This document shows positions 1 through 64,000 of a stretch of 64,000 bases of DNA, one piece after another; position 1 is the stretch's first letter, and every line of letters begins with the position of its first letter. A model generated the notes under the pieces. It made no database searches. It worked only from the letters and a program-made list of their open reading frames with translations, and was not told the DNA's origin. The DNA is from Hyphococcus luteus. Its GTDB lineage: Bacteria; Pseudomonadota; Alphaproteobacteria; Caulobacterales; Parvularculaceae. The DNA is taken from the NCBI RefSeq assembly GCF_002943565.1, contig NZ_PJCH01000001.1, positions 372,001 to 436,000 on the forward strand, given 5' to 3'. The translations under genes were made by a program, and so were the position numbers.

Positions 1-1
1 G

Positions 2-325
2 GGCGACGAAGTCGTGCAGCTTTACCTGCGCGATCCCGCCGCTTCAATCGCGCGGCCGGTTAAAGAGTTGCGCGGTTTCAAGCGCCTCCGCCTTGAAGCG
101 GAAGAAAGCGCTGAGGTTGAATTCGATCTCGCGGCGGCAAGTCTCGCTTTTTTTGACGCTGATGAAAAATGGCGCGTTGAAAAAGGAAGGATCGACGTGA
201 TGATCGGCGCATCATCGGCCGATATACGCGCGACGACGCGGTTCCGCATTATGAATGACGGCGTTGCGGCTTCGCCTGGCGCCGCCGTCGAAACGCCCGC
301 CAAAGTCATAAAGATTGAAAATTAG
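2..325 (+). CDS. Glycoside hydrolase family 3 enzyme, C-terminal end (partial)
   Basis: The reading frame is open from the window edge, so the gene starts upstream and only about 107 residues are visible. The text GDEVVQLYLRDP, then RPVKELRGFKRL and a closing beta-strand set fit the fibronectin type III-like domain that ends beta-glucosidases and beta-xylosidases of family GH3. That domain is structural; the catalytic domains lie outside the window. The stop is 16 bases before the lactonase gene, so the two are probably co-transcribed. A GH3 enzyme releasing sugars next to a lactonase, sugar-acid dehydratase and permease suggests stepwise use of plant or algal oligosaccharides. Substrate (glucoside or xyloside) cannot be told from this fragment. 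Confidence 0.8.
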   Translation, partial: GDEVVQLYLRDPAASIARPVKELRGFKRLRLEAEESAEVEFDLAAASLAFFDADEKWRVEKGRIDVMIGASSADIRATTRFRIMNDGVAASPGAAVETPAKVIKIEN

Positions 326-341
326 GGATAGGGGTTGAGAG

Positions 342-1388
342 ATGAAACAGGAAGCGTTGAGCGTCATGCTCGCAATAATTTCAGCTTATTCGGCGGGGGA
401 GCCGAACGCGGCGGCGCAAGAAACGACTGCGGCGGACGTGCAATACAGGGCTGTCGTTATAGACCGGCGAGACCCCCGTCTCGACGCCATCATCGCCCAG
501 GACGCCAAAGCGGAAATTATCGCCGAAGGCCTCAAATGGTCCGAAGGCCCTGTCTGGATCGGCGGCGCGGAAGACGGCTATCTCCTGTTCTCGGACGTTC
601 CCGGCAACCGCATGTACAAATGGAGCCGAGACGGCGGCGCCGGTGTTTTCCTCGATCCTTCAGGCGCGCCGCATGATGCGGAAGGTTTTCGCGAGCCGGG
701 CTCCAACGGCCTTATCCGCGACATATCGGATGACAGCATTCTCGTCGCCAATCACGGGCTGCGCGCGGTTGCGCGTCTCGATCTCAAAACCAGGCAATAT
801 GAAATTCTGGCCGATGAATATGGCGGCGAACCGTTCAACAGTCCGAACGACCTTGTTCTCGCAAGCGACGGCGCGATCTATTTCACCGACCCGCCTTACG
901 GGCTCGACGGTATTAGCGACTCGCCGATGAAGCGCCAGCCGGCGAACGGCGTTTATCGGCGCGATCCGTCGGGCGCCGTCGCCTTGCTGATTGACGATCT
1001 CACATTCCCGAACGGGATCGGCCTCTCGCCTGACGAAAAGACGCTCTATGTCGCCGTCTCGGACCCGAACAATCCGGTCATTCTTCGCTATGACCTGACG
1101 GCGGACGACATTCCGGCGAGCCGAACCGTGATCCATGACGGCGCGAGCAAAAAGGCGCAAGGCGAACCCGGCCTGCCGGACGGCCTCTCCGTCGACGCCA
1201 GGGGCAACCTCTTCGCCACGGCGCCAGGCGGCGTTCACATCTTTTCACCCGGCGGCGATTTGCTTGGCGTCGTCGACACCGGCGTAAGCAATGCGAATTG
1301 CGCGATCGGCGAAGGCGGGAAAACGCTTTTCATCGCCGCGAACCATCAGGTTTTGCGCCTGCCCCTCGCATCCGCTCATGCTGAATAG
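342..1388 (+). CDS. SMP-30/gluconolactonase-family sugar lactonase, exported
   Basis: A 348-residue six-bladed propeller of the SMP-30/gluconolactonase/LRE family, which opens aldonolactones to aldonic acids. The metal-site motifs are visible: KWSEGPVW near residue 68, FNSPNDL near 168 and LPDGLSVD near 285. The first 25 residues are hydrophobic and end in AAAQ, which looks like a signal peptide, so the enzyme is probably periplasmic. A purine-rich stretch (ggggttgagag) precedes the ATG. The gene follows the GH3 gene closely and lies beside a gluconate kinase and an IlvD/Edd dehydratase, so it should supply the aldonic acid for that route. The exact lactone (glucono, xylono or galactono) is not determined. 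Confidence 0.85.
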   Translation: MKQEALSVMLAIISAYSAGEPNAAAQETTAADVQYRAVVIDRRDPRLDAIIAQDAKAEIIAEGLKWSEGPVWIGGAEDGYLLFSDVPGNRMYKWSRDGGAGVFLDPSGAPHDAEGFREPGSNGLIRDISDDSILVANHGLRAVARLDLKTRQYEILADEYGGEPFNSPNDLVLASDGAIYFTDPPYGLDGISDSPMKRQPANGVYRRDPSGAVALLIDDLTFPNGIGLSPDEKTLYVAVSDPNNPVILRYDLTADDIPASRTVIHDGASKKAQGEPGLPDGLSVDARGNLFATAPGGVHIFSPGGDLLGVVDTGVSNANCAIGEGGKTLFIAANHQVLRLPLASAHAE

Positions 1389-1398
1389 GATTGCGACA

Positions 1399-1911
1399 TC
1401 ACTGCGGACCGAGACGCGCTTCGACCTCCCGCGCCGCCGCCGCGATGACGTCTTCCTGGTCAAGGTTTGCGTCAATCACGATCGCGTTTTGCGGCCGGAG
1501 AAGGGTTCGAAACTGCGAACGCAGCATGCCCGCTTTCATGAAATGGCCCGGCCGCCGTTCAAGACGCCGGGCAATCATCTCTTCGGGCGCGTCGAGGAAC
1601 AGGAAATCCGTTTTGCAGCTTATGCTTTCGCGCAAACGGCGCCTCACGCCCGGCGTCAGGGCGGAACAGCTGGCGAAAACAAGATTGCCCGATGCTTTGT
1701 TGACGGCGTCCGCCAGCGCGTCAATCCAGGGCGCGCGGTCCTTTTCCGTCAGCGGTTCGCCGCGCGTCATCTTCTCGACATTCGCGGCGGGATGAAAATC
1801 GTCGCCTTCAAGATAAGCGCCGCCGAAACGCGCGGCGAGGCCGGCGGCGAGCGTCGTTTTTCCGGCGCCGGCGACGCCCATGACGATGAAAACATGCGAA
1901 GCGGTTTTCAT
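1399..1911 (-). CDS. gntK: Gluconate kinase (gluconokinase)
   Basis: A 170-residue P-loop kinase that phosphorylates D-gluconate to 6-phosphogluconate with ATP in the cytoplasm. Visible motifs are the Walker A loop VAGAGKTTLA near residue 14, then LEGDDFHP and the substrate-side LTEKDRAPW that mark the GntK family. The frame stays open another 66 codons upstream, but that extension runs into the divergent gene and has no family resemblance, so the ATG at 1911 is chosen. Length matches typical GntK (about 165 to 180). It is convergent with the lactonase gene and divergent from the FAH gene. Its presence means gluconate can go by phosphorylation as well as by the dehydratase route next door. 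Confidence 0.88.
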   Translation of the reverse strand: MKTASHVFIVMGVAGAGKTTLAAGLAARFGGAYLEGDDFHPAANVEKMTRGEPLTEKDRAPWIDALADAVNKASGNLVFASCSALTPGVRRRLRESISCKTDFLFLDAPEEMIARRLERRPGHFMKAGMLRSQFRTLLRPQNAIVIDANLDQEDVIAAAAREVEARLGPQ

Positions 1912-1963
1912 GGGTCCCTTAAAATATCGTCGTGAACTGATTGATCGGGGAACAGGCTGGCGG

Positions 1964-3160
1964 ATGCAAGAACAAATGAAAAGCGATGCAATTTTCGATC
2001 CCGCCGCAGAGTTGCCTGAAGACTGGCGGTCGGGATTATTTGTCGGGCGCATCGACAGGGGCGAAGGCCCCTCGCCCGTCTTGTTGCGCGCAGGCCGCCT
2101 CTTCGACATCGCCAGCAGCGCGCCGACTGTTTCCGACCTTCTTGAAGACGCCGCCGCCGCCCGACTTGAGGGCGAAGATCTCGGCGATCTCGCCTCGCTT
2201 GAGCTTTCCGCCGACGCCTGCGCGCCGCTGCGCCTTTTGAGCCCCCTCGACCTTCAATGCGTGAAAGCGGCGGGCGTCACCTTCGCCGTCTCGACTCTCG
2301 AGCGAGTTATTGAAGAACGGGCCGGCGGCGATGCGGACAAGGCGGAAGACATCCGCGCCCGGCTCGAACATGAAATTGGCTCAGGGCTTCAATCGGTCAT
2401 CCCCGGAAGCGACGAGGCGGCGGCGCTCAAAACCGCGCTGATGGAGGCGGGGCTCTGGTCGCAATATCTCGAAGTGGCGATCGGTCCCTATGCGGAAATT
2501 TTCACCAAAGCCCCCGTGCTTTCGGCCATCGGCTGGGGCGCGGATATCGGCGTCAGATCCGATTCCGGCTGGAACAATCCGGAACCCGAGATCGTCATCA
2601 TCGCTGACAGCAAAGGCGGCGCCGTCGGCGCGACGCTCGGCAATGACGTCAATCTGCGCGACCTTGAAGGACGCTCAGCCCTGTTGCTCGGCAAAGCCAA
2701 GGACAACAACGCCTCCTGCGCCGTCGGACCGTTTATCCGGCTTTTCGACGACCGCTTCTCCATGGACGACGTGCGCCGCGACGACGTTTCCCTGCGCATT
2801 ACCGGGGAAGACGGCTTCTCGCTCGAAGACATCAGCTCCATGAGCAAAATCAGCCGCGACCCCGGGGATTTGCTGCGCCAGTGCTTTAATCAGCATCAAT
2901 ATCCGGACGGCGCCGCGCTGTTCCTCGGCACGATGTTCGCGCCGACCAAGGACCGGGACGGCGAAGGCGGCGGCTTCACCCATAAAGAAGGCGACCGCGT
3001 CGAAATCAGCTCCGAAAAACTCGGCCGCCTCGTCAACCGCGTCACGACATGCGATGCGGCGCCGCCCTGGGAATTCGGCCTGCGCGCGCTGATGCAAAAT
3101 CTCGCCAAAAGAAATCTGATCCGAACGCCGGATCGAAAAACAGGAAACGCCGATGACTGA
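1964..3160 (+). CDS. Fumarylacetoacetate hydrolase-family protein, probable 2-keto-3-deoxy-sugar-acid dehydratase (XylX-like)
   Basis: A protein of about 398 residues of the FAH superfamily. It opens with LPEDWRSGLFVGRID and PTVSDLLEDA, a start shared with the 2-keto-3-deoxy-pentonate dehydratases of oxidative pentose pathways such as XylX of Caulobacter. These are metal-dependent cytoplasmic enzymes converting 2-keto-3-deoxy acids to 2-ketoglutarate semialdehyde. The next gene overlaps it by 8 bases and encodes an IlvD/Edd dehydratase that would produce its substrate. The ATG at 1976 is an alternative start. A divergent promoter must lie between 1911 and about 1964. Pathway assignment is by family and context; no semialdehyde dehydrogenase is in view. 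Confidence 0.8.
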   Translation: MQEQMKSDAIFDPAAELPEDWRSGLFVGRIDRGEGPSPVLLRAGRLFDIASSAPTVSDLLEDAAAARLEGEDLGDLASLELSADACAPLRLLSPLDLQCVKAAGVTFAVSTLERVIEERAGGDADKAEDIRARLEHEIGSGLQSVIPGSDEAAALKTALMEAGLWSQYLEVAIGPYAEIFTKAPVLSAIGWGADIGVRSDSGWNNPEPEIVIIADSKGGAVGATLGNDVNLRDLEGRSALLLGKAKDNNASCAVGPFIRLFDDRFSMDDVRRDDVSLRITGEDGFSLEDISSMSKISRDPGDLLRQCFNQHQYPDGAALFLGTMFAPTKDRDGEGGGFTHKEGDRVEISSEKLGRLVNRVTTCDAAPPWEFGLRALMQNLAKRNLIRTPDRKTGNADD

Positions 3161-4883
3161 AAAGAAAAAAGACCTGCGGTCCAGGGCCTGGTTCGGCGGC
3201 GCTGACAAACCGGGTTTCATGCACAGAAGCTGGATGAAGAACCAGGGCTTTCCGGCGCATCAATTCAAGGGAAAGCCGGTCATCGGCATCTGCAACACCT
3301 GGTCGGAGCTGACGCCCTGCAATGCGCATCTAAGACAAGTCGCGGACCGGGTGAAGCAGGGGGTCTATGAAGCCGGCGGGTTTCCGCTCGAATTTCCGGT
3401 CTTTTCAAATGGCGAAGCGCTCTTGCGCCCGACGGCGATGCTGACCCGCAATCTCGCCTCCATGGACGTGGAGGAATCGATCCGCGGCAACCCCATCGAC
3501 GGCGTCGTCCTGCTGGTCGGGTGCGACAAGACCACGCCCGCGCTCGTTATGGGCGCGGCGAGCTGCGACGCGCCGGCCATCGTCGTCAGCGGCGGACCGA
3601 TGCTGAACGGCAGGCACAAAGGAGAGATCGTGGGCAGCGGTACGACAGTGTGGCGCCTCAGCGAACAGATGAATGCGGGCGCCATCACAGCCGAAGAGTT
3701 CATGAGCGCGGAAGAGTCCATGTCGCGCTCGGCCGGCTCGTGCAACACCATGGGCACCGCCTCGACCATGGCGTCCATGGTCGAGGCGCTTGGCCTCAGC
3801 CTTCCTCATAATGCGGCTATTCCCGCCGTCGACTCGCGCCGTTACGTGCTCGCCCATATGTCGGGCATGCGCATTGTCGACATGGTAAAGGAAGGATTGA
3901 AAATTTCAGACGTCGCAACCCGCGCCTCTTTCTTAAACGCCATTCGCGCCAACGCCGCCATCGGCGGGTCGACCAACGCCGTCATTCATCTGATCGCCAT
4001 GGCCCGGCGCATGGGCGTCGAACTTTCGCTCGACGATTGGCAGACCCATGGCCGCGACGTGCCGACCATCGTCAATCTCGTTCCCTCCGGAAAATATCTG
4101 ATGGAGGATTTCTATTACGCCGGCGGCCTGCCGGTCGTGTTGCGCCGTCTCGGCGAAGCCGGCCTTCTCGACAAGGAAAGCCGGACCGTCAACGGACATA
4201 CGATCTGGGAGAATGTGAAAGACGCCTCCTGTTATAATGAAGACGTTATCAAACCAATGGACGCGCCGCTCGCCGCGCATGGCGGCGTCGCCATCCTGCG
4301 GGGCAATATCTCGCCGCGCGGCGCAGTGCTGAAGCCGTCCGCAGCGACGCCGGCGCTGATGAAACATCGCGGCCGCGCCGTCGTGTTCGAAAACTATGAA
4401 GATTATCACGCCCGCATCGCCGACCCGGATCTCGATATCGATGAGAGCTGCGTCATGGTGCTGAAGAATTGCGGCCCGAAAGGCTATCCCGGCATGCCCG
4501 AAGTCGGGAATATGGGCCTGCCGCCGAAACTTCTGAAAAAAGGCGTCACGGACATGGTGCGCATTTCCGATGCGCGCATGAGCGGCACGGCTTACGGAAC
4601 GGTCGTTCTTCACGTCTCGCCCGAGGCCGCCGACGGCGGCCCCCTCGCCGCCATCGAAGACGGCGACATCATCGACCTCGACGTCGAAAAAGGCACGCTT
4701 TCGGTCGCGCTTTCCAATGCGGAAATCGAAGCCCGGCTGAAAGCCCGCAAAACGAGCGCCGCATTTCAGGACGACGGCTATGCGGGGCTTTACCAGAAAC
4801 ATGTTCTGCAGGCGGATGAAGGCTGCGATTTCGATTTCCTGGTCGGCTGCCGCGGCGCGGGCGTTCCGGCGGACTCTCACTAA
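3153..4883 (+). CDS. IlvD/Edd-family sugar-acid dehydratase
   Basis: A 576-residue iron-sulfur dehydratase. The cluster cysteines are visible in ICNTWSELTPC, GCDKTTPA and SAGSCNTMGTAST. The sequence groups by eye with the sugar-acid branch (xylonate, arabinonate and galactonate dehydratases) rather than with dihydroxyacid dehydratase, because of the NTWSELTPCN start and the AGGFPLEFPVFSNGE segment. It removes water from an aldonic acid to give a 2-keto-3-deoxy acid in the cytoplasm. It overlaps the preceding FAH gene by 8 bases, so translation is probably coupled. Together with the FAH enzyme it outlines a Weimberg-type non-phosphorylative pathway. Which aldonate is used cannot be decided here. 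Confidence 0.9.
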   Translation: MTEKKKDLRSRAWFGGADKPGFMHRSWMKNQGFPAHQFKGKPVIGICNTWSELTPCNAHLRQVADRVKQGVYEAGGFPLEFPVFSNGEALLRPTAMLTRNLASMDVEESIRGNPIDGVVLLVGCDKTTPALVMGAASCDAPAIVVSGGPMLNGRHKGEIVGSGTTVWRLSEQMNAGAITAEEFMSAEESMSRSAGSCNTMGTASTMASMVEALGLSLPHNAAIPAVDSRRYVLAHMSGMRIVDMVKEGLKISDVATRASFLNAIRANAAIGGSTNAVIHLIAMARRMGVELSLDDWQTHGRDVPTIVNLVPSGKYLMEDFYYAGGLPVVLRRLGEAGLLDKESRTVNGHTIWENVKDASCYNEDVIKPMDAPLAAHGGVAILRGNISPRGAVLKPSAATPALMKHRGRAVVFENYEDYHARIADPDLDIDESCVMVLKNCGPKGYPGMPEVGNMGLPPKLLKKGVTDMVRISDARMSGTAYGTVVLHVSPEAADGGPLAAIEDGDIIDLDVEKGTLSVALSNAEIEARLKARKTSAAFQDDGYAGLYQKHVLQADEGCDFDFLVGCRGAGVPADSH

Positions 4884-4950
4884 CCGGCGCGAAGGCGCGC
4901 ACTGAACGGGGCGAACAAGACCCCGTGTGAAACAGAAAGGAACGGAAATC

Positions 4951-4992
4951 ATGAAGAGACGCTCGCAAACCGAAACACGGAACGCCGGCTGA
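4951..4992 (+). CDS. Possible 13-residue leader ORF coupled to the permease gene
   Basis: ATG at 4951 is preceded by a purine-rich ribosome site (cagaaaggaacgg). It opens a 13-codon frame, MKRRSQTETRNAG, whose stop overlaps the GntP start codon in a TGATG arrangement at 4990-4994. The permease ATG itself has no good ribosome site of its own. Ribosomes ending the mini-ORF could therefore reinitiate on the permease. It could be chance, since such short frames are common. Confidence 0.4.
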   Translation: MKRRSQTETRNAG

Positions 4993-6350
4993 TGGCGGAG
5001 TGGCAGCCGCTGATCGCCACCGGCGCGGGCGTCGTCGCGCTTCTGGTTCTTATTCTCTGGGCGCGCATGAACGCATTCATCGCGCTCATTCTGGTCGCCA
5101 TCTTGAGCGCGATCGCCGGCGGCATGGGGCCGGAAGAGGCGCTCGACACGGTCATCGCCGGCATGGGCGGCACGCTCGGCTTCATTGCAGTCGTCATCGG
5201 ACTGGGCGCCCTGTTCGGCGCCATGCTGGAAGCCTCGGGGGGCGTCACGGTTCTGGCGAACAGCCTGCTTCACAAGCGCGGCGCCGGAACCGGGCGCTGG
5301 GCCATGGCGTTGATCGGACTTCTTGCTTCAATTCCCGTTTTCTTCGACGTCGCGCTGATCATTCTGGCGCCGCTTGTCTTCGCATCGGCGCGGCGCGTCG
5401 GAAAGCCGGCGATGACCTTCGGCCTTCCGCTTCTGGCGGGGCTTGTCGTCGCGCATTCCTTCATACCGCCGACGCCGGGACCGATTGCGGTCGCGAAGAT
5501 TATCGGGGCCGATCTCGCCTGGATGATCGTCTTCGGCCTGGTCTCAGGCGCCCTGGCCGCCGCCGTCGCCGGCCCCGTCTTCGCATCGATCCTCGATCGT
5601 TTGAAAGCGACGCCTTCGGGGCGCGACCACTTTTCCGGCGCCGAAGCGAATGATGAAGCGCCGGTGATGGGCGCCGGCGCCACCGCGGCCGTTATTATCG
5701 CGCCGCTCATTCTTATACTCGCCGGCACGCTCGCGAGAACGATGATCCCGGCGGAGGCTGCCGGCGCGCCGGGGCTCATCCGCAATATTCTCGTCCTTGC
5801 AGGCCATCCTTTCGTCGCGCTCATTCTCGCCTGCGGCGGCGCCTATATGTTTTTCCGCGGCGGCCCTGTGACGGCGAAAGCCCGGCTTTCTCTCGCCCTG
5901 TCGAAAGCCCTCGAGCCCACCGGCGCGGTCATTCTCGTCACCGGCGCGGGCGGCGCCTTCAAACAGGTTCTTGTTGAAACCGGCGCCGGCGGACAGCTTG
6001 CCGAAGCCGCTTTAAGTTTCGGCATGACGCCGATCCTCGCCGGGTATGTGCTGACGCTCCTGATCCGCATCGCGCAAGGCAGCGCGACGGTGGCGATGAT
6101 CACCGGGGCCGGTCTCGTGGCGCCCTTCGCCGAGAGCGCCGGGCTGTCCGGGCCGGAGCTTGCGCTTGTGGCGCTTGCCTGCGCGGCGGGCTCGGCGGCC
6201 CTGTCGCATGTGAACGATTCCGGTTTCTGGCTGGTCGGCCGGATTTTCGGCCTGACGCCGAATGAAACGCTGAGAACCTGGACGGTCACCGCCACACTGG
6301 CCAGCGTCGTCGGCTTCGCCGCCATAAGCGTGATGGCGCTTTTTATCTGA
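4992..6350 (+). CDS. GntP-family sugar-acid/proton symporter
   Basis: A 452-residue inner-membrane permease with about 12 to 14 hydrophobic segments. The family signatures are visible: ARMNAFIALILVA near residue 28, the loop VVAHSFIPPTPGPIAVA near residue 155, and QGSATVAMITGAGL with LSHVNDSGFW in the C-terminal half. GntP members import gluconate or related aldonates with protons. Its place at the end of the lactonase, FAH and dehydratase group says it supplies this pathway. The start codon overlaps a 13-codon leader frame. The sugar acid transported may be gluconate, given the neighbouring kinase, but xylonate or others are possible. Confidence 0.9.
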   Translation: MAEWQPLIATGAGVVALLVLILWARMNAFIALILVAILSAIAGGMGPEEALDTVIAGMGGTLGFIAVVIGLGALFGAMLEASGGVTVLANSLLHKRGAGTGRWAMALIGLLASIPVFFDVALIILAPLVFASARRVGKPAMTFGLPLLAGLVVAHSFIPPTPGPIAVAKIIGADLAWMIVFGLVSGALAAAVAGPVFASILDRLKATPSGRDHFSGAEANDEAPVMGAGATAAVIIAPLILILAGTLARTMIPAEAAGAPGLIRNILVLAGHPFVALILACGGAYMFFRGGPVTAKARLSLALSKALEPTGAVILVTGAGGAFKQVLVETGAGGQLAEAALSFGMTPILAGYVLTLLIRIAQGSATVAMITGAGLVAPFAESAGLSGPELALVALACAAGSAALSHVNDSGFWLVGRIFGLTPNETLRTWTVTATLASVVGFAAISVMALFI

Positions 6351-6479
6351 TGGCGCCGCATGACCGGCATGCCGGACAATAAACCCGCCGCTTTTTAACG
6401 TTGAATCCTGTGCGGTGTTTTATTCCGCAGCCTCTTGCGACGGCTTGGCCCAGGCGCGTTTTTCGCCTTTCCGCGGCGC

Positions 6480-6660
6480 CTGACCGTTGATCCACGGAGA
6501 CGCTATGGTTCGGGTTTTCGCACCAGAGCGCGTCGGTCGCGCGCTTCAGTCCCTCGCGCCCGCCGCATTTTCCCTGCATCCAGTGTTCAAGCCAGCCATC
6601 TTCGGTAAAGAGGCGGCGTAGCCGTCGAAAACGGCGGTTTCATCGTTGACAGGATGGGCG
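6480..6660 (-). pseudogene. Possible remnant of an NTF2/SnoaL-like protein
   Basis: Read leftward, two frames join into an NTF2-like stretch: NDETAVFDGYAA in one frame and LFTEDGWLEHWMQGKCGGRE in the next, with a frame break near 6610. The order 'short helix, FTEDG, W, GRE' is usual in SnoaL-like domains. No start or full domain is present and the rest of 6351-6696 shows nothing else recognisable. It lies in a decayed stretch with two other gene remnants. The match is by eye and weak. Confidence 0.3.
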
Positions 6661-6696
6661 AGCGCCGCCCCCGGTTGCGGCTCACCGCGCCGGCGA

Positions 6697-7284
6697 TCAG
6701 CGCTGATCCGGCGCGACGCCGCGGCGTTGATAATATTCAAGAGCGGCGGCGTGAACATGTTCTTTCACCAGCCCCGGCCAGCGTGCCATCTCGCGCGGCG
6801 CAGCCGGCAGCACGCTGGAAGCGGCGCCCTTCGCCTCCAGACAGGCGAGGATCGCATTGACGGTTTCATCCGGCGTTGACTCCCAGGCGGCGAGCGCCTG
6901 CCGGAAGGAAAGCAGGTTTATCTGCTCGCCGCCGGCGCCGCTAATCGACGAATTTTCGATTTTAAAATCATTCGCTTTATTGATCTCATTGACCGTTTCC
7001 GTCTCAACCGGAATCCAGTGCGCGCCCTTCACCTGAAGAAGCTGCGGCGCCATGGCGTCCGGCCCCTCCGCCGTCACGCTCATGATATTCCAGGTTGTCG
7101 CGTCAATACGCCCCTCTTTGATCGCCGCGGGCAGGTCGGGCGGAACGATATCGACAATTTCAACGTCGTCGAGAACGCCCCATCCATCCCGCAACAGCGC
7201 TTCGGTGAAAACCCGCACCGCGCTGGGACGCGGCGGCGCGCCGACGCTGTTTGCGCCGGAAACGGCGTTCTTCCAAAATGCCAT
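6697..7284 (-). pseudogene. C-terminal fragment of a TAXI-family TRAP transporter substrate-binding protein
   Basis: The 195-codon frame reads NSVGAPPRPSAVRVFTEALL, then VEIVDIVPPDLPAAIKEGRI and DATTW, the order seen in the second lobe of TAXI-type TRAP binding proteins (periplasmic solute receptors of about 320 residues or more). The first lobe and signal peptide are missing, and the frame begins exactly where an unrelated TonB-receptor remnant begins on the other strand. No TRAP membrane subunits are nearby. The gene is therefore read as a truncated leftover, not a functional transporter part. The conserved text suggests the loss is recent. Confidence 0.55.
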
Positions 7285-7696
7285 AAGCGACAGCCGGGAC
7301 GGCGTTATGCCCGATCCGTTCAGCTTCGTGATGGCACCTGTCGTCGGGCCTGAAACCTTCAGCGCGTTTACGCCTAAGTTCGGTCTGGAATTTCAGGTGA
7401 ATGACAACGTTTTGTTATATGCTCGGCCCAAAGGGGCTTCAAAAGCGGCGGATGCAATATCGGCAGCAGCCAACTCACGCCGTTCACTCCTGAAAAAAAT
7501 CTGGGCTTTCGAGCGCGAAGGGGGGGGATCCGCCCTGTTCAGCAACCGGCTGCGTCTTAATACGGCCTATTTCCACTACGTCTATAAAGACGTGCAAGCC
7601 CAGGACAGCGTTCAAAATCAGAGCCTCATCCGCAATGTCGGCAAGGCGGTCGTCGACGGCGCGATGGGTTGCAGGTCCGTTTCCAATATTGATTGA
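7285..7696 (+). pseudogene. Frameshifted internal fragment of a TonB-dependent receptor
   Basis: The frame encoding MPDPFSFVMAPVVGPETFSA and FTPKFGLEFQVNDNVLLYA is a typical beta-barrel piece of a TonB-dependent receptor. It then leaves frame: between about 7430 and 7505 another frame carries GFKSGGCNIGSSQLTPFTPE, the hallmark next step in these receptors. The first frame resumes with FSNRLRLNTAYFHYVYKDVQ and NQSLIRNVGKAVVDGA. Two indels are therefore needed to restore one protein. Plug domain, N-terminus and barrel end are all missing. It is an unmistakable decayed fragment about 410 bases long. Confidence 0.75.
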
Positions 7697-7720
7697 TGCT
7701 GGGCGCGCCTATCGAAAGCT

Positions 7721-9769
7721 TTAAACAGCCGCGCCCGAAACTATGTTTTTGAGCGCGCTCACCGCTTTGGCCGCAGTTGGCCGCAAAGCGCTTTGCAAAA
7801 CTGGCGATGCAGGAACCCGAACATTCGGAAGCCCTAACCGGCGAATGGCTGCATTTGGGTTTCGCTCGAAAATGCGCGCCGAAATCTCGGCGCCGACCCC
7901 GCCGGAAAGATTTGCTTCATGCAGGATGAGACCGCGTCCGCCGCAACGCGACAAGGTCTCGTCAATGGCGTCGTCATCGAGCGGAGACAGCCACCGCAAA
8001 TCGAGAACTTCAATCTTGATCCCCTCCTCGGCGAGAAGGTCAGCCGCTTCTTCTGCGGCGCGCACGCTCGCGCCCCAAGTGATAAGCGCGGCGTCTTCTC
8101 CAGGCCGCCTTACGGCGGCCCCGCCGACAGGCTGCAACGCCCCTTCCAGATTGACGTTCTCCGCATCAAAGTAAAAAGCCCGCGATTCGATGAGAACGAC
8201 AGGATCGGGATCGTCCACCGCAGCGCGAAGCATGTCGTAGGCGTCTTGCGCGGTCGCCGGCAGGCCGAGCTTGAGGCCTGGAATGTGAAAGAGCAACGCC
8301 TCAAGCGACTGGGAATGCTGCGCGCATGAACCGGGCGTCACGCCTTGCTGTGTGCGCACAACCAACGGCGCAGAGGAACGCCCTTCTGTCAGGTAGCGCA
8401 CATTCGCGGCCTGATTGACGAGTTGATCGAGGGCGACCAGCATGAAATCGGCCCACATGATTTCAACGATCGGCCGCGCGCCTTTGATCGCGCTCCCAAC
8501 CGCCGACCCGAGTATGGCCGCTTCTGCAATCGGCGTGTCGAATACACGGTCCTCGCCGAATTCGCGCTGCAAATTTTTTGCTGCGCCGAAGATTCCTCCC
8601 GCACGCCCGACATCTTCTCCATAGAAAAGAACCTCCGGCCGTGACGCGAGTTCGCGTCTCAACGCTTCGTTCACGGCTTGCACATAAGTCATTTTAACCG
8701 GGGAAGCGGCATGGCTGGGCTGACTTGACTGGGTTTTCGTTATCTTCGTTGATGACGGCGAGACCACATGCTCAGCCGCTCGCTCAACATCCGGAAGCGG
8801 GCTATTCGCGACGGTATCAACAACTTCATCCAGGTTGCGATCGACCTTAGTCCGAATATCTTGCAGAGTCGCGGCGTCGCCCAAGCCGGATTCCAGTATG
8901 GACCGTTCCAGCAGATCGATTGGATCGTTCGCCGCCGCCGCCGCCTTATCGTCCTTGGAGCGATAATGTTCGATGTCTTTATTATAATGGCCCCAAAGGC
9001 GCGGCACAGCGCACTCGATCAGTGACGGCCCCATCCCCTCACGCGCCTGGTCAGCGGCAATTGCGATGGTTTCACGAACGGCGAAGGGATCTGAACCGTC
9101 TATGGTGACGCCGCGCATGCCGTAAGCAGTCGACCGTTTCGCCAGTCTGTCGATTTTGTTGATCGACTGGTTCGGCGTCATTTCAGCCCAGCCGTTATTC
9201 TCACACAAAAACACCACAGGCAGGTTTCTGGCGGCGGCGAAGACAAAAGCCTCATGCAAAGAGCCCTGGTTCATCGCGCCGTCGCCAAAAGTAACGATCG
9301 TCACGCCATTGTCTTTGCGAAGGCCGGCGGCCATCGCCGCCCCACAGGCAATCGCCCCGCCCGCGCCGACAATAGAATTTTCTCCAATGAAGCCGCGCCA
9401 TGGCGCCATCATCATCGCAGAGCCGGCGCGCCCGCCATTAACGCCGGTTGCACGGTGACATATTTCCGCCAGCGCCTCATCGGCGGCGATGCCTGCGGCC
9501 AGCGCCCAGCCATGACCGCGATAGGTGCATACAATGTCATCCTTGTCTTGAAGCGCCGCCAGGGCGCCGACCGGCACAGCCTCCTGCCCCGCACACAGAT
9601 GGACCGACCCCGCAATGAGCGATTCTGCGCTCTGGCTAATATCCAGACAGCGTTGTTCGAACGCTCTTATCAGATACATGGATTCAAAAAAATCGAGGGC
9701 GGACCCGAACTCTTCTTTCCCCAAGGCCCTGCATTTCTTCTTATCGGATCCGGCCGCGCTGTCTGACAT
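7721..9769 (-). CDS. Thiamine-diphosphate 2-oxoacid/acetoin-type dehydrogenase E1, alpha and beta subunits fused
   Basis: A 682-residue fusion. Residues about 20-330 form the E1 alpha part, with the ThDP motif GDGAMNQG running to CENNGW. After a Ser/Lys-rich linker near 345-355, residues about 360-680 form the E1 beta part (FYGEDVGRAGGIFGA, FDTPIAEAAILGSAVG). Such enzymes oxidatively decarboxylate 2-oxoacids or cleave acetoin, passing the acyl group to a lipoyl E2, but no E2 or E3 is visible nearby, so partners must come from elsewhere. The gene is read divergently from the Rid/MFS/Rieske genes, across an intergenic region holding a long palindrome. Substrate is unknown; acetoin or branched-chain oxoacids are the usual ones. 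Confidence 0.85.
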   Translation of the reverse strand: MSDSAAGSDKKKCRALGKEEFGSALDFFESMYLIRAFEQRCLDISQSAESLIAGSVHLCAGQEAVPVGALAALQDKDDIVCTYRGHGWALAAGIAADEALAEICHRATGVNGGRAGSAMMMAPWRGFIGENSIVGAGGAIACGAAMAAGLRKDNGVTIVTFGDGAMNQGSLHEAFVFAAARNLPVVFLCENNGWAEMTPNQSINKIDRLAKRSTAYGMRGVTIDGSDPFAVRETIAIAADQAREGMGPSLIECAVPRLWGHYNKDIEHYRSKDDKAAAAANDPIDLLERSILESGLGDAATLQDIRTKVDRNLDEVVDTVANSPLPDVERAAEHVVSPSSTKITKTQSSQPSHAASPVKMTYVQAVNEALRRELASRPEVLFYGEDVGRAGGIFGAAKNLQREFGEDRVFDTPIAEAAILGSAVGSAIKGARPIVEIMWADFMLVALDQLVNQAANVRYLTEGRSSAPLVVRTQQGVTPGSCAQHSQSLEALLFHIPGLKLGLPATAQDAYDMLRAAVDDPDPVVLIESRAFYFDAENVNLEGALQPVGGAAVRRPGEDAALITWGASVRAAEEAADLLAEEGIKIEVLDLRWLSPLDDDAIDETLSRCGGRGLILHEANLSGGVGAEISARIFERNPNAAIRRLGLPNVRVPASPVLQSALRPTAAKAVSALKNIVSGAAV

Positions 9770-9860
9770 GGAAATTCGCTCTCAGTACTGATTAATCGCC
9801 GGCGGCGCTTGACCGCCAGCCCCTCTTTTCAGCGGCGCACCCTATTGGGGGAGAGAATTA

Positions 9861-9896
9861 ATGTCAATATGTGATACATATATCATATATTGACAT
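9861..9896. promoter_or_regulatory. 36-bp near-perfect palindrome, probable operator (site 1)
   Basis: The outer arms ATGTCAATAT and ATATTGACAT are exact inverted repeats and the inner arms TGATA and TATCA also match. Only two base pairs of the whole 36-bp palindrome fail. It sits about 92 bases from the E1 gene start and about 110 from the Rid gene start, on opposite sides. A related site lies at 16481-16516 before the TonB-receptor gene. It is a likely operator for a dimeric regulator such as the local IclR protein (inference). Confidence 0.7.
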
Positions 9897-10006
9897 TTTT
9901 AGACGCGGCTTTTAGGGTCCCCTCATGATGGAGACCTTGCGAGCGTCGCCCTGCAGGGCTCGCCTCACCATCAGTCAAGGCCAGTTAAATGAATGAGGGA
10001 CACCCC

Positions 10007-10381
10007 ATGCAAAAAATCCACAATCCGAACGGCGCGCCGGCCGCCTACAGCGACGGCATTGAAACGCCCGCAGACGCACGAACGCTTTACCTTTCAGGGC
10101 AAGTCGGAATCAAAAGCGACAAATCGATCCCTTCGGGCATTACAGAGCAAACGGAAGTCTTGTTCGCTAATATGAAATCTATTCTCGAGTCAGCTGACAT
10201 GACCTTTGAGGATATCGTGAAGACAACTGTCTATATGACCAATCCGGACGACTATAAATTGTTCGCCGCAACCCGCTCAAAACTTCTGGGCGATGTAAAA
10301 CCGGCGTCCACGCTGGTCTATGTAAGCGGGCTCGTTTTTCCTGAATTGCTGGTTGAAGTGGAAGGCGTCGCCGTCAAATAA
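10007..10381 (+). CDS. Rid (YjgF/YER057c/UK114) family protein lacking the key arginine
   Basis: A 124-residue Rid-family protein. GAGGGA lies six bases before the ATG at 10007, which is why the in-frame ATG at 9989 is not used. The fold is shown by LYLSGQVGI, the central helix with TFEDIVKTTVYM, and the last strand VEVEGVAV. Canonical RidA removes reactive enamine/imine intermediates and needs an arginine in a PAR-S motif near the C-terminus; here the text is PASTLVYV, so that arginine is absent. It is therefore probably one of the divergent Rid subgroups tied to catabolic clusters. It leads a run with the MFS and Rieske genes. A GC-rich hairpin lies at 9939-9963 before it. Confidence 0.85.
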   Translation: MQKIHNPNGAPAAYSDGIETPADARTLYLSGQVGIKSDKSIPSGITEQTEVLFANMKSILESADMTFEDIVKTTVYMTNPDDYKLFAATRSKLLGDVKPASTLVYVSGLVFPELLVEVEGVAVK

Positions 10382-10453
10382 GGTTGCTTTAGCCGCAACC
10401 TCCATGGACAAACCACACTTAATTTAGCTTGCCGCAGAGGTAAGTTTTCTCAC

Positions 10454-11827
10454 ATGAAAAGAATGGGCGTCGGCATGTCCAGCACCAAAAACACACACGC
10501 CGGGCACGAATACCCTCGCCCTCCTTCAAGATATTCATGGTATGTCGTCGGCGTCGTTACGCTGGCTTACATAGTTTCCTTTGTCGACAGGCAAATCATT
10601 ACGCTTCTTGTTGAACCGATAAAACAAGACCTGAACCTGAACGACACCCAGATTGGTTTGCTTCAAGGGCTTTCATTTGCACTGCTCTATTCCTTTTTGG
10701 GCATTCCGATTGGCGTTCTTGCAGACCGAATAAGCCGGACGCGTATTATCACCGTTGGCATCGTTCTGTGGAGCCTCTTCACCGCTGCTTGCGGCTTGAC
10801 GAGAAGCTTCGCCACCCTCTTCGCAGCAAGAGTGGGCGTCGGCGTTGGAGAGGCCGCCTTGACGCCATCGGTGCATTCCATGCTCGCGGACATATTCCCG
10901 GCGAACGAGTTGGGAAAAGCCATCAGCGTCTACACGCTCAGCATGTATCTTGGATCCGGGGTCGCATTGATAGCCGGGGGCGCTGTCGTAGAATTTCTGA
11001 CGTCCTACGGTCAAATTCACTTGCCTGTTATCGGGCTTTTGCAGCCGTGGCAAAGCACTTTTTTCCTCGTCGGCGCGCCGGGCTTCCTGGTTGCGTTGCT
11101 CATGAAAACGGTTCGCGAACCAAGACGGCAGATTTCGCATTCCTCCGAGGCCGCAGGCCCGTCATTCGGGGCGACGATTGCATATTTGCGCAAACACTTC
11201 CGCCTGTTCGGCAGCTTGATTTTGGGGTCGTCCTTACAGACCATGGTGGCGTATGGCGTCATCGCCTGGGCGCCGACGGTCTTCATCCGGTTACACGGGA
11301 TGAACGCCGCAAATGTCGGACTGATTTACGGATGCCTGATCGCCGCCGCCGGCGCTGCGGGCATGTTGACGGGAGGCTGGCTGTCTTCCTGGCTGCAACG
11401 GTCGGGCAAGACGGCGGTAACCGTGCGGTTGGCGATCGCCGGCCTTCTCATTTTTTGGCCGGTGGCTTCGATTTTTCCCATCGTCGGCAATCAGACGCTT
11501 TGCTTCTTAGTGCTGGCGATAGCGCTTTTCGCCCAGAGCTTCGCCACCGGACATCTGTTTACAATCTTCCCGCTTATATCGCCGCCGGAAATGCGCGCTC
11601 AAGTTTCCGCCCTGCACTTGTTCATAGCCAACCTGATCGGGTTTGGCCTTGGACCGTTCCTGGTTGGCTTTTTAACGGACTATTACTTTGAGGACCCAAT
11701 GGCCCTCGGCCGATCGCTCGCGCTAGTCGGCGTCGTTGTCACGCCGGCGTCTATAGGCTGCCTGATTTGGTCGATCGCGCCCTACCGGGAATATGAGAAA
11801 CAAGCCGCCGACCGGGCCGGCGCTTAA
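10454..11827 (+). CDS. MFS transporter (spinster-like)
   Basis: A 457-residue permease of the major facilitator superfamily with 12 predicted membrane segments. The segment after TM2 reads GIPIGVLADRISRTRII, the MFS loop motif, and the first segment carries VVTLAYIVSFVDRQI, typical of the spinster-like branch found in sphingomonad and hyphomonad catabolic clusters. It lies 73 bases after the Rid gene and 34 bases before the Rieske gene, on the same strand. It probably moves the compound handled by the oxygenase, or its product, across the inner membrane. The direction and solute are unknown. Confidence 0.88.
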   Translation: MKRMGVGMSSTKNTHAGHEYPRPPSRYSWYVVGVVTLAYIVSFVDRQIITLLVEPIKQDLNLNDTQIGLLQGLSFALLYSFLGIPIGVLADRISRTRIITVGIVLWSLFTAACGLTRSFATLFAARVGVGVGEAALTPSVHSMLADIFPANELGKAISVYTLSMYLGSGVALIAGGAVVEFLTSYGQIHLPVIGLLQPWQSTFFLVGAPGFLVALLMKTVREPRRQISHSSEAAGPSFGATIAYLRKHFRLFGSLILGSSLQTMVAYGVIAWAPTVFIRLHGMNAANVGLIYGCLIAAAGAAGMLTGGWLSSWLQRSGKTAVTVRLAIAGLLIFWPVASIFPIVGNQTLCFLVLAIALFAQSFATGHLFTIFPLISPPEMRAQVSALHLFIANLIGFGLGPFLVGFLTDYYFEDPMALGRSLALVGVVVTPASIGCLIWSIAPYREYEKQAADRAGA

Positions 11828-11861
11828 CGCCCGCCAATTTCTAATCAAAAAGGAGGCCCCC

Positions 11862-12854
11862 ATGACGACGAAAGAAGAACGAAACCAGGAAAAGAAAGTC
11901 CGTCCCGGCGCGCCCCTGCCGCCGGAAGGCGAAGGCGGGTTCTCACAAAGCTGGTACCCGATCTGCCTTTCCGCCGAACTCGAAAAAGGCGCCGTCAAGG
12001 GAGTCGATTTTCTTGACGGACGCGTTGTCGCGTTTCGCGGCCAGAACGGACAGGCAAAAGTTATGAGCGCCTATTGTCCGCATGTCGGCGCAGACCTATC
12101 CGTGGGCGAAGTCATTGGCGACAACATTCGCTGCGCTTTTCATTACTGGGAATACGACCAAACCGGGCAGTGCGTAAAAACCGGTCCTGGCGATCCTCCG
12201 CCCAAAATGGCCTGTCTGTTCCAGTTTCCGACAGTGGAGAAATTCGGCATCGTCTGGGCCTTCAACGGCAAGGAGCCGCTGTGGGAGTTGCCGGACCTGA
12301 CCTACCCGGAGGACGAGCTCGAGATTTTCGCTTACAAATACCCGGAACCCTTCAATTGCGATCCTTGGGTGTTCGCCGCAAATACGCCGGACATGCAGCA
12401 TATCAAAGTCGTTCACGGCGTGACATTCGGACATGACGATCCGCACCAGTTGGTGGAATGGAGCGAATACGGCCTGGAATACAACTTCAGCGGCGTACAC
12501 GGAACGGGCGCTGAAATAAATTGGGATCTCGGCATTCGCGGAACAACTTTCTTCTGGCGGACAGGAACTTATGACGGGTGGTGGCTCGCCGCCGTCACGG
12601 GCTTTTCACTGCCCAAACCCGGCATGCATGAAGTTTTCGGAGCATGCCTCGTTCGCAAAGGCGATGATGCGGACGCCCAGATGGAAACCGCCAAGTCGCT
12701 GACAGTCAGAACTGTCGGTGAGGATAAGGACATTCTGAACACCATTCATTATCGTCAGGGCACATTGACGAAAGCCGACAAATCGCTCGCCCGTTACCTG
12801 AAAATGGTTCGGAATTACCCTAGAGCGCACCCGTCAGAAGAGTTCATAAAATAA
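11862..12854 (+). CDS. Rieske non-heme iron oxygenase, alpha subunit
   Basis: A 330-residue oxygenase. The Rieske [2Fe-2S] ligands are CPH near residue 69 and CAFH about 20 residues on. The mononuclear iron motif is DMQHIKVVH, fitting D-x2-H-x4-H. An AGGAGG ribosome site ends six bases before the ATG at 11862, so the longer open frame from 11793 is not used. Such enzymes insert oxygen into aromatic rings, steroids or N-methyl groups using electrons from a reductase. No ferredoxin or reductase gene is nearby. The motif spacing and the short C-terminal domain recall single-component-type oxygenases such as KshA-like proteins, but this is tentative. It ends the Rid, MFS, Rieske run. Confidence 0.9.
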   Translation: MTTKEERNQEKKVRPGAPLPPEGEGGFSQSWYPICLSAELEKGAVKGVDFLDGRVVAFRGQNGQAKVMSAYCPHVGADLSVGEVIGDNIRCAFHYWEYDQTGQCVKTGPGDPPPKMACLFQFPTVEKFGIVWAFNGKEPLWELPDLTYPEDELEIFAYKYPEPFNCDPWVFAANTPDMQHIKVVHGVTFGHDDPHQLVEWSEYGLEYNFSGVHGTGAEINWDLGIRGTTFFWRTGTYDGWWLAAVTGFSLPKPGMHEVFGACLVRKGDDADAQMETAKSLTVRTVGEDKDILNTIHYRQGTLTKADKSLARYLKMVRNYPRAHPSEEFIK

Positions 12855-13249
12855 AGCCTGCTCTAGGCGGTCAATAAGTCCGCCCGGCTCTGCATGAGCG
12901 CAGGCCGGGCGCGCAAGTCCGGCCCCGCCTGCAAAACCACATGCTGGAGCCCGTCCCCCTTGCCGGCCCCAATCCGAATGCCGCGTTATCTAAACGGCAC
13001 CGGACAGGCGCTCCGGCTCTCACGCCCCGATCTCAATTTACAGACCGAGAACGCCTGTGTAATATGGGATAAAGCAAGAAAATCATTGATCAAGAACGCG
13101 TCATTCTTGAAATACGCCCTTCGCGCTCTTACCCCCGGCGACAGGCCCTTCATTTTACCTGCCGCACTTGGCCGGCGATAAAGTGATGAAAGGACCGTCT
13201 GGTCGCCCCGCCGGATTAGGGACCGTTGAATTAAGGTTGGACATCGTCA
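12855..13249. other. 395-base gap without a recognised gene
   Basis: Open frames here read as low-complexity text without family resemblance. On the minus strand a short stretch (GKGDGLQHVVLQAGPDLRA) has coding-like composition but no start or domain that I recognise, so it may be old gene debris. The promoter of the IclR gene should lie in the last 70 bases. No copy of the 36-bp palindrome is seen here. Confidence 0.4.
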
Positions 13250-14068
13250 ATGGATAAAGCCTCCGCCCCAAGCCCTGCTTCTGAAAATGAAGCAGGTAAA
13301 AGCACTACGCCGCCGGCAAGCGCAAAGCAGGGCGCCCGCGTGCAATCAGTCGGGAGGGCAGTCAAAATTCTGCTTACCGTCGCGCAGAGCGAGCGCGGGT
13401 TGAAGAGCATTGATATTGTAAGGCAAACCGGGCTGCCAAAGCAGGCGACCTATCATCTCGTGCATACGCTTGTCGCGACGGGCATGCTCACGCGAGGTGA
13501 AAATAACGCCTATGTCCTGGGATTAACGGCCGGCACGATTGGCGAAGCCTTTCGGCGACAGCTCAGCCCGCCGCAACGCCTTTCCGGTCTCGTTCGCCGC
13601 ATCGCCGAAGAGACCGGGGAAACAGCCCATGCGGTCGGCTGGTGGGACGGCGAAATCGTCAATCTGTCAACGCGAAGGGGACACAACACGATCGCCGCTG
13701 CGGAAGTCGAACAGGGCAACTTCCGGGATGCGCACGCACGCGCCTCCGGCAAATTGATACTGGCTTTCGCGCCCGAGGATGTGCGGGAGCAATATCTGTC
13801 GACCCACCCCCTCACAAGAAGAACCGAACATACCATCGTCTCCCTTGAAGCGCTGAAACGCGATCTGGAGACGGCGCGTGAGCAGAAATATGCAACCGAT
13901 CTGGAGGAATTCACGCCTGGCGTATGTTGTCTCGCCGTCCCTGTCGATGGCGGCATCTCACCCTACGCCTTGACGATTTCATCGCCTACGGAACGGTTTC
14001 ACAAGAACTTCGATGAATATCTGGCGACGATGCAGAACATCGTCGCCAGCACCGGAAACGCCGGCTGA
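13250..14068 (+). CDS. IclR-family transcriptional regulator
   Basis: A 272-residue cytoplasmic regulator. After a 30-residue Ala/Ser/Pro-rich head, residues about 32-95 form the winged helix-turn-helix (VQSVGRAVKILLTVAQSERG, LPKQATYHLVHTLVATG). The effector-binding domain follows, with ARASGKLILAF and the closing FTPGVCCLAVPV. IclR proteins bind short palindromes and sense small acids. It lies inside the E1, Rid, MFS, Rieske, TonB-receptor and CoA-transferase group, so it is the natural candidate to bind the palindromes at 9861 and 16481. It is transcribed toward the TonB-receptor gene, with terminator hairpins between them. Confidence 0.9.
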   Translation: MDKASAPSPASENEAGKSTTPPASAKQGARVQSVGRAVKILLTVAQSERGLKSIDIVRQTGLPKQATYHLVHTLVATGMLTRGENNAYVLGLTAGTIGEAFRRQLSPPQRLSGLVRRIAEETGETAHAVGWWDGEIVNLSTRRGHNTIAAAEVEQGNFRDAHARASGKLILAFAPEDVREQYLSTHPLTRRTEHTIVSLEALKRDLETAREQKYATDLEEFTPGVCCLAVPVDGGISPYALTISSPTERFHKNFDEYLATMQNIVASTGNAG

Positions 14069-14093
14069 TTGCCTACCGCACACGGAGAATGCG

Positions 14094-14129
14094 GTAAAAA
14101 GGCGTCCATGAGGGCTCGTCAGACGCCTT
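14094..14129 (-). terminator. Rho-independent terminator for the TonB-receptor gene
   Basis: Read leftward, AAGGCGTC and GACGCCTT form an 8-bp stem around a 15-base loop, followed by a run of T (14098-14094). It lies just past the TonB-receptor stop at 14152. A second stem, TACCGCA/TGCGGTA at 14074-14096, is placed to serve the convergent IclR gene. Confidence 0.7.
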
Positions 14130-14151
14130 CGGGTCAGCGTTATCCAATATC

Positions 14152-16302
14152 CTAGAACTTGTAGCGAGCCGTCGCCCCAAATCTTCGAGGCGAGTTTGGC
14201 CAGCCAATATCGGTTGTGCCGCCGCAAAACTCAATCGCACACACTTCCTGCAGATATCTTTCGTTAAACAGATTCTCCGACCACACTTCGAACTGGAACG
14301 GGTCAAAGTCGAAGATGATTTTCGCGTTGACCAGATTGACCGGGTCCTGCTTGTCTTCGTTGATGACGTTCCAATAGAGGCCGCGATTATGCGTATAGTC
14401 GACGCGGCTGATGACCTCAAAGCTTTCGAACGGAACCGTGTATTGGGCCGAAAGGTTTCCCGAATAACGGTATGACAAGGGAGAGGCGTTGCCCACGTAA
14501 AGGCTTGTGCCGTCAAAGTCTCTGATTTCCCCGTCAAGCCAGCCAAAGCCGCCAATCAAATCCAGCCCTTCGGCGATGCGCCATGTAAAGCTCGCTTCCG
14601 CGCCATAGAATTTTGTCTTGGGGATCGTTGTCGTGCCCTGATACGCGCCGATCAACGCATTGATCGCCTGATGGGTGTAGTCCGTGCGGAAACCCGACAA
14701 GTTGACCGAAGCGTCGCCGTCAAGAAGTTCGACCTTCAAGCCGATCTCGTAATTCTCCGTCTCGTCAGCCTGGTAAATCAGCGGAAACACCGGCGACGGC
14801 GGATTGATCCCGCCGCTTCTAAAGCCTTCCGCATAGGTTGCATAGAGCAACAAATCGGGCGTGGGCTTATAGGCGAGCGAGACCTTTGGCTGCACGGCGT
14901 CGAAAGAGGCGTCGGTGACGGCCCCTCCCGCCAGATCGTTAATCTGTTCGACATCCTGATTGTCGTAACGAAGCGCCAGCGTTAGCTCCAGATTGTCAAG
15001 CAGATCGTAGTTGAGCTGACCGTAAAACGCATAAGCTTTGGTCGTGTTGTCATTCAGCGCCACCGGAATCGCGACGGCGGGATCTAAATCCGGATCAAGC
15101 AGATAAAGCGTCGTCGCAAGGTCCGGCGAGTTGTGGAGATAATACGCGCCGATCGTATAACGCAGGCGCTGGTCGGACGGCGAAGACAGCCGAAGATCTT
15201 CGCTGATCGCCTCCGCTCTGCGGGCCTGCGCCGCCGCCAAAGTCGGATTGGGAATGCCGTGCCCAAGCTCTTCGAAAAGATCCACCGTCGTCTGCGACCA
15301 GGACGTTACGGACGTGATTTTGCCGATCGTCGTCTTATAGTCGATCTTCAAAGAAGCGTCCCTCAGATACCGCGTGCTGTCGCCGTTGATGCCGGATTGC
15401 ACCGGTATCGAGGTGTTGTTCGGCTCGCCATTCGGAAGCGGAACGAAGTTGCCGCCAGCGTAATACCGCCCATAACTGCCGCGAAGATCAATGCTCAGCG
15501 ATTCAGTAGGATCGAAAATCAGCCGGCCGCGAATATTGTGGCCTTCTTCAAAGTCTGCTTTCTCATTCAATGTCACATTGTCGATAAGGCCATCGAATTC
15601 CGTCCAATTGCCGGAAACCCGGAAGCGCAGTTTTCCTTCGACGATCGGACCCGATGCAACGAATTGAGCGGACTTTCTATTGCCGTTGCCGACCCCCGCC
15701 TCAACTGTTGTCTCGAACTCATCGCTCGGCGGCTTGGTGTTGATGATGATCGCGCCGCCAATGGCGTTCCGTCCGTAAAGCGCGCCCTGAGGGCCTTTCA
15801 AAACTTCAATGCTTTTCAGGTCAAAGAAGGGCTGGCGAATCTGGTCCGGCGAGGATAGCTGAACGCCGTCGACGACAATTGCGACCGAAGGTTCGCCGTT
15901 GCGCACCTGTCCAATCCCGCGAATGTTGAGTGCGACAAGCCCTGCATCTTGTGACGAGATATAGGAAAAGTTCGGAACAAGCAGGCTGAGATCATCGACG
16001 CCTTCGATGCCGGCGGTCTCGATTGCTTCCGCAGAGAACAGTTGAATCGTTTCAGGAACGTCAAGCAGGCGCTCTTCTCTGAGACGGCCGGTGACGACAA
16101 TTGTGTCGTAGGATTTGTCACTTTCCTCCGGGCTTGTCTGTTCCTGCGCCGCCGCACTCGCGACGCTCAACGCCGTGACGCTGGCCGCGCACAAAATCCC
16201 GAATAGCGGACGCTGTCTGGACTTTTCCCGCCCCACGCTCCGTAAGAATGGAAGCCTGTTCGCTCCAGCGCTGTGTTGAAAACCATTTATATCATGCATC
16301 AT
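14152..16302 (-). CDS. TonB-dependent outer-membrane receptor
   Basis: A protein of about 716 residues. GAGGGG lies seven bases before the ATG at 16302, so the 43-codon upstream extension is rejected. A signal peptide ends near SVASAAAQEQ. The TonB box is DTIVVTGR, followed by a plug domain (VDGVQLSSPDQIR, VLKGPQGALYGRNAIGGAI) and a 22-strand barrel ending in ATARYKF, with a C-terminal aromatic residue as expected. It imports a large or scarce nutrient across the outer membrane using TonB energy. A palindrome related to that before the E1 gene lies about 180 bases upstream. It probably imports the substrate of the Rieske pathway (inference). Confidence 0.92.
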   Translation of the reverse strand: MMHDINGFQHSAGANRLPFLRSVGREKSRQRPLFGILCAASVTALSVASAAAQEQTSPEESDKSYDTIVVTGRLREERLLDVPETIQLFSAEAIETAGIEGVDDLSLLVPNFSYISSQDAGLVALNIRGIGQVRNGEPSVAIVVDGVQLSSPDQIRQPFFDLKSIEVLKGPQGALYGRNAIGGAIIINTKPPSDEFETTVEAGVGNGNRKSAQFVASGPIVEGKLRFRVSGNWTEFDGLIDNVTLNEKADFEEGHNIRGRLIFDPTESLSIDLRGSYGRYYAGGNFVPLPNGEPNNTSIPVQSGINGDSTRYLRDASLKIDYKTTIGKITSVTSWSQTTVDLFEELGHGIPNPTLAAAQARRAEAISEDLRLSSPSDQRLRYTIGAYYLHNSPDLATTLYLLDPDLDPAVAIPVALNDNTTKAYAFYGQLNYDLLDNLELTLALRYDNQDVEQINDLAGGAVTDASFDAVQPKVSLAYKPTPDLLLYATYAEGFRSGGINPPSPVFPLIYQADETENYEIGLKVELLDGDASVNLSGFRTDYTHQAINALIGAYQGTTTIPKTKFYGAEASFTWRIAEGLDLIGGFGWLDGEIRDFDGTSLYVGNASPLSYRYSGNLSAQYTVPFESFEVISRVDYTHNRGLYWNVINEDKQDPVNLVNAKIIFDFDPFQFEVWSENLFNERYLQEVCAIEFCGGTTDIGWPNSPRRFGATARYKF

Positions 16303-16480
16303 TTTAGGCCCCTCGCCCTTTCTCATATGCGTCCACCGCCAAACGCCATGCGCATATGCAGGCGGACGCCAGCCATGCTTTGGCGCGCCCCGCCTCCGCC
16401 GGTGAACTGTGCCCCCCCCAGCCATCGCCAACCGGCCTACGGCGCAGCGTAAGCAGAACTCTCACATGCGCAGGCATAAG

Positions 16481-16516
16481 TGTCAATATCTGATATTTAT
16501 ATCATATTATGATGAT
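16481..16516. promoter_or_regulatory. Second copy of the AT-rich operator-like palindrome (site 2)
   Basis: TGTCAATATCTGATA and TATCATATTATGA line up with site 1 at 9862-9896; the left arm is nearly identical and the right arm is degraded at its end. It is about 180 bases upstream of the TonB-receptor start, in a 440-base gap (16303-16743) that otherwise shows no gene. Two copies in one 7-kb cluster point to co-regulation. Confidence 0.6.
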
Positions 16517-16743
16517 TTATGCCTGAAGAAATAGCGCGCATTCTGCGCCTCCCCGGCGCCTCGCGCTTTCCTCGCCGAACAGGCGCGCTTGTCGCTCCAG
16601 AGCGGCCCCGCAGCGCCACAGCTTCAAAAGCTTTTCGTATACTGATTATAATTTTCCAGCCCGCGGTCTCGCAGGGCAAGGAAACAATTGCCGCAGGCAA
16701 AGCGACACATCCAACACAAACATGCAGAAACGCCGACGCGCGA

Positions 16744-17880
16744 CTATTGCGATCTATCCGCTTTCCCGCCCAGAACCGGCGCCGGTTGCGGCTGCGGCGG
16801 TTCAGATCGCGAAAACCGGATTGGCGTGCGCACGCCCGGAACCGTCACCCCATCGTCACGCGTCATGGAAAGCCGCATTCCACGATGAACAATCTGCTTA
16901 TCTGCAAAAGCGTCAGCGACTGAGTTAATGGGCCCCGCCGGGACGCCCGCCTCTTCCAGCCTCATGAGCAGTTCCTCACGCGTCCATTCGCAGGTTGCGG
17001 CGCTAATGATGGCGCTCAACTCCTTGCGCCTGTCCACGCGCTGCTCATTCGTAGAAAAGGCCGGCCCGGGCTCGACGCCAATGACGTCACAGAGTCGTTT
17101 AAACTGTTGGTCATTGCCAACAGCCAGAATGACCCAGCTATCTTTGGTGCGAAATGCTTCATATGGCGCAATATTGGGATGCGCATTGCCAATCCGGCGC
17201 GGCGCGGCGCCGGATGAAAGATAGTTCATCGCCTGATTGGCGAGCGTCCCAACCATCACGTCAAGCAACGACATGTCTATTTGCTGGCCGAGCCCCGTCC
17301 TGGCGCGCTCAGCAAGCGCCGCCTGGATGCCAATGACAGCGTAAAGCCCGGTGAGAATATCGGCGTAGGCGACGCCTATCTTTTCAGGCGGACCGTCCGG
17401 CTCGCCGGTCAAGTCCATGATGCCGCTCATCCCCTGAATGATGAAATCATACCCCGCGCGACGCGCATAGGGGCCATCCTGGCCAAAGCCGGTGATGGAG
17501 CAATAGACAAGGCGCGGGTTGAGCGCGCTCAGGCTTTCGTAATCAAGACCGTAACGCTTGAGCCCGCCGACCTTGAAATTCTCAATAACCACATCCGCGC
17601 CAGCGGCAAGGCGGCGCGCTTCTGACTGTCCTTCCGGCGTCGAAAAATCGATAATGACGGAAGCCTTTCCGCGGTTGGCGGCGTGAAAGTAGGCGGCGTC
17701 CCTGGTTCCATCGGCGTTCTCAATATAGGGCGGGCCCCATTTTCGCGTGTCATCGCCAGCCGGGCTCTCGACCTTGACCACATCGGCGCCGAGATCGGCG
17801 AGCGTTTGACCGGCCCAAGGCCCCGCAAGAATGCGCGCAAACTCAACGACCTTAAGCCCCTCAAGAGGCGCGCCGCTCAC
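16744..17880 (-). CDS. CaiB/BaiF-family (family III) CoA-transferase
   Basis: A 378-residue enzyme that moves CoA between carboxylic acids in the cytoplasm. The N-terminus LKVVEFARILAGPWAGQTLA with LGADVVKVESP is typical, and the catalytic aspartate is in the segment FIIQGMSGIMDLTGEP that precedes AYADILTGLYA. The start is GTG, two bases after the stop of an acyl-CoA dehydrogenase remnant on the same strand. That pairing is common for glutaryl-CoA or related dicarboxylate metabolism, so the acid is probably a dicarboxylate or a ring-cleavage product (inference). The length is slightly short of the usual 390 to 400. Confidence 0.9.
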   Translation of the reverse strand: MSGAPLEGLKVVEFARILAGPWAGQTLADLGADVVKVESPAGDDTRKWGPPYIENADGTRDAAYFHAANRGKASVIIDFSTPEGQSEARRLAAGADVVIENFKVGGLKRYGLDYESLSALNPRLVYCSITGFGQDGPYARRAGYDFIIQGMSGIMDLTGEPDGPPEKIGVAYADILTGLYAVIGIQAALAERARTGLGQQIDMSLLDVMVGTLANQAMNYLSSGAAPRRIGNAHPNIAPYEAFRTKDSWVILAVGNDQQFKRLCDVIGVEPGPAFSTNEQRVDRRKELSAIISAATCEWTREELLMRLEEAGVPAGPINSVADAFADKQIVHRGMRLSMTRDDGVTVPGVRTPIRFSRSEPPQPQPAPVLGGKADRSQ

Positions 17881-17988
17881 TTAAAACGCTCCAAAACCGG
17901 CAATCGCCCGGTCCAGAATGAGCGCATGAACGATATGCGTGTCTTCATAGGGGGTGATCATTTCGGGATTCATCATGTGGCCGAATTC
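17881..17988 (-). pseudogene. C-terminal stump of a glutaryl-CoA dehydrogenase-like acyl-CoA dehydrogenase
   Basis: The last 35 codons before the CoA-transferase start read HMMNPEMITPYEDTHIVHA then LILDRAIAGFGAF and a stop. This matches the extreme C-terminus of glutaryl-CoA dehydrogenases, which read HMMNLE, YEGTHDIHALILGRA. A stop at 17989-17991 and unrelated sequence follow upstream, so about 90 percent of the gene is gone. The breakpoint adjoins the REP/transposase debris at 18-19 kb. Confidence 0.75.
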
Positions 17989-18247
17989 CTATTCATACAA
18001 AAGGTTGGACTTAAGATCCGCCAGAAAATTATCGGGGATTTGCGTCTGCGGGATAGTGAAAACAAAAAAGCGCCAGAAAGTGAAGAAGACTTTTCCGCCG
18101 CAAACTTACGAACCGGGCGGCGTCTTACGCCTGTCCGCCGCACGGTCAACCCGCCGCCAGCGCCTCAATCCATTACCCCGGCTGATCTGGCTCCCGCAAT
18201 GTGGAAGCTCCCGCCAAATCAGCTTTCCATCGAAACCAATCTCATGA

Positions 18248-18598
18248 TTACATAAATGGTGGCTGCGCCATCGGGGTTTCGTCACCTTTGCCTCTGACCG
18301 GTTCCGGCAAGGCCCGTGTAAAACCCGTCTTCAACTGCGCAATCCGCGCCGAAAAATCGTGACCGTCATCGGGAAGCCGCCATATAAAATGCATAGGGTC
18401 GGGCAGGACGACCGCCGCTACGCTTGCAAAGGGTCGCGATGCGGCGCCCCTGCGCCATGACGCCCGAAGACAGTCGATTTCGCGGACCAGCACATCGCTA
18501 CGCCTGTCATCAAGGCACAGCGTCAAAAAGTACGTTCCGCCATCGGCATATATGCGCCGGCAATCCGGCATGAAAAGATTGAGCCATGGATGTTGCAA
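18248..18598 (-). pseudogene. Decayed REP-associated tyrosine transposase (RAYT, Y1 family)
   Basis: The 116-codon frame reads MPDCRRIYADGGTYFLTLCL, then RSDVLVREIDCLRA and AAVVLPDPMHFIWRLPDD. This is the N-terminal half of a RAYT, a single-strand transposase related to IS200 that acts on REP palindromes. The catalytic His-x-His should be PDHMHF, but here it is PDPMHF, so one metal ligand is lost. The C-terminal half with the catalytic tyrosine is missing, and the last 13 codons are made of REP sequence. The element is therefore inactive. The 259 bases to its left (17989-18247) hold nothing I recognise. Confidence 0.75.
18258..18285 (+). repeat. REP-like repeat, copy 1
   Basis: A 28-base unit beginning GGTGGCTGCGCC and ending GGGGTTTCGTCAC. 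It matches copy 2 at 18842-18869 in 27 of 28 bases and has the same orientation. The unit overlaps the 3' end of the transposase remnant. Confidence 0.75.
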
Positions 18599-19175
18599 CG
18601 GCGCAACCGGCCATAAGAATGGCGGGCAAATGCCCGCCCTACCGCGCGAAGCGCGCTACTCTTGGGGCCATTCCGACCTTTTGAACCCGCCTGCGCAAAG
18701 CAAATGCGACCCGTGAATCTAAATTGTACCGTTCAATTTTTGTAGGTTCGCGCAATTCATCAAAGGCCATACATTTACATGCAAGAACATGCATATAAAT
18801 TTTCTCCCGACGCCTTGGAAGCAGCCATTTTACTACCTTCAGGTGGCTGCCCCATCGGGGTTTCGTCACACGTTCAGACGGTTGATGTAAAGCCGAGCGT
18901 TGTCAGAGCCGATCCGCGACAGGCGGGGCCTGAACGCGCTCTCAGCGCTGTCTCCGGTTAAACCATTCCCACCACGACGCGACATGCCCCGATCTCAGCA
19001 CATCGGCGATCTTCCGTATAGCGCAAATCCCCGCAATCCTAGGCATCTGCATAGCAGGCGCCAATTGGCGCCAAAATGGCGCCTCGACCGAGGCCGATGG
19101 CGCCAGTTTGCACTATCAAAAACCGTGTGCAGACAATACTTTAAGTGAAAGGGGGCGCCAATGCGCCGCTTCGCT
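18599..19175. other. Non-coding repeat-rich gap
   Basis: No gene is recognised in these 577 bases. They contain the second REP copy, a hairpin GGCGGGCAAATGCCCGCC at about 18620-18640, a small GCGCGAAGCGCG hairpin after it, and clustered GGCGCC palindromes at 19050-19110. The content fits accumulation of palindromic debris next to the dead RAYT. Confidence 0.55.
18842..18869 (+). repeat. REP-like repeat, copy 2
   Basis: This is a direct repeat of 18258-18285 with one mismatch (C for G at the tenth base), 584 bases away. The pair brackets the RAYT remnant and the hairpins to its right, as expected for REP elements and their transposase. Confidence 0.75.
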
Positions 19176-19613
19176 TTATCTTGCGAGATATTCGATTCGC
19201 GGTCGTTCGGGGGACTGGCCAATGTCGATTGGATCATCATTGCCAACCTCAAACAGAATGTAGTCGTAATCAATCGACTGGGAATCGTACCCGTAAGTGA
19301 CGAGAAAAAGGTCAGCCGTTTTTCGAAAGAGATATTCAAATCGAACCTTGGCGCCGATGTGAATCGGTGATTCGTACCTGTAGGTCTTTCCCTCGGTCCT
19401 CAGGAATATCACCTCTGAATCATTTACATAGCAGAGCTGGGCCTCTACTGGGCCGATATCGCGCCCCTCACCGGCAACTATCATCTGCTCATCTTCGACA
19501 CAGTTGTCGGGCGGAATCTCATCCGGGATAAGCTGTCCGCCCGCGGCGGATTGTGCGCACCCGTAAAAAGAAAATACGCAACAAATTGCCAGCCTCGTAA
19601 GTACGGTTCGCAT
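19176..19613 (-). CDS. Small lipoprotein, probable immunity protein for the RHS-M23 toxin
   Basis: A 145-residue protein. Its N-terminus [19 protein letters not shown] is a basic and hydrophobic signal ending in a lipobox-like cysteine, so it should be anchored facing the periplasm. The rest is acidic with predicted beta strands and no family I recognise. Its ATG overlaps the stop of the RHS gene in an ATGA arrangement, so the two are translated together. In polymorphic toxin loci the small gene directly after the toxin is usually its immunity gene. A peptidoglycan-cutting toxin needs a periplasmic inhibitor, which fits the lipoprotein signal. Function is inferred from position and localisation only. 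Confidence 0.65.
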   Translation of the reverse strand: MRTVLTRLAICCVFSFYGCAQSAAGGQLIPDEIPPDNCVEDEQMIVAGEGRDIGPVEAQLCYVNDSEVIFLRTEGKTYRYESPIHIGAKVRFEYLFRKTADLFLVTYGYDSQSIDYDYILFEVGNDDPIDIGQSPERPRIEYLAR

Positions 19614-22600
19614 CAGTCGTCCTCATCCTCTCCGCGTCTTGTTCCGTCGCGCAACCTTGTTTGTGGATCCACTCGAGGCCCATTCGGGCCTTCCAGGGTC
19701 TCAAAATGTAGATGAGTGTCGCCTTTTGAAGGCGTATTCCCCGTGCGGCCCACTGTGCCTATTTGATCGCCCGCTTTTACCTTTGTGCGGTTCTCGACGG
19801 TGCGATCTTTAAGATGATAATAACGAGTAACCGAACCATCAGGATGGTATATTTCAAGGGCCGTTCCGGCATTGTCATCGTCGACGTAAACGGCTGTACC
19901 GTCTCCTGCTGCGACAACCCGATCACCTTCTTCGGCCACAAGATCGTTGGCCCCGTGTTCACCGCTGCCTCGACGGTCGTGGAAATCGCCTCCGCCCTCA
20001 CCGGGCTTATCGGCTTCGTTTATTTCGCCCGAACTATCGGGAACGGGGTCAATGCAATCCCCAACTTCACCATCTGGACCCGTCGTATTGACACATAGAC
20101 CAAGCGGATCTGTGAAATTCACCGGATCATTTGCGACATAGGCGTAGAGATTCATCTGATCCTCATAACCGATGGGGTCGGTCTGGAGGAAACGTCCGGT
20201 CTCGGGATCGTAATACCGGGCCTTGTAATAATAAAGCCCGGTTTCGGGGTCGAGCTTCTGGCCGGTAAAACGGAATGGAAAACCGGCGTTCCCTTCCCCG
20301 CCCGAAATGCCGTAAGGCGAGTACGCATAGGTTTCTTCAACGGCGCCCGCCGAATCCGTCACCGCGATTACCGAGCCCAACCGGTTCTGATGCGCCCAGC
20401 GCTGACAGGCGGTGTCGGAAGTTTGCGTGCATTCGCCCGACAGCGTGTAATCGATCATCAGGAAGGGTTCGTCCACAGAGCCCGGCAGGCGAAGATAACG
20501 GCGGAGAACCGTTCCCGAACCGTCGGTCTCCAGAATTTCCTGATCCGCCGCGAATTCCGTGTCTTCTTCGGTCAGGTAGCCGAGCCCGCCCATATAATAG
20601 AACTGCGAAGTCGCGCCTGAATAGGTTTTTTTCGACCTTGCCCCGTCGGCGTAATAGTCATAGTCCGCCGTCGCCCCGCCGCCGCCAAGCCCAGAGGCCC
20701 CGCGCAAGACATTCTCCGCATCATAACTGAACGTGCGGCCATGATGGTCCGCCGTAAGATTTCCGTTGTCGTCATAACCAACGGGAACGCCGTCTACAGT
20801 CTCATATTGGTTGAGGCCGTTCGCCTCGTAAGCATCGACGCCGCTCAGCGCCGGCGTCCACTTGAACGCCGCATCCGAAACCGTCTCGCTCAAAACCTGC
20901 CGCACGCCGTTATAGCTAAAATCGTAAGCCAGTTCCGGCTCATGGGAATTGGGGGATTCATCGCACTGCGCCGGGCGGTCGCCGGCAAAATTCCATTCAT
21001 GGCAAAGAATATCTCCTCGCGGCGAATGGCCGTATGTCGCCGCGAGCGAGAAACTGTTCGGCATATAACGCAGGAATTTGCGCCTCGATAAATCGTCATA
21101 ACCGACATGGGCAAACTCACGGATATATCCTGTATCGGCGGGGTCGTTCACCTGGCGCGCACGCACCACACGGTTCAGCGCGTCATAGGCGTAACGCAAG
21201 ACAAAGCCGTCAGGATATGTCAGATGCGTCAGGTTATTGGCCGCGTCATATTCATATGAAACAGCCATGGCGCCGTCATGCTTCTGCCAGACAATGCGGC
21301 CGACCGCATCGTAATTATAGCTGAGCGTAACGCCGTCATGGGTCGCCGTCAGCCGACGGCCCGCCGCATCATACGTGTAGGAATGGCTGACCGTGCGCCC
21401 GCTCGCGGAATGGGTGGGCGCGCCGGGAACCAGCCGGTCCGTGAGCCGCCCGAGGGCGTCATAGGTATAATCGATTGTCTGGTCCGCACGCGTGCGCTTT
21501 GTATCCATAAAGCTCAGCGCATCGTAAACGACCGCCTCATAATCGCTTGCCGACCATTGTCCGGTCTGGGTTTTCGAAGGAAAATATGTATGCGTGCGGC
21601 GGTCGAGGGCGTCATAGTCGTATTTGGTGACGTTGCCGTTCGCATCCGTCACGGTATCGGTCTCGCCGGTCGGCGTATAGGCGGTCAGTCGATAACATTG
21701 CTGAAGATAGTTATTTTCGGGATCATAGCTCGCCCGCATGGCGGCGCAATCGAGCGTGGATCCGCTGCCGTCATTCGCTCCCGCCCATGCCTTGATCACC
21801 TTTGCAGGCCGGCCCATTTCGTCATAGACCGTGCGCATTTTGCGCCCCGCCCCGTCGACTTCGACAATGGGGCGGTCGGCGGCGTCATAATAAGTGTAAG
21901 AGGTAAAATCGTCCGGATCGGTCACCGAAAACAGCCGTAAGGAAGCGTCATACTCGTAATCCGTCACCGCGGCGCCTTGCGTTTCAAGATCCTTGTTGCC
22001 CCATATGTCATAGGCGATGACCGTATCGGCGCCGATAGGCGCGTCGATCAGGGTCGGATCACCATCTTCGGGATCGCCATAACCCGAGCGCGTTGTCGTC
22101 GTAATATTGCCGAGCGGGTCGGTCATTCGGACCTTGTTTCCGGCGAGATATTCATATGTCGTCGTCGCAAGCGGTGCGACTGTCTGGCGGGTTTCCGTCT
22201 TTCGGCCGAAGGCGTCGTAATCGGTTTCGACGCCCGCGACCGCCGCGCTCGTTCCCGACGGAAAGGATTCAAAAGTCACGCGATTGAACGCGTCATATTC
22301 TTTGCGCACATAGGAAACAGCGCCAGGCAGAGTCGTGTCTTCACGCTTTTGCAGGGTGAGACGCAAGCGTCCGTCGAACGTGTTGGTTATCTCCAAACGG
22401 TCCTGCGTGATCGTTTGAATGAGAACGCCATTCGGATAGGCGTAGGTAATGTTCGTGTCCGCCACGGCGCCGTTGCCCGTAGGCGGCTCAATCTTCGTGA
22501 GCCAGCCAGCGCCGTTATACTCATATTCCGTCACATAGCTGCGCTGATTGGTCTCGCTGGTCACCCAGCCATTATCGTCCACGACGCGGGAAAACGTCGT

Positions 22601-23380
22601 TCCATCCGGGAGCGACACCGACTGTGGAACGCCGCGATGATAATTCGCGAGCGTGGTGACCGCGAGCGTGGTGACATTGCCTACCGCATCCTCATATGTG
22701 TGAAGCCGGCCCTTGGCGTCGCCTGACGAATGATACGTAAACGTCGCTGCACGTACGCCGAATTTATCCAGCCAGAGCGGATGGCCGTTTGAGTCATAGG
22801 CTAGATGTTCGAACTCCTTGCCGTTGCGCGTTAACGTTTCCCGAAGGCCGAGGATCCAGTTCGCCGTGTCATGATGGTAAGTAAGTTCGCTCACGCGGAT
22901 TTGGGAGGAAACATTCGCCTCGCGCTCAATGCGATACGGCTTTCCGTAGTCGAAATTGGCGGACGTGCGGTCATTATTGTAAAATAACCGCGTTTCGTAG
23001 GAATCGCTCCCCCGCAAAATTTCTACAAGCGACTGGTGATAGGGCTTGAGGGAAGTCAGGGCCATTTCCTCGACAAAGGTCGAGCCCGGCGCGCTCTCCG
23101 CGGAATACTCGTAGGTCTTGATCTCGATGGGCGTTGCGTCGGCTGTGTTCTGGAAGGTTTCCTCCACTTCAAGCAGCGCCGCCTCAGCCAAGCCGTTCAC
23201 GAAGGGCTGGCGGTGATAATAGACTTTCTTTGAGCCGTCGGGACGCGTAATGGCGGTCATATTGCGGTCGTTGGCGGGATCTGGCCCGGTGGCGTAGTCG
23301 TAATCCCACGCTTCTGTCGACGCGCCGGGACTAGTCAGCGTCTTCTTCGTCACCGCCATGACGTCGGTCAGGCGGGGCAA
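19613..23380 (-). CDS. RHS/YD-repeat protein with C-terminal M23 peptidase domain, 5' end lost
   Basis: The visible frame has 1255 codons from a TTG. Many YD repeats (for example [28 protein letters not shown]) run from near residue 60 to the RHS core end, [20 protein letters not shown] then TDPIGY and DPLGLC at about 1096. The last 159 residues form a LytM/M23 metallopeptidase domain: HGAND (H1142, D1146), [26 protein letters not shown] and HLHFE (H1223, H1225). M23 enzymes cut peptidoglycan cross-bridges, so this is a probable antibacterial polymorphic toxin. No signal peptide or N-terminal trafficking domain is present: an IS3 element ends 48 bases upstream with a stop in its terminal repeat. 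The gene is 5'-truncated and perhaps silent. Confidence 0.85.
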
Positions 23381-23428
23381 GATGTTTCCTTTATTCGTGT
23401 TCGGGCAATAGGCCCCGTCGGAGGGGCC

Positions 23429-23469
23429 TGTCCGTCGTCAAATAAGTATGGACGCTTGAGGGGATTTGC
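23429..23469 (+). repeat. Left terminal inverted repeat of the IS3 element
   Basis: It begins TGTCCGTCGTCAAATAAG and is identical to the reverse complement of 24917-24957 over all 41 bases. Read toward the RHS gene, it supplies an in-frame TGA that closes the RHS frame upstream. Confidence 0.9.
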
Positions 23470-23515
23470 GTAACGGAGGATTTCTGGTTCATCGTAGCCC
23501 ATCAAGGGAGCGAAG

Positions 23516-23878
23516 ATGAAACAGCAATCCGGGCCGCGAGAGACGGCCGAACAGCATGTAAAGAACATCCGGCGCGCGACGCGGAAGAAGTATTCGATTG
23601 AGGACAAGATCAGGATCGTCCTATCGGGCCTTCGCGGTGAGTATTCGATTGCCGAACTCTGCCGCCGCGAGAACATCGCGCAGAGCCTCTATTACACGTG
23701 GTCGAAGGAGTTCCTCGAAGCCGGCAAACGCCGTCTGTCTGGCGATACGGAGCGCCAGGCGTCGACAGGTGAAGTGAAAGACCTGCGTGCTGAGATGAGC
23801 GATCTGAAAGAGGCGCTCGCCGAAACCCTGCTCGAAAACCGGCTGCTTAAAAAAAGCATGAGCGGGGTTGGGGAGTGA
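23516..23878 (+). CDS. IS3-family transposase OrfA (HTH protein)
   Basis: A 120-residue protein with the IS3 OrfA helix-turn-helix: YSIEDKIRIVLSGLRGEYSI and AELCRRENIAQSLYYTWS. A leucine-rich coiled coil, LRAEMSDLKEALAETLLENR, follows for dimerisation. AGGGAG lies before the ATG. The TGA stop at 23876-23878 is followed directly, in the same frame, by OrfB. Most IS3 elements make the OrfAB fusion by -1 slippage; here the A7 run near 23850 would lead to a different frame. The fusion, if made, would need stop readthrough or reinitiation. Confidence 0.9.
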   Translation: MKQQSGPRETAEQHVKNIRRATRKKYSIEDKIRIVLSGLRGEYSIAELCRRENIAQSLYYTWSKEFLEAGKRRLSGDTERQASTGEVKDLRAEMSDLKEALAETLLENRLLKKSMSGVGE

Positions 23879-24883
23879 TTGGACGGGAACCAATCACGAG
23901 GCATGAAATATCCGGCAACTGAAAAGCTTGAGATCATCCGCCTGGTTGAAGAATCGCGTCTGCCGGTGCGCCGCACGCTGGAAAAGCTCGGCGTATCCAA
24001 GAGCGCCTTCTATCGCTGGTATGATCTCTACGCCCGCTTCGGCGAGCAAGGCCTTGAGGACCGGCGGTCGGGTCCTAGCCGCGTGTGGAACCGCATCCCG
24101 GATGACGTCCGCAAAGACGTTCTCGACATGGCGCTGGATCAGCCGGAGCTGTCGCCCCGGGAACTGGCGGTGACGTTCACGGACGAACGCGCCTACTTCC
24201 TCTCGGAAGCCAGCGTTTACCGGCTTTTGAAGGCCCACGATCTCATCACCAGCCCGGCGTTTAACGTCATCAAGGCGGGTAATGAGTTCAAGGACAAGAC
24301 CACGGCGCCGAACCAGCTCTGGCAGACCGACTTCACTTATTTGAAGGTCATCGGCTGGGGGTGGTTTTATCTGTCGACGATCCATGATGATTACTCGCGC
24401 TACATCATCGCCTGGAAGCTCTGCACGACGATGAAGGCGGACGATGTGAAAGATACGCTGCAGCTGGCGCTCGATGCCTCAGAACTTGAGGCGGCCAACA
24501 TCGAAAACCGGCTGCGTCTGCTCTCTGACAACGGCCCGTCCTATATCGCCGGCGATCTCGCTGAATGGCTGGGGGAGCGAAAGATCGGCCATGTGCGCGG
24601 CGCGCTGAACCATCCGCAGACGCAAGGAAAGATCGAGCGATGGCATCAGACGCTGAAGAACCGCATCCTGCTGGAGAACCACTTTCAGCAGGAAAGCCTC
24701 GAAGCGGCGATCGATGCCTTTGTCGGCTACTACAATCACCGGCGATATCACGAGAGCCTGAAGAACCTCACGCCCGCGGACGTCTACTTCGGACGTGGGC
24801 AGACGATTTTACTGGAGCGAGAAAAAATCAAAAGGAGGACATTTGAAAAACGGCGGTTGCAGCACGCCAGATCCGCTGCTTAA
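23879..24883 (+). CDS. IS3-family transposase OrfB (DDE integrase core)
   Basis: A 334-residue frame from TTG; the first ATG is at 23903. Residues 10-55 form an HTH segment (LPVRRTLEKLGVSKSAFYRW). The rve catalytic core shows the DDE residues in WQTDFTYLKVIGWGWFYLS, LLSDNGPSYIAG and HPQTQGKIERWHQTLKNR. It cuts and joins the IS ends. All catalytic residues are intact, so the element could still be active. It lies in frame with OrfA, separated by one TGA codon. Confidence 0.92.
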   Translation: MDGNQSRGMKYPATEKLEIIRLVEESRLPVRRTLEKLGVSKSAFYRWYDLYARFGEQGLEDRRSGPSRVWNRIPDDVRKDVLDMALDQPELSPRELAVTFTDERAYFLSEASVYRLLKAHDLITSPAFNVIKAGNEFKDKTTAPNQLWQTDFTYLKVIGWGWFYLSTIHDDYSRYIIAWKLCTTMKADDVKDTLQLALDASELEAANIENRLRLLSDNGPSYIAGDLAEWLGERKIGHVRGALNHPQTQGKIERWHQTLKNRILLENHFQQESLEAAIDAFVGYYNHRRYHESLKNLTPADVYFGRGQTILLEREKIKRRTFEKRRLQHARSAA

Positions 24884-24916
24884 ACTGAAACCAGAGATGA
24901 GCCAGAGACTCCAATA

Positions 24917-24957
24917 GCAAATCCCCTCAAGCGTCCATACTTATTTGACGACGGACA
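24917..24957 (+). repeat. Right terminal inverted repeat of the IS3 element
   Basis: A perfect 41-bp mirror of the left end, finishing GACGACGGACA. Only 68 bases separate it from the M16 peptidase stop codon, leaving no room for the missing RHS 5' portion. Confidence 0.9.
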
Positions 24958-25025
24958 GGAAGCGGCCCAGAACACCGCTGGCGTGGACATTTGTTTCAGC
25001 GAAGTCTGATGGCTGCGCGAGCCAT

Positions 25026-27902
25026 CTATCCAGACTCGCCCGCAACAATCCTATCACCGTTCGGGTCTAGCTCGACTATCTCTAAATCTAATCGCTCCAA
25101 TTCAGGGAAGATAGACGTTTTGTCTCCGACAACAACAAAAATCATATCCTTTACATTGAGGTGCTTTTTCGCGAGGCCATTGAGTTCACTACGGTTTATA
25201 GATGAAAGTATCGTTTTTTGCTCATCAACAAATTTTTTGGAAAGGTCATAAGTTTGAATTTTGCTCAAGAAACCAAGTTTCTGCTCAGGCGTTTCAAATT
25301 TTAAAGCATTAATTCGGCCCATAGCGCTTTGTGCAAACTGAAGCTCATGGTCGGTCGGCCCTCCCTCAACATACTTGACAATTTCCTTGATGATTTCACG
25401 AATGGATGCGTCGGTAGCATCCGTGCGAACGCTCGCGGATGCGAGAAAAAAACCGTATTCTTGCTCGCCGTGAAATTGCGAGGAGATTCCATAGGTATAT
25501 CCTTTGTCCTCACGCAGATTAAGATTTAAACGACTATTAAACGCGCCGCCAAGCGGAAAGTTCAAAATTTGCAGACGATATTGCTCCCCCGTCGCGTCGA
25601 AAGGGAGGCTATGCTTTCCGATAATTATTTGAGATTGTTCTGCATTCGGCCTGTCGATAAAATAAAGCGTTCTACCTTCAATTTCTGGAAATGGCATCAG
25701 CGGCGGCGCATCCGGCGCCTCGCCACGCCACTCCGCAAAGTGCGTCATATTTTTTAATAACGCTCGTTTGTTAAGGTCGCTAACCACGACAATTTCAGCA
25801 GCGTTCGGTTTGTAGTAAGTGCTATGAAATTCAACAACATCATCCAGTGTTATATTCGCCAATGTTTCTTCCGTACCGATATCCATATTAGAAACACTGT
25901 TTTTCTCCCCGAGAAGGAGACGGCGGAACGTTCGACTAGCCGTTCGCCCTGCGTGCTTCTTTTCGTCGCGAATTCTTTCCAACTGTTGAGCTTTGACTCT
26001 CTCGAAATCCGCATCATCGAATTTGGGAAACAGCAGCTTCTCGGCGGCGATTTCTATGGTCTCGTCAAGGTTTTTCGTCAGGCTCTTCAATGTGAGTGTT
26101 GTTTCCATCGCGCCTGACGTAATCGCCATAAATGAACCCAACTTCTGCAGCCGGTTGGAAAGTTCTTCAGCCGTAGATTGTGTTGTCGCTTCGTTGAGCA
26201 TTGCAGCAGTCAGCATGGCCAGTCCCAACTTGTCGGCCGGTTCAGCCCTCTGCCCAGCCTTAATTCGAAACATCAACACGGTTGTCGGTGTCTCATTATT
26301 GACTGCCCCGAGCACCGCGATCTTATTTTTGGTGCGCCCCGTCCATAACTTGGGAACCGGCGCAAAGAACGCCGGCTCAGCGGCAGGTTCAATACTACGG
26401 TCAAATTCATCTACAGGCGTTCGATACTTCAGTTTGCTCTTATCTACGGTAGCGTATTTTGGAAGTTTCCGTTTATACCGAGACCAATTGTCAGCGTGCG
26501 CGACTTGTTCTGGTTTTCCATTTTCTACGACGCTAGCGATAACGGCTGGCTTATTCTTAATGTATTTTCGGTATACCCGCATCACATCATTTTTTGTGAC
26601 ATTCTCCAAACGTTCAATATCGGTTCCAATTTGGTTCGGATTGCCAGTGAAAGTCTCGTTCGCAGCTAATTGGCTTACTTTCCCATTGACGCTTTCAAGC
26701 TCATAGACCATGGGAGCAATCAAACCGGCCTTCGCGCGCGCGAGATCATCGTCCTGGACGCCGCGCGCTTCAAATTCTGAAAATGTATCTCGAATAATCG
26801 TCTCAAGGTCGCTTAGCGTTACGCCGTCTTGCACGTTAGGTTTCGCGACAATGACAAACTGACAAGCAAGTTCTTGGCAATATTGAAATGCGTTCGCACG
26901 AACAGCCAGTCCGGTTTTTACAAGGTTTTTGTAAAGCAACGATGTTTGGTGCTGGCCGATAATCGAGGCCAGAATGTCAAGCGGCGCTTCGTCGGAATGG
27001 CGGGCATAACTGCCTGGAAACACCATGGTGAGTTGTGGCAGCGACACATTGTCTTCGAAAGAAATATAGCGATCCTCGTTGAGAGTAATCGGTTGCTTTT
27101 CCGGCGCCTCGACCTCCGGCCCTCGTGGAATAGAACCGAAATATTTTTGCACCCACGCGAGCGTCTGCTCTCGATCAAAATCGCCTCCGATTGTCAAAGT
27201 CGCATTATTAGGCCCATACCATCGCAAGAAAAACTCTTTCAAATCGTTGACGTTGACGCGATCAAGATCTTCTACGTAACCGATCGTTTGCCACGAATAT
27301 GGGTGCCCTTCAGGAAATAAAGCTTCCGCGATACGTTCAGGCGTTAGCCCGTAAGGAACATTGTCAACACGCAATTTACGCTCATTCTTTACTGTGGCTC
27401 TTTGTACTTCGAACTGTTCCTGGGTCACCGCGGGCAATAAGAATCCCATACGATCTGATTCTAGCCATAACATTTTTTCCAATTGGTTGGCTGGCACAGT
27501 CTGATAGTAATTTGTGCGATCGCTATTAGTTGTGCCGTTCAGAGTTCCACCGGCCTCAGAAACGATTCTAAAATGTTGGTCATCGCCCACATTCTCCGAC
27601 CCCTGAAACATCATATGCTCAAAAAGATGTGCAAATCCAGACTTGCCAACTTCCTCTCTGGCTGAGCCAACGTGGTAGGTCACGTCTACATGAACAATCG
27701 GATCAGACTTGTCCTCATGCAAGATTACTGTCAGCCCATTCGCGAGTTCATATTTCTCATAGGGAATAACGATTTCATCAGATTTTTTGGTAACTTTTTC
27801 AATCAAACGAACGGCGTCGCTTGCAGTCGCCGGCTGCGCGACAACAAGCGCACCGATAATTCCGACGACGATTTCTCCCAAGCAACTAATGCGCCTTGAC
27901 AT
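25026..27902 (-). CDS. Periplasmic M16-family zinc peptidase, two-module
   Basis: A 958-residue protein with a signal peptide (first 28 residues, ending ATAS). Residues about 45-260 carry the active module with the inverted zinc motif HLFEH near residue 93 and the downstream glutamate in the segment around QRATVKNERK. A second, inactive-type M16 module runs from about 510 to 930, with REDKGYTYGISS. Such clamshell peptidases degrade peptides. It lies 181 bases after a TonB-receptor gene on the same strand, an arrangement reminiscent of the FusA/FusC ferredoxin-import pair. Base composition is clearly more AT-rich than the flanks, suggesting acquisition by transfer. Substrate unknown. Confidence 0.9.
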   Translation of the reverse strand: MSRRISCLGEIVVGIIGALVVAQPATASDAVRLIEKVTKKSDEIVIPYEKYELANGLTVILHEDKSDPIVHVDVTYHVGSAREEVGKSGFAHLFEHMMFQGSENVGDDQHFRIVSEAGGTLNGTTNSDRTNYYQTVPANQLEKMLWLESDRMGFLLPAVTQEQFEVQRATVKNERKLRVDNVPYGLTPERIAEALFPEGHPYSWQTIGYVEDLDRVNVNDLKEFFLRWYGPNNATLTIGGDFDREQTLAWVQKYFGSIPRGPEVEAPEKQPITLNEDRYISFEDNVSLPQLTMVFPGSYARHSDEAPLDILASIIGQHQTSLLYKNLVKTGLAVRANAFQYCQELACQFVIVAKPNVQDGVTLSDLETIIRDTFSEFEARGVQDDDLARAKAGLIAPMVYELESVNGKVSQLAANETFTGNPNQIGTDIERLENVTKNDVMRVYRKYIKNKPAVIASVVENGKPEQVAHADNWSRYKRKLPKYATVDKSKLKYRTPVDEFDRSIEPAAEPAFFAPVPKLWTGRTKNKIAVLGAVNNETPTTVLMFRIKAGQRAEPADKLGLAMLTAAMLNEATTQSTAEELSNRLQKLGSFMAITSGAMETTLTLKSLTKNLDETIEIAAEKLLFPKFDDADFERVKAQQLERIRDEKKHAGRTASRTFRRLLLGEKNSVSNMDIGTEETLANITLDDVVEFHSTYYKPNAAEIVVVSDLNKRALLKNMTHFAEWRGEAPDAPPLMPFPEIEGRTLYFIDRPNAEQSQIIIGKHSLPFDATGEQYRLQILNFPLGGAFNSRLNLNLREDKGYTYGISSQFHGEQEYGFFLASASVRTDATDASIREIIKEIVKYVEGGPTDHELQFAQSAMGRINALKFETPEQKLGFLSKIQTYDLSKKFVDEQKTILSSINRSELNGLAKKHLNVKDMIFVVVGDKTSIFPELERLDLEIVELDPNGDRIVAGESG

Positions 27903-28083
27903 TAAAGCTTCCTTTCATATTTATTTTCTTTGTACTGAGCATTGCTCTTTATTCCGGCCAACCCAGACCTTGAAGCACGCATACTACGACTCGCGAGCAA
28001 GGTTTCATTGCGCACCCCGTTAAGACAGCTAAGGACACGTTGAAGATGCGCCACCCGGACAAGCAGGGGCAGCCAGATTAAGA

Positions 28084-30720
28084 TCACCAGTTTTTGGTAA
28101 CGCCGATCGAAACAAAGCGCCCCATCGCACTAGCGTTAACCGGGTCAAATTCGATATCACCAGGAATAGACGACCTGACGAAAGGAGGTTCCGAGTCAAA
28201 AAGATTGACGACATTGACCGCAAATCGCGTTCCGCCAAGCAAGCCCACGCCGTCGGCGACATAGGCGGCGCTTATATCAACCGTCGTCCAGCTTTCGACT
28301 TTTTCATCCGCATATCCAAAAGGCCTGCCATTGCGGTAGGAATCCACATAGTTGAAAAATGCTTTAACGTTGACGCCGGAGCGCCGCCAGGAAAGCTGAT
28401 TGCGGAGTCGGAAATCTACAGGCCTCATAAATTTGTTGATATCATCGGTAAACGGCACCGCCGCAACGGGACGCACTCCCTGCTCGATGATAAAGTTCCC
28501 GGCAAAACGCGCTTCGAATTCATCTCCACGACGAGTTTCAAAACGATAGCCGATATCGAAATCGAGCCCCTTACTCCGGGTCTGAGCTATGTTGGTTATC
28601 CGCTCATCGCCGATAACGGTAACCGGCTCTCCCGCCAGGCCAAAAATCGGCCGCAAATCGAAAACAAATACTGGCGCGGCGAGGCCCAAAAAATCGTCCA
28701 CTTGCGCATCGAACGCTGCAGCGCCAACAGCATCGTTTGGACGGCGGTTTATAAAATCGGCTAATATCTCTTCGTTGGACAGGTCTAATTGGATGCCCGC
28801 AATACGGTCTTCAAAATCGATACTGTAGTAGGTCACAGATGCATCAAGACCGGGTATGAATGCAGGGGATAAATCAACTCCCATCGTAAAGTTTGTTGAT
28901 CGCTCCTGCGTCACTTCTGTCGAGCCGAGCAAGCGCAATATGATTGACTGGCCTGGGGTTAAAGGATTTGCCGCCAATGGATCGGGTTCCAAATCAACAA
29001 TCACACTTGAGATAGTATCTGACTCTGCCTGCTCGAGAAGGTTGGGCGCTCGATAGGATTTCCCCCAAGAGCCACGCAATTTAAACCCGTCAACGATAGT
29101 CCAGTCGACGCCAACTTTCGGAACGACCTCGCCGCCGAAATTTTCGTACGAATCGTAGCGCGCGGCGACGCTAACATTAAAGGCTTCAACGAAGGGCATG
29201 TCATTGCGCGAGCTGACCAACGGCATGTAAAATTCGCCAAAGCCCGACCAGATATTTTGTTTATTTTCGATATCCGAAAGCGATATGCCGGAGCTGGTTA
29301 GATCAGACGTGAAATCATCGCGACGCCATTCCGCACCTAGTGCAAGCCGCGTTGAACCGCCGGGCAACGAGAATAGCGGCCCCGAGCCCTCACCACGCAT
29401 AGAGGTCGTTGTCGAATGCGATTGAAATATAGTGGCAGAAGCGAGGGTTTCTGAAAGATTATCACGAGTCGACCAAGAACCCGTCAAACGCGCTGTCCAA
29501 TTCTCGCTCACATCATAATCAATCCCTCCATAAAGGCTGAACTGTTCCGCCTCAAAGGGATTGATAATATCCGGTGTTCCTTGCGCTGGCGTACCGCCGT
29601 CGCGGGTCAGGTAAAGCCCGTTGAAATAGGCGGTAAGATCATCTCCCAGCTCTTGGCGTGCTGTCAGTGTAACATTGTGATCTGTGCCACCCTGCAACCA
29701 ATGCGTTCCGGGAAATAGGATTCCGCGCTCGCGGGTCGCTTCGCGATCGGCGTTGAACACCGGTTTTTGCTTATCGAAAGTATAATTGACAATAGCGTTG
29801 CCGCTTCCCCATCCTGCTCCCAGACTTTGAGATGCGCGATATTGCGTTCCGCCGCCTTGCGTCGATGTTCCCCAAAGCAAGTCAGTTTCCGCTCCCCGCA
29901 CATCGTCACGCAAAATAATATTTACAACGCCACCGACGGCATCGGCGCCATAGATGGCCGACGCGCCGTCAGGCAAGATTTCAATCCGTTCGACCATGGA
30001 GGAAGGGATGGCTGAGACGTCAGCAGCGCCAACTCCTGATAATGAGCCGGCAGATACGCGCCTGCCGTTGATCAAGACAAGCGTATTTTCATCTCCCAAC
30101 CCCCTAAGATCGATAGATCGATCCCCGGTTAGGCCTGAAATTTCGGACGACAGGTTCTGCGGTATTGTTCGCAAGAAGCCTGAGAGCGTCGTTTGGCCGG
30201 AGTTTAAGATGTCTTCCCTTTCGAAGACGGTCACCGGCGAGCCCGCGGGCGCAACCCCTTTGATGCTCGTCCCGGTGACTACAATTATATCAGGCTCTTC
30301 TTGATCTTCATCTTCCTCGTTTGTTTTTCCGCCTACTCCCCGAACATCATCTTCCTGATCCACCTGAGCCACGCGAAAGGTGCGGGCCTCATCGGCGCCG
30401 GCCGATGCGAGGGTTATGGTGTAGGCGCCGTTTGACAGCTCGTTGAACTTGAGCCCGGAATTCACGAGAAGCTTGTTCAGCGCTTCTTCCGGCTCCATTT
30501 CGCCTTTGACCGCCGGGGCCATCTTGCCTTCCACGAGATTTCGCGGCGCAGCGACGGCGAGGCCGGATTGTTCGTTGATAGCCAGGAGCGCTTTAGCGAG
30601 CGGTTGCGCTTCGATATCGAATTGCCGTTCGCCTTCAGCAAATGCCGGTGTTACGGCCACGGACAGCGCGACCATGGATGCCGCGCCAACAAAAATTCCC
30701 TTATATTTAGTTCCTGTCAT
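28084..30720 (-). CDS. TonB-dependent receptor with N-terminal STN signalling domain
   Basis: A protein of about 878 residues from the ATG at 30720, which follows a GAGAGGGG site; the 18-codon upstream extension is rejected. After a signal peptide ending TPAFAEGE, residues about 30-95 form the STN domain (FDIEAQPLAKALLAINEQSG, MEPEEALNKLLVNSGL) that talks to a FecR-type anti-sigma factor. The TonB box DIIVVTG and plug (LRTIPQNLSSEISGLTGDRS, VLINGRRVSAG, IYGADAVGGVVN) follow, then a barrel ending GRFVSIGVTKNW. It sits after the FecR and sigma genes and before an M16 peptidase. It probably both imports and signals the presence of its substrate, perhaps a peptide or protein. Confidence 0.92.
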   Translation of the reverse strand: MTGTKYKGIFVGAASMVALSVAVTPAFAEGERQFDIEAQPLAKALLAINEQSGLAVAAPRNLVEGKMAPAVKGEMEPEEALNKLLVNSGLKFNELSNGAYTITLASAGADEARTFRVAQVDQEDDVRGVGGKTNEEDEDQEEPDIIVVTGTSIKGVAPAGSPVTVFEREDILNSGQTTLSGFLRTIPQNLSSEISGLTGDRSIDLRGLGDENTLVLINGRRVSAGSLSGVGAADVSAIPSSMVERIEILPDGASAIYGADAVGGVVNIILRDDVRGAETDLLWGTSTQGGGTQYRASQSLGAGWGSGNAIVNYTFDKQKPVFNADREATRERGILFPGTHWLQGGTDHNVTLTARQELGDDLTAYFNGLYLTRDGGTPAQGTPDIINPFEAEQFSLYGGIDYDVSENWTARLTGSWSTRDNLSETLASATIFQSHSTTTSMRGEGSGPLFSLPGGSTRLALGAEWRRDDFTSDLTSSGISLSDIENKQNIWSGFGEFYMPLVSSRNDMPFVEAFNVSVAARYDSYENFGGEVVPKVGVDWTIVDGFKLRGSWGKSYRAPNLLEQAESDTISSVIVDLEPDPLAANPLTPGQSIILRLLGSTEVTQERSTNFTMGVDLSPAFIPGLDASVTYYSIDFEDRIAGIQLDLSNEEILADFINRRPNDAVGAAAFDAQVDDFLGLAAPVFVFDLRPIFGLAGEPVTVIGDERITNIAQTRSKGLDFDIGYRFETRRGDEFEARFAGNFIIEQGVRPVAAVPFTDDINKFMRPVDFRLRNQLSWRRSGVNVKAFFNYVDSYRNGRPFGYADEKVESWTTVDISAAYVADGVGLLGGTRFAVNVVNLFDSEPPFVRSSIPGDIEFDPVNASAMGRFVSIGVTKNW

Positions 30721-30883
30721 GATGATCGCCCCTCTCGACGGTTTATTTGCAACTAAGCCGCCGAAGCGCGTCACCCCTGCTCCGCCTTTCCGGCTTCTTA
30801 ACTACGACGGGGAGGCGTCCCTCGCGTTCCAAAAATTTTCATCGAACCGTCAAATTTTCATAACGTAGCGCGAGCCATTTCGA

Positions 30884-31948
30884 TCAGCGGCGACGGATGA
30901 CGATTTCCCGCGAGCCTGTCCGATCGACTTTGACCGGCTGGATCGACTCGACCACATCAAAGAACTGATCGACGTCAGAGGTCTGGAAGGCGAGCGTCGA
31001 GCGCAAATCCCCGACATCGGACGATGCAATTCGGACCGGCTTATCATAGTAGCGGTTCAGATCAGCGACGATTTCGGCGAGGCTCGCATCCTCATAAGCG
31101 AGCCGGCCCTCGCGCCAGGCGCCAGGCGGCGCCTGTTCGACCTGCCGGACTTCAGGCAGCGCAACGCGCCGCGCAGACGAGACGCGCTCGCCGGCGATCA
31201 GCACCTGTTTTCCAATATCGGCGACCTCGCCGCTATCGATCATTCGCTCAATATTGTCCGGCTTCATCACCTCGACGACGCCTTCGAGAACCGACACATG
31301 GACGATCTCGGCGCTGCGCTTGACGTCGAATTTTGTGCCGACGACGCGCACAAGCGTGTCCTGGGCTGCCACGAAAAACGGCCGGCCCGGATCTTTCGTG
31401 ACCTCGAAAAACGCCTCGCCTTCTAGCAGTGTCACGCGCCTTGCGGTCGCTGTGAAATCGGTCGTAACTTCGGATTTCGCGCCAAGCGTAATGACCGTTC
31501 CGTCTTCGAGGGTGACGTCCCGGATTTCGCCAAGCCCGGTCGCGTAGTCGGACGTTGCGACCTGCGCCGACGTCGATGGCGGCGCAAACAACGCCGTATA
31601 GGAAATGACGCTGACAGTTGCGATCACGCCAAGCGCCAATGTGACGGCGAGTGCAGGTTTGCGCAGCCAGTCGGCGATCAGCACGGCGAGCCCGCGCTTT
31701 CGGTCAAGCGCCTCGTCAAGATCGACGCCGGCTTCGAACGCGACATAGTCGAGGTCGCGATAGACCTGCTCGAATTCGCGATAGGCGATTTTGCGAGCGC
31801 GGTCGCCATGGAGCCACACTTCGAAGGCCTCGCGAATCTCACGCGTGACTTCGCCCGAATGCAAAGTTGTGAACCATTCGGCCGCATCGCGCTCCAGCGC
31901 TTCCTCTTTAGAGAGGCCGTCCTCGTTATGGTCGACAGTTTCCGTCAT
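30884..31948 (-). CDS. FecR-family transmembrane sigma regulator
   Basis: A 354-residue protein. The cytoplasmic N-terminal part (AAEWFTTLHSGEVTREIREA, FEVWLHGDRARKIAYREFEQ) matches the FecR/PupR anti-sigma segment. A single membrane helix lies at about residues 97-117 (PALAVTLALGVIATVSVISY). The periplasmic FecR domain follows (ATGLGEIRDVTLEDGTVITL, VTLLEGEAFFEVTKDPGRPF), and the C-terminal STN-like part (AYEDASLAEIVADLNRYYDK) contacts the receptor. It starts 11 bases after the sigma gene, so they form an operon. It passes the receptor signal to the sigma factor across the inner membrane. Confidence 0.92.
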   Translation of the reverse strand: MTETVDHNEDGLSKEEALERDAAEWFTTLHSGEVTREIREAFEVWLHGDRARKIAYREFEQVYRDLDYVAFEAGVDLDEALDRKRGLAVLIADWLRKPALAVTLALGVIATVSVISYTALFAPPSTSAQVATSDYATGLGEIRDVTLEDGTVITLGAKSEVTTDFTATARRVTLLEGEAFFEVTKDPGRPFFVAAQDTLVRVVGTKFDVKRSAEIVHVSVLEGVVEVMKPDNIERMIDSGEVADIGKQVLIAGERVSSARRVALPEVRQVEQAPPGAWREGRLAYEDASLAEIVADLNRYYDKPVRIASSDVGDLRSTLAFQTSDVDQFFDVVESIQPVKVDRTGSREIVIRRR

Positions 31949-31959
31949 GAATTCCTAAT

Positions 31960-32562
31960 TCACTTCCTTCGTCCGTTGCTGAGCGCCAATCGTTTTTGTC
32001 GCTTCAAGGCAACCACGAGCGCCGCTATCCCAGCATTCATGTTCCGGCTAATATCGCCGGCGGACCATCCTGTTTCCTCGCTGATCTCGCGATAGCTTTT
32101 GCCTTCAACACGGCTCATCGCGAGGATCACCTGCTGCTTATGCGGTAATTCCTGCATGGTCGCGATCAATGTCTCAAACCGTTCTTTTGCAACTACGACG
32201 CGCTCGGGCGTAATTTCTTCCAACCGCAGCTCAGCGTCGAGGGCGATTTGCTCGGCGATATAGGCGTCGGCGACCTTGCCGGAGCGCTTGGCGTCGAGCA
32301 CCAGGTTACGTGCCGCGATGAAAATGAAGGAGCGCGGATCCTTGATATCCTGCGGGTTCTCGAGAGCGGCGTATTTAGCAAATGCCGATTGGACAACGTC
32401 TTCTGGTTCGGGCGGTCCGGACCCGAATGATTTCCGGATATTTGCGACAAGGGCGGCGAAATGCGCGCGATAGAGGTCGTCAAGGCGGTTGTCGGCGGTG
32501 ACTGACGAGTCACCTTTCCCGACGGCCGTTTTGTTACGACTTATCGACTTCGACTTTCGCAA
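31960..32562 (-). CDS. ECF sigma-70 factor, FecI-like
   Basis: A 200-residue sigma factor. Region 2 is LDDLYRAHFAALVANIRKSF with PEPEDVVQSAFAKYAAL and DPRSFIFIAARNLVLDAKRS; region 4 is LPHKQQVILAMSRVEGKSYR with EISEETGWSAGDISRNM. The start is uncertain: the only in-frame candidate is TTG at 32562, preceded by AGGAGG at a long 12-base spacing. It directs RNA polymerase to the receptor operon when released by the adjacent FecR. The order sigma, FecR, receptor is the standard cell-surface signalling layout. Confidence 0.88.
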   Translation of the reverse strand: MRKSKSISRNKTAVGKGDSSVTADNRLDDLYRAHFAALVANIRKSFGSGPPEPEDVVQSAFAKYAALENPQDIKDPRSFIFIAARNLVLDAKRSGKVADAYIAEQIALDAELRLEEITPERVVVAKERFETLIATMQELPHKQQVILAMSRVEGKSYREISEETGWSAGDISRNMNAGIAALVVALKRQKRLALSNGRRK

Positions 32563-33039
32563 CCGCGCGCTTAACCTCCTCAGAAAGGCGGCATCGTAGA
32601 TTGCAGCCGCCTAGGGGAACAAGGAATTTCCATGCATCATTGGGCATTTTAACAAATTGGTTGGCTTAAAGGACACAAATTGAGGCGTGCGCGCAACGAG
32701 AGCAAAAAAATCACCGGTCGAACAGTTAAAGCTTGGAACGGAACTGCGCTTCATCCGTCTTTGCGCCCATAACAGCGACGCAATCCTAAGTCGCATTTGC
32801 TCGATTTGGAGTAAATTCGGACCTGCGTCGTCATTAATGTGAAGGGAGCTTCCCTTCGCCCAATAATAAGCCCTCGGAACTAAGGTTCGCGCCACCCCAA
32901 TCCCTCCGAGCGGCGCGGGTCTTTTTTGAAGAGACGCCCCACCTTCTGCTATTACTAGAATAGTCACTTTATTGCAGGTATTAAGTAGCCAAGATCTATC
33001 TTAGTCTGCATGACGTTTATGGCTCATGGCGGACATTGA
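32563..33039. other. 477-base gap without a recognised gene
   Basis: Open frames here, including a 118-codon one on the minus strand, show no domain, no ribosome site and no coding-like pattern. The promoter of the sigma/FecR operon should be at its left edge. Its right edge adjoins IS5 debris, so this may be decayed mobile DNA. Confidence 0.4.
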
Positions 33040-33267
33040 CTAGGCACTGTTGACGAAGTGCCGAAACCAGAGCCGGATCGAGGCGCGATGGATGAAGCCG
33101 AGATAGCTTTCGGCGCTTTTGTCGTATCGGGTCGCGAGGCGGCGTGAGCTGCGCAGCTTGTTGAAGCACCGCTCGATACGGTTTCTCAGCGTATAGACGA
33201 AGTCTTCGATCTGGATAGGATCCTTACGGTTTTTGCGAGCCGGGCCGGCGGGCGGCCGCCAAGGAAG
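33040..33267 (-). pseudogene. C-terminal remnant of an IS5-family transposase
   Basis: The frame reads RNRIERCFNKLRSSRRLATR then YDKSAESYLGFIHRASIRLW and stops, the usual C-terminus of IS5-group transposases, including the last catalytic-glutamate segment (RIERCF). Only about 75 codons remain. Upstream text in the same frame is not transposase-like, so the gene was cut near 33267. The outer IS end appears to lie just left of 33040. Confidence 0.7.
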
Positions 33268-33599
33268 GCAGGCGGCGGCGCGCATCCGACCGCCCTGCTC
33301 CACCGTGAAACCGGAACGCAAGCCCAACGCAAACGCACGCCCGCCGGTCAGCTCCGACCGCAAGAGAGGGAGGCCGGAGAAAGCCACCTTCAGGCCGCAC
33401 CTGTTTGATGACGCCAAAAGCCCCTCGGGGAAACGCCGAATATGTGGCGAAAGGCGTCTAGCTCAGCGCAAAAAGAGGATATCCAAAACAAAAGCAGTTA
33501 CGTCGCCAACATCCTCTTAGCGGTCGTTAGCCATCCGACCATCATGCTCCATAATGGCTACTTGCAGTAATTTTTCATACTTGCAGCGACAAAACGACA

Positions 33600-34229
33600 C
33601 TAAAGCTCTATACTTTCGGCGAGCGCCAATGCGTCTTCGACTTCCACGCTTAGATACCGAACGGTGCTGTCGATCTTCGTGTGGCCTAACAACAATTGGA
33701 CAGCCCTCAGATTTCCAGTTTTCCGATAGATTAATGTCGGTTTGGTTCTTCTCATTGAATGAGTCGCATACGATGATCGGGGCAAATCTATCTATCCAAT
33801 CCATCGTTGGACCAGTCTTGCGTACTGCCGTGTGGTCAGATGCTTGTTTCGATCTTTTCTGCTTGGAAACAACCAATCGTGTGAGCGTAGCTTCTTAAAG
33901 TTGCTCCATTCGTCAATGGCTTCACGCGTACACTTTGTCATCTCAAATTGAACTGGATTTCCGGTCTTGCTTTGTAGCATCTTCGCGCGACTTCGAATTT
34001 CGCCACCTATTCGTAAATCTGAAACCCGTATTCGCAAGAGATCGCAGCCCCTTAGCTTGCTATCAATCGCTAAATTGAAGAGCGCAAGATCCCTCTTATT
34101 ATTGCCAAGTTGCAGGCGCACCCGGATTGCCCATGCTTCCTGCGGCTTGAGCGGTGTCTTTTGGCCGACAAGTTTTCCCTTGTTCCAAGGAATATGGTTT
34201 TCCTTTGCTTTGGCAATCGCCATATTCAA
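33600..34229 (-). pseudogene. Tyrosine recombinase/integrase interrupted by one in-frame amber stop
   Basis: Two pieces in the same frame join into a 209-codon integrase without an arm-binding domain. The first (34229-33795) has SKLRGCDLLRIRVSDLRIGG with the first catalytic arginine, and SHDWLFPSRK. The second (33791-33600) has HSMRRTKPTLIYRKTGNLRA and LLGHTKIDSTVRYLSVEVED with His, Arg, His and the tyrosine. A single TAG at 33792-33794, between VQRWIG and IDLPRSSY, separates them. All catalytic residues survive, so the inactivation looks very recent or the stop is read through. No attachment sites were found. Confidence 0.8.
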
Positions 34230-34463
34230 CTCCTACACTCTGGGAACTAAACATGTAACAGATCGATCACTCATTTCCTGGAGTAAGTTAAGTGCATTGC
34301 CAATTCCGCTATCACACACCGGCAATTAACAAGAGAATTCCGCTTGCGTTCGGGCGATCTCCTCCCAGTCGGCTTGCGAAGATTTGTTTGATGCAGCGTC
34401 ACGTGGCTTATTCGCCGTCCGGCGCGGACGCCGCCGCGGCTGTTTCCGTGCCGCATCCAGAGC

Positions 34464-35630
34464 CTATTGCGCGCGAGTGATTGCATCCTCTTTCTTGATC
34501 TCCTCTTTTAACCATTCGGCATATTGCGCAACCGATCCCGCCCGCGCATCGACGACGGTTTTCGTAATCTGCATCGTTTGCTTGTTTTCCAGCAGTCGGA
34601 CCTGTCGTTCGGCCTGTTTCAGCGCGTTTTCCATCATTTCTTCAAACCGCGCTCTCTGATTTGCCGGCAGCGCATCTAACTGACCCCTGTTTTGCTCAAA
34701 TTCCCTCCGCGCCTCGGCGAGATCCTTTCTCGCCTTCGCCAGATCTTTCTGGTCCTTCTTACTGATACTCGGCAGGCCTAGCGTCATCGTCGTCTCATGA
34801 GGGATGAGCATCGTCGTATCGCCGCCATTCATGCTTTTCAGATATTGGTGCTTGCGGTCGATGCGTTGAATGAAGAACGGTTCGGACTTGCCTTTCCTTT
34901 TGGCGACGCCGTCGAACCGCATGCCAAGCGCAATATGACGGTCCTTGTCAATCAGCAAGCCGACGGAATTGATGGTGTAGTCAACGCCGTCAGCTTCTTG
35001 CGTTGCGTTGAGGCCATCCTGAAACAAAAAGTAGGCTTCATGCCCGTCGGCGCTGACGGCGTTCACAAAGTCCGCTTGCGCAGCGAACTCTTTTGCGTCC
35101 GACGCTGTGTCTTTTACCACCTGTATCTGCTTTTCCGGATCATCGACCAGGGCCTCTTTCACACCCTCCGCCATGGCGTTCAGCCCCAACTCGAACACGA
35201 TCAGTTTCTCTTTTTCATCGGATGTGAGCGTACGTCCCTGACGGCCCGCCTCTAAAACCGCGATCAAATAGACGACCTCGCCGGTAATGCTGTACATTGT
35301 GAAGCCGGCGTGAGCCATCATGGAGCCCATTCCATAACCCCCTCCATTAACCGGTCCCATTTGATCCATCGCCTTCATGGCGGCTTCGCCGGGATTGACT
35401 TGCCGAAAACCGATCGTTCCCCCGGCATCGCCCTTGACCGCTTCGAAATAAAGAAACGCGTCAGGCGTGTTGGGGATGCCAGTCGTTTCACGAATGAAAA
35501 AACCCTCGATTCCGTTCATGCGCGCCGCCTCGCGCTGTTGCATGGTCTCGAATATTTCGGCGGCGGTTTGCGCGTTCGCCGCGGGCGCGAAAAGCATCGC
35601 GGCGACTGTCGATAAAATCAGTTTACGCAT
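34464..35630 (-). CDS. Exported protein of unknown function with C-terminal coiled coil
   Basis: A 388-residue protein with a clean signal peptide (MRKLILSTVAAMLFAPAANA, cut after ANA). The middle is a beta-rich domain I do not recognise. Residues about 290-350 form a strongly charged coiled coil (ISKKDQKDLAKARKDLAEAR, REFEQNRGQ), then a short helical tail. It lies 48 bases after the lipoprotein gene and ends the four-gene exported operon divergent from the ECF sigma and kinase genes. Periplasmic or surface localisation is likely; no catalytic motif is seen. Confidence 0.75.
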   Translation of the reverse strand: MRKLILSTVAAMLFAPAANAQTAAEIFETMQQREAARMNGIEGFFIRETTGIPNTPDAFLYFEAVKGDAGGTIGFRQVNPGEAAMKAMDQMGPVNGGGYGMGSMMAHAGFTMYSITGEVVYLIAVLEAGRQGRTLTSDEKEKLIVFELGLNAMAEGVKEALVDDPEKQIQVVKDTASDAKEFAAQADFVNAVSADGHEAYFLFQDGLNATQEADGVDYTINSVGLLIDKDRHIALGMRFDGVAKRKGKSEPFFIQRIDRKHQYLKSMNGGDTTMLIPHETTMTLGLPSISKKDQKDLAKARKDLAEARREFEQNRGQLDALPANQRARFEEMMENALKQAERQVRLLENKQTMQITKTVVDARAGSVAQYAEWLKEEIKKEDAITRAQ

Positions 35631-35678
35631 GGTCGTCTCCCCTTCGGGTTTGGCGTGAAAGCGTCGTCTGCGGAGACG

Positions 35679-36380
35679 TCACCGCGGCTTGGCGGCGTTG
35701 ATCAAGGCGGAATTATATTCCATGGCGAGATTGCGCGCCTGGCTGAGACGCTCGTCGGCCGTACGCGCCGGATCTTGCAGAATCACGGCGAATGCGGCTT
35801 CGGCGGCCATCGTTTCAGCATCATAGGCGCCGCCGGCGACGCCAAGACCGGTCATGACGAACATCGTCACGCTGTCATCCGTTTCGGCGACGAAGCGCTG
35901 CGCGCCGGGGCCGAAATCGGCCGGCTTATAGGGCGCGCTCGGCTGGCCGTAATTCAGATCGGCGAGTGCAAGCAAGTCATCGACCGGCATGGTGGAGTTG
36001 AATGTTTCATAGGGCGTCATGACCGCGACCACGGAGACGTTTCTTCCAAGCCCCTCCGCGTCGCGATAGGAACAGCGCGGATTGGCGCTCCCCTGTCTCC
36101 TATTGCTGGCGTCGGCGACAACCTCTCGGACATTCAACAAGCTCTGTGCGACAGCCTCGGTGATCTGTCTGCAGGGGTTCAGCAAGGCATCGACGTAATA
36201 GGCCGGGCCGGTCGGTTCCGGCGCTGAGGCATCGGTTGTTTCTTCGGATGCTTGTCGCCTATCCGCATCGCGCGCCGCGTTGCCGGTCGCGGATTGCTCG
36301 CCGCCGCAGCCGGCGAGGAATGCAACGCCTGCGAAGAAAGCCAAGGCGTTGCAACAGGCAAGATGCTTGCGATATTTCAT
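35679..36380 (-). CDS. Lipoprotein of unknown function
   Basis: A protein of about 233 residues. From the ATG at 36380 the start reads MKYRKHLACCNALAFFAGVA with a lipobox FLAGC, so this start is preferred to the in-frame ATG at 36416, which would bury the signal. After the cysteine comes an acidic, Ala/Ser/Glu-rich linker to about residue 60, then a globular domain with two cysteines (LLNPCRQITEAVAQSL and NPRCSYRDAEG) that could pair. That layout is common in DUF3558-like lipoproteins, but I cannot assign a family. It follows the LPGDQF-repeat gene closely and is in the same operon. Confidence 0.75.
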   Translation of the reverse strand: MKYRKHLACCNALAFFAGVAFLAGCGGEQSATGNAARDADRRQASEETTDASAPEPTGPAYYVDALLNPCRQITEAVAQSLLNVREVVADASNRRQGSANPRCSYRDAEGLGRNVSVVAVMTPYETFNSTMPVDDLLALADLNYGQPSAPYKPADFGPGAQRFVAETDDSVTMFVMTGLGVAGGAYDAETMAAEAAFAVILQDPARTADERLSQARNLAMEYNSALINAAKPR

Positions 36381-36419
36381 CCCGGATTTGGCCAACTCAT
36401 TGATCATTGCGCCCATCCG

Positions 36420-38576
36420 TTATCTCAGGCCGATTTCGCGGCAAATCAGCTGCAGGCCGACAATTTCCTTTGTGGACATAAGCCCATGTTCATTCCAATG
36501 AACGATCAGCCCTGTCGCCAACGTGTCGGACGGACACAAAACGGCCTTGTGCCATTCCCCGCAATTCGGTCGTGTGTCCGTGTGAACATTGGGCCAATAG
36601 GTTGTGGATCCATCTTTGTTTATCTTGTCGCCGGATATCCGTAGGCCTTTCATGCGTTTATTGCCGTTGAAAGATGAGCAAACTTCGATAGAGCCGATCC
36701 CGAAAAGATCCTGAGGATCCTGGTTCAGGCTAACCTGTTTGTGGCTGTGCTCTGAATAGCTGCCGCACCCCCGCGTCTGACGACCAATGTTGAGTCCTAT
36801 CCGACATGGCCGATTGGTGCGTTCCCACCAGCTGATATGGTTCAGAAATTCGTTGCGGAGATCCATCCTTATCGTATCTTCGCCCTCATAACCCGTGAGG
36901 CCGGAAAACTTCGGCTCCCCCACCGGCCGGGGTTTGCCGGCCGCCTCCAGGCCCTGCTGGTGATCGCGCGCCTCTTCCGCCGCCGCTTCAGCTTCCTCTC
37001 GCTCGCGTGCAGCTTCCTCTGCCGCCTCAGGCGAGTCATATTGCGGGTCCGGCGCGCCAGTCGGCAGGCGGCTCAAATCCGGGTTTTCAATTTCGTCCGG
37101 TATATGACCAACAGAACGCTCGTCCGTCGGCTCAAGTTCCGGCGCCTGGGACGGCGCGCCGATATCCGTATTCTTCATATCGTCCGGAACCTGACCGACG
37201 GACCGCTCCCCCTGCTGCGTCATGCCCGTTGCCCCACTCGATTTCTTGAGGGGCGGGTCATCGGGAAATTGTCGGTCACCCTGCGAAACGCACGCGAACC
37301 GATCAACTGACGTTGATGTCTCAAACTGATCTCCAGGCAGCGCACCGCAGCGGAACTGATCCCCCGGCAGATCCGCCCTATCGAACTGATCGCCCGGAAG
37401 AGCCTTGCATTCGAACTGATCGCCCGGAAGACGCCGACAGGCGAATTGGTCTCCGGGTAATTGCGTATTTTCAAACTGATCGCCGGGCAGCCGACTGCAA
37501 ACGAATTGATCGCCGGGTAGAGCCGCAGGGTCGAATTGATCGCCGGGCAGCAGTGCGGAATCGAACTGATCGCCTGGCAGCTTGGCGAATTCGCGCTCAT
37601 CGACAGTAATTTCCCGACAATTAAACTGATCGCCGGGCAGGAAACGCGGATCGAACTGATCGCCCGGCAACGGCTCCACCGTGCGACCCGGCCTCTTGCC
37701 AAGATTGCCTGACTCTTCTTCCCCTGCATCATTCTTCTCGGTCTCGCCGATAGCTTCGGCGGTTTGCGCGTCGCCGGAACTTGCATCAGGGTCGAGGTCA
37801 GGCGCATTGCGGGGCCGTCCAATTTCCGGATTGGCGATGCCCTCGGGAATTTGCGACACGGTGCGGCGCTGCTTTCCGGCGCCTTGCCGGAGTCCGTCGA
37901 TGAGATCTGGCGATAAGGCGCTAGCGTAAACCCGCACGTCATCAATCGCCAGGTCTCTCGTAGTGCCATAATACGTCTTGAAGTCGTTGCCGCCGACAAA
38001 GACATAGGGCGTCTTGCCGGCTTCGGGGTCGTCCGGATCCAGAAATTTTCGCGGCTCTTTTGTATTAATATTGAGCCCGTCCTTGATTGTCGGCGGGCCG
38101 TCATTTTGATGGAGCCGGGCAATTCCAGCGCCTGTATCAAGCACGGCGGCGACAAAGACCCATTCGCCATTCGGGACTTTGTCGCCAGAATAAGAAACGC
38201 CCGGCCCGCCCGTACGCATGGCGAGCGTGCCGCCATTGACCGCCAAGGAAAGCCCTGCGGTGCTGCCGGAGTGAAAGACAGTGCGCGAACCGCTCGCGCC
38301 GTCTTCCTGTTTCACCCAGGCGGTGACGGTGACTTGCGGATAATCCTGGTGATCGAGGTTGAACGGCAGCGCGAGAACCGCCTCTCTGTCAAAGCTCAGG
38401 GCTTTCCCGACCTTTCCTGGCACCGCGACCGCTCCGCCTTCGCGTGAATAAGGTTTTCCCAGGCCGTCATCAGCGCTTTCCATCGGAAAATGAAGCAGCA
38501 AGTCTTGCGCCTTCGACACCGAAGCCATCACGGCAAATACAGCGATCAGAACGGCGCCAAAGCGAATTTTATTCAT
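36420..38576 (-). CDS. Exported LamG-like protein with eleven LPGDQF repeats
   Basis: A protein of about 718 residues from the ATG at 38576, which follows GGGAGAAT. A signal peptide ends near residue 23 (VSKAQ). Residues about 24-230 are a concanavalin/LamG-like jelly roll (GKALSFDREAVLALPFNL, VTVTAWVKQEDG, LAIDDVRVYASAL). At 303-422 a 10-residue unit starting LPGDQF occurs eleven times in strict register, with degenerate units at 323 and 423. A second unit of about 27 residues (RSVGxxPDxxxNxD...AP) occurs at 238, 458 and 487. An Ala/Glu-rich helix (515-545) leads to a Cys-containing C-terminal domain (about 555-718). I know no family with this layout. It heads or follows closely in a four-gene exported operon. 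Confidence 0.85.
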   Translation of the reverse strand: MNKIRFGAVLIAVFAVMASVSKAQDLLLHFPMESADDGLGKPYSREGGAVAVPGKVGKALSFDREAVLALPFNLDHQDYPQVTVTAWVKQEDGASGSRTVFHSGSTAGLSLAVNGGTLAMRTGGPGVSYSGDKVPNGEWVFVAAVLDTGAGIARLHQNDGPPTIKDGLNINTKEPRKFLDPDDPEAGKTPYVFVGGNDFKTYYGTTRDLAIDDVRVYASALSPDLIDGLRQGAGKQRRTVSQIPEGIANPEIGRPRNAPDLDPDASSGDAQTAEAIGETEKNDAGEEESGNLGKRPGRTVEPLPGDQFDPRFLPGDQFNCREITVDEREFAKLPGDQFDSALLPGDQFDPAALPGDQFVCSRLPGDQFENTQLPGDQFACRRLPGDQFECKALPGDQFDRADLPGDQFRCGALPGDQFETSTSVDRFACVSQGDRQFPDDPPLKKSSGATGMTQQGERSVGQVPDDMKNTDIGAPSQAPELEPTDERSVGHIPDEIENPDLSRLPTGAPDPQYDSPEAAEEAAREREEAEAAAEEARDHQQGLEAAGKPRPVGEPKFSGLTGYEGEDTIRMDLRNEFLNHISWWERTNRPCRIGLNIGRQTRGCGSYSEHSHKQVSLNQDPQDLFGIGSIEVCSSFNGNKRMKGLRISGDKINKDGSTTYWPNVHTDTRPNCGEWHKAVLCPSDTLATGLIVHWNEHGLMSTKEIVGLQLICREIGLR
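37311..37670 (-). repeat. 30-bp tandem repeat encoding LPGDQF units
   Basis: Twelve 30-bp units lie in register, eleven of which encode exactly LPGDQF; the third (ITVDEREFAK) is degenerate. The two residues after the F vary in a patterned way: DP, NC, DS, DP, VC, EN, AC, EC, DR, RC, ET. Cysteine is in the second of these positions in five units. Codons differ between units, so the protein sequence, not just recent DNA duplication, has been conserved. Confidence 0.9.
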
Positions 38577-38658
38577 GAGATATTCTCCCGGAGGGTGAGG
38601 CGCATATAGTGCAAGGGCGCCTGAACCATCGTGCTGAAAAAGGAATGGACGGCACAGA

Positions 38659-39288
38659 TCATCGCGCGATGATCCGTGTTTCAAATTTTCCGTTGCTGAT
38701 TTCGAAACGCTTCATCTCGTCAGGCGTTTCGGCCAAAATTTTCTCCGGGGCTGCGACGGTCCCGGAGAAGGCGCCCTTGACGATGAGGTCTTCGCCCTCG
38801 CGCTGGACTTTATCGATCGTGACATTGACGGCGCCGCCATTCTCGGAGGACCATTTATTGACGATGCCGTCGGGAAAATAGTCGATTTTTTCCGACGCCA
38901 ACACGTAAGGTTGATCGATGTCCGGAATAATAAAGTGCAGCAAGATTTCGCCTTCGCCGCGCCGGTCAATCGTCGGCTTCAAGTGACCAAATAGGGTAAC
39001 AATGGCCGCCTTGCCGACGTTGCCATTCCATCGGCTGCGGCTCTTGATCTTGCCGTCCACCGTTGCGTGCGTGACGAGCCAGTCCCGCTTTTCGCCATTG
39101 ATGATCGCGGCGATTGATCCGTCGATCCGCGCTGGCGTGAACCCGGCTCTGGCGGAGTTTTCGCGGGCCGCCGGCAGGCCGGCCCTTGATTGCCGCTCGT
39201 CGTTCGCCCCCCCGGACTGGCCGCACCCAGCGACCGCCAGCGCCAAGACTGTCAGAATAATCCGCCTCAAATTTCTCTCCCCGTTCAT
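38659..39288 (-). CDS. Lipoprotein of unknown function
   Basis: A protein of about 209 residues from the ATG at 39288. The N-terminus reads MNGERNLRRIILTVLALAVA with lipobox AVAGC, which selects this start over the longer open frame from 39357. A 40-residue Gly/Ala/Arg linker follows, then a beta-rich domain (IDGSIAAIINGEKRDWLVTH, GKAAIVTLFGHLKPTIDR, GEILLHFIIPD) with hydrophobic alternation. No family is recognised. It is the first gene of the exported operon and lies about 170 bases from the divergent sigma-factor gene, so both promoters share that gap. Confidence 0.75.
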   Translation of the reverse strand: MNGERNLRRIILTVLALAVAGCGQSGGANDERQSRAGLPAARENSARAGFTPARIDGSIAAIINGEKRDWLVTHATVDGKIKSRSRWNGNVGKAAIVTLFGHLKPTIDRRGEGEILLHFIIPDIDQPYVLASEKIDYFPDGIVNKWSSENGGAVNVTIDKVQREGEDLIVKGAFSGTVAAPEKILAETPDEMKRFEISNGKFETRIIAR

Positions 39289-39513
39289 CGCCGGGCGCGC
39301 AGGTCGCCGGGATGGAGATCTGCGCCGGAACGCCTGCTTGGGCGTCACACCCGTCAATCAAAGAATCGAGAACGGCGTCCCTTTTGCGACATGGTTTCCC
39401 GAAAAATTCCGGGGATTTTTCTAAGCTTTGGAAATATCGAGGTTTTTTGATAGGCTTTGTTAGACGTTCGGGGGATAGCGACCATTCAAACAGCCGATGA
39501 CATAACAAAATTG

Positions 39514-40047
39514 ATGTCTGCAATCGGCGACGGCGACGCTGCGGCGTATGACGACGCAGTCAGCCTGTTGTATGACGAGCTGCACAAGCTTGCTCACATC
39601 CAACTCGCCAAGCGCGACACTGATAATGCGCTGCAAACCACGGCGCTGGTGAACGAGGCTTATCTCAAACTGAAGCACGGCGCCTACAAGCCGGTGGACC
39701 GCGGTCATTTCCTCGCGATCGCCGCGACGGCGATGCGCCACATTATCATCGACTATGCGAAGTCGCGCCTGGCTGCAAAAAGAGGCGCCGGCGCGGTGCA
39801 TATCGAACTTGACGCAAACACAGGACAAATAGACGCCGAGGCTGAACAACTGCTTCAGATCAACGACGCCCTCTCGAGGCTGCGCGAGAAACATGAGCGC
39901 TTGGCGCGTATTTTTGAATGCAAGTTTTTTGCTGGTTTCGACGATGACGAGACGGCCAAAGCGATCAACCTTTCAAAGCGAACAGTCCAACGCGACTGGA
40001 TTAAGGCGCGCGCGTTTTTGCAAGAAGAGCTCACGCCAAGCAGCTAG
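39514..40047 (+). CDS. ECF sigma-70 factor of the kinase-linked type
   Basis: A protein of about 177 residues. DELHKLAHIQLAKRD, ALVNEAYLKLKHG and RGHFLAIAATAMRHIIIDYA are region 2 of the ECF group often placed beside Pkn2-type kinases; region 4 is FAGFDDDETAKAINLSKRTV with QRDWIKARAFL. The start is uncertain: ATG at 39514 lacks a good ribosome site, while a GGGGGA at 39471 precedes an unusual in-frame ATT at 39482, and a TTG lies at 39457. No FecR or RsiW-like anti-sigma gene adjoins it. The kinase gene follows after 63 bases, so phosphorylation probably controls it (family knowledge plus inference). Confidence 0.85.
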   Translation: MSAIGDGDAAAYDDAVSLLYDELHKLAHIQLAKRDTDNALQTTALVNEAYLKLKHGAYKPVDRGHFLAIAATAMRHIIIDYAKSRLAAKRGAGAVHIELDANTGQIDAEAEQLLQINDALSRLREKHERLARIFECKFFAGFDDDETAKAINLSKRTVQRDWIKARAFLQEELTPSS

Positions 40048-40110
40048 CTGTCGCTTCTTGACCTAATTTTTCGTTAATCAGGATCGAAAGCTAGAATTGG
40101 GACAAGAAGG

Positions 40111-42642
40111 ATGACGGCGCATTCCGCGAACGAAATTGAAGTTCTGATGGACCGGCTCCTTGATCTTGGCGACAGCGACCGGCGCGCCTTGCTTGTAGAA
40201 CTGGAAAACGACGATCCCGCACTCGCTAAGCGCATGAGACGCCTGTTGTCATTTGTAGCGGACGAGGAGACTCTGCCCGGCGAAGTACACCAGTCAGCTC
40301 CGGCGCTGATGACCGCTTTCAGAACCGCCGACCGAAACCAGCTTATCGGCCAGCGACTTGGCGCCTATGAGATAACTCACTTCGTGCGGCGTGGGGGCAT
40401 GGGCGCAGTCTATCGAGGCGAGCGCGCCGATGGCGCCTTTGAGCAGAGTGTTGCGATCAAGATCCTGCCGGCTCGAATGGCGAGTTCCGAACGCCGTGAC
40501 ATGTTCGAACGCGAACGGCGCTATCTCGCAACACTGGAACACCCAAATATTGCTCGCATTATCGACGCAGGAATGGCGCCGGACGGCAGCCTTTATTTCA
40601 TCATGGAGTTTATCGACGGAGAACCATTCGATGTCGCATTGGAAGATGTCAATGACGATGGCAGACTCCGGTTCTTTACAGATCTGTGCAACGCAGTTTC
40701 CTTCTGCCACAGGTCCTTAATAGCTCATGGCGATCTAAAGCCTTCAAATATTTTTATTAGCGACGGACGCCTGCGCCTGCTGGATTTCGGCGTAGGACGC
40801 TTGATCGGACCGTCGGCAGCAACGCCTTCCTCCGCCCCGCGCGGCTATTCACGAAATTACGCAGCGCCTGAACAAATCACGTCGGGCGAACCAAGCGTTG
40901 CGGCCGATATTTACTCGCTTGGTCGTTTGTTTGAACGCCTCATTGTTAAGGAGAAATCCGATACGGAATTGGCGGCAATTGCTGCAAAGGCCTGCGCCCG
41001 CGAGCCAACTGATCGTTATGGGAGCGTTGATGCCCTGAAAGCTGACTTGAGAGCCTATCAATCAAATCATGTGATCTCAGCTTTGCCGCAAACCGCCGGG
41101 TACAGAATGCTGAAGTTTACACGTCGTAATGTGCTGATTATCGCGTCGTTCTCCCTTATCGTTTTAACCTTGGCCGCAGGACTGTTCACCACATCCTGGC
41201 AATATCGAACCGCCACACGACAGGCGGCGCGGGCGGAAGCCGTTGCTGCGTTCGTAAAGAACATGTTTGAAGAGGTCGACCCTGAAGAGGCGGGCGTCAA
41301 GCCAGTGACCTTGCGACAAGTCATGGACGATTCCGCCGATCGTCTCGCCAATGAATTAAGCAGTGCGCCGGGTATCTATAATGAAATAAAGGCTGTAATT
41401 GCGTCCGGGTATTTTGGCGTTGGTGAATACGAACGCGCTCTGCAAATGCGCACTGAAGTCCTGGAATACGCACAAGGCGAATACAAACCTCCGAACATTG
41501 AACTCGTCGGAGCGCAGAATGCAATTGCAGCGGTGTATCGCAGTTATAACAAACTGGACGAAGCGATCACCCTTTGCAGGAATTCTTTGAAACAACTTAA
41601 GGCGCTTAGGTCTTTATACGAGAAAGCTCTGGCTGACACGCATTTTTGTCTGAGCATGAATCTCGCGCAGAAGGGCGGCGCAAAAAACATTGACGAGGCG
41701 TTGCGCCACCGACGGCAAGCTCTCGCCATCTATAGCGACTTGTATGGTGACGCGAGTCCTGAATACGCGAAAAGCCTGGCAAGTTTGGGAATGGTTGTTC
41801 GTGCGGCGGAAGACTACGTGACCGCCGCCCAAAATAGGGAAACCGCGTTAGCAATCGCCGAGCGCCACGGTCTTTTGATGGTGCCCTCATTTATTCGAAC
41901 GCGATGCAACCTTGCACTTGATTATGTTGCGCTTGGGCGGCACGCCGAAGCCATATCTGCGAATAAAAAGTGCCTGCAGCTAAAAAAAGAAAGGCTGGGC
42001 GACGACCACCCTGAGATCGCAACGTCCCTCAACAACATAGCCCGATTGAATCTGCAATTGGGTGAAATCAACCACGCCCTTAATGCCGTGAACGAAGGAC
42101 TTGCGGTCGCGCGCGAGTCTATTCCATCGACAAACTTTACGCGACTTGCTCTTGAGATTAACAAAGCCGCAGCGCTTTGGCAAAGCGGCGAGCCCGAGCT
42201 AGCAAGCATATTGGTAAGCGACGTCGTTGAACGTATGAGCGATCAGCTGGGTCCGGAGCATGGCGCGACAAAACGAGCGAACACGATTAAAGCACGGATC
42301 TTACTGGAGACCGGCGATGTGGAAGAGGCGGCACGTCTGCTTTCCGCGTCGTTAGAAGGGCTAAGTCAGTCCTGGCGCGCCGATGCTCTGCTTTGGCGCG
42401 CCGAAGTAGCTTACAAGCAGGGCGATCATGAAGGTGCGCGCAAGTTCGCTGATGAGGCGGTTCGCATGCGGCGGACATTGCCGATCTTTACACCCTGGCA
42501 AATAGCCGAATCGGAGTTCGTTAGAGCGCGAGCAGCCGACGACTCGGCGGAGGCGATAGCGGCTGCGGAGATTCTAGTTAGCCTGCCGCCAAATCACATC
42601 AGAAGAATCGAGGCGCAAGCCTATCTTGATGGACAGAAATAG
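40111..42642 (+). CDS. Membrane serine/threonine kinase with extracytoplasmic TPR domain
   Basis: An 843-residue protein. The kinase domain spans about 84-320: glycine loop RRGGMGAVYRGE, VAIKIL (K117), catalytic loop HGDLKPSN (D208), DFG (D225) and YAAPEQ. The usual HRD arginine is glycine (H206-G207-D208), so it is a non-RD-like kinase and may not need loop phosphorylation. One membrane helix lies at 340-363 (VLIIASFSLIVLTLAAGLFT). The remaining 470 residues are TPR-like repeats, for example ATSLNNIARLNLQLGEINHA, predicted outside the cytoplasm. The N-terminal 75 residues (helical, DPALAKRMRRLL) are usual for this kinase class. It follows the ECF sigma gene and faces the four exported genes; it probably senses envelope proteins. 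Confidence 0.92.
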   Translation: MTAHSANEIEVLMDRLLDLGDSDRRALLVELENDDPALAKRMRRLLSFVADEETLPGEVHQSAPALMTAFRTADRNQLIGQRLGAYEITHFVRRGGMGAVYRGERADGAFEQSVAIKILPARMASSERRDMFERERRYLATLEHPNIARIIDAGMAPDGSLYFIMEFIDGEPFDVALEDVNDDGRLRFFTDLCNAVSFCHRSLIAHGDLKPSNIFISDGRLRLLDFGVGRLIGPSAATPSSAPRGYSRNYAAPEQITSGEPSVAADIYSLGRLFERLIVKEKSDTELAAIAAKACAREPTDRYGSVDALKADLRAYQSNHVISALPQTAGYRMLKFTRRNVLIIASFSLIVLTLAAGLFTTSWQYRTATRQAARAEAVAAFVKNMFEEVDPEEAGVKPVTLRQVMDDSADRLANELSSAPGIYNEIKAVIASGYFGVGEYERALQMRTEVLEYAQGEYKPPNIELVGAQNAIAAVYRSYNKLDEAITLCRNSLKQLKALRSLYEKALADTHFCLSMNLAQKGGAKNIDEALRHRRQALAIYSDLYGDASPEYAKSLASLGMVVRAAEDYVTAAQNRETALAIAERHGLLMVPSFIRTRCNLALDYVALGRHAEAISANKKCLQLKKERLGDDHPEIATSLNNIARLNLQLGEINHALNAVNEGLAVARESIPSTNFTRLALEINKAAALWQSGEPELASILVSDVVERMSDQLGPEHGATKRANTIKARILLETGDVEEAARLLSASLEGLSQSWRADALLWRAEVAYKQGDHEGARKFADEAVRMRRTLPIFTPWQIAESEFVRARAADDSAEAIAAAEILVSLPPNHIRRIEAQAYLDGQK

Positions 42643-42723
42643 ATCTAAAGCAAACCTGTCCCTACCGAAAACTCTATCAGCAACAGATTCGCAGCATTTG
42701 GCGGCTCATGATCGCCTGTGATC

Positions 42724-43022
42724 GTGTTTGATGTTCTCAAGATTTTGGCTCTTGCCTTTCGGGACCTGTTTCGAGGCCGCGCTGCAGTCGAGGCCGAAAT
42801 CACACTCCTGCGTCATCAACTCGCGGCCTTACGGAGAAAGGCTCCAGCCCGAATTCGATTAACTCGGTTGGTCTGAAAGCTTACGCTAAATACTACAACC
42901 AAGCGCGAACGCATCTGAGTTTAGATAAAGACGCACCCGTAACGCGGCTCACCCGGCAATCCGGCCTAATCAAATCCATCTCCCATCTCGGCGGGCTGCA
43001 TTATGAGTATGTCAGAATCTAG
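42724..43022 (+). pseudogene. Internally deleted integrase-core transposase
   Basis: The first part reads LALAFRDLFRGRAAVEAEIT and LLRHQLAALRRKAP, the N-terminus of a common rhizobial-type integrase-core transposase. From about 42873, in another frame, LKAYAKYYNQARTHLSLDKD and [12 protein letters not shown] form its C-terminus and stop. The whole DDE core (several hundred codons) is missing between them, so one deletion joined the ends near 42870. The element cannot move by itself. The 80 bases before it (42643-42723) hold nothing recognised. Confidence 0.8.
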
Positions 43023-43116
43023 TTTTCGGGAGGGACAGCCAGATCTCGCGCAAGCCTCTGAAGTTCGGCGGCTTCAGTCCACGGGAAAACGGAACGGGAA
43101 ATTCGATCGGAATTAC

Positions 43117-43206
43117 TGGCGGACAGGGTGGGATTCGAACCCACGAGACGGTTGCCCGCCTACACGCGTTCCAGGCGTGCGCCTTCGACCACTCGGCCAC
43201 CTGTCC
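43117..43206 (-). tRNA. tRNA-Ser (anticodon GGA)
   Basis: The 7-bp acceptor stem pairs GGACAGG with CCTGTCC. The T arm carries GGTTCGAATCC, the anticodon loop is CTGGAAC with GGA, and a long variable arm marks a class II (serine) tRNA. The CCA end is encoded (43119-43117). It decodes UCC and UCU. It is transcribed leftward toward the deleted transposase. Confidence 0.95.
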
Positions 43207-43289
43207 TCGCGCCAATGTCGCACGGCGCACGCGAGTCTTTCATTTCGCCGCCTTCGCGGCGTCGTCGGGTTGCCCCTTCGCGGCGGGGC

Positions 43290-43316
43290 GGCCTTCGACC
43301 ACGCGGCCGCCTGTCC
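43290..43316 (-). repeat. Partial copy of the tRNA-Ser 5' end
   Basis: These 27 bases match the first 27 of the tRNA-Ser gene (43180-43206) with three differences, 110 bases upstream of it and in the same orientation. They cover the acceptor 5' strand, D arm and part of the next stem. It looks like a leftover of a duplication or integration event. Confidence 0.65.
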
Positions 43317-43486
43317 GGAAGGAGCCGGACTATAGCCATGGCGGCCTCCCGCGCAAGGCCGAATCCGCGGAAATTGCGCCGGAATTTCAGCCCCTTTGGC
43401 CGTTAACCGAGCGGTTTGCAGGCGGCGGCCGCGCGGGCTAATGTGGCCCCGTTAAGATTGCGTTTACCACCCGAGGGGGGCTTGTC

Positions 43487-43759
43487 ATGGCGGCGTTTCG
43501 TATAATCGCATGGGTTCTGGTGGCGGTCGCCATCGCCTTGCTGGGCGCGGACGGCGTGTCGTCGCTCGAAGCGGGCGAGCCGGTGATGCGCTCGACGGGG
43601 ATGGTGCTTTCGCTCTTCGGGGTCGACGGCGCGGCGCTTGTGGAGAATTCGCCCGGCGGCGTCTCTCAGGCGATCGGCACGATCATGGGCCTGCCGCTCT
43701 GGGGCGTTATCGGCGTCATCGGCGTCGTCATGACTCTCATCTTCCGCCCGATGGAATAA
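43487..43759 (+). CDS. Small membrane protein of unknown function
   Basis: A 90-residue protein with two hydrophobic segments: residues 4-22 (FRIIAWVLVAVAIALLGADG) and about 64-86 (IMGLPLWGVIGVIGVVMTLI), joined by a hydrophilic loop. GAGGGGGG lies before the ATG. The stop runs straight into a bidirectional terminator shared with the convergent TerC gene. It looks like a conserved but unnamed alphaproteobacterial inner-membrane protein; no function is inferred. Confidence 0.75.
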   Translation: MAAFRIIAWVLVAVAIALLGADGVSSLEAGEPVMRSTGMVLSLFGVDGAALVENSPGGVSQAIGTIMGLPLWGVIGVIGVVMTLIFRPME

Positions 43760-43792
43760 AAAGGCCCGGCCGACAGCCGAGCCCCTCTTTTA
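43759..43792. terminator. Bidirectional terminator between the small membrane gene and terC-like gene
   Basis: GGCCCGGC and GCCGAGCC form an 8-bp stem with one mismatch around a CGACA loop. A-run on the left and a CTCTTTT run on the right allow use from both strands. It separates two convergent genes. Confidence 0.75.
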
Positions 43793-43800
43793 CAGTCAGC

Positions 43801-44595
43801 TCAAGCCGTCTGCCCGTGCTCTTTCGCGCGCAGCTTCTCAAGCTTGTTGCGATAGCGCGACTGCACGGTCGAAACGACGACCATCACGAAGATGACGAAG
43901 TAGAAACTCGCCTTCGACATGGCGACCACTTCGAAGCCGAACAGCATCATATGCGCCAGATGCCCGCCTTCGGAGATCAGAAGCACGCCGACGATGAAAA
44001 GAATGAAAAGGCCGATCACCTCGAACATGCGATTCTTCTTCAAAAACACCGAGACCTGATCGGCGAGCGCGATCATCATTAGACCCGAGATGATAATCGC
44101 CGCGGCGATGACCCAGACCACATGGGTGAGCGCGATCGCCGACAGAAGCGAGTCGAAGGAAAAAATGAGATTCATGAAGACAATGGTTGCGATCGCCACC
44201 GGCACGGATTTTTCATGGTCTTCATCGAGATTCTCCACATGCTCGACGGCGAGAAGATGCATGATCTCTTTCGTCGCCGTGTACATGATGAAGCCGCCGC
44301 CCGCGAGCGAAACCAGCGAATGGAAAGTGAAAGACGCCTCGAAAATCCCGTCTATGGTCGCGGCGAAAAGCGGCTTTGTCAGACTGTTGATAAGCCCGAG
44401 CACGACGACCATCAGGATGAGGCGCAAGATGATGGCGAGGATGATCCCGACCCAGCGCACATATTTCTGGCGCGCCGGCGTCACGCGCCCGGATTCAATC
44501 GAGATATAGAGAAGATTGTCGAAGCCCAGCACCGCCTGCAGCAGGATGAGCATCATCAGGGTGAAAAGATTTTCCAGCGACAACAGAGATTCCAT
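43801..44595 (-). CDS. TerC-family integral membrane protein
   Basis: A 264-residue inner-membrane protein with about seven hydrophobic segments. The family motifs are LLQAVLGFDNLLYIS near residue 20 and IVFMNLIFSFDSLLSAIALT near 140, each with the Asp in FDN/FDS thought to bind metal. TerC proteins are linked with tellurite resistance and with manganese export or metal loading of secreted proteins. No ter operon or riboswitch adjoins it, so the housekeeping metal role is more likely. It ends at a terminator shared with the convergent gene. Confidence 0.9.
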   Translation of the reverse strand: MESLLSLENLFTLMMLILLQAVLGFDNLLYISIESGRVTPARQKYVRWVGIILAIILRLILMVVVLGLINSLTKPLFAATIDGIFEASFTFHSLVSLAGGGFIMYTATKEIMHLLAVEHVENLDEDHEKSVPVAIATIVFMNLIFSFDSLLSAIALTHVVWVIAAAIIISGLMMIALADQVSVFLKKNRMFEVIGLFILFIVGVLLISEGGHLAHMMLFGFEVVAMSKASFYFVIFVMVVVSTVQSRYRNKLEKLRAKEHGQTA

Positions 44596-44720
44596 GGCGC
44601 GGCGCCCTCCATTTTACGTGCAGGGTAAAGGGCATGTTTCGGCGCGAACAATCAAGCGCTGGCGCGGCGCCTGGCGTATGCGGGCGAATTTCGTCATGCT
44701 TGAGGCAAGAGGAGTCATGC

Positions 44721-45578
44721 ATGATGAAAATCGCCCTCGCCCTCATCGCCGGTCTCCTGGTCCTTGGGCTGCTGACGGTCGCCTTGCGCACGCCGCGCGG
44801 CGACCGCAACTGGGAGAAGGGGCTGTCGCGGACCCCGGCCTTCGAAACCTTAAGCAAAGGCCGCTGGCGGCTGCATGATCTGCGCGCTTTCGAATTCGCT
44901 GCTGACGGCGAAGTGAAACAGGCCTGGCGCGATAAGATAATCGACGCAAACGACCTCGAAGCGATCTGGTTTTTCGTCGAGCCCTTTCCGTCCTATGAAG
45001 GCGCGGCGCACACTCTCGTCAGCTTTGTCTTCGGCGGCGAGACCGACGAGACGATCGCCATTTCAGTCGAGGCGCGCAAAGAAGAGGGCGAGGTCTATTC
45101 CGGCTTTAACGGCCTTTTTAACAAGTTCGAGCTGATCTATCTCTGGTCTACGGAAAAGGACGTTCTGACGCGCATCGCCGTCGGCCTTAATCACGAGATT
45201 TACGCCTACCGGCTCGGGGTCGAAACGCCGGCGGCGCGCGAGATTCTCAAGCATTTCATCGCGCGCACCAACGCCCTCGCGGGCAAGCCGCGCTTTTACA
45301 ACACGCTGACCTCGAACTGCACCAATGAGTTGGTGAAGGCCGTCAACAGCGCCCTGCCGGACACCCTGCCCTGGCATTACTCCCATGTGCTGACGGGTTA
45401 TTCAGCCGAGCGCCTTCATGCGCTGGGATTTCTCGGCGAAACGAAAGCGTCTTTCGAAGGCATGAAAACGCAGGCGGCGGCGGGCGGCGCCGTTCGCGCC
45501 GCCGCCGGCGCGCCGGCTGGTGCGTTTTCAGATCTCTGGCGTGAGAAGATCGGCGCCGAAAACCATCTCACGCCGTAA
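44721..45578 (+). CDS. DUF4105 (Lnb N-terminal periplasmic domain) protein
   Basis: A protein of about 285 residues from ATG 44721, seven bases after AAGAGGAG; the upstream open frame from 44634 is rejected. An N-terminal hydrophobic helix (MKIALALIAGLLVLGLLTVA) anchors or exports it. The DUF4105 signature follows: WFFVEPFPSYEGAAHTLVSF, VEARKEEGEVYSGFNGLFNK, IAVGLNHEIYAYRL and the NTLTSNCTNELVKAVN segment with its conserved cysteine. Such proteins have a permuted papain-like look and face the periplasm; their reaction is unknown. The C-terminal Ala/Gly-rich stretch (about 255-275) is probably disordered. Confidence 0.85.
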   Translation: MMKIALALIAGLLVLGLLTVALRTPRGDRNWEKGLSRTPAFETLSKGRWRLHDLRAFEFAADGEVKQAWRDKIIDANDLEAIWFFVEPFPSYEGAAHTLVSFVFGGETDETIAISVEARKEEGEVYSGFNGLFNKFELIYLWSTEKDVLTRIAVGLNHEIYAYRLGVETPAAREILKHFIARTNALAGKPRFYNTLTSNCTNELVKAVNSALPDTLPWHYSHVLTGYSAERLHALGFLGETKASFEGMKTQAAAGGAVRAAAGAPAGAFSDLWREKIGAENHLTP

Positions 45579-45738
45579 CCCACCGCGCCGAAACGTGCGC
45601 CCGGCGAGGCGAACCGAGATTGCTTAAAAGTCATGCGGCGAAATGATTTTCTTCTGCGGCGAACGGCGCGGCGGCGCTCTTCCCTTTTAAAAAATCCGAT
45701 CCTATCTCCCGCTCATAACAAGAAACGGAGAGAGACCC

Positions 45739-45828
45739 ATGACACGCCTGATTACAATCATCATGAGTTGCGCCGTCATCGCCGCGGCGGCCTATCCGGC
45801 GCTTTACGCTTACACGACCCTCGCGTAA
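45739..45828 (+). CDS. 29-residue hydrophobic small protein
   Basis: ATG at 45739 follows GGAGAGAG at an ideal distance. The product starts MTRLITIIMSCAVIAAAAY and ends ALYAYTTLA, so nearly the whole protein is one hydrophobic helix. It stands alone between the DUF4105 gene and a convergent VanZ gene. It resembles the single-helix membrane microproteins now recognised in many bacteria. No homolog is recognised and it may be missed by gene callers. Confidence 0.5.
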   Translation: MTRLITIIMSCAVIAAAAYPALYAYTTLA

Positions 45829-45919
45829 CCGCCGGCAAGTCTGCGGCCCCATAAGGCGCCGTCAGGACAGCAAACATGCCCCCACACTCCCCCAGCTGTC
45901 CGGCGGCGCCTTTACAGCG

Positions 45920-46333
45920 TCAACGCAGGCGAAAACGCCCTGTCAATCGGGAAAGAAGAAACGCGCCGCCGAGCCCGGCCGCAGCGCCGAGCGCGTTGCA
46001 CACGGCGTCGGCGATCTCCGGATCGCGCACGCCGCCGAGCCCCTGCAGCCCTTCAAGCAGAACGCCGTAAAGACAAAGCGCGGCCCATGCGCCCCAGCGC
46101 TGTGAAAACACCTTCACCTCAGCCCAGAATGCGAGCGCGCCCAGCGAAGCATAGGCGAGAAAATGCGCGACCTTGTCGGCGAGCGCATCGTCGCCGAAGA
46201 GCGCGCTTGAAATCCATCGCGTCACGACGAAACCAGGCTCGGTATTGTCCGGATCGGGCGTCAGCGTCAAAAACGTGACAAGGGCGAACAAAAGAAAAAA
46301 CAACGCCCGCGCCGCCATCAGGGAAAGACGCAT
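45920..46333 (-). CDS. VanZ-like membrane protein
   Basis: A 137-residue protein with four hydrophobic segments: residues 6-26, 50-70 (ADKVAHFLAYASLGALAFW), 80-96 and 108-128. The motif DKVAHFLAYASLG with a later LEGLQGL is characteristic of the VanZ fold. Its ATG overlaps the galE stop (ATGA), so they are co-translated. VanZ proteins outside vancomycin clusters have unclear functions, often linked with envelope or phospholipid handling. Confidence 0.85.
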   Translation of the reverse strand: MRLSLMAARALFFLLFALVTFLTLTPDPDNTEPGFVVTRWISSALFGDDALADKVAHFLAYASLGALAFWAEVKVFSQRWGAWAALCLYGVLLEGLQGLGGVRDPEIADAVCNALGAAAGLGGAFLLSRLTGRFRLR

Positions 46334-47325
46334 CAATTCGTCCCTTCGCGCGCGGCGAGGCGACGCTCCCAGTCGATCGCCGTTTCGACAATGAAATCGA
46401 TATCGTCATAGCGCGGGCGCCAGTCGAGCACCGTGCGGATCGCCGCATTGTCGGCGATCAATTGCGGCGGATCGCCGGCGCGGCGAGGCCCGACTTCATA
46501 ATCCATCTCAGCGCCGGTGACGCGCCGGAATGCGTCCACCACTTCGTAGACGGAATAACCGCGGCCATAGCCGCAATTCAGCGTAATCGACCCGCCGGCC
46601 CCGCGCAGGCGCTCGAGCGCTTCCAAATGCGCCTGGGCGAGATCGCTCACATGGACGTAATCGCGGATAGCGCTGCCGTCCGGCGTCGGGTAATCGCCGC
46701 CATGGATCTGCAGCTTTTCCTGGCGAAGTCCCAGCGCGATCTGCGCGGCGGCCTTGATGAGGTGCGTCGGCTTGCCGATTTCTCCGGCGCGCCCGCGCGG
46801 ATCGGCGCCCGCCACGTTGAAATAACGCAAGGTGACGTAAGAAATATCATGCGCGGCGGCGGCGTCCTGCAGGACGCGCTCGCTCATCGCCATGGAGGCG
46901 CCGTAAGGCGTGATGGAGTGGATGGGCGCGGTTTCCGAAACCGGCGTGCGCGCCGGCGTGCCGTAGACGGCGGCGGTCGATGAAAAGATGAAACGCTTGA
47001 CGCCCGCATCGACGCAGGCGCGCAAGAGCGTGATCGTGTTCGCTGTGTTGTTGCGGTAATAATCGAGCGGATGGCGGATCGATTCCGGCACCAGGATCGA
47101 TCCGGCGAAATGAATCACTTCCGTGATATCGTGATCTGCGAAGACCTTGGCGAGCGCTTCGGCGTCGCCGACATCGGCTTCGACGAAAGGCGCGGCTTTC
47201 GGCGCAAGCCAGCGCGCGCCCGTCGACAGATTGTCGAGCGCGACAGCAGGCTCGCCGGCGTCTTCCAACGCCAGCAGCATATGGGCGCCGATATAGCCGG
47301 CGCCGCCGGTCACCAGAACGCTCAT
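46333..47325 (-). CDS. galE: UDP-glucose 4-epimerase-like protein with Met in place of the catalytic Lys
   Basis: A 330-residue extended short-chain dehydrogenase. The NAD loop is VTGGAGYIGAHM at residues 5-16. VIHFAGSILVPESI, SSTAAVYG, LRYFNVAGADP and RDYVHVSDLAQAH are all GalE landmarks. The catalytic YxxxK motif reads YGASM, so the lysine is replaced by methionine while the tyrosine remains. GalE interconverts UDP-glucose and UDP-galactose for surface polysaccharide. The substitution could slow or change the reaction, or mark a subgroup that I do not know. GGAG precedes the ATG and the gene overlaps the VanZ gene. Confidence 0.88.
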   Translation of the reverse strand: MSVLVTGGAGYIGAHMLLALEDAGEPAVALDNLSTGARWLAPKAAPFVEADVGDAEALAKVFADHDITEVIHFAGSILVPESIRHPLDYYRNNTANTITLLRACVDAGVKRFIFSSTAAVYGTPARTPVSETAPIHSITPYGASMAMSERVLQDAAAAHDISYVTLRYFNVAGADPRGRAGEIGKPTHLIKAAAQIALGLRQEKLQIHGGDYPTPDGSAIRDYVHVSDLAQAHLEALERLRGAGGSITLNCGYGRGYSVYEVVDAFRRVTGAEMDYEVGPRRAGDPPQLIADNAAIRTVLDWRPRYDDIDFIVETAIDWERRLAAREGTN

Positions 47326-47428
47326 GAGGCTCCGCCCTGTTTCACGCTCATAAAAACGTGATTCCTTGACACATTTTTATAGCCTTTTCAGCTAGCCAAG
47401 TGTACCGGCTGAGCCGGATTTGAGGTAC

Positions 47429-48181
47429 ATGGCGCGCATGATCCAGCGATTATTCAGGAAATCGGAGATGAAGGCCTCGGTCCCCAAGGGCAAGACCATT
47501 TACGCCATTGGCGACATTCACGGCCGTTCCGACATGCTCGATGAACTTCTCTGGCGCATTAAGGACGATGCGGGCTCTCTTTACGAGGCGAAACTGATCT
47601 TTCTCGGCGATTATGTGGATCGCGGGCCGGACAGCCGCGGCGTCATCGACCGACTGATCAGCCTCGGCCAGGATTACGAGGACGCGGTCTTCCTGAAAGG
47701 CAATCACGAAGCCCTGTTGCTCGATTTCCTCGCCGAACCGGAAGATTTGTCGCACTGGCTCGACTGGGGCGGCGCCGAAACGCTGGAAAGCTACGGGCTC
47801 GACACGGTCGGCAAAGAATATCGCGCGCTCGCCGAGGAATTTTTCGAAGCCGCGCCGCAATCCCATCTCGATTTTCTGAACGGGCTGGGGCTCACCCATA
47901 TCGAGGGCGATTATCTGTTCGTGCATGCGGGGCTTCGCCCCGCGACGCCGCTGGAAGAACAGACGGAAGAAGACCTCATCTGGATTCGCAAGCGGTTTCA
48001 CAACGCCGCGCCGAACTCGCGCCCCGACTATGTGGTTGTCCACGGCCATACGCCCACCGACAAGCCCGACGATGCGGGCTGGCGCATCGGCGTCGACACC
48101 GGCGCCTGTTATGGCGGGCTGTTGACCGCCGTCGCGCTGAAAGACAATACGCGGCGCTTTTTAAGCGTGAAAGACGATTAG
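47429..48181 (+). CDS. Calcineurin-like metallophosphoesterase (PP1-type protein phosphatase)
   Basis: A 250-residue enzyme with the full PPP motifs: IYAIGDIHGRSDMLDEL, FLGDYVDRGPDSRGV, FLKGNHEALLLDFL, FVHAGLRPATPLEEQ and VVHGHTPTDKP. It holds two metal ions and removes phosphate from Ser/Thr (family knowledge). The start is ATG 47429 or 47438; a TGAGGT lies just before. Its stop overlaps the stop region of the convergent methyltransferase gene by 4 bases. It could counteract the Ser/Thr kinase at 40-42 kb, but nothing in the sequence links them. Confidence 0.9.
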   Translation: MARMIQRLFRKSEMKASVPKGKTIYAIGDIHGRSDMLDELLWRIKDDAGSLYEAKLIFLGDYVDRGPDSRGVIDRLISLGQDYEDAVFLKGNHEALLLDFLAEPEDLSHWLDWGGAETLESYGLDTVGKEYRALAEEFFEAAPQSHLDFLNGLGLTHIEGDYLFVHAGLRPATPLEEQTEEDLIWIRKRFHNAAPNSRPDYVVVHGHTPTDKPDDAGWRIGVDTGACYGGLLTAVALKDNTRRFLSVKDD

Positions 48182-49533
48182 CCGTTCGCGGTTTTCGCCG
48201 CGTCCGGATTGTCAGCGATCAGGCGCGGTCCGCCCGCCGCGGAGAGGATTGCGCGCAGGGTCTGCGCCCCCGCCGGCCCGTCGCCGGCATTGATCGCCTT
48301 GCCGTATTCGCTGGAGAAATTCATCGAGGTGATGATATGCGGCGACGGCGTGACGAAAATGATCTGCGCGCCGAGCATCACCGCCTCGCGCCAGCGCTCC
48401 ATGATTTCGCGCTTGTAACGGGACGACGCGATCAGGAAATCGGGCTCGGCGGAGCGGCATTCGGTTTCGGAAATGATGCGCGGGCCTTTTTCGCCGAGGC
48501 GTTCTTTTTCCCGCGCCATCCCCGTATCCACCGCCGCGGTGACAGCGTTCGCCGCCGGTCCCGCCCAGCGCAGCAAGGCTTCGGTCTGGGGATCGGCGCC
48601 GAGAATATGGGCGCACTCGCCGCGCGACGCGATGTCTTCGAGGATGGTGATAAAATCGCGGCGCACTTCCGCCGCGCGCTGTTCGAAAGACTGGTAAGGC
48701 TGCAGCGCGCGCATGGCGAGGGCGTTTTCTTCGTCCCAGAGCCGCGCCAGACGCTCATACCACGGATCGAAATCATATTCGTCGAAGTCCGCATGGGTGA
48801 TGAAAAGCCGGATCGACCCGCCCTCTTTCGAGGTCAGCGCGCCCTTGAAGATTTTCAACCCCGCCTCGCGCACCAGCCATTCGAGAACCGACAGCGAGTA
48901 GACGCCGGAGACCCCGGCCTGCAGCGTTTCGACAGAGGTGCGCGTCAGCACCATAGGCGCATAAAGCGTTTCCAGCGCGAAAACGCCGTCATCGGTCAGA
49001 ACCGACTTCACCCGCGCCAGAAAGCCGCGCGGATCGTCGACATGTTCGAAAATCGAAACGGCGGTGACGATGTCGAACTTCTTGTCGCCGAACGCCGCGT
49101 CGAGATCTTTCGAAGGAAAAGCGGACCGTCCGGTCCAGGCCCAGTCGCCGATTTCATCCACATGCTCGCCGGGATCGACGCCGAAACGCTCCACCCAGCG
49201 CGGATAGAAAGACAGAAGCGTGCCGTCATTGCAGCCGATGTCGAGCGCCGCGCAATCGCGGCCCGAAATCATTTCCAGCGCCTCCGTCGCCACGGCGCGC
49301 AGATGATCGCGGGTCGAGGCGTGATGGCCGGAGCGGATATAGGAAACCTCGTCTTCCGGATGCGCCGATTGCAGAAGGCCGCAGGCGCGCGCGTCGCGCG
49401 AGGGATCGCAAAGAACGTAATCCGCCGACGCGTCAGCTTTACGCGAAAGACTCTTGCGCGGACCCAGCGGCATGGAAAAGGCCGGCGTCAGCGCTCTCGA
49501 TCCGCATGCGCGGCAGTGCGTAATTGTCTTCAC
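48178..49533 (-). CDS. SAM-dependent C-methyltransferase with N-terminal zinc-binding domain
   Basis: A 451-residue protein of three parts. Residues 1-60 form a Cys-containing metal-binding segment (CRACGSRALTPAF, with Cys again near 42 and 51). Residues about 85-210 hold the SAM fold (ALDIGCNDGTLLSFYPR, FDIVTAVSIFEHVDDPRGFL). The C-terminal domain (about 300-450) has ECAHILGADPQTEALLRWAG, the C-methyltransferase fold of TcaB9/CloU-like sugar enzymes. Such enzymes methylate NDP-sugars. With galE nearby, a role in surface-sugar modification is plausible. It starts at GTG. Confidence 0.85.
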   Translation of the reverse strand: MKTITHCRACGSRALTPAFSMPLGPRKSLSRKADASADYVLCDPSRDARACGLLQSAHPEDEVSYIRSGHHASTRDHLRAVATEALEMISGRDCAALDIGCNDGTLLSFYPRWVERFGVDPGEHVDEIGDWAWTGRSAFPSKDLDAAFGDKKFDIVTAVSIFEHVDDPRGFLARVKSVLTDDGVFALETLYAPMVLTRTSVETLQAGVSGVYSLSVLEWLVREAGLKIFKGALTSKEGGSIRLFITHADFDEYDFDPWYERLARLWDEENALAMRALQPYQSFEQRAAEVRRDFITILEDIASRGECAHILGADPQTEALLRWAGPAANAVTAAVDTGMAREKERLGEKGPRIISETECRSAEPDFLIASSRYKREIMERWREAVMLGAQIIFVTPSPHIITSMNFSSEYGKAINAGDGPAGAQTLRAILSAAGGPRLIADNPDAAKTANG

Positions 49534-49708
49534 GGGGCTGGCGCCTTTCGGAATACGGAGCTTGCGTTTCCCGAAACCTCGCAGGCCAGCGTCAACAAAT
49601 TGTAAAAGCTGCGAAAAAGTCTTTCAAAAGCGGGGGGTTAGACACACCCTGCTTACCGAACTTAACAAAGTCTTGCCAAGAGCCCCGCTCCGCGGGGGCC
49701 TCGGGCGT

Positions 49709-50098
49709 TTAAGACGCCGCGAGATAGATGAGCCACAGGCCGGTGACGAGCAGCGTCAGCACTGTCAAAACTGTGCCGACCGCGCGGCCTGCAGGCCATA
49801 GCCCAAGCCCCAACCCCAACAAATGCGCAACGCGCGCAAAGAAAAAGACGCCGCCGAGAATATGGATCGCTGTCGCCGACACGCCCAGAAGCGCCAGCAG
49901 GACGAGTCCGCCGATCGCCGCCGGCGCATATTCTATATAATTGCCCTGCGTGCGGATCGCCTTCACCATCTCGGGATTGTCGCCGTCGCCGAGATTGACC
50001 TTGTGTTTCATGCGGTTCATGCCGACCCGGGCGCTCAAGAAGATAAGAAGAAGGGCGTTGAGCCCGACCCAAAGGGCTGCGGCTTCCAGCGATGTCAC
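49709..50098 (-). CDS. MAPEG-family membrane protein
   Basis: A 129-residue four-helix membrane protein. MKHKVNLGDGDNPEMVKAIR followed by TQGNYIEYAPAAIGGLVLLA is the MAPEG signature, including the glutamate-tyrosine pair. Family members are glutathione transferases or peroxidases in membranes, but bacterial ones are mostly uncharacterised. It starts at GTG after GGAGAG. It lies downstream of the deacetylase gene on the same strand with a 27-base gap, so the two may be co-transcribed. Confidence 0.9.
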   Translation of the reverse strand: MTSLEAAALWVGLNALLLIFLSARVGMNRMKHKVNLGDGDNPEMVKAIRTQGNYIEYAPAAIGGLVLLALLGVSATAIHILGGVFFFARVAHLLGLGLGLWPAGRAVGTVLTVLTLLVTGLWLIYLAAS

Positions 50099-50125
50099 GG
50101 CGTCTCTCCTGTTTTTATTGTCTGA

Positions 50126-51283
50126 TCAGGCGCTCATGCGTTCGATGAGGCGGCGCATGAAGACGGTTCCCGCCCGTACTTGCTCGAGCGTGATGTATTC
50201 GTTGGGCTGGTGCGCCTGGTCGATGGAGCCCGGCCCGCAGATCACGACGGAAAAACCGCCTTCCTGAAACTGCCCCGCTTCCGCAGCATAGGAGACGACC
50301 TCGGTCGAATTGTGACCGGTGATCGCCTTGGCGAGATCGGCGGCGGGATTGTTCGCCTCCGGCGCCAGCGAGGGCGCATTGGTGATCTGGGTTATCTCGA
50401 TGCGGCAGCCCGGCGCCTTGGCGCGCATCTCCGCCTCGACGCCGCGGGCGAAATCGGTGAATTCGCCGATAATCTCCTCGCGATTGTCGCCGGGAATGAC
50501 GCGCATGTCCCAGTTAAACTCCGCCTCGCCGGCCATGATGTTCAATTGCGTGCCGCCGCGCACCACATTCACCGTCATGCTGGAATAAGGCGGATGAAAC
50601 GGGCAGTCCGGATCGGCTGCGGCGGCGTTGCGCTCGCACATATCGGTGATTTTCGAAATCAGCTTCGCCGCCGCCTCCACCGCGGAGACGCCGCGGTCGG
50701 TCTGGCTCGAATGGGTGGTGTAGCCGGTCACCTTCACCTTGAAGGAGGCGATGCCTTTATGGCCGTCGATCACCTTCATATTGGTGGGCTCACCGACAAT
50801 GACAGCCGAGGGCCTCGGCGCTTTTTCGGCGATTTCGGCGATCATCCGCGGCGCGCCGAAAAGACCGATCTCCTCGTCATAGGAGAGCGCGAAGATGATC
50901 GGACGCTTCAGCTGCGCTTTGCGCATTTCCGGAACCAGCGAAAGCCCGATGGCGGAAAAGCTCTTCATATCGGCGACGCCGCGCCCATAGAGCTTGCCGT
51001 CCTTTTCGACGACAGTCCACGGATCGCTCGCCCAGTCCTGACCTTCCACCGGCACCACGTCGGTGTGGCCGGAAAGCACCACCCCGCCTTCGACCTTCGG
51101 CCCGACGACGGCGTAGAGATTGGTTTTGGTCCCGTCATCACTCGGAACCCGGAAGGACTCGATCCCGTAATGATCGAGATAGGCCTCCACATCTTCGATG
51201 AGCGGCAGGTTCGACTTCGACGAGGTGGTGTCGAAGGAAACGAGGCGGGAGATCCAGGAGAGCTGTTCGGCAATGTCTGTCAT
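50126..51283 (-). CDS. argE: Acetylornithine deacetylase-like M20 peptidase
   Basis: A 385-residue zinc hydrolase of the M20 family. Metal ligands are in LSGHTDVVPV, GRGVADMKSF and LSYDEEIGLFG; the dimerisation domain begins near KGIASFKVKVTGYTTHSS. Gene ends with FMRRLIERMSA. Length and the GIESFRVPSDDGTKTNLYA start fit ArgE, which releases ornithine from N-acetylornithine for arginine synthesis. The ornithine decarboxylase at 56.5 kb would consume that product. ATG 51283 is used, since the upstream TTG adds only three residues. Confidence 0.88.
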   Translation of the reverse strand: MTDIAEQLSWISRLVSFDTTSSKSNLPLIEDVEAYLDHYGIESFRVPSDDGTKTNLYAVVGPKVEGGVVLSGHTDVVPVEGQDWASDPWTVVEKDGKLYGRGVADMKSFSAIGLSLVPEMRKAQLKRPIIFALSYDEEIGLFGAPRMIAEIAEKAPRPSAVIVGEPTNMKVIDGHKGIASFKVKVTGYTTHSSQTDRGVSAVEAAAKLISKITDMCERNAAAADPDCPFHPPYSSMTVNVVRGGTQLNIMAGEAEFNWDMRVIPGDNREEIIGEFTDFARGVEAEMRAKAPGCRIEITQITNAPSLAPEANNPAADLAKAITGHNSTEVVSYAAEAGQFQEGGFSVVICGPGSIDQAHQPNEYITLEQVRAGTVFMRRLIERMSA

Positions 51284-51405
51284 GGCCCGCAAATTGCGCG
51301 CAAAACAGCCCGGAACGCAAGCGTTCTGAACGCCTCGCTCTCGTCTTCAGTCCTGAATTTCAAGGAAAATTCGGGCTTTCAGCCTCGCCCGACGGAGGCG
51401 GCGTG

Positions 51406-51434
51406 GATGCCCCGGCGCGTATGGCCGGGGCATC
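51406..51434. terminator. GC-rich hairpin downstream of the histone-like gene
   Basis: GATGCCCCGGC and GCCGGGGCATC are exact 11-bp arms around a short loop. It lies just past the stop of the histone-like gene at 51453. No T run follows, so it may act as an mRNA end or stabiliser rather than a classical terminator. Confidence 0.55.
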
Positions 51435-51452
51435 AACAATACGCTTTACAGC

Positions 51453-51776
51453 TTAGGCCGCTTTCTTGCGGCGAACCGTTTTGCGCTTCGCAGTTTTTTT
51501 CGCGGTCGTTTTCTTGGCCGCTTTTTTCGCCGCCGGCTTTTTCTTCACCGTCAGCTTGGTCTTCCTGGCCGTTTTGCGCTTGGCGGGCGCCTTGCGCTTG
51601 GCTGTCGTCTTCTTGGCCGTCTTGCGCTTGGCGGTCGCTTTACGCTTGGCCGGCGCCTTCTTGGCCGTCTTGCGTTTGGCGGCGGTTTTCTTTTTCGCCG
51701 TCGTCTTGCGCTTGGCCGTTGCGGCCTTTCTCTTGGCCGTCGTTTTCTTGGCGGCTTTTTTCACTGCTTTTCTCAT
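51453..51776 (-). CDS. Histone H1-like Lys/Ala-rich DNA-binding protein
   Basis: A 107-residue protein from ATG 51776 made almost only of Lys, Ala, Thr and Arg. KKTAAKRK and AKRKTAKK-type units repeat throughout, as in eukaryotic H1 tails and bacterial AlgP or Hc1-like proteins. It should bind DNA nonspecifically and help compact the nucleoid. There is no globular domain. An AGGGGA lies about 8 bases before the ATG. It stands alone between hairpins on both sides, so it is a separate transcript. Its low complexity makes repeat-number variation between strains likely. Confidence 0.8.
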   Translation of the reverse strand: MRKAVKKAAKKTTAKRKAATAKRKTTAKKKTAAKRKTAKKAPAKRKATAKRKTAKKTTAKRKAPAKRKTARKTKLTVKKKPAAKKAAKKTTAKKTAKRKTVRRKKAA

Positions 51777-51922
51777 TGGAGCACATCCCCTGAAACACTG
51801 ACCATGTGTCAGCAAGAATCCCCATTATCTTGATGCGAGTAAACGAACAATAAAAAAAATGAAGAGTCTGCAACGGCTTCCGCAGCGCTGTTCCTCCTAC
51901 GGAAGGTCTTTCTCACGGACTC

Positions 51923-51956
51923 AAAACCCCCGCTTGAGACCAAGCGGGGGCGTTTG
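51923..51956 (-). terminator. Rho-independent terminator of the FKBP gene
   Basis: Read leftward, CCCCCGCTTG and CAAGCGGGGG form a 10-bp perfect stem with a four-base loop, followed by TTTT. It lies 25 bases past the FKBP stop. Confidence 0.85.
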
Positions 51957-51980
51957 GAAAGACCGATGGAAAGGACGTTG

Positions 51981-52976
51981 TCACTTCACATCAATCAGTT
52001 CGACTTCGAAGATGAGCGCTTCATTGGGACCGATGGAGCCGCCGGGCCCGCCGCGCGCGCCATAAGCGAGCTCTGGCGGAATGAAAAAGCGGAACTTGTC
52101 GCCCTCGCTCATCAGCTGCAGGCCTTCGGTCCATCCGGCGATGACGCCGCTCAGCGGAAAGGTGGCGGACTGGCCGCGGGCGTAAGAGGAATCGAATTCG
52201 GTCCCGTTGATCAGCGTGCCCTGATAATCGACTTCGACCGTATCGCTCGCCGCCGGGCTCTTCCCGTCCGCCGGGCCTTCGGAAATCACCTCATATTGAA
52301 GGCCAGACTTCGTCGTTTTAACGCCGTCTTTCTTGGCGTTTTCAGCCAGAAACGCCTTCGCCAGTTCGAGATTGCGCTCGGGGTTTTGCACCTTGATGAG
52401 CTCGACATCGACGATCAGCGTCTCATTCGGGCCGAAAGGCGCATCGGGGCCGATGCGATCGCCATAGGCGAGATCCGGCGGCAGGAAGAAGCGATAATGA
52501 TCGCCCTCGTCCATCATCTGCAGGCCTTCGGCGAGGCCCGGCATGTCGACGCCGATTTCGCTGACGCGAACCTGCGGCGCGGCGCCGATCGCTCTCGAAG
52601 AACTGATTTCGACGCCGTCGGCGGTCGTCATGGCGAATTCGAAAACCACGAGGTCCGTGGAGGTCGGCGTCAGGCCGTCCCCGTCGCCTTCTTCGAGCGC
52701 CATATATTGAAGACCTGAGTCCGTAACCTGCACTCCTTCGCGGGCCTTGTTCTCTTCGAGAAATTTTTCGGACGCCGCGAGGTTTTCCGCCGCCTGTTTT
52801 TCGAATTCGGCTTTCAGCTCCGCGCCGGTCTTGGCTTCGTCGGGGAGCTCGGCGGTTTCTTCGACGGGCGCGGCGTCCGTCGCCGCTTCAGCCGAAGGCT
52901 CTGCGTTTTCGTCTTTATTCGCACAGGCGGCGAGCGCCAGCGCCGCCGCTCCGATCATCAATCCTGTCTTACGCAC
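51981..52976 (-). CDS. Lipoprotein with two FKBP-type peptidyl-prolyl isomerase domains
   Basis: A 331-residue protein. The signal MRKTGLMIGAAALALAAC ends in a lipobox, so it is anchored in the envelope. An acidic linker (20-45) and a helical dimerisation-like segment (ELKAEFEKQAAENLAASEKF) lead to two FKBP domains: about 80-195 and 215-331. The second is canonical (VEVDYQGTLINGTEFDSSYA, GWTEGLQLMSEGDKFRFFIP, LAYGARG). The first is diverged, with VVFEFAMTTADGVEISSSRA in place of the usual strand, and may be a chaperone-only domain. It helps fold exported proteins, as FkpA does. Tandem FKBP lipoproteins are less common than single ones. Confidence 0.9.
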   Translation of the reverse strand: MRKTGLMIGAAALALAACANKDENAEPSAEAATDAAPVEETAELPDEAKTGAELKAEFEKQAAENLAASEKFLEENKAREGVQVTDSGLQYMALEEGDGDGLTPTSTDLVVFEFAMTTADGVEISSSRAIGAAPQVRVSEIGVDMPGLAEGLQMMDEGDHYRFFLPPDLAYGDRIGPDAPFGPNETLIVDVELIKVQNPERNLELAKAFLAENAKKDGVKTTKSGLQYEVISEGPADGKSPAASDTVEVDYQGTLINGTEFDSSYARGQSATFPLSGVIAGWTEGLQLMSEGDKFRFFIPPELAYGARGGPGGSIGPNEALIFEVELIDVK

Positions 52977-53100
52977 CCAGGATGCTCCTTTTTGTTGCGT
53001 GATGGAAATTGGCGCCGACCCTAGCCTATGGCGGCGGCGCGAGAAAACCGGCAGGCGCGTTTAATTACGAAAGCGTCGTTAAATCGGGGTAAGGCGGCAA

Positions 53101-53664
53101 TCAGACGGCGAGCCGCGCGCTGACATAAACGGCGTATATCGCAAGCCAGCACGCCGCAAGGCCGTATGGAACAAGGCGTTCAAGCCCTATCCGTTTCGCA
53201 AGCGCGGCGCCGAGCGCCGTCAGCCCGATAGCGAGCGAGAAACGCGCCAACCGCGCGACAAAGCCGACAATCGCGAAAAGGATCGGATTGACGCCAATCA
53301 TCCCCGCCTCCGCCGCATAGATCTTGAACGGCGCGCCGGTGATCGCGCCGAGCGTCAGGTGAAGCGGCCAGGCGCCCGTCATCTCGTCCGCGACGCGCAT
53401 GGTGAGATCCGGCCCGATCAGCGGCACGGACAAGAGGAACCGACATGCGCCGCCGAGATCATGGGCGCCCCAGAGCCACATCAAGAGCCCCCCGACAACC
53501 GCCGCGCCGGCGGCGGCGAGCGACAGGCGGAAAGCAGTCTTCAGTCCGAAGACGAGCACTGCGGCGGTGAGCAACAGATCGGGCACGATAAAAAAGAACG
53601 TCGCTTCGGCAAAGCCCCAGGCAAGCGCGCCGGCGCCCCACCATGCTGCGTTTCTCACTCCCAT
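53101..53664 (-). CDS. Membrane protein of the DedA/YqaA-like type
   Basis: A 187-residue inner-membrane protein with five to six hydrophobic segments. The start GFAEATFFFIVPDLLLTAAV and the central TLGAITGAPFKIYAAEAGMI recall the VTT/DedA-like small membrane proteins of the YqaA type, including the charged residue in GFAEAT. Its first codons overlap the end of the acyltransferase gene by 10 bases, so it ends the phospholipid operon. Function is probably lipid handling, judged from context; the family match is by eye. Confidence 0.65.
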   Translation of the reverse strand: MGVRNAAWWGAGALAWGFAEATFFFIVPDLLLTAAVLVFGLKTAFRLSLAAAGAAVVGGLLMWLWGAHDLGGACRFLLSVPLIGPDLTMRVADEMTGAWPLHLTLGAITGAPFKIYAAEAGMIGVNPILFAIVGFVARLARFSLAIGLTALGAALAKRIGLERLVPYGLAACWLAIYAVYVSARLAV

Positions 53665-54290
53665 GGCTGGAAACGGCCCTGTTCGGCGAGTTCGGTCATT
53701 TGCAGCTCAAGCTCGCCCATGAAGCTTTGCGGATCGCCGGTCCATTTGATGGCGGCGCCTGCAAACACATCGCAATTGAACGGCACGAGAATGAAACTGC
53801 CGCGCGGCAAGGCCTTGCCGAGCCCGTGCATGAAAACGGGATAGATGGGAACGTCCGGCCGCGCTTTTGCGAGGTAAGCGACGCCGCGCTTGAACTCGGC
53901 GCGCTGTTCCGGCTCGCCGCGCGAGCCCTCCGGAAAGAGGATCAGGATTTCATTGCGGTCGAGCGCGGCTTCGAGATCGGCGAGCGGGTTCTTTCTAACC
54001 CCGCCCCGCGCCAGCGGAATGATGTTGATGATATTGAGCGCGAACCATTTGAGCCAGCGATTGGCGAGGAAATAATCCGCCGCCGCCGCGGGCCGCAGGC
54101 GATGGAGGTCTTTCAAGGGAAAGAGCGCCATCAGGGTCAGCGTGTCGAGATGGGAGTTGTGATTGGCCACAAGCACCGCCGGCCCCTTTTCGGGCAGATG
54201 CTCGCGCCCGCGCACATTCATGCCGAGAATGACGAGCAGAACGGGGCGCACGATAAAGAGGAAGAAGAGGAATTGCAGCACGCGCTTCAT
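53655..54290 (-). CDS. 1-acyl-glycerol-3-phosphate acyltransferase (PlsC family)
   Basis: A 211-residue membrane-linked acyltransferase. NHNSHLDTL carries the H-x4-D catalytic motif at about residue 47 and FPEGSRGEPEQR the substrate-binding EGSR motif. An N-terminal hydrophobic helix (RVLQFLFFLFIVRPVLLVIL) anchors it. The ATG at 54290 overlaps the cdsA-like stop (ATGA), so the upstream open frame in 54291-54641 is rejected. It acylates lysophosphatidate to phosphatidate, the substrate of the preceding gene product. The cluster looks like E. coli ynbABC rather than the main plsC/cdsA loci. Confidence 0.9.
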   Translation of the reverse strand: MKRVLQFLFFLFIVRPVLLVILGMNVRGREHLPEKGPAVLVANHNSHLDTLTLMALFPLKDLHRLRPAAAADYFLANRWLKWFALNIINIIPLARGGVRKNPLADLEAALDRNEILILFPEGSRGEPEQRAEFKRGVAYLAKARPDVPIYPVFMHGLGKALPRGSFILVPFNCDVFAGAAIKWTGDPQSFMGELELQMTELAEQGRFQPWE

Positions 54291-55246
54291 CAAATGCGCC
54301 CCGAAAACACGAAGAAATGCATGGCGTGATAGAACACCGGCGCGGCGTAGATGAGGCTGTCGACCCTGTCCAAGATGCCGCCATGGCCGGGAATGAGCCC
54401 GCCGGAATCCTTCACGCCGAGATCGCGCTTGAAGGATGAAATGGTGATGTCGCCGAGAAAGCCGGCCACCGCGATGATCGCGCCCGCAACGCCCGCATAA
54501 TAAAACGGCATGGGCGTCAGGAACGGCCCCGCAATCGCGGCGCCCACAACCGTTGAACCGAGCCCGCCGAGAAAGCCTTCCCAGGTTTTCTTCGGACTTA
54601 CTTGCGGCGCGATCTTGTGCTTGCCGAAGAGCCGCCCCCATGTGAACTGCGCCACATCGTTGAACTGCGTCAGCGCCACGAGAAAGAGGAGGAGCCCCGC
54701 CCCGCCGGCGGGCCCCGCGACGCTTTTATCCGCGGCGAGCAGCATCGCCGTATGGCTGAGCGCGAAGACGGTGATCATCAGCCCCCAGCTCAAGGTTCCG
54801 ACGGCGCGCAGGAAGCCTTCCGTCTTGCCCATGAGGGTCATCGCCATGGGCAAGAACAGGAACATCCAGACCGGGATGAAGGTGAGAAACAGGCCGTAGC
54901 TATTGAGATGGGCGAAAAGGAACTGCGCCGGGATCGCCCAGTAGGCAAAGAGCAGGATCACGCGGTCGACGCGGCGCGTGGGGATCAGCGAGAGATATTC
55001 CTTGAAGGCGAGAAACGTCACGAAGCCGAGAAAGACCGTGGAGACGACGCGGTTCGTGACGATGGCGACGGAGAAAATGGTGATCATGAACCACCAGGAC
55101 GTCACCCGGCGGGAGAGCTCCTCCGTCACGGCGCCCGGCTGCTTGCGTTTCATCACCGCGACGATGACGCTCGCCGCGATCAGCAGCGCATAGATGACCG
55201 CAATGGCGTAGAAGACAGTGTCGGGCAGCGCGTCAGGTATCGGCAT
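54290..55246 (-). CDS. Phosphatidate cytidylyltransferase (CdsA family)
   Basis: A 318-residue membrane enzyme with about eight hydrophobic segments. The signature SPKKTWEGFLGGLGSTVVGA at about residue 215 and the C-terminal GDITISSFKRDLGVKDSGGL with IPGHGGILDRVDSLI are diagnostic. It makes CDP-diacylglycerol from CTP and phosphatidate. AGGAGG precedes the ATG, which lies inside the end of the CDP-alcohol transferase gene (14-base overlap). It is probably a second, specialised CdsA paired with its own acyltransferase and head-group transferase. Confidence 0.93.
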   Translation of the reverse strand: MPIPDALPDTVFYAIAVIYALLIAASVIVAVMKRKQPGAVTEELSRRVTSWWFMITIFSVAIVTNRVVSTVFLGFVTFLAFKEYLSLIPTRRVDRVILLFAYWAIPAQFLFAHLNSYGLFLTFIPVWMFLFLPMAMTLMGKTEGFLRAVGTLSWGLMITVFALSHTAMLLAADKSVAGPAGGAGLLLFLVALTQFNDVAQFTWGRLFGKHKIAPQVSPKKTWEGFLGGLGSTVVGAAIAGPFLTPMPFYYAGVAGAIIAVAGFLGDITISSFKRDLGVKDSGGLIPGHGGILDRVDSLIYAAPVFYHAMHFFVFSGRI

Positions 55247-55847
55247 GGCTGACCTCCTTCAGCGCGGATCGGGCGCGGTTGACGATGGTCGCGGCGCCGA
55301 GCGCGCAAGCGAACGCCATCAGCACGGTCGACCACCAGCCCGCCTCGAAAAAGACCAAGAGAAGCGCCAGCGCGCCGAAGAAAAAGGCGCGGTCCGATTT
55401 GCCGAACGGCCCGTCATAACGCCGCGACGCGCCGATCTGCACCGCGACGACGCCGGTCATTTCCGCGATGATCCCGAGCGTGACGGCGACGACCACCAGC
55501 GACGCCGGCAGGCCGGGAATGAAGACGAAAGGCAGGTAAAGCGCCGCGTCGGAAATAACGTCGGTGAGTTCGTTGAGGATGGCGCCAAGCTTCGAGGCCT
55601 GCCCGAATTCCCGCGCCAGCATGCCGTCGATGGCGTTGAGGGCCATGCGAAGGAAAAGAATGAGCGGCAGGAGGGCGAGCACCCATTTCGCGCCCGGGTT
55701 CATCAGATGCGCCGCGCCATGGGCGAGCGAGAGCCCGCAGGCGATCAGCGTCACCTGATTGGCGGTGACGCCCGCCCCTGCCAGCCGCCCGCAGAAGGGC
55801 CTGAGCAGCGCCTGAAATTTCGGCTTGAGGTCGTAGATGCTCGCCAA
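55233..55847 (-). CDS. CDP-alcohol phosphatidyltransferase family protein
   Basis: A 204-residue membrane protein starting at TTG. The CDP-alcohol motif reads DGMLAREFGQASKLGAILNE and then LTDVISD; in the canonical D-G-x2-A-R-x8-G-x3-D-x3-D the third aspartate is asparagine (N) here, with later aspartates retained. Such enzymes join an alcohol or phosphoalcohol to CDP-diacylglycerol. The variant motif and the coupling to a CdsA and a PlsC suggest a lipid head group other than the common glycerophosphate, as for YnbA. The substrate is unknown. It is the first gene of the four-gene operon. Confidence 0.85.
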   Translation of the reverse strand: MASIYDLKPKFQALLRPFCGRLAGAGVTANQVTLIACGLSLAHGAAHLMNPGAKWVLALLPLILFLRMALNAIDGMLAREFGQASKLGAILNELTDVISDAALYLPFVFIPGLPASLVVVAVTLGIIAEMTGVVAVQIGASRRYDGPFGKSDRAFFFGALALLLVFFEAGWWSTVLMAFACALGAATIVNRARSALKEVSHADT

Positions 55848-55904
55848 GGATCGCCCCGCCTTTATTCATATGCGAGACTAGCGGGATTCCTTTTTAAGAA
55901 GCCT

Positions 55905-56177
55905 TTAATTCAGCCCGTACTCGCTGACCGAGGCGAGCTCCGCCGCGCCGATGAGGCGCTTGCCCGCGAGGCGCACGGAGTGGATCGGGCCTTCGATCTC
56001 CCGGATCCAGAAATCGAGGAAGCGCGACAGCACCGGATATTTCGGGGCGATGTCGTAATCCTGCCAGACATAGGCCTGGAGGAGCCCCGGATGGTCGGGA
56101 AGATGGTAAAGAATTTCCGCCGTGGCGAGGCGATAACCGGCAAGCTGCTTTCTTACTAAAGAGTGGTCCTTATTCAT
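55905..56177 (-). CDS. usg: Usg-family protein
   Basis: A 90-residue protein. GYRLATAEILYHLPDHPGLL then QAYVWQDYDIAPKYPVLSRF is the hallmark of alphaproteobacterial Usg proteins, named from the trp/usg region. ATG 56177 follows GGAAGGG at good spacing; the 23-codon upstream extension is not conserved-looking. No function is known for this family. It is transcribed away from the ornithine decarboxylase gene, whose leader RNA lies in the shared intergenic region. Confidence 0.88.
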   Translation of the reverse strand: MNKDHSLVRKQLAGYRLATAEILYHLPDHPGLLQAYVWQDYDIAPKYPVLSRFLDFWIREIEGPIHSVRLAGKRLIGAAELASVSEYGLN

Positions 56178-56340
56178 GGACGGCCCTTCCACGCTCTCAA
56201 CTATACCCAGGCGACATAGTCGGGCCTGAACCTTGCCGATTTGCAAGCTTGACAGCGCCGTTTGAGCCTAAATTCATCCAGTTTTTTCAATATGTTAGCA
56301 GCCATGCACACGGGGTGCTGACAGGCTGTTCAAAAAAATC

Positions 56341-56432
56341 GCCTGCGCGGGAAATTTTCTCTTTACAGGCAGACCCGTCATCCCTATTTCGCGGGTCCGC
56401 CATTCCCATGGGACCTCACCGCAAGAATGGCG
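56341..56432 (+). ncRNA. Structured leader, probable speF-type RNA of the ornithine decarboxylase gene
   Basis: Three consecutive stems are visible: GCCTG/CAGGC (56341-45 with 56366-70), GACCCG/CGGGTC (56372-77 with 56392-97) and CGCCATTC/GAATGGCG (56398-405 with 56425-432). They end 36 bases before the decarboxylase ATG. Alphaproteobacteria commonly carry the speF RNA motif exactly here (known from comparative work on that clade). I cannot align it to the model, so the class is inferred from position and pairing. Confidence 0.5.
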
Positions 56433-56467
56433 TTTGATTTGAAGCTGCTTTTGCGAGGTTCCATGAG

Positions 56468-57661
56468 ATGGATCAATTCCAATCTGCGCTTGCGCTGGTC
56501 GTAGCCGACCGTCCGGACCTACCCGTTCACTGCATCCGGCCGCACGCCGCCCAAAAGGCGGCGGACTGGTTCGTGCGCCGTTTTCCCGGCGACGTTCTCT
56601 ATGCGGTGAAGGCGAACCCCCATCCGGCGATCCTCGAGGCGGTCTACGCCGCCGGGGTGCGCTGGTTCGACGTCGCCTCCCTGCCGGAGATCGAGCTCGT
56701 CGCGACCCGTTTTGAGGACGCGACGCTCGCCTTCATGCACCCGGTGAAAGCCCGCTCGGCCATCCGCCGCGCCTATTTCGACTATGGCGTGCGGATCTTC
56801 TCGCTCGACAGCCGCGAAGAGCTCGCCAAGATCGTCGAGGAGACCGGCGGCGCAAAAGACCTGCATCTTATCACGCGTCTCGCGGTGTGTTCCGACTACG
56901 CCCAGCACAAGCTCGGCGGCAAGTTCGGCGCGAGCGGCGTCGAGGCGGTCGAGCTGCTGCGCGAGGCCCGCGGCGTCGCCGACGAGCTCGGCGTTTCCTT
57001 CCATGTGGGCTCGCAATGCATGCGCCCCGAAGCCTGGCGCGTCGCCATGGCCCATGTGGGCGATCTCATCCGCGAGGCCGGCGTCACCGTCGACATCGTC
57101 GATGTGGGCGGCGGCTTTCCGGTCGCCTATCCGGGCCTCACGCCGCCGCCGCTCGAAGACTACATGGTCGAGATCGAGGCGGCCTTCGAAGAGATGCCGG
57201 TGCTTGAAAACGCCGATCTGTGGTGCGAGCCGGGCCGCGCGCTCTGCGCCGAAGCCGGCAGCCATGTGGCGCGCGTGGAACTGCGCAAGGGCGATGCGCT
57301 TTATCTCAATGACGGCGCCTATGGCGCGCTTTTCGACGCGGCCCATGACGGGCTCGTCTATCCGGTGAAGCTGCTGCGTGAGAAAGGCTCGCCCCGGCGC
57401 CCGCTGCGCCCGTTCAAGCTTTACGGACCGACCTGCGATTCCATCGACGCCATGGAAGGCCCGTTCATGCTGCCGGCCGATGTCTCGGAAGGCGATTACA
57501 TCGAAGTCGGCATGACCGGCGCTTACGGCTCGGCGCTCGCCACCAAGTTCAACGGCTTCGGCGACTATATCGAGGCGGAAGTCGCGGACGCGCCGATGAC
57601 CACGGTTTTCGAAGCGCCAAAACCGCAAATCGCCGAAGTCATCGCCATCGGCGATTTTTAA
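56468..57661 (+). CDS. Ornithine/lysine decarboxylase, fold type III PLP enzyme
   Basis: A 397-residue enzyme with an alanine-racemase-like barrel and a beta domain. YAVKANPHP holds the PLP lysine (K48), and HVGSQCM, VDIVDVGGGFPVAYPG, CEPGRAL and GPTCDSIDAMEG are the cofactor and active-site motifs; the last has the catalytic cysteine. It removes CO2 from ornithine (or lysine) to make putrescine or cadaverine. The start has the usual short N-terminus of the bacterial ODC/LDC group. A structured leader precedes it and a deoxyhypusine-synthase-like gene follows, so it begins a polyamine pathway. Confidence 0.9.
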   Translation: MDQFQSALALVVADRPDLPVHCIRPHAAQKAADWFVRRFPGDVLYAVKANPHPAILEAVYAAGVRWFDVASLPEIELVATRFEDATLAFMHPVKARSAIRRAYFDYGVRIFSLDSREELAKIVEETGGAKDLHLITRLAVCSDYAQHKLGGKFGASGVEAVELLREARGVADELGVSFHVGSQCMRPEAWRVAMAHVGDLIREAGVTVDIVDVGGGFPVAYPGLTPPPLEDYMVEIEAAFEEMPVLENADLWCEPGRALCAEAGSHVARVELRKGDALYLNDGAYGALFDAAHDGLVYPVKLLREKGSPRRPLRPFKLYGPTCDSIDAMEGPFMLPADVSEGDYIEVGMTGAYGSALATKFNGFGDYIEAEVADAPMTTVFEAPKPQIAEVIAIGDF

Positions 57662-57985
57662 GGTTTCAGCAGGAATGCTGGAAATGACGGCGCTCATCGG
57701 CTAGATGGGCGCCCTGAGCCCAGATCCTGAACCAAACGCGTCAAATGAAGGAATAGAGACAGACGTTAGACAGCCTCGACACGATACGTTTCAGGCTCAG
57801 CTTTTAGAAGAATCAGAGCCGTCGGCGCATCGGTTTAAGGAAAGGAACGTCTGATCTTCCAACTTCCGAGATGTTTGATGCGCCACGGCTCAGGCTCTGT
57901 ATACGGCCCTCCGCGCATGCGTTCTTTGGAACGAATGCGGTCCGGATCCGGTTTTTAACCCGGTTACGCGAAAGGACCGATTTCA
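57662..57985 (+). other. 324-base gap with a long hairpin before the synthase gene
   Basis: There is no gene here. GAGCCGTCGGCGCATC (57816-57831) pairs with GATGCGCCACGGCTC (57877-57891) over 15 bp with one bulge, enclosing a 45-base loop. It may be a terminator-like or regulatory structure in the 5' leader of the deoxyhypusine-synthase-like gene. The gene's own AAAGGA site follows at the end of the gap. Confidence 0.5.
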
Positions 57986-59035
57986 ATGACCCAACCCACC
58001 GACAACCGCAAAGCCGAGCTTCTCTCGGCCCCGGTCGAACATATCGACATCACCGAGTTCGACGCGCGCCCGATCATCGACGCCTGGGGCAAGATGAGCT
58101 TTACGAGCCGCGAGGCCGCGCGCGCCGCGCAAATCCTCAACATGGCGATCGAAGACGAGGACTGCTCCACCTGGCTCGTCATGGCGGGCTCCACCGGCGC
58201 CGGCGGGTGCCTGCATGTCTGGCGCGACATGGTCGAATACAACATGATCGACGCGGTGGTCGCCACCGGCGCTTCCATTATCGACATGGATTTCCTCGAG
58301 GCGCTCGGTTTCAAGCATTACCAGGCGAACGAAATCCCCGACGACAACACGCTGCGCTCGCTTTATATCGACCGCATCTACGACACCTATATAGACGAAG
58401 AAGAGCTTCAGCATGTCGACGAGACGATCTACGAAATTTGCGAACAGCTGGAGCCCCGCCCCTACACCTCGCGCGAGTTTATCCACGAGATCGGCAAATG
58501 GCTCGCCGCGGGCAACGCCAAAAAAGAAGGCTCGCTGATCCAGAAAGCCTATGAAAAAGGCGTGCCGATTTTCGTGCCGGCTTTCTCCGACTGCTCGGCC
58601 GGTTTCGGCATCGTCAAGCACCAGGTCGAACGCCGCAAGGCGGGCAAACCCTTCGTCACGATCGATTCCGCAGGCGACTTCCGCGAACTGACCGAAGTCA
58701 AGCTCGCGGCGGGCACGACGGGCCTGTTCATGGTCGGCGGCGGCGTGCCGAAAAACTTTGCCCAGGATACGGTCGTCTGCGCCGAAATCCTCGGCCATGA
58801 CGACGTCGAAATGCACAAATACGCCGTACAGATCACCGTCGCCGACGTGCGCGACGGGGCCTGCTCTTCCTCGACGCTGAAAGAGGCGGCGAGCTGGGGC
58901 AAGGTCTCGACCGTCTACGAACAGATGGTCTACGCCGAGGCGACCTCCGTGGCGCCGCTCATCGTCTCCGACGCCTGGCATCGCGGCGGCTGGAAAAAAC
59001 GCGCGCCGCGCAACTGGGCGAAGCTGTTCGCATAA
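57986..59035 (+). CDS. Deoxyhypusine synthase-like protein, probable homospermidine synthase
   Basis: A 349-residue cytoplasmic protein. MVGGGVPKNF, ASIIDMDFLEALG and the C-terminal SSSTLKEAASWGKV are conserved in the family; K306 in WGK corresponds to the catalytic lysine that carries the aminobutyl group. Bacteria lack eIF5A, and their homologs are known to transfer aminobutyl or related groups between polyamines, giving homospermidine or guanidino analogs. Its position after an ornithine decarboxylase gene fits homospermidine synthesis. The precise acceptor is not shown. A strong terminator follows. Confidence 0.88.
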   Translation: MTQPTDNRKAELLSAPVEHIDITEFDARPIIDAWGKMSFTSREAARAAQILNMAIEDEDCSTWLVMAGSTGAGGCLHVWRDMVEYNMIDAVVATGASIIDMDFLEALGFKHYQANEIPDDNTLRSLYIDRIYDTYIDEEELQHVDETIYEICEQLEPRPYTSREFIHEIGKWLAAGNAKKEGSLIQKAYEKGVPIFVPAFSDCSAGFGIVKHQVERRKAGKPFVTIDSAGDFRELTEVKLAAGTTGLFMVGGGVPKNFAQDTVVCAEILGHDDVEMHKYAVQITVADVRDGACSSSTLKEAASWGKVSTVYEQMVYAEATSVAPLIVSDAWHRGGWKKRAPRNWAKLFA

Positions 59036-59081
59036 CGGGCGGGTCAACCCCTAATATTTGTTCACCATTGTTACCAATTTG

Positions 59082-59122
59082 GCGCCGGTGCGGGAAATCC
59101 GCCGCACCGGCGCTTTCTTTTT
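59082..59122 (+). terminator. Rho-independent terminator after the synthase gene
   Basis: GCGCCGGTGCGG and CCGCACCGGCGC form a perfect 12-bp stem with a seven-base loop (GAAATCC region), followed by TTTCTTTTT. It lies 47 bases past the stop. Confidence 0.92.
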
Positions 59123-59224
59123 GCAAACAGACTTCAGCCTGCGATTAACCAGATGTTTTCCGAGGAAGGCGCAAAATTGGGCTTTCGACGCGACTGACGC
59201 GTTTCATGAAAACAGGTTTTCAAA

Positions 59225-60163
59225 ATGGCGTTGACAGCGCGGCGAACCGGCAAAGCGATGAGCGAACATGCGCGCGACCGCCTCCAAAGCTTGCGCGCCT
59301 ATCCCACGCTCGACACCTGGATGAACCCGCTGACCCGCGGGCTCGCCCGGCACTTCGCCAATCAGGACTGGCTGAAAACCCAAGAGCAGCTCGACTTCAC
59401 CTATCGCATGAGCGATTGCGAGTTCGGCGGCGTCAACTGCGTGCGCTATGAAACCGAAAAGACCCGCGAGACTGACCGGATCATCTTTTACGTTCATGGC
59501 GGCGGCGGGGTCAGCGGCTCGCCGCGCGTCAACGCGTCGATGATTCTCCCAGCCTGCCAGCTTACCGGTCTCGAGGCTATCGGTCCGGACTATACGCTCG
59601 TTCCCGAAGCGCGCTTCCCGACGCAAATCGAGGAAATCGACCGCGCCTATAAGGCGCTTATCGCCAAACGTCCCGAGGCGCGCATCGTCCTTTTCGGCGA
59701 TTCCATGGGCGGCGGCTTTGCCCTGGCGGCGGTGATGAAGTGGCGCGACGAAGGCGCCAAACTCCCTGACGGCCTCGTCTTGGCCTCGCCGGCGATCGAC
59801 GGCGAAGGCGCGTCCGACACCCAGACGACGGTCGACGGGCACGATCCTTTCATGCGCTCGCATGGCGGGCGCCATTGCCGGCGCCTGTTCGGCTTTTACG
59901 CGCCCGACGAGAATCTCAAAGACCCGCGGATCTCGCCGATTTACGGCGATTTTCGCGGTCTGCCGCCGATGCTTGTCCATGTGGGCACGCGCGAGATCCT
60001 GCTCGGGGATTCAGCGCGCCTTTCCGAAGCCGCGCGGCGCGCCGGCGTCCAGTCGACCTTGCGCGTCTTCGACGGCATGTTTCATCTTTTTCATATGCAC
60101 TGGGACCTGCCGGAAGCGAAAGCCGCGCAACAGGACATCGCCGATTTCATCCACGCGTTCTAG
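59225..60163 (+). CDS. Alpha/beta hydrolase, hormone-sensitive lipase-type esterase
   Basis: A 312-residue esterase. The HSL-family oxyanion motif is FYVHGGGGVSGS near residue 95, the nucleophile motif GDSMGGGFAL near 160, and the catalytic histidine is in DGMFHLFHM near the end. It hydrolyses small acyl esters in the cytoplasm; the substrate is unknown. The ATG at 59225 lacks a strong ribosome site; ATG at 59258 is an alternative. It is monocistronic and convergent with the following small membrane gene, whose stop overlaps its own by 4 bases. Confidence 0.88.
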   Translation: MALTARRTGKAMSEHARDRLQSLRAYPTLDTWMNPLTRGLARHFANQDWLKTQEQLDFTYRMSDCEFGGVNCVRYETEKTRETDRIIFYVHGGGGVSGSPRVNASMILPACQLTGLEAIGPDYTLVPEARFPTQIEEIDRAYKALIAKRPEARIVLFGDSMGGGFALAAVMKWRDEGAKLPDGLVLASPAIDGEGASDTQTTVDGHDPFMRSHGGRHCRRLFGFYAPDENLKDPRISPIYGDFRGLPPMLVHVGTREILLGDSARLSEAARRAGVQSTLRVFDGMFHLFHMHWDLPEAKAAQQDIADFIHAF

Positions 60164-60474
60164 CCGGCCCGGCGCCGGTTAAGCACGGCGATGCGATAAA
60201 GCCCGCAGCCGGCCACATAGATTATTTCAACGTCGAAGACCCGGTTGAGCGCGACCACAACCCAATATTTATCGGGTCCGATAAACGCCGTATAAAGATG
60301 ATAGACGGCGAGGAAGCCGTGCACGAAAACCAGCGGCGCCGGAAACCACCGCCGTTCGGCCATGCGGTACATGGCGAGCGCCGTCGCCCCGTCCACCGCG
60401 GCGAAGGAAAACGCCAGCGCCGGCCCCTGTGCGATCATCCATAGCTGCAGGGTGAAAGCCCAGTTGACGCCCAA
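60160..60474 (-). CDS. Small membrane protein, start uncertain
   Basis: The annotated frame starts at a TTG (60474) and has 104 residues with three hydrophobic segments. The frame stays open upstream to about 60580 with text that also looks like a membrane helix (ISIYAALAGVTLFIGFHSRS), so the true start is probably earlier. No ATG, GTG or TTG lies in that extension. Either a rare start (ATT/ATC) near 60550, just after the stop of the preceding gene, or a frameshift is involved. No family is recognised. Confidence 0.55.
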   Translation of the reverse strand: MGVNWAFTLQLWMIAQGPALAFSFAAVDGATALAMYRMAERRWFPAPLVFVHGFLAVYHLYTAFIGPDKYWVVVALNRVFDVEIIYVAGCGLYRIAVLNRRRAG

Positions 60475-60563
60475 CAGACGAGAGGCCGCCGCGATCTGCG
60501 GCGACCTCGAATGAAATCCGATAAAAAGCGTGACGCCGGCAAGAGCGGCGTAAATGCTGATGG

Positions 60564-60878
60564 TTATCCAATACCCAGAATAGATCTCACCGCCTCGCTT
60601 GCCGCGGGCTTGGGACGCCCGCCCCCTGCGGCCTCCAGAAGCTGCGCGCCGGCCTGCATCGCCTGCACGCTCATCATCTCGTGAGCCTTTGCGGTGACAT
60701 CGGCGAGATTCACCAATGCGGACTGCATCTGCGCAAAAGCCTCGCCGCCATTCGATGCATGAAGTTTGCCATCGACCCCTTTTGCGACAACTGCGCCCGC
60801 AGCCAGGGTCGCGGCAAGGCCCGCAATTTGCTTCTCAAAACGCAACAACGCCAACTGTTCTTTTCGGAGATCTGTCAT
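60564..60878 (-). CDS. Small helical protein of unknown function
   Basis: A 104-residue, largely helical protein with heptad-like hydrophobic spacing (LRKEQLALLRFEKQIAGLAA) and a central amphipathic helix (FAQMQSALVNLADVTAKAHE). GAGGATAAG precedes the ATG, a convincing ribosome site. It has no signal peptide or known domain. Its promoter region faces the next gene and contains a pair of direct 17-base repeats. Its stop lies close before the membrane protein frame, with which it is probably co-transcribed. Confidence 0.65.
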   Translation of the reverse strand: MTDLRKEQLALLRFEKQIAGLAATLAAGAVVAKGVDGKLHASNGGEAFAQMQSALVNLADVTAKAHEMMSVQAMQAGAQLLEAAGGGRPKPAASEAVRSILGIG

Positions 60879-60921
60879 TTCTTATCCTCACAAGTAAAAA
60901 GTATGGTACTCAAACAACAAT

Positions 60922-60978
60922 ACAACCTTAGCGGGAATGAAGGTGAAATCCAGACCAAATTACAACTTATGCGGGAAT
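60922..60978 (+). repeat. Pair of 17-base direct repeats in a divergent promoter region
   Basis: ACAACCTTAGCGGGAAT (60922-60938) and ACAACTTATGCGGGAAT (60962-60978) share 14 of 17 bases and start exactly 40 bases apart, about four helical turns. They lie between the start of the small helical gene and the next frame. Same-face spacing suggests a regulator site; the HTH protein encoded just to the right is a candidate. Confidence 0.5.
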
Positions 60979-60982
60979 TTTC

Positions 60983-61264
60983 TTGAGCAGGGATGAGGAC
61001 AATTACGCCGCCCGGATCGGGCGGGCCATGTGGCGGGTCGCCAAGAGGCGGGCCGCCGAGACGCAATTTTATGAGAACATGGCGCCGCAGCGGGCGCCGG
61101 TCATCGCCGCTGAAGCGGCCGGTCCTGAAAATAAAGCTCCGACGCCAACTCGGCGCCCCGGTCCAGCGCCGACAGAGACGGAACGCCCCCTGTCTCTTTC
61201 AGAATTTCTTCGAGCACTGGGCGAAGAGCTTGCGCAAGACGAGCCGGACCCTGACGGGTCGTGA
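60983..61264 (+). CDS. Possible small protein overlapping the HTH gene on the opposite strand
   Basis: A 93-codon frame from TTG. The first 35 residues (IGRAMWRVAKRRAAETQFYE) look like a basic helix; the rest is Pro/Ala/Glu-rich. Its last 164 bases lie antisense to the 3' part of the HTH regulator gene. Codon use is plausible but no homolog or good ribosome site is seen. It may simply be a shadow of the HTH gene at its 3' end. Confidence 0.25.
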   Translation: MSRDEDNYAARIGRAMWRVAKRRAAETQFYENMAPQRAPVIAAEAAGPENKAPTPTRRPGPAPTETERPLSLSEFLRALGEELAQDEPDPDGS

Positions 61265-61646
61265 GACGCGACAGCGCCGCATAAGTGTTGACGGTGGCCT
61301 CAGCGGCGATGTCGAGCGTTTCGGGCGCGGCGGGCGCCGCCTCTTCAGGCCGCAAATGGTTGATTACCACCGCCATGGCGAGCCGCAGCCGCGAAGCGTC
61401 GAGAAGCGCCTCTTCCGGCGTGGCGGGCATGGCGAGAATATCGGCGCCGCCACGGACCTCGCCGTAAAGCGCGGCGAGGCTCACCGCGCCGCCGGTCGCC
61501 TCCGCAATCCGCCGGGCGAGCAACGGCTTTGGAGCCTGGACGCCGGCGATGATCCGGTAGAGCGTCTGGCGGGAGACGCCCACCCGGTCGGCGAAATCCT
61601 GAACGCGCTCCTCGACATCGTGGAGATATCGTTTCAGCGGGTGCAT
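61101..61646 (-). CDS. XRE-like helix-turn-helix regulator
   Basis: A 181-residue protein. Residues 6-60 form a Cro/XRE-type HTH: YLHDVEERVQDFADRVGVSR and QTLYRIIAGVQAPKPLLARR. The remaining part is helical (LLDASRLRLAMAVVINHLR) and of unknown function. It is transcribed leftward, toward the small helical gene; only its tail overlaps a weak frame on the other strand. It could bind the 17-base repeats near 60940 (inference). No phage genes are adjacent, so a chromosomal regulator is more likely than a prophage repressor. Confidence 0.75.
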   Translation of the reverse strand: MHPLKRYLHDVEERVQDFADRVGVSRQTLYRIIAGVQAPKPLLARRIAEATGGAVSLAALYGEVRGGADILAMPATPEEALLDASRLRLAMAVVINHLRPEEAAPAAPETLDIAAEATVNTYAALSRLTTRQGPARLAQALRPVLEEILKETGGVPSLSALDRGAELASELYFQDRPLQRR

Positions 61647-61790
61647 GGGGTTAACCGTTTCTCATTTTCCCTTACGGGGCCCGAAAGGTTGTCACGAGAC
61701 TCGCAACAATCCGTTAAGAATTGCTGCGCTGCGGCAGACGTCCTAAGAGACCGCCTCGCCATTTCAGAAACAAAAGATTATTCCCGCCCC

Positions 61791-63605
61791 ATGAGCGCCC
61801 TCCTGTTAACCCTTGCGGACATTCGCCTCTCCATCGGCGGCGAGCCCCTGTTCGAAAACGCGTCTCTCAATGTGGGGACGCGCGCGCGCATCGCGCTCGT
61901 CGGGCGCAACGGGTCCGGCAAGTCGACGCTGATGAAAATCGCCGCCGGCCTCGTCGAAGCGGACGGGGGCGAGCGCTTCATCCATCCGGGTGCGACGGTG
62001 CGTTATCTCGCCCAGGAGCCCGATGCGAGCGGCTATGACGCCATCGGCGATTACGCCCGCGCCGGATTGGACGAGACCGGCAAGGCCCATGAAGCGGAAA
62101 TGATGCTCGAGGAGCTCGGCCTCAATCCGTCCCTGTCGCCGTTAAAACTGTCCGGCGGGGAGCTGCGCCGCGCAGCGATTGCGCAAGCCCTCGCCGCGGC
62201 GCCGGACATTCTCCTTCTCGACGAGCCCACCAACCATCTCGACCTGCCGGCCATCGCCTGGCTCGAACAGAAACTGCGCGCCCTTCCCTCCGCCATCGTC
62301 GTCATTAGTCACGACCGGCGCTTTCTCGAAACCGTCACCAACGACACGGTCTGGATCGACCGCGGCGCCACGCGCGCCACGGGTTCCGGCTTCAAGGACT
62401 TCGAAGCCTGGCGCGACAAGTTCCTGGAAGAGGAAGAAGCCGCGCTGCACAAGCTCGGTCGCAAGATCGCCGCGGAAGAACACTGGATGCGGTACGGCGT
62501 CACCGCGCGCCGCAAGCGGAACATGCGCCGGGTCGGCGAATTGAAATCCATGCGCAAGCAATTGCGCGAGGCGAAACGCGTCGAAGGCGGGCCGACCTTC
62601 ACCCTGCAGGCGGGCGCGGCCTCCGGCAAGCGCGCCATCGTTGCCGAGCATGTTTCGAAATCTTACGGCGAGCGGAAAATCATCGACGATTTTTCGATCG
62701 AGATCGCGCGCGGCGACCGCATCGGTTTCGTCGGCCCCAACGGCGCCGGCAAGACGACGCTGATCAATCTCATCACCGGCGCCGTCGAACCCGATGAAGG
62801 CTCGATCAAGCTGGGGACCAATCTCGAGATCGTCTCTCTCGACCAGCGCCGGGCGAGACTCAAGCCCGAGATGCGCGTCGCCGACGCCATCAATGACGGA
62901 ACCGGCGACTGGGTCACGATCAATGGCGAAAAACGCCATGTGGCGACCTATCTGAAAGACTTCCTGTTCGGCCCCGAACAATGGCGCCAGCCCGTGACCG
63001 CGCTTTCCGGCGGCGAACGCGGGCGCCTGGCGCTCGCCGCCGCGCTCGCCAAGCCGTCGAACCTTCTCATTCTCGACGAACCGACCAACGATCTCGATCT
63101 CGAGACCCTGGAAATGCTCGAGGATCAATTATCCGCCTACGAAGGAACGCTTCTCCTTATCAGCCACGACCGGGCGTTTCTCGACAATCTCGTCGCCAGC
63201 GTCGTCGCGCCCGCCCCCGAAAAACCCGGCCGCTGGATCCGCTATGCGGGCGGCTACGACGACATGGTCGCACAGCGCGGGAGCGCCCCCGGCCTTGAAG
63301 GCGCGAGCGCGAAACAAAAACAGGCGAAACAAAAGTCGTCCCCTGAAAATCCGAAACCTGCGCCGAAGGCCAAGCTCTCCTACAAGGAGCAGTTCGCCCT
63401 GAAAAATCTGCCCGGCGAAATCGATACGCTGCAAACGCAAATCGCCGCGCTCAAGACAAAGCTCGACGATCCGGACCTGTTCTCCAAAGACCCCGCCCTG
63501 TTCGACAAGACCGCGAAAGACCTCGCCGCGGCGGAAGAAACGCTTGCCGAAAAGGAAGAAGAATGGCTGGTGCTGGAGATGAAGCGCGAGGAACTGGAGA
63601 ATTGA
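61791..63605 (+). CDS. ABC-F family ATPase (Uup-like)
   Basis: A 604-residue soluble protein with two ABC ATPase domains and no membrane segments. Domain 1: VGRNGSGKSTLM, LSGGELRRAAIAQALA, LLLDEPTNHLDLPA. Domain 2: GPNGAGKTTLINL, LSGGERGRLALAAAL, LILDEPTNDLDLE. The linker (LHKLGRKIAAEEHWMRYGVT, ARRKRNMRRVGELKS) is the P-site tRNA-interaction motif region. The C-terminal 90 residues form a charged coiled coil, as in Uup. ABC-F proteins act on the ribosome or in DNA-structure maintenance. ATG 61791 matches the usual start; the long open frame upstream from 60993 lies antisense to the HTH gene and is rejected. Confidence 0.93.
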   Translation: MSALLLTLADIRLSIGGEPLFENASLNVGTRARIALVGRNGSGKSTLMKIAAGLVEADGGERFIHPGATVRYLAQEPDASGYDAIGDYARAGLDETGKAHEAEMMLEELGLNPSLSPLKLSGGELRRAAIAQALAAAPDILLLDEPTNHLDLPAIAWLEQKLRALPSAIVVISHDRRFLETVTNDTVWIDRGATRATGSGFKDFEAWRDKFLEEEEAALHKLGRKIAAEEHWMRYGVTARRKRNMRRVGELKSMRKQLREAKRVEGGPTFTLQAGAASGKRAIVAEHVSKSYGERKIIDDFSIEIARGDRIGFVGPNGAGKTTLINLITGAVEPDEGSIKLGTNLEIVSLDQRRARLKPEMRVADAINDGTGDWVTINGEKRHVATYLKDFLFGPEQWRQPVTALSGGERGRLALAAALAKPSNLLILDEPTNDLDLETLEMLEDQLSAYEGTLLLISHDRAFLDNLVASVVAPAPEKPGRWIRYAGGYDDMVAQRGSAPGLEGASAKQKQAKQKSSPENPKPAPKAKLSYKEQFALKNLPGEIDTLQTQIAALKTKLDDPDLFSKDPALFDKTAKDLAAAEETLAEKEEEWLVLEMKREELEN

Positions 63606-63612
63606 AACGCAA

Positions 63613-64000
63613 ATGAACAATCACGCAAAACCGCCCCTGAAAGCCGAATGCCGTTGCGGGAAATTGCAGGCGTCGATTGCGGCGGCGCCCCTCATCACCT
63701 CCGCCTGCCATTGCAAGGGCTGTCAGAAAATGGCCGCAAGCGCTTTCTCGCTGACGGTAATTGCGCTGAGTGAAAGCTTCTCTGTTATTGCCGGCAAGCC
63801 GGTGATTGGCGGCTTGCACGGCGGCGCGCGGCATTACTTTTGCGATTACTGTTTAAGCTGGGTGTTCACGCGCCCTGAAGGCTTCGATGAAATCGTCAAT
63901 ATACGCACGACCATGCTGGAAGACGCGGCGGACTTCCCGCCTTTCATGGAAACCTGCATGGCGGAAAAATTGCCATGGGCTAAGACCGGCGCCGTCAGAA
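63613..64000 (+). CDS. GFA/CENP-V-family protein (partial, runs off the window)
   Basis: From the ATG at 63613 the frame is open to the end of the window (129 codons). It shows the zinc ligands of the GFA family: CRCG near residue 13, CHCKGCQK near 36 and CDYC near 78. The fold is a small Zn-binding beta sandwich. The family was named for a proposed glutathione-dependent formaldehyde-activating enzyme, but most members have no proven reaction. It lies 7 bases after the ABC-F stop, so it may be co-transcribed. The C-terminus is outside the window. Confidence 0.85.
   Translation, partial: MNNHAKPPLKAECRCGKLQASIAAAPLITSACHCKGCQKMAASAFSLTVIALSESFSVIAGKPVIGGLHGGARHYFCDYCLSWVFTRPEGFDEIVNIRTTMLEDAADFPPFMETCMAEKLPWAKTGAVR

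Follow-up and report, generated by a model that had tools for sequence, protein, structure and literature searches.

Both pentapeptide-repeat (Rfr) proteins and knotted solenoids have large hydrophobic residues at every fifth position. The solenoids are known from Brevundimonas and others and are described as having repeated Phe residues with Cys nearby and no disulfides (PMC13123833). Fibrillar adhesins combine a stalk with a binding-type domain (PMC9210967). The VOMI fold is described in PMC9363672 as three repeats of about 53 residues forming a beta-prism, and hen VMO1 as a sugar-binding beta-prism with four disulfides.

Here we describe a protein of Hyphococcus luteus in which the hexamer LPGDQF recurs in steps of ten residues. 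The array shares the five-residue spacing of large hydrophobic residues with the Rfr proteins. However, the position that is usually small in Rfr proteins is an Asp before every F of the array, and there is no family match. The spacing is also shared with the knotted solenoids, in which Cys is described as placed three residues after Phe, as opposed to two residues in the array (PMC13123833). A binding-type domain beside a stalk, here putative, would be in common with the fibrillar adhesins, but no surface anchor was seen by eye in the array protein, and its array is short (130 residues) and placed between two domains (PMC9210967). The C-terminal domain contains six Cys, as compared to the four disulfides described for hen VMO1 (PMC9363672), and the Laminin_G_3/LamG family (PF13385) covers the N-terminal domain only and is uninformative on the array. 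We regard the LPGDQF array as a new sequence form of a known thing, namely a repeat stalk, here putative, beside an adhesive-type domain.

Domain layout and relatives of the protein

The window, i.e. the whole stretch of 64,000 nucleotides that was analysed, carries the gene on its minus strand, with the start at position 38576 and the end of the stop codon at 36420. That this frame is translated is supported by the contrast between synonymous and replacement changes described below, by an ortholog with 57% identity, and by the GGGAG that precedes the ATG. The features of the gene are the following.

36420..38576, minus strand: gene for the 718-residue exported protein with LamG domain, decapeptide array and C-terminal domain (P0001), stop codon included
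38508..38576, minus strand: N-terminus resembling a signal peptide, residues 1-23, judged by eye
37899..38336, minus strand: LamG-type domain, residues 81-226, Pfam PF13385 match of 41.8 bits (cut-off 27.6)
37785..37865, minus strand: first RSVG-type unit, RTVSQIPEG..NPEIG, residues 238-264, preceding the array
37281..37670, minus strand: decapeptide array, residues 303-432, with eleven exact LPGDQF units and slots 323 and 423
37581..37610, minus strand: non-matching slot ITVDEREFAK, residues 323-332, spacing preserved
37266..37310, minus strand: degenerate tail SVDRFACVSQGDRQF, residues 423-437, two decayed units out of register, by eye
37125..37205, minus strand: RSVGQVPDDMKNTDIG unit, residues 458-484, with a counterpart in the ortholog (L017)
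37038..37118, minus strand: RSVGHIPDEIENPDL unit, residues 487-513, with a counterpart in the ortholog (L017)
36942..37037, minus strand: Ala/Glu-rich stretch, residues 514-545, predicted helix (516-545 in the AlphaFold model)
36423..36929, minus strand: C-terminal domain, residues 550-718, six Cys, from profile and Pfam searches; VOMI (PF03762) is weakly matched by some relatives

The order of the domains is therefore a signal-peptide-like start, the LamG domain, a linker that includes the array, an Ala/Glu-rich helix-prone stretch and the C-terminal domain. The original prediction of an exported protein agrees with the signal-peptide-like N-terminus, as judged by eye only, and the LamG-like domain that it proposed was recovered as PF13385 above the curated gathering cut-off. 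An RSVG-type unit had also been said to bracket the array three times; indeed, one copy lies before the array (238) and two lie after it (458 and 487). Shorter echoes of this unit are RTVEP at 298 and RPVGEP at 550. Since the echo at 298 merges directly with the first LPGDQF (RTVEPLPGDQFDPRF beside RTVSQIPEGIANPEIG), the decapeptide may be derived from the core of the RSVG-type unit, a likeness that was judged by eye.

Matches to the array protein with E-values of at most 0.001 were obtained in 8 of 62 genomes of the family and in 10 of 100 genomes of a mixed set of relatives. The eight family matches were in the own genome, G013, G005 (LamG part only), G043, G027 and three genomes with pentapeptide-like frames, to which the mixed set added G074 and G092. 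The sole true ortholog is that of G013, which is the same DNA as the Marinicaulis sp. contig JABDJK010000032.1 (L017); the name Marinicaulis resolves to Hyphococcus, Parvularculaceae, and G013 is classed in the genus of the window. The array of the ortholog consists of LPGDQY, LPGDQY and LPDDRY at residues 250, 260 and 270, again with a ten-residue step and without Cys, and its C-terminal domain keeps the six Cys. Eleven exact units in the window are thus to be set against two exact units and one degenerate unit in the ortholog, and all 11 exact units end in F as compared to Y in all 3 ortholog units.

Further proteins with LamG and C-terminal domains, including a paralog in the own genome (L002) and those of G043 and G027, have linkers without the motif. 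Linker length varies widely among the homologs, and the linkers of other members appeared to be of low complexity by eye. A distant homolog with LamG and C-terminal domains from another family (G378; L033/L070) carries a single LPGDHF right after its signal-peptide-like start. Pfam recognised only LamG in this whole protein, and a search for it in the remaining 104 of the 105 genomes of its family gave no match. The array matches in G050, G058, G008 and G074 were set aside as pentapeptide-like frames, judged by eye, that match by L/F alternation, and the G092 match covered no more than the helical stretch and the first part of the C-terminal domain. A match in a Natrinema pellirubrum plasmid (L036) was rejected as well, since the matched frame reads the opposite strand of an ETVDGNATAN repeat that belongs to an annotated gene; this ten-residue repeat has N-x-T in each unit and belongs to a DUF1616 protein. 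Viral contigs contained neither an array nor a relative of the C-terminal domain.

A scan for the tandem motif in genome contigs of at least 3,000 bases, a set that may leave out records close to the genome of the window, returned L017 only. When 398 genomes sampled from the order were searched with the codon-string pattern LPGD(Q/H)(F/Y), its first residue being L or F, the ten-residue step appeared in only two of them, G000 with 11 hits and G013 with 2. At least one hexamer string was present in 110 of the 398 genomes, mostly one or two in each, and a reversed control pattern gave at most two per genome and strand. Higher numbers were found in G200 and G232, which have five hits apiece, most of them arranged head-to-tail at 18-base intervals, and in G229, G121 and G289, with three scattered hits each. 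By eye, neither the array nor its linker was seen around 30 such places in families f3 and f4, nor at any of the 26 listed places in the window's own family outside G000 and G013; for families f2 and f5, the inspection covered the place in G378 alone. The head-to-tail 18-base repeats, at G200:C1:1117471-1117560 and G232:C1:1106928-1107017, read FPGDHF in one frame.

A five-member profile of the C-terminal domain matched at least 8 of 398 genomes of the order and at least 4 of 385 genomes of the class; it should be noted that these counts include the window's own genome and are lower bounds, no more than eight candidates having been scored in each genome. VOMI (PF03762) was matched by three of the five profile members with 15.5, 25.5 and 14.3 bits (cut-off 25). 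The value of 25.5, just above the cut-off, belongs to L006 and the value of 15.5 to the ortholog, and no VOMI match was obtained for the window's own C-terminal domain or that of L007 in Pfam at E-values up to 10. Of five further copies, scanned alone, two matched VOMI below the threshold, with 18.8 and 12.6 bits, and the other three had no match to it. The VOMI matches pair the last 45-50 or so residues of the homologous domains with one end of the model, about a third of it. A profile search of the PDB with the C-terminal domain gave one chance-level hit (E 0.85). These likenesses offer a lead towards a putative glycan-binding head, and not a membership in VOMI. A tandem pair of C-terminal domains is encoded at L072:6843-8435 (minus strand), where no LamG was seen by eye.

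Register, age and cysteines of the LPGDQF array

Eleven LPGDQF units with a spacing of ten residues between 303 and 413 had been predicted, and the sequence count returned exactly this, with starts at 303, 313, 333, 343, 353, 363, 373, 383, 393, 403 and 413. In 2000 shuffles of the array protein, no hexamer occurred more than twice. Slots 323 and 423 had been proposed to keep the register, which holds for the spacing of slot 323, although its motif is nearly lost and retains only the Asp at position 4 of LPGDQF. It does not hold for unit 423 (SVDRFACVSQ), which is displaced by one residue (F427, Cys429). An extra degenerate unit missing from the earlier list, SQGDRQF at 431-437, was recognised by eye and carries an inserted residue. 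Of the 14 units, 11 are intact. The array, of 130 residues, is located between the LamG domain and the six-Cys C-terminal domain.

The 55 pairs that can be formed from the 11 exact units had a pS of 0.74 and a pN of 0.005 in the hexamer, as compared to a pS of 0.76 and a pN of 0.63 in the spacers, i.e. the four residues between hexamers. As the exact units are invariant by choice, the count was redone with the degenerate slots included and the 431 unit left out for its inserted residue. The hexamer pN then rose to 0.08 (pS 0.70) with slot 323, to 0.13 (pS 0.69) with slots 323 and 423 when the latter was shifted to fit, and to 0.20 (pS 0.75) with both slots in strict register, whereas the spacer pN was still 0.63-0.65. 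The closest pair of exact units is identical at 24 of 30 bases, and no pair is near-identical over the 30 bases. The near-saturated synonymous sites (pS 0.74) rule out a recent product of tandem duplication or slippage. Because pS is near saturation and the hexamer pN is far below the spacer pN, the units of the array are old, with a constrained hexamer and unconstrained spacers.

Of the 12 Cys in the protein, six are in the array region and six in the C-terminal domain, with none in the LamG domain or the remaining linker. Cys is the eighth residue, two after F, in 5 of the 11 exact units (313, 353, 373, 383 and 403), and the sixth array Cys is in degenerate unit 423. The exact units offer 44 free positions, and every one of their five Cys falls at position 8, with a chance of 0.0004 for that position and 0.0017 for any position, figures that assume independent units although the units descend from one another. 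The Cys pattern after F noted earlier for five units is therefore non-random in its placement. The Cys codons are a mixture of TGT and TGC. An acidic residue occupies position 7 in all 6 exact units that lack Cys, as compared to 1 of the 5 with Cys (Fisher p-value of 0.015, the position being chosen post hoc). A regular alternation of units with and without Cys was not significant (p-values of 0.12 over 13 units and 0.07 over the last nine). Because the three units of the ortholog are without Cys, the ancestral unit did not necessarily include this residue. The disulfide-braced rod of the original prediction is a possible structure, and the binding surface suggested with it is another.

AlphaFold modelled the array alone with a pLDDT of 44 and a pTM of 0.35, and the whole protein, with its single usable relative, with a pLDDT of 29; in the latter model only residues 513-539 had a pLDDT above 50. 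The array-only model contains six strands of at least three residues (318-323, 357-362, 377-383, 387-392, 408-412 and 427-431), all with low confidence; every one of the six units that bear Cys has one of these strands, and the other units have none. This coincidence is a hint only of order in the array, and the modelled strands may in part be due to the beta propensity of V, C and similar residues in the Cys-bearing units. In terms of charge and hydropathy the array has a value of -0.05, slightly on the disordered side, with -0.20 and -0.29 for its flanks and 0.11 and 0.03 for the two domains.

The view that the repeat has no name is in line with our searches, as no convincing match to the array was found in Pfam, NCBIfam, PHROGs or PDB sequences. 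Specifically, Pfam at E-values up to 10 returned DUF2703 alone (E 0.32), NCBIfam gave no match, the best PHROGs match was phrog_15350 (function not assigned, E 0.092), and the best PDB sequence match had an E-value of 0.13. The string LPGDQF is absent from the one open-licence library that was searched, which does not equal absence in print. The same library contained nothing on vitelline membrane outer layer together with LamG and bacteria, nothing on a LamG domain together with Parvularcula, and, among work on decapeptide repeats of bacterial surface proteins, nothing about this array.

Possible roles of the array

With a probability of about 0.4, we read the array as an ordered stalk of fixed step which, in an exported protein, keeps two binding-type domains at a distance from each other. 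An ordered stack is favoured because the step is fixed despite diverged spacers, the place of the Cys is fixed, and most units have been retained. The acidic residues at position 7 of the Cys-free units and the low-confidence strands in the Cys-bearing ones point the same way. In such a stack, LPGD would make up a turn, followed by a short strand of QFx(C)x, the units stacking on one another, and the six Cys could pair or pack to give a stiffer stack in the window's lineage only. Judged from domain kinship, the LamG and VOMI-like heads may bind glycans, in which case the length of the stalk would set their separation. On this reading, the stalk would have been expanded within the lineage. Low AlphaFold confidence, the Cys-free three-unit array of the ortholog, the two out-of-register end units, the non-significant alternation of units with and without Cys and the slightly disordered charge-hydropathy value of the array all speak against a stacked stalk, and the lone LPGDHF in G378 would not be explained by a stacking repeat. 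The fuller proposal that LPGDQF-x4 is a new ten-residue stacking repeat, serving a small clade as a stalk module that gained a one-sided row of Cys in the course of its expansion and determines how far apart two lectin-like heads are placed, appears doubtful. If the array is ordered, it would represent a new short repeat module among solenoid or rod-forming repeats, and the three units without Cys and the 14 units with six Cys would be a natural pair for studying stalk growth and the gain of braces.

A kept hexamer with free flanks would also be expected if LPGD(Q/H)(F/Y) were a short motif for docking, repeated along a flexible linker, the copies of which bind one partner site, for example on a processing, anchoring or chaperone protein, with avidity. 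Though on balance unlikely, this main rival of the stalk would account for the single LPGDHF after the signal-peptide-like start of the G378 homolog from another family, for the consistent F here and Y in the ortholog, as if matched to a partner, and for the low-complexity linkers of other members and the failed structure prediction. However, free linkers usually gain or lose residues, and the ten-residue step is constant though the spacers diverged. Redundant copies would moreover be expected to decay, yet 11 of 14 are intact, and the lone LPGDHF is one case, in a protein for which 104 further genomes of its family gave no match. A docking array would point to a partner in the cell envelope of Parvularculaceae. 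Whether the array is a stalk or a docking array, the contrast between kept hexamer and free spacer indicates that the motif matters. The same contrast, seen at near-saturated synonymous sites and with Q and F retained, makes it improbable that the array is a spacer of nearly irrelevant sequence in which repeat expansion has left a pattern, even if the widely varying linker lengths of the homologs and the different copy numbers of the orthologs would suit such a spacer.

The large hydrophobic residues at every five positions (L1 and F6 of each exact decapeptide) could reflect a divergent Rfr beta-helix, with two pentapeptides per decapeptide and four per turn. The two best PDB matches are indeed pentapeptide proteins, if weak ones (E 0.13 and 0.18), and residues 331-421 were paired with pentapeptide-like frames in G050, G058 and G008 at E-values of 2e-4 to 7e-4; L/F alternation alone is, however, able to attract such matches. 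In Rfr pentapeptides, the residue two positions ahead of the central one is small and points inward; in the array, it is Asp in all 11 F-centred pentapeptides and small in 7 of 10 L-centred ones. As no Pfam pentapeptide family was matched at E-values up to 10 and the small residue is not seen before F, we consider an Rfr fold hardly probable. The low-confidence array model (pLDDT 44) shows no quadrilateral beta-helix. Least credible is a display of the Cys as reactive or metal-binding groups at intervals, without a structural role. The recurrence of Cys at position 8 amid variable residues at 7, 9 and 10 would be compatible with it, but the units of the ortholog are without Cys and exported compartments favour disulfides.

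Genomic setting

The following genes surround that of the array protein.

35679..36416, minus strand: lipoprotein-like gene, downstream, with DUF3558 just sub-threshold (33.3 bits, cut-off 34.1); retained beside the ortholog in L068
34464..35630, minus strand: second downstream gene, exported-looking, 388 residues; retained beside the ortholog in L068
38659..39291, minus strand: lipoprotein-like gene, upstream; relatives in L072 and L073
39457..40047, plus strand: ECF sigma factor (PF07638), divergent
40111..42642, plus strand: Ser/Thr protein kinase with TPRs, divergent

The two genes downstream of the ortholog match those of the window, and relatives of the upstream lipoprotein-like gene are accompanied by a C-terminal-domain gene and a LamG gene in L072 and L073. 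The gene of the G043 homolog, too, stands in divergent orientation to genes for an ECF sigma factor and a TPR-containing Ser/Thr kinase. A large frame for an AAA/LuxR-type regulator was seen by eye near LamG or C-terminal-domain relatives in L067, L068, L071 (where the contig includes no more than its C-terminal part), L072 and L073, and none was seen by eye in L070 and L074. The regulators of L067 and L068 were scanned and gave AAA, LuxR and TPR-type matches. The proximity of sigma factor and kinase genes or of AAA/LuxR-type regulators suggests a regulated export of envelope or surface proteins.

Other elements of the window include an integrase-like frame (33792-34229, minus strand; PF00589, phrog_216) directly downstream of the conserved gene pair, the place of which is taken by a different lipoprotein-like gene beside the ortholog in L068. 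Further away are an RHS-repeat protein with a terminal peptidase M23 domain (19613-23380, minus strand; PF05593, PF01551) and, by eye, an IS transposase-like frame with an integrase core (23879-24883, plus strand) and a row of TonB-dependent-receptor-like, FecR-like and sigma-factor-like genes (28084-32562, minus strand). Lastly, L073:4878-7868 (plus strand) encodes a LamG domain and, after a linker, a PF00144 domain, so that the LamG part recurs in combination with C-terminal domains of other kinds.
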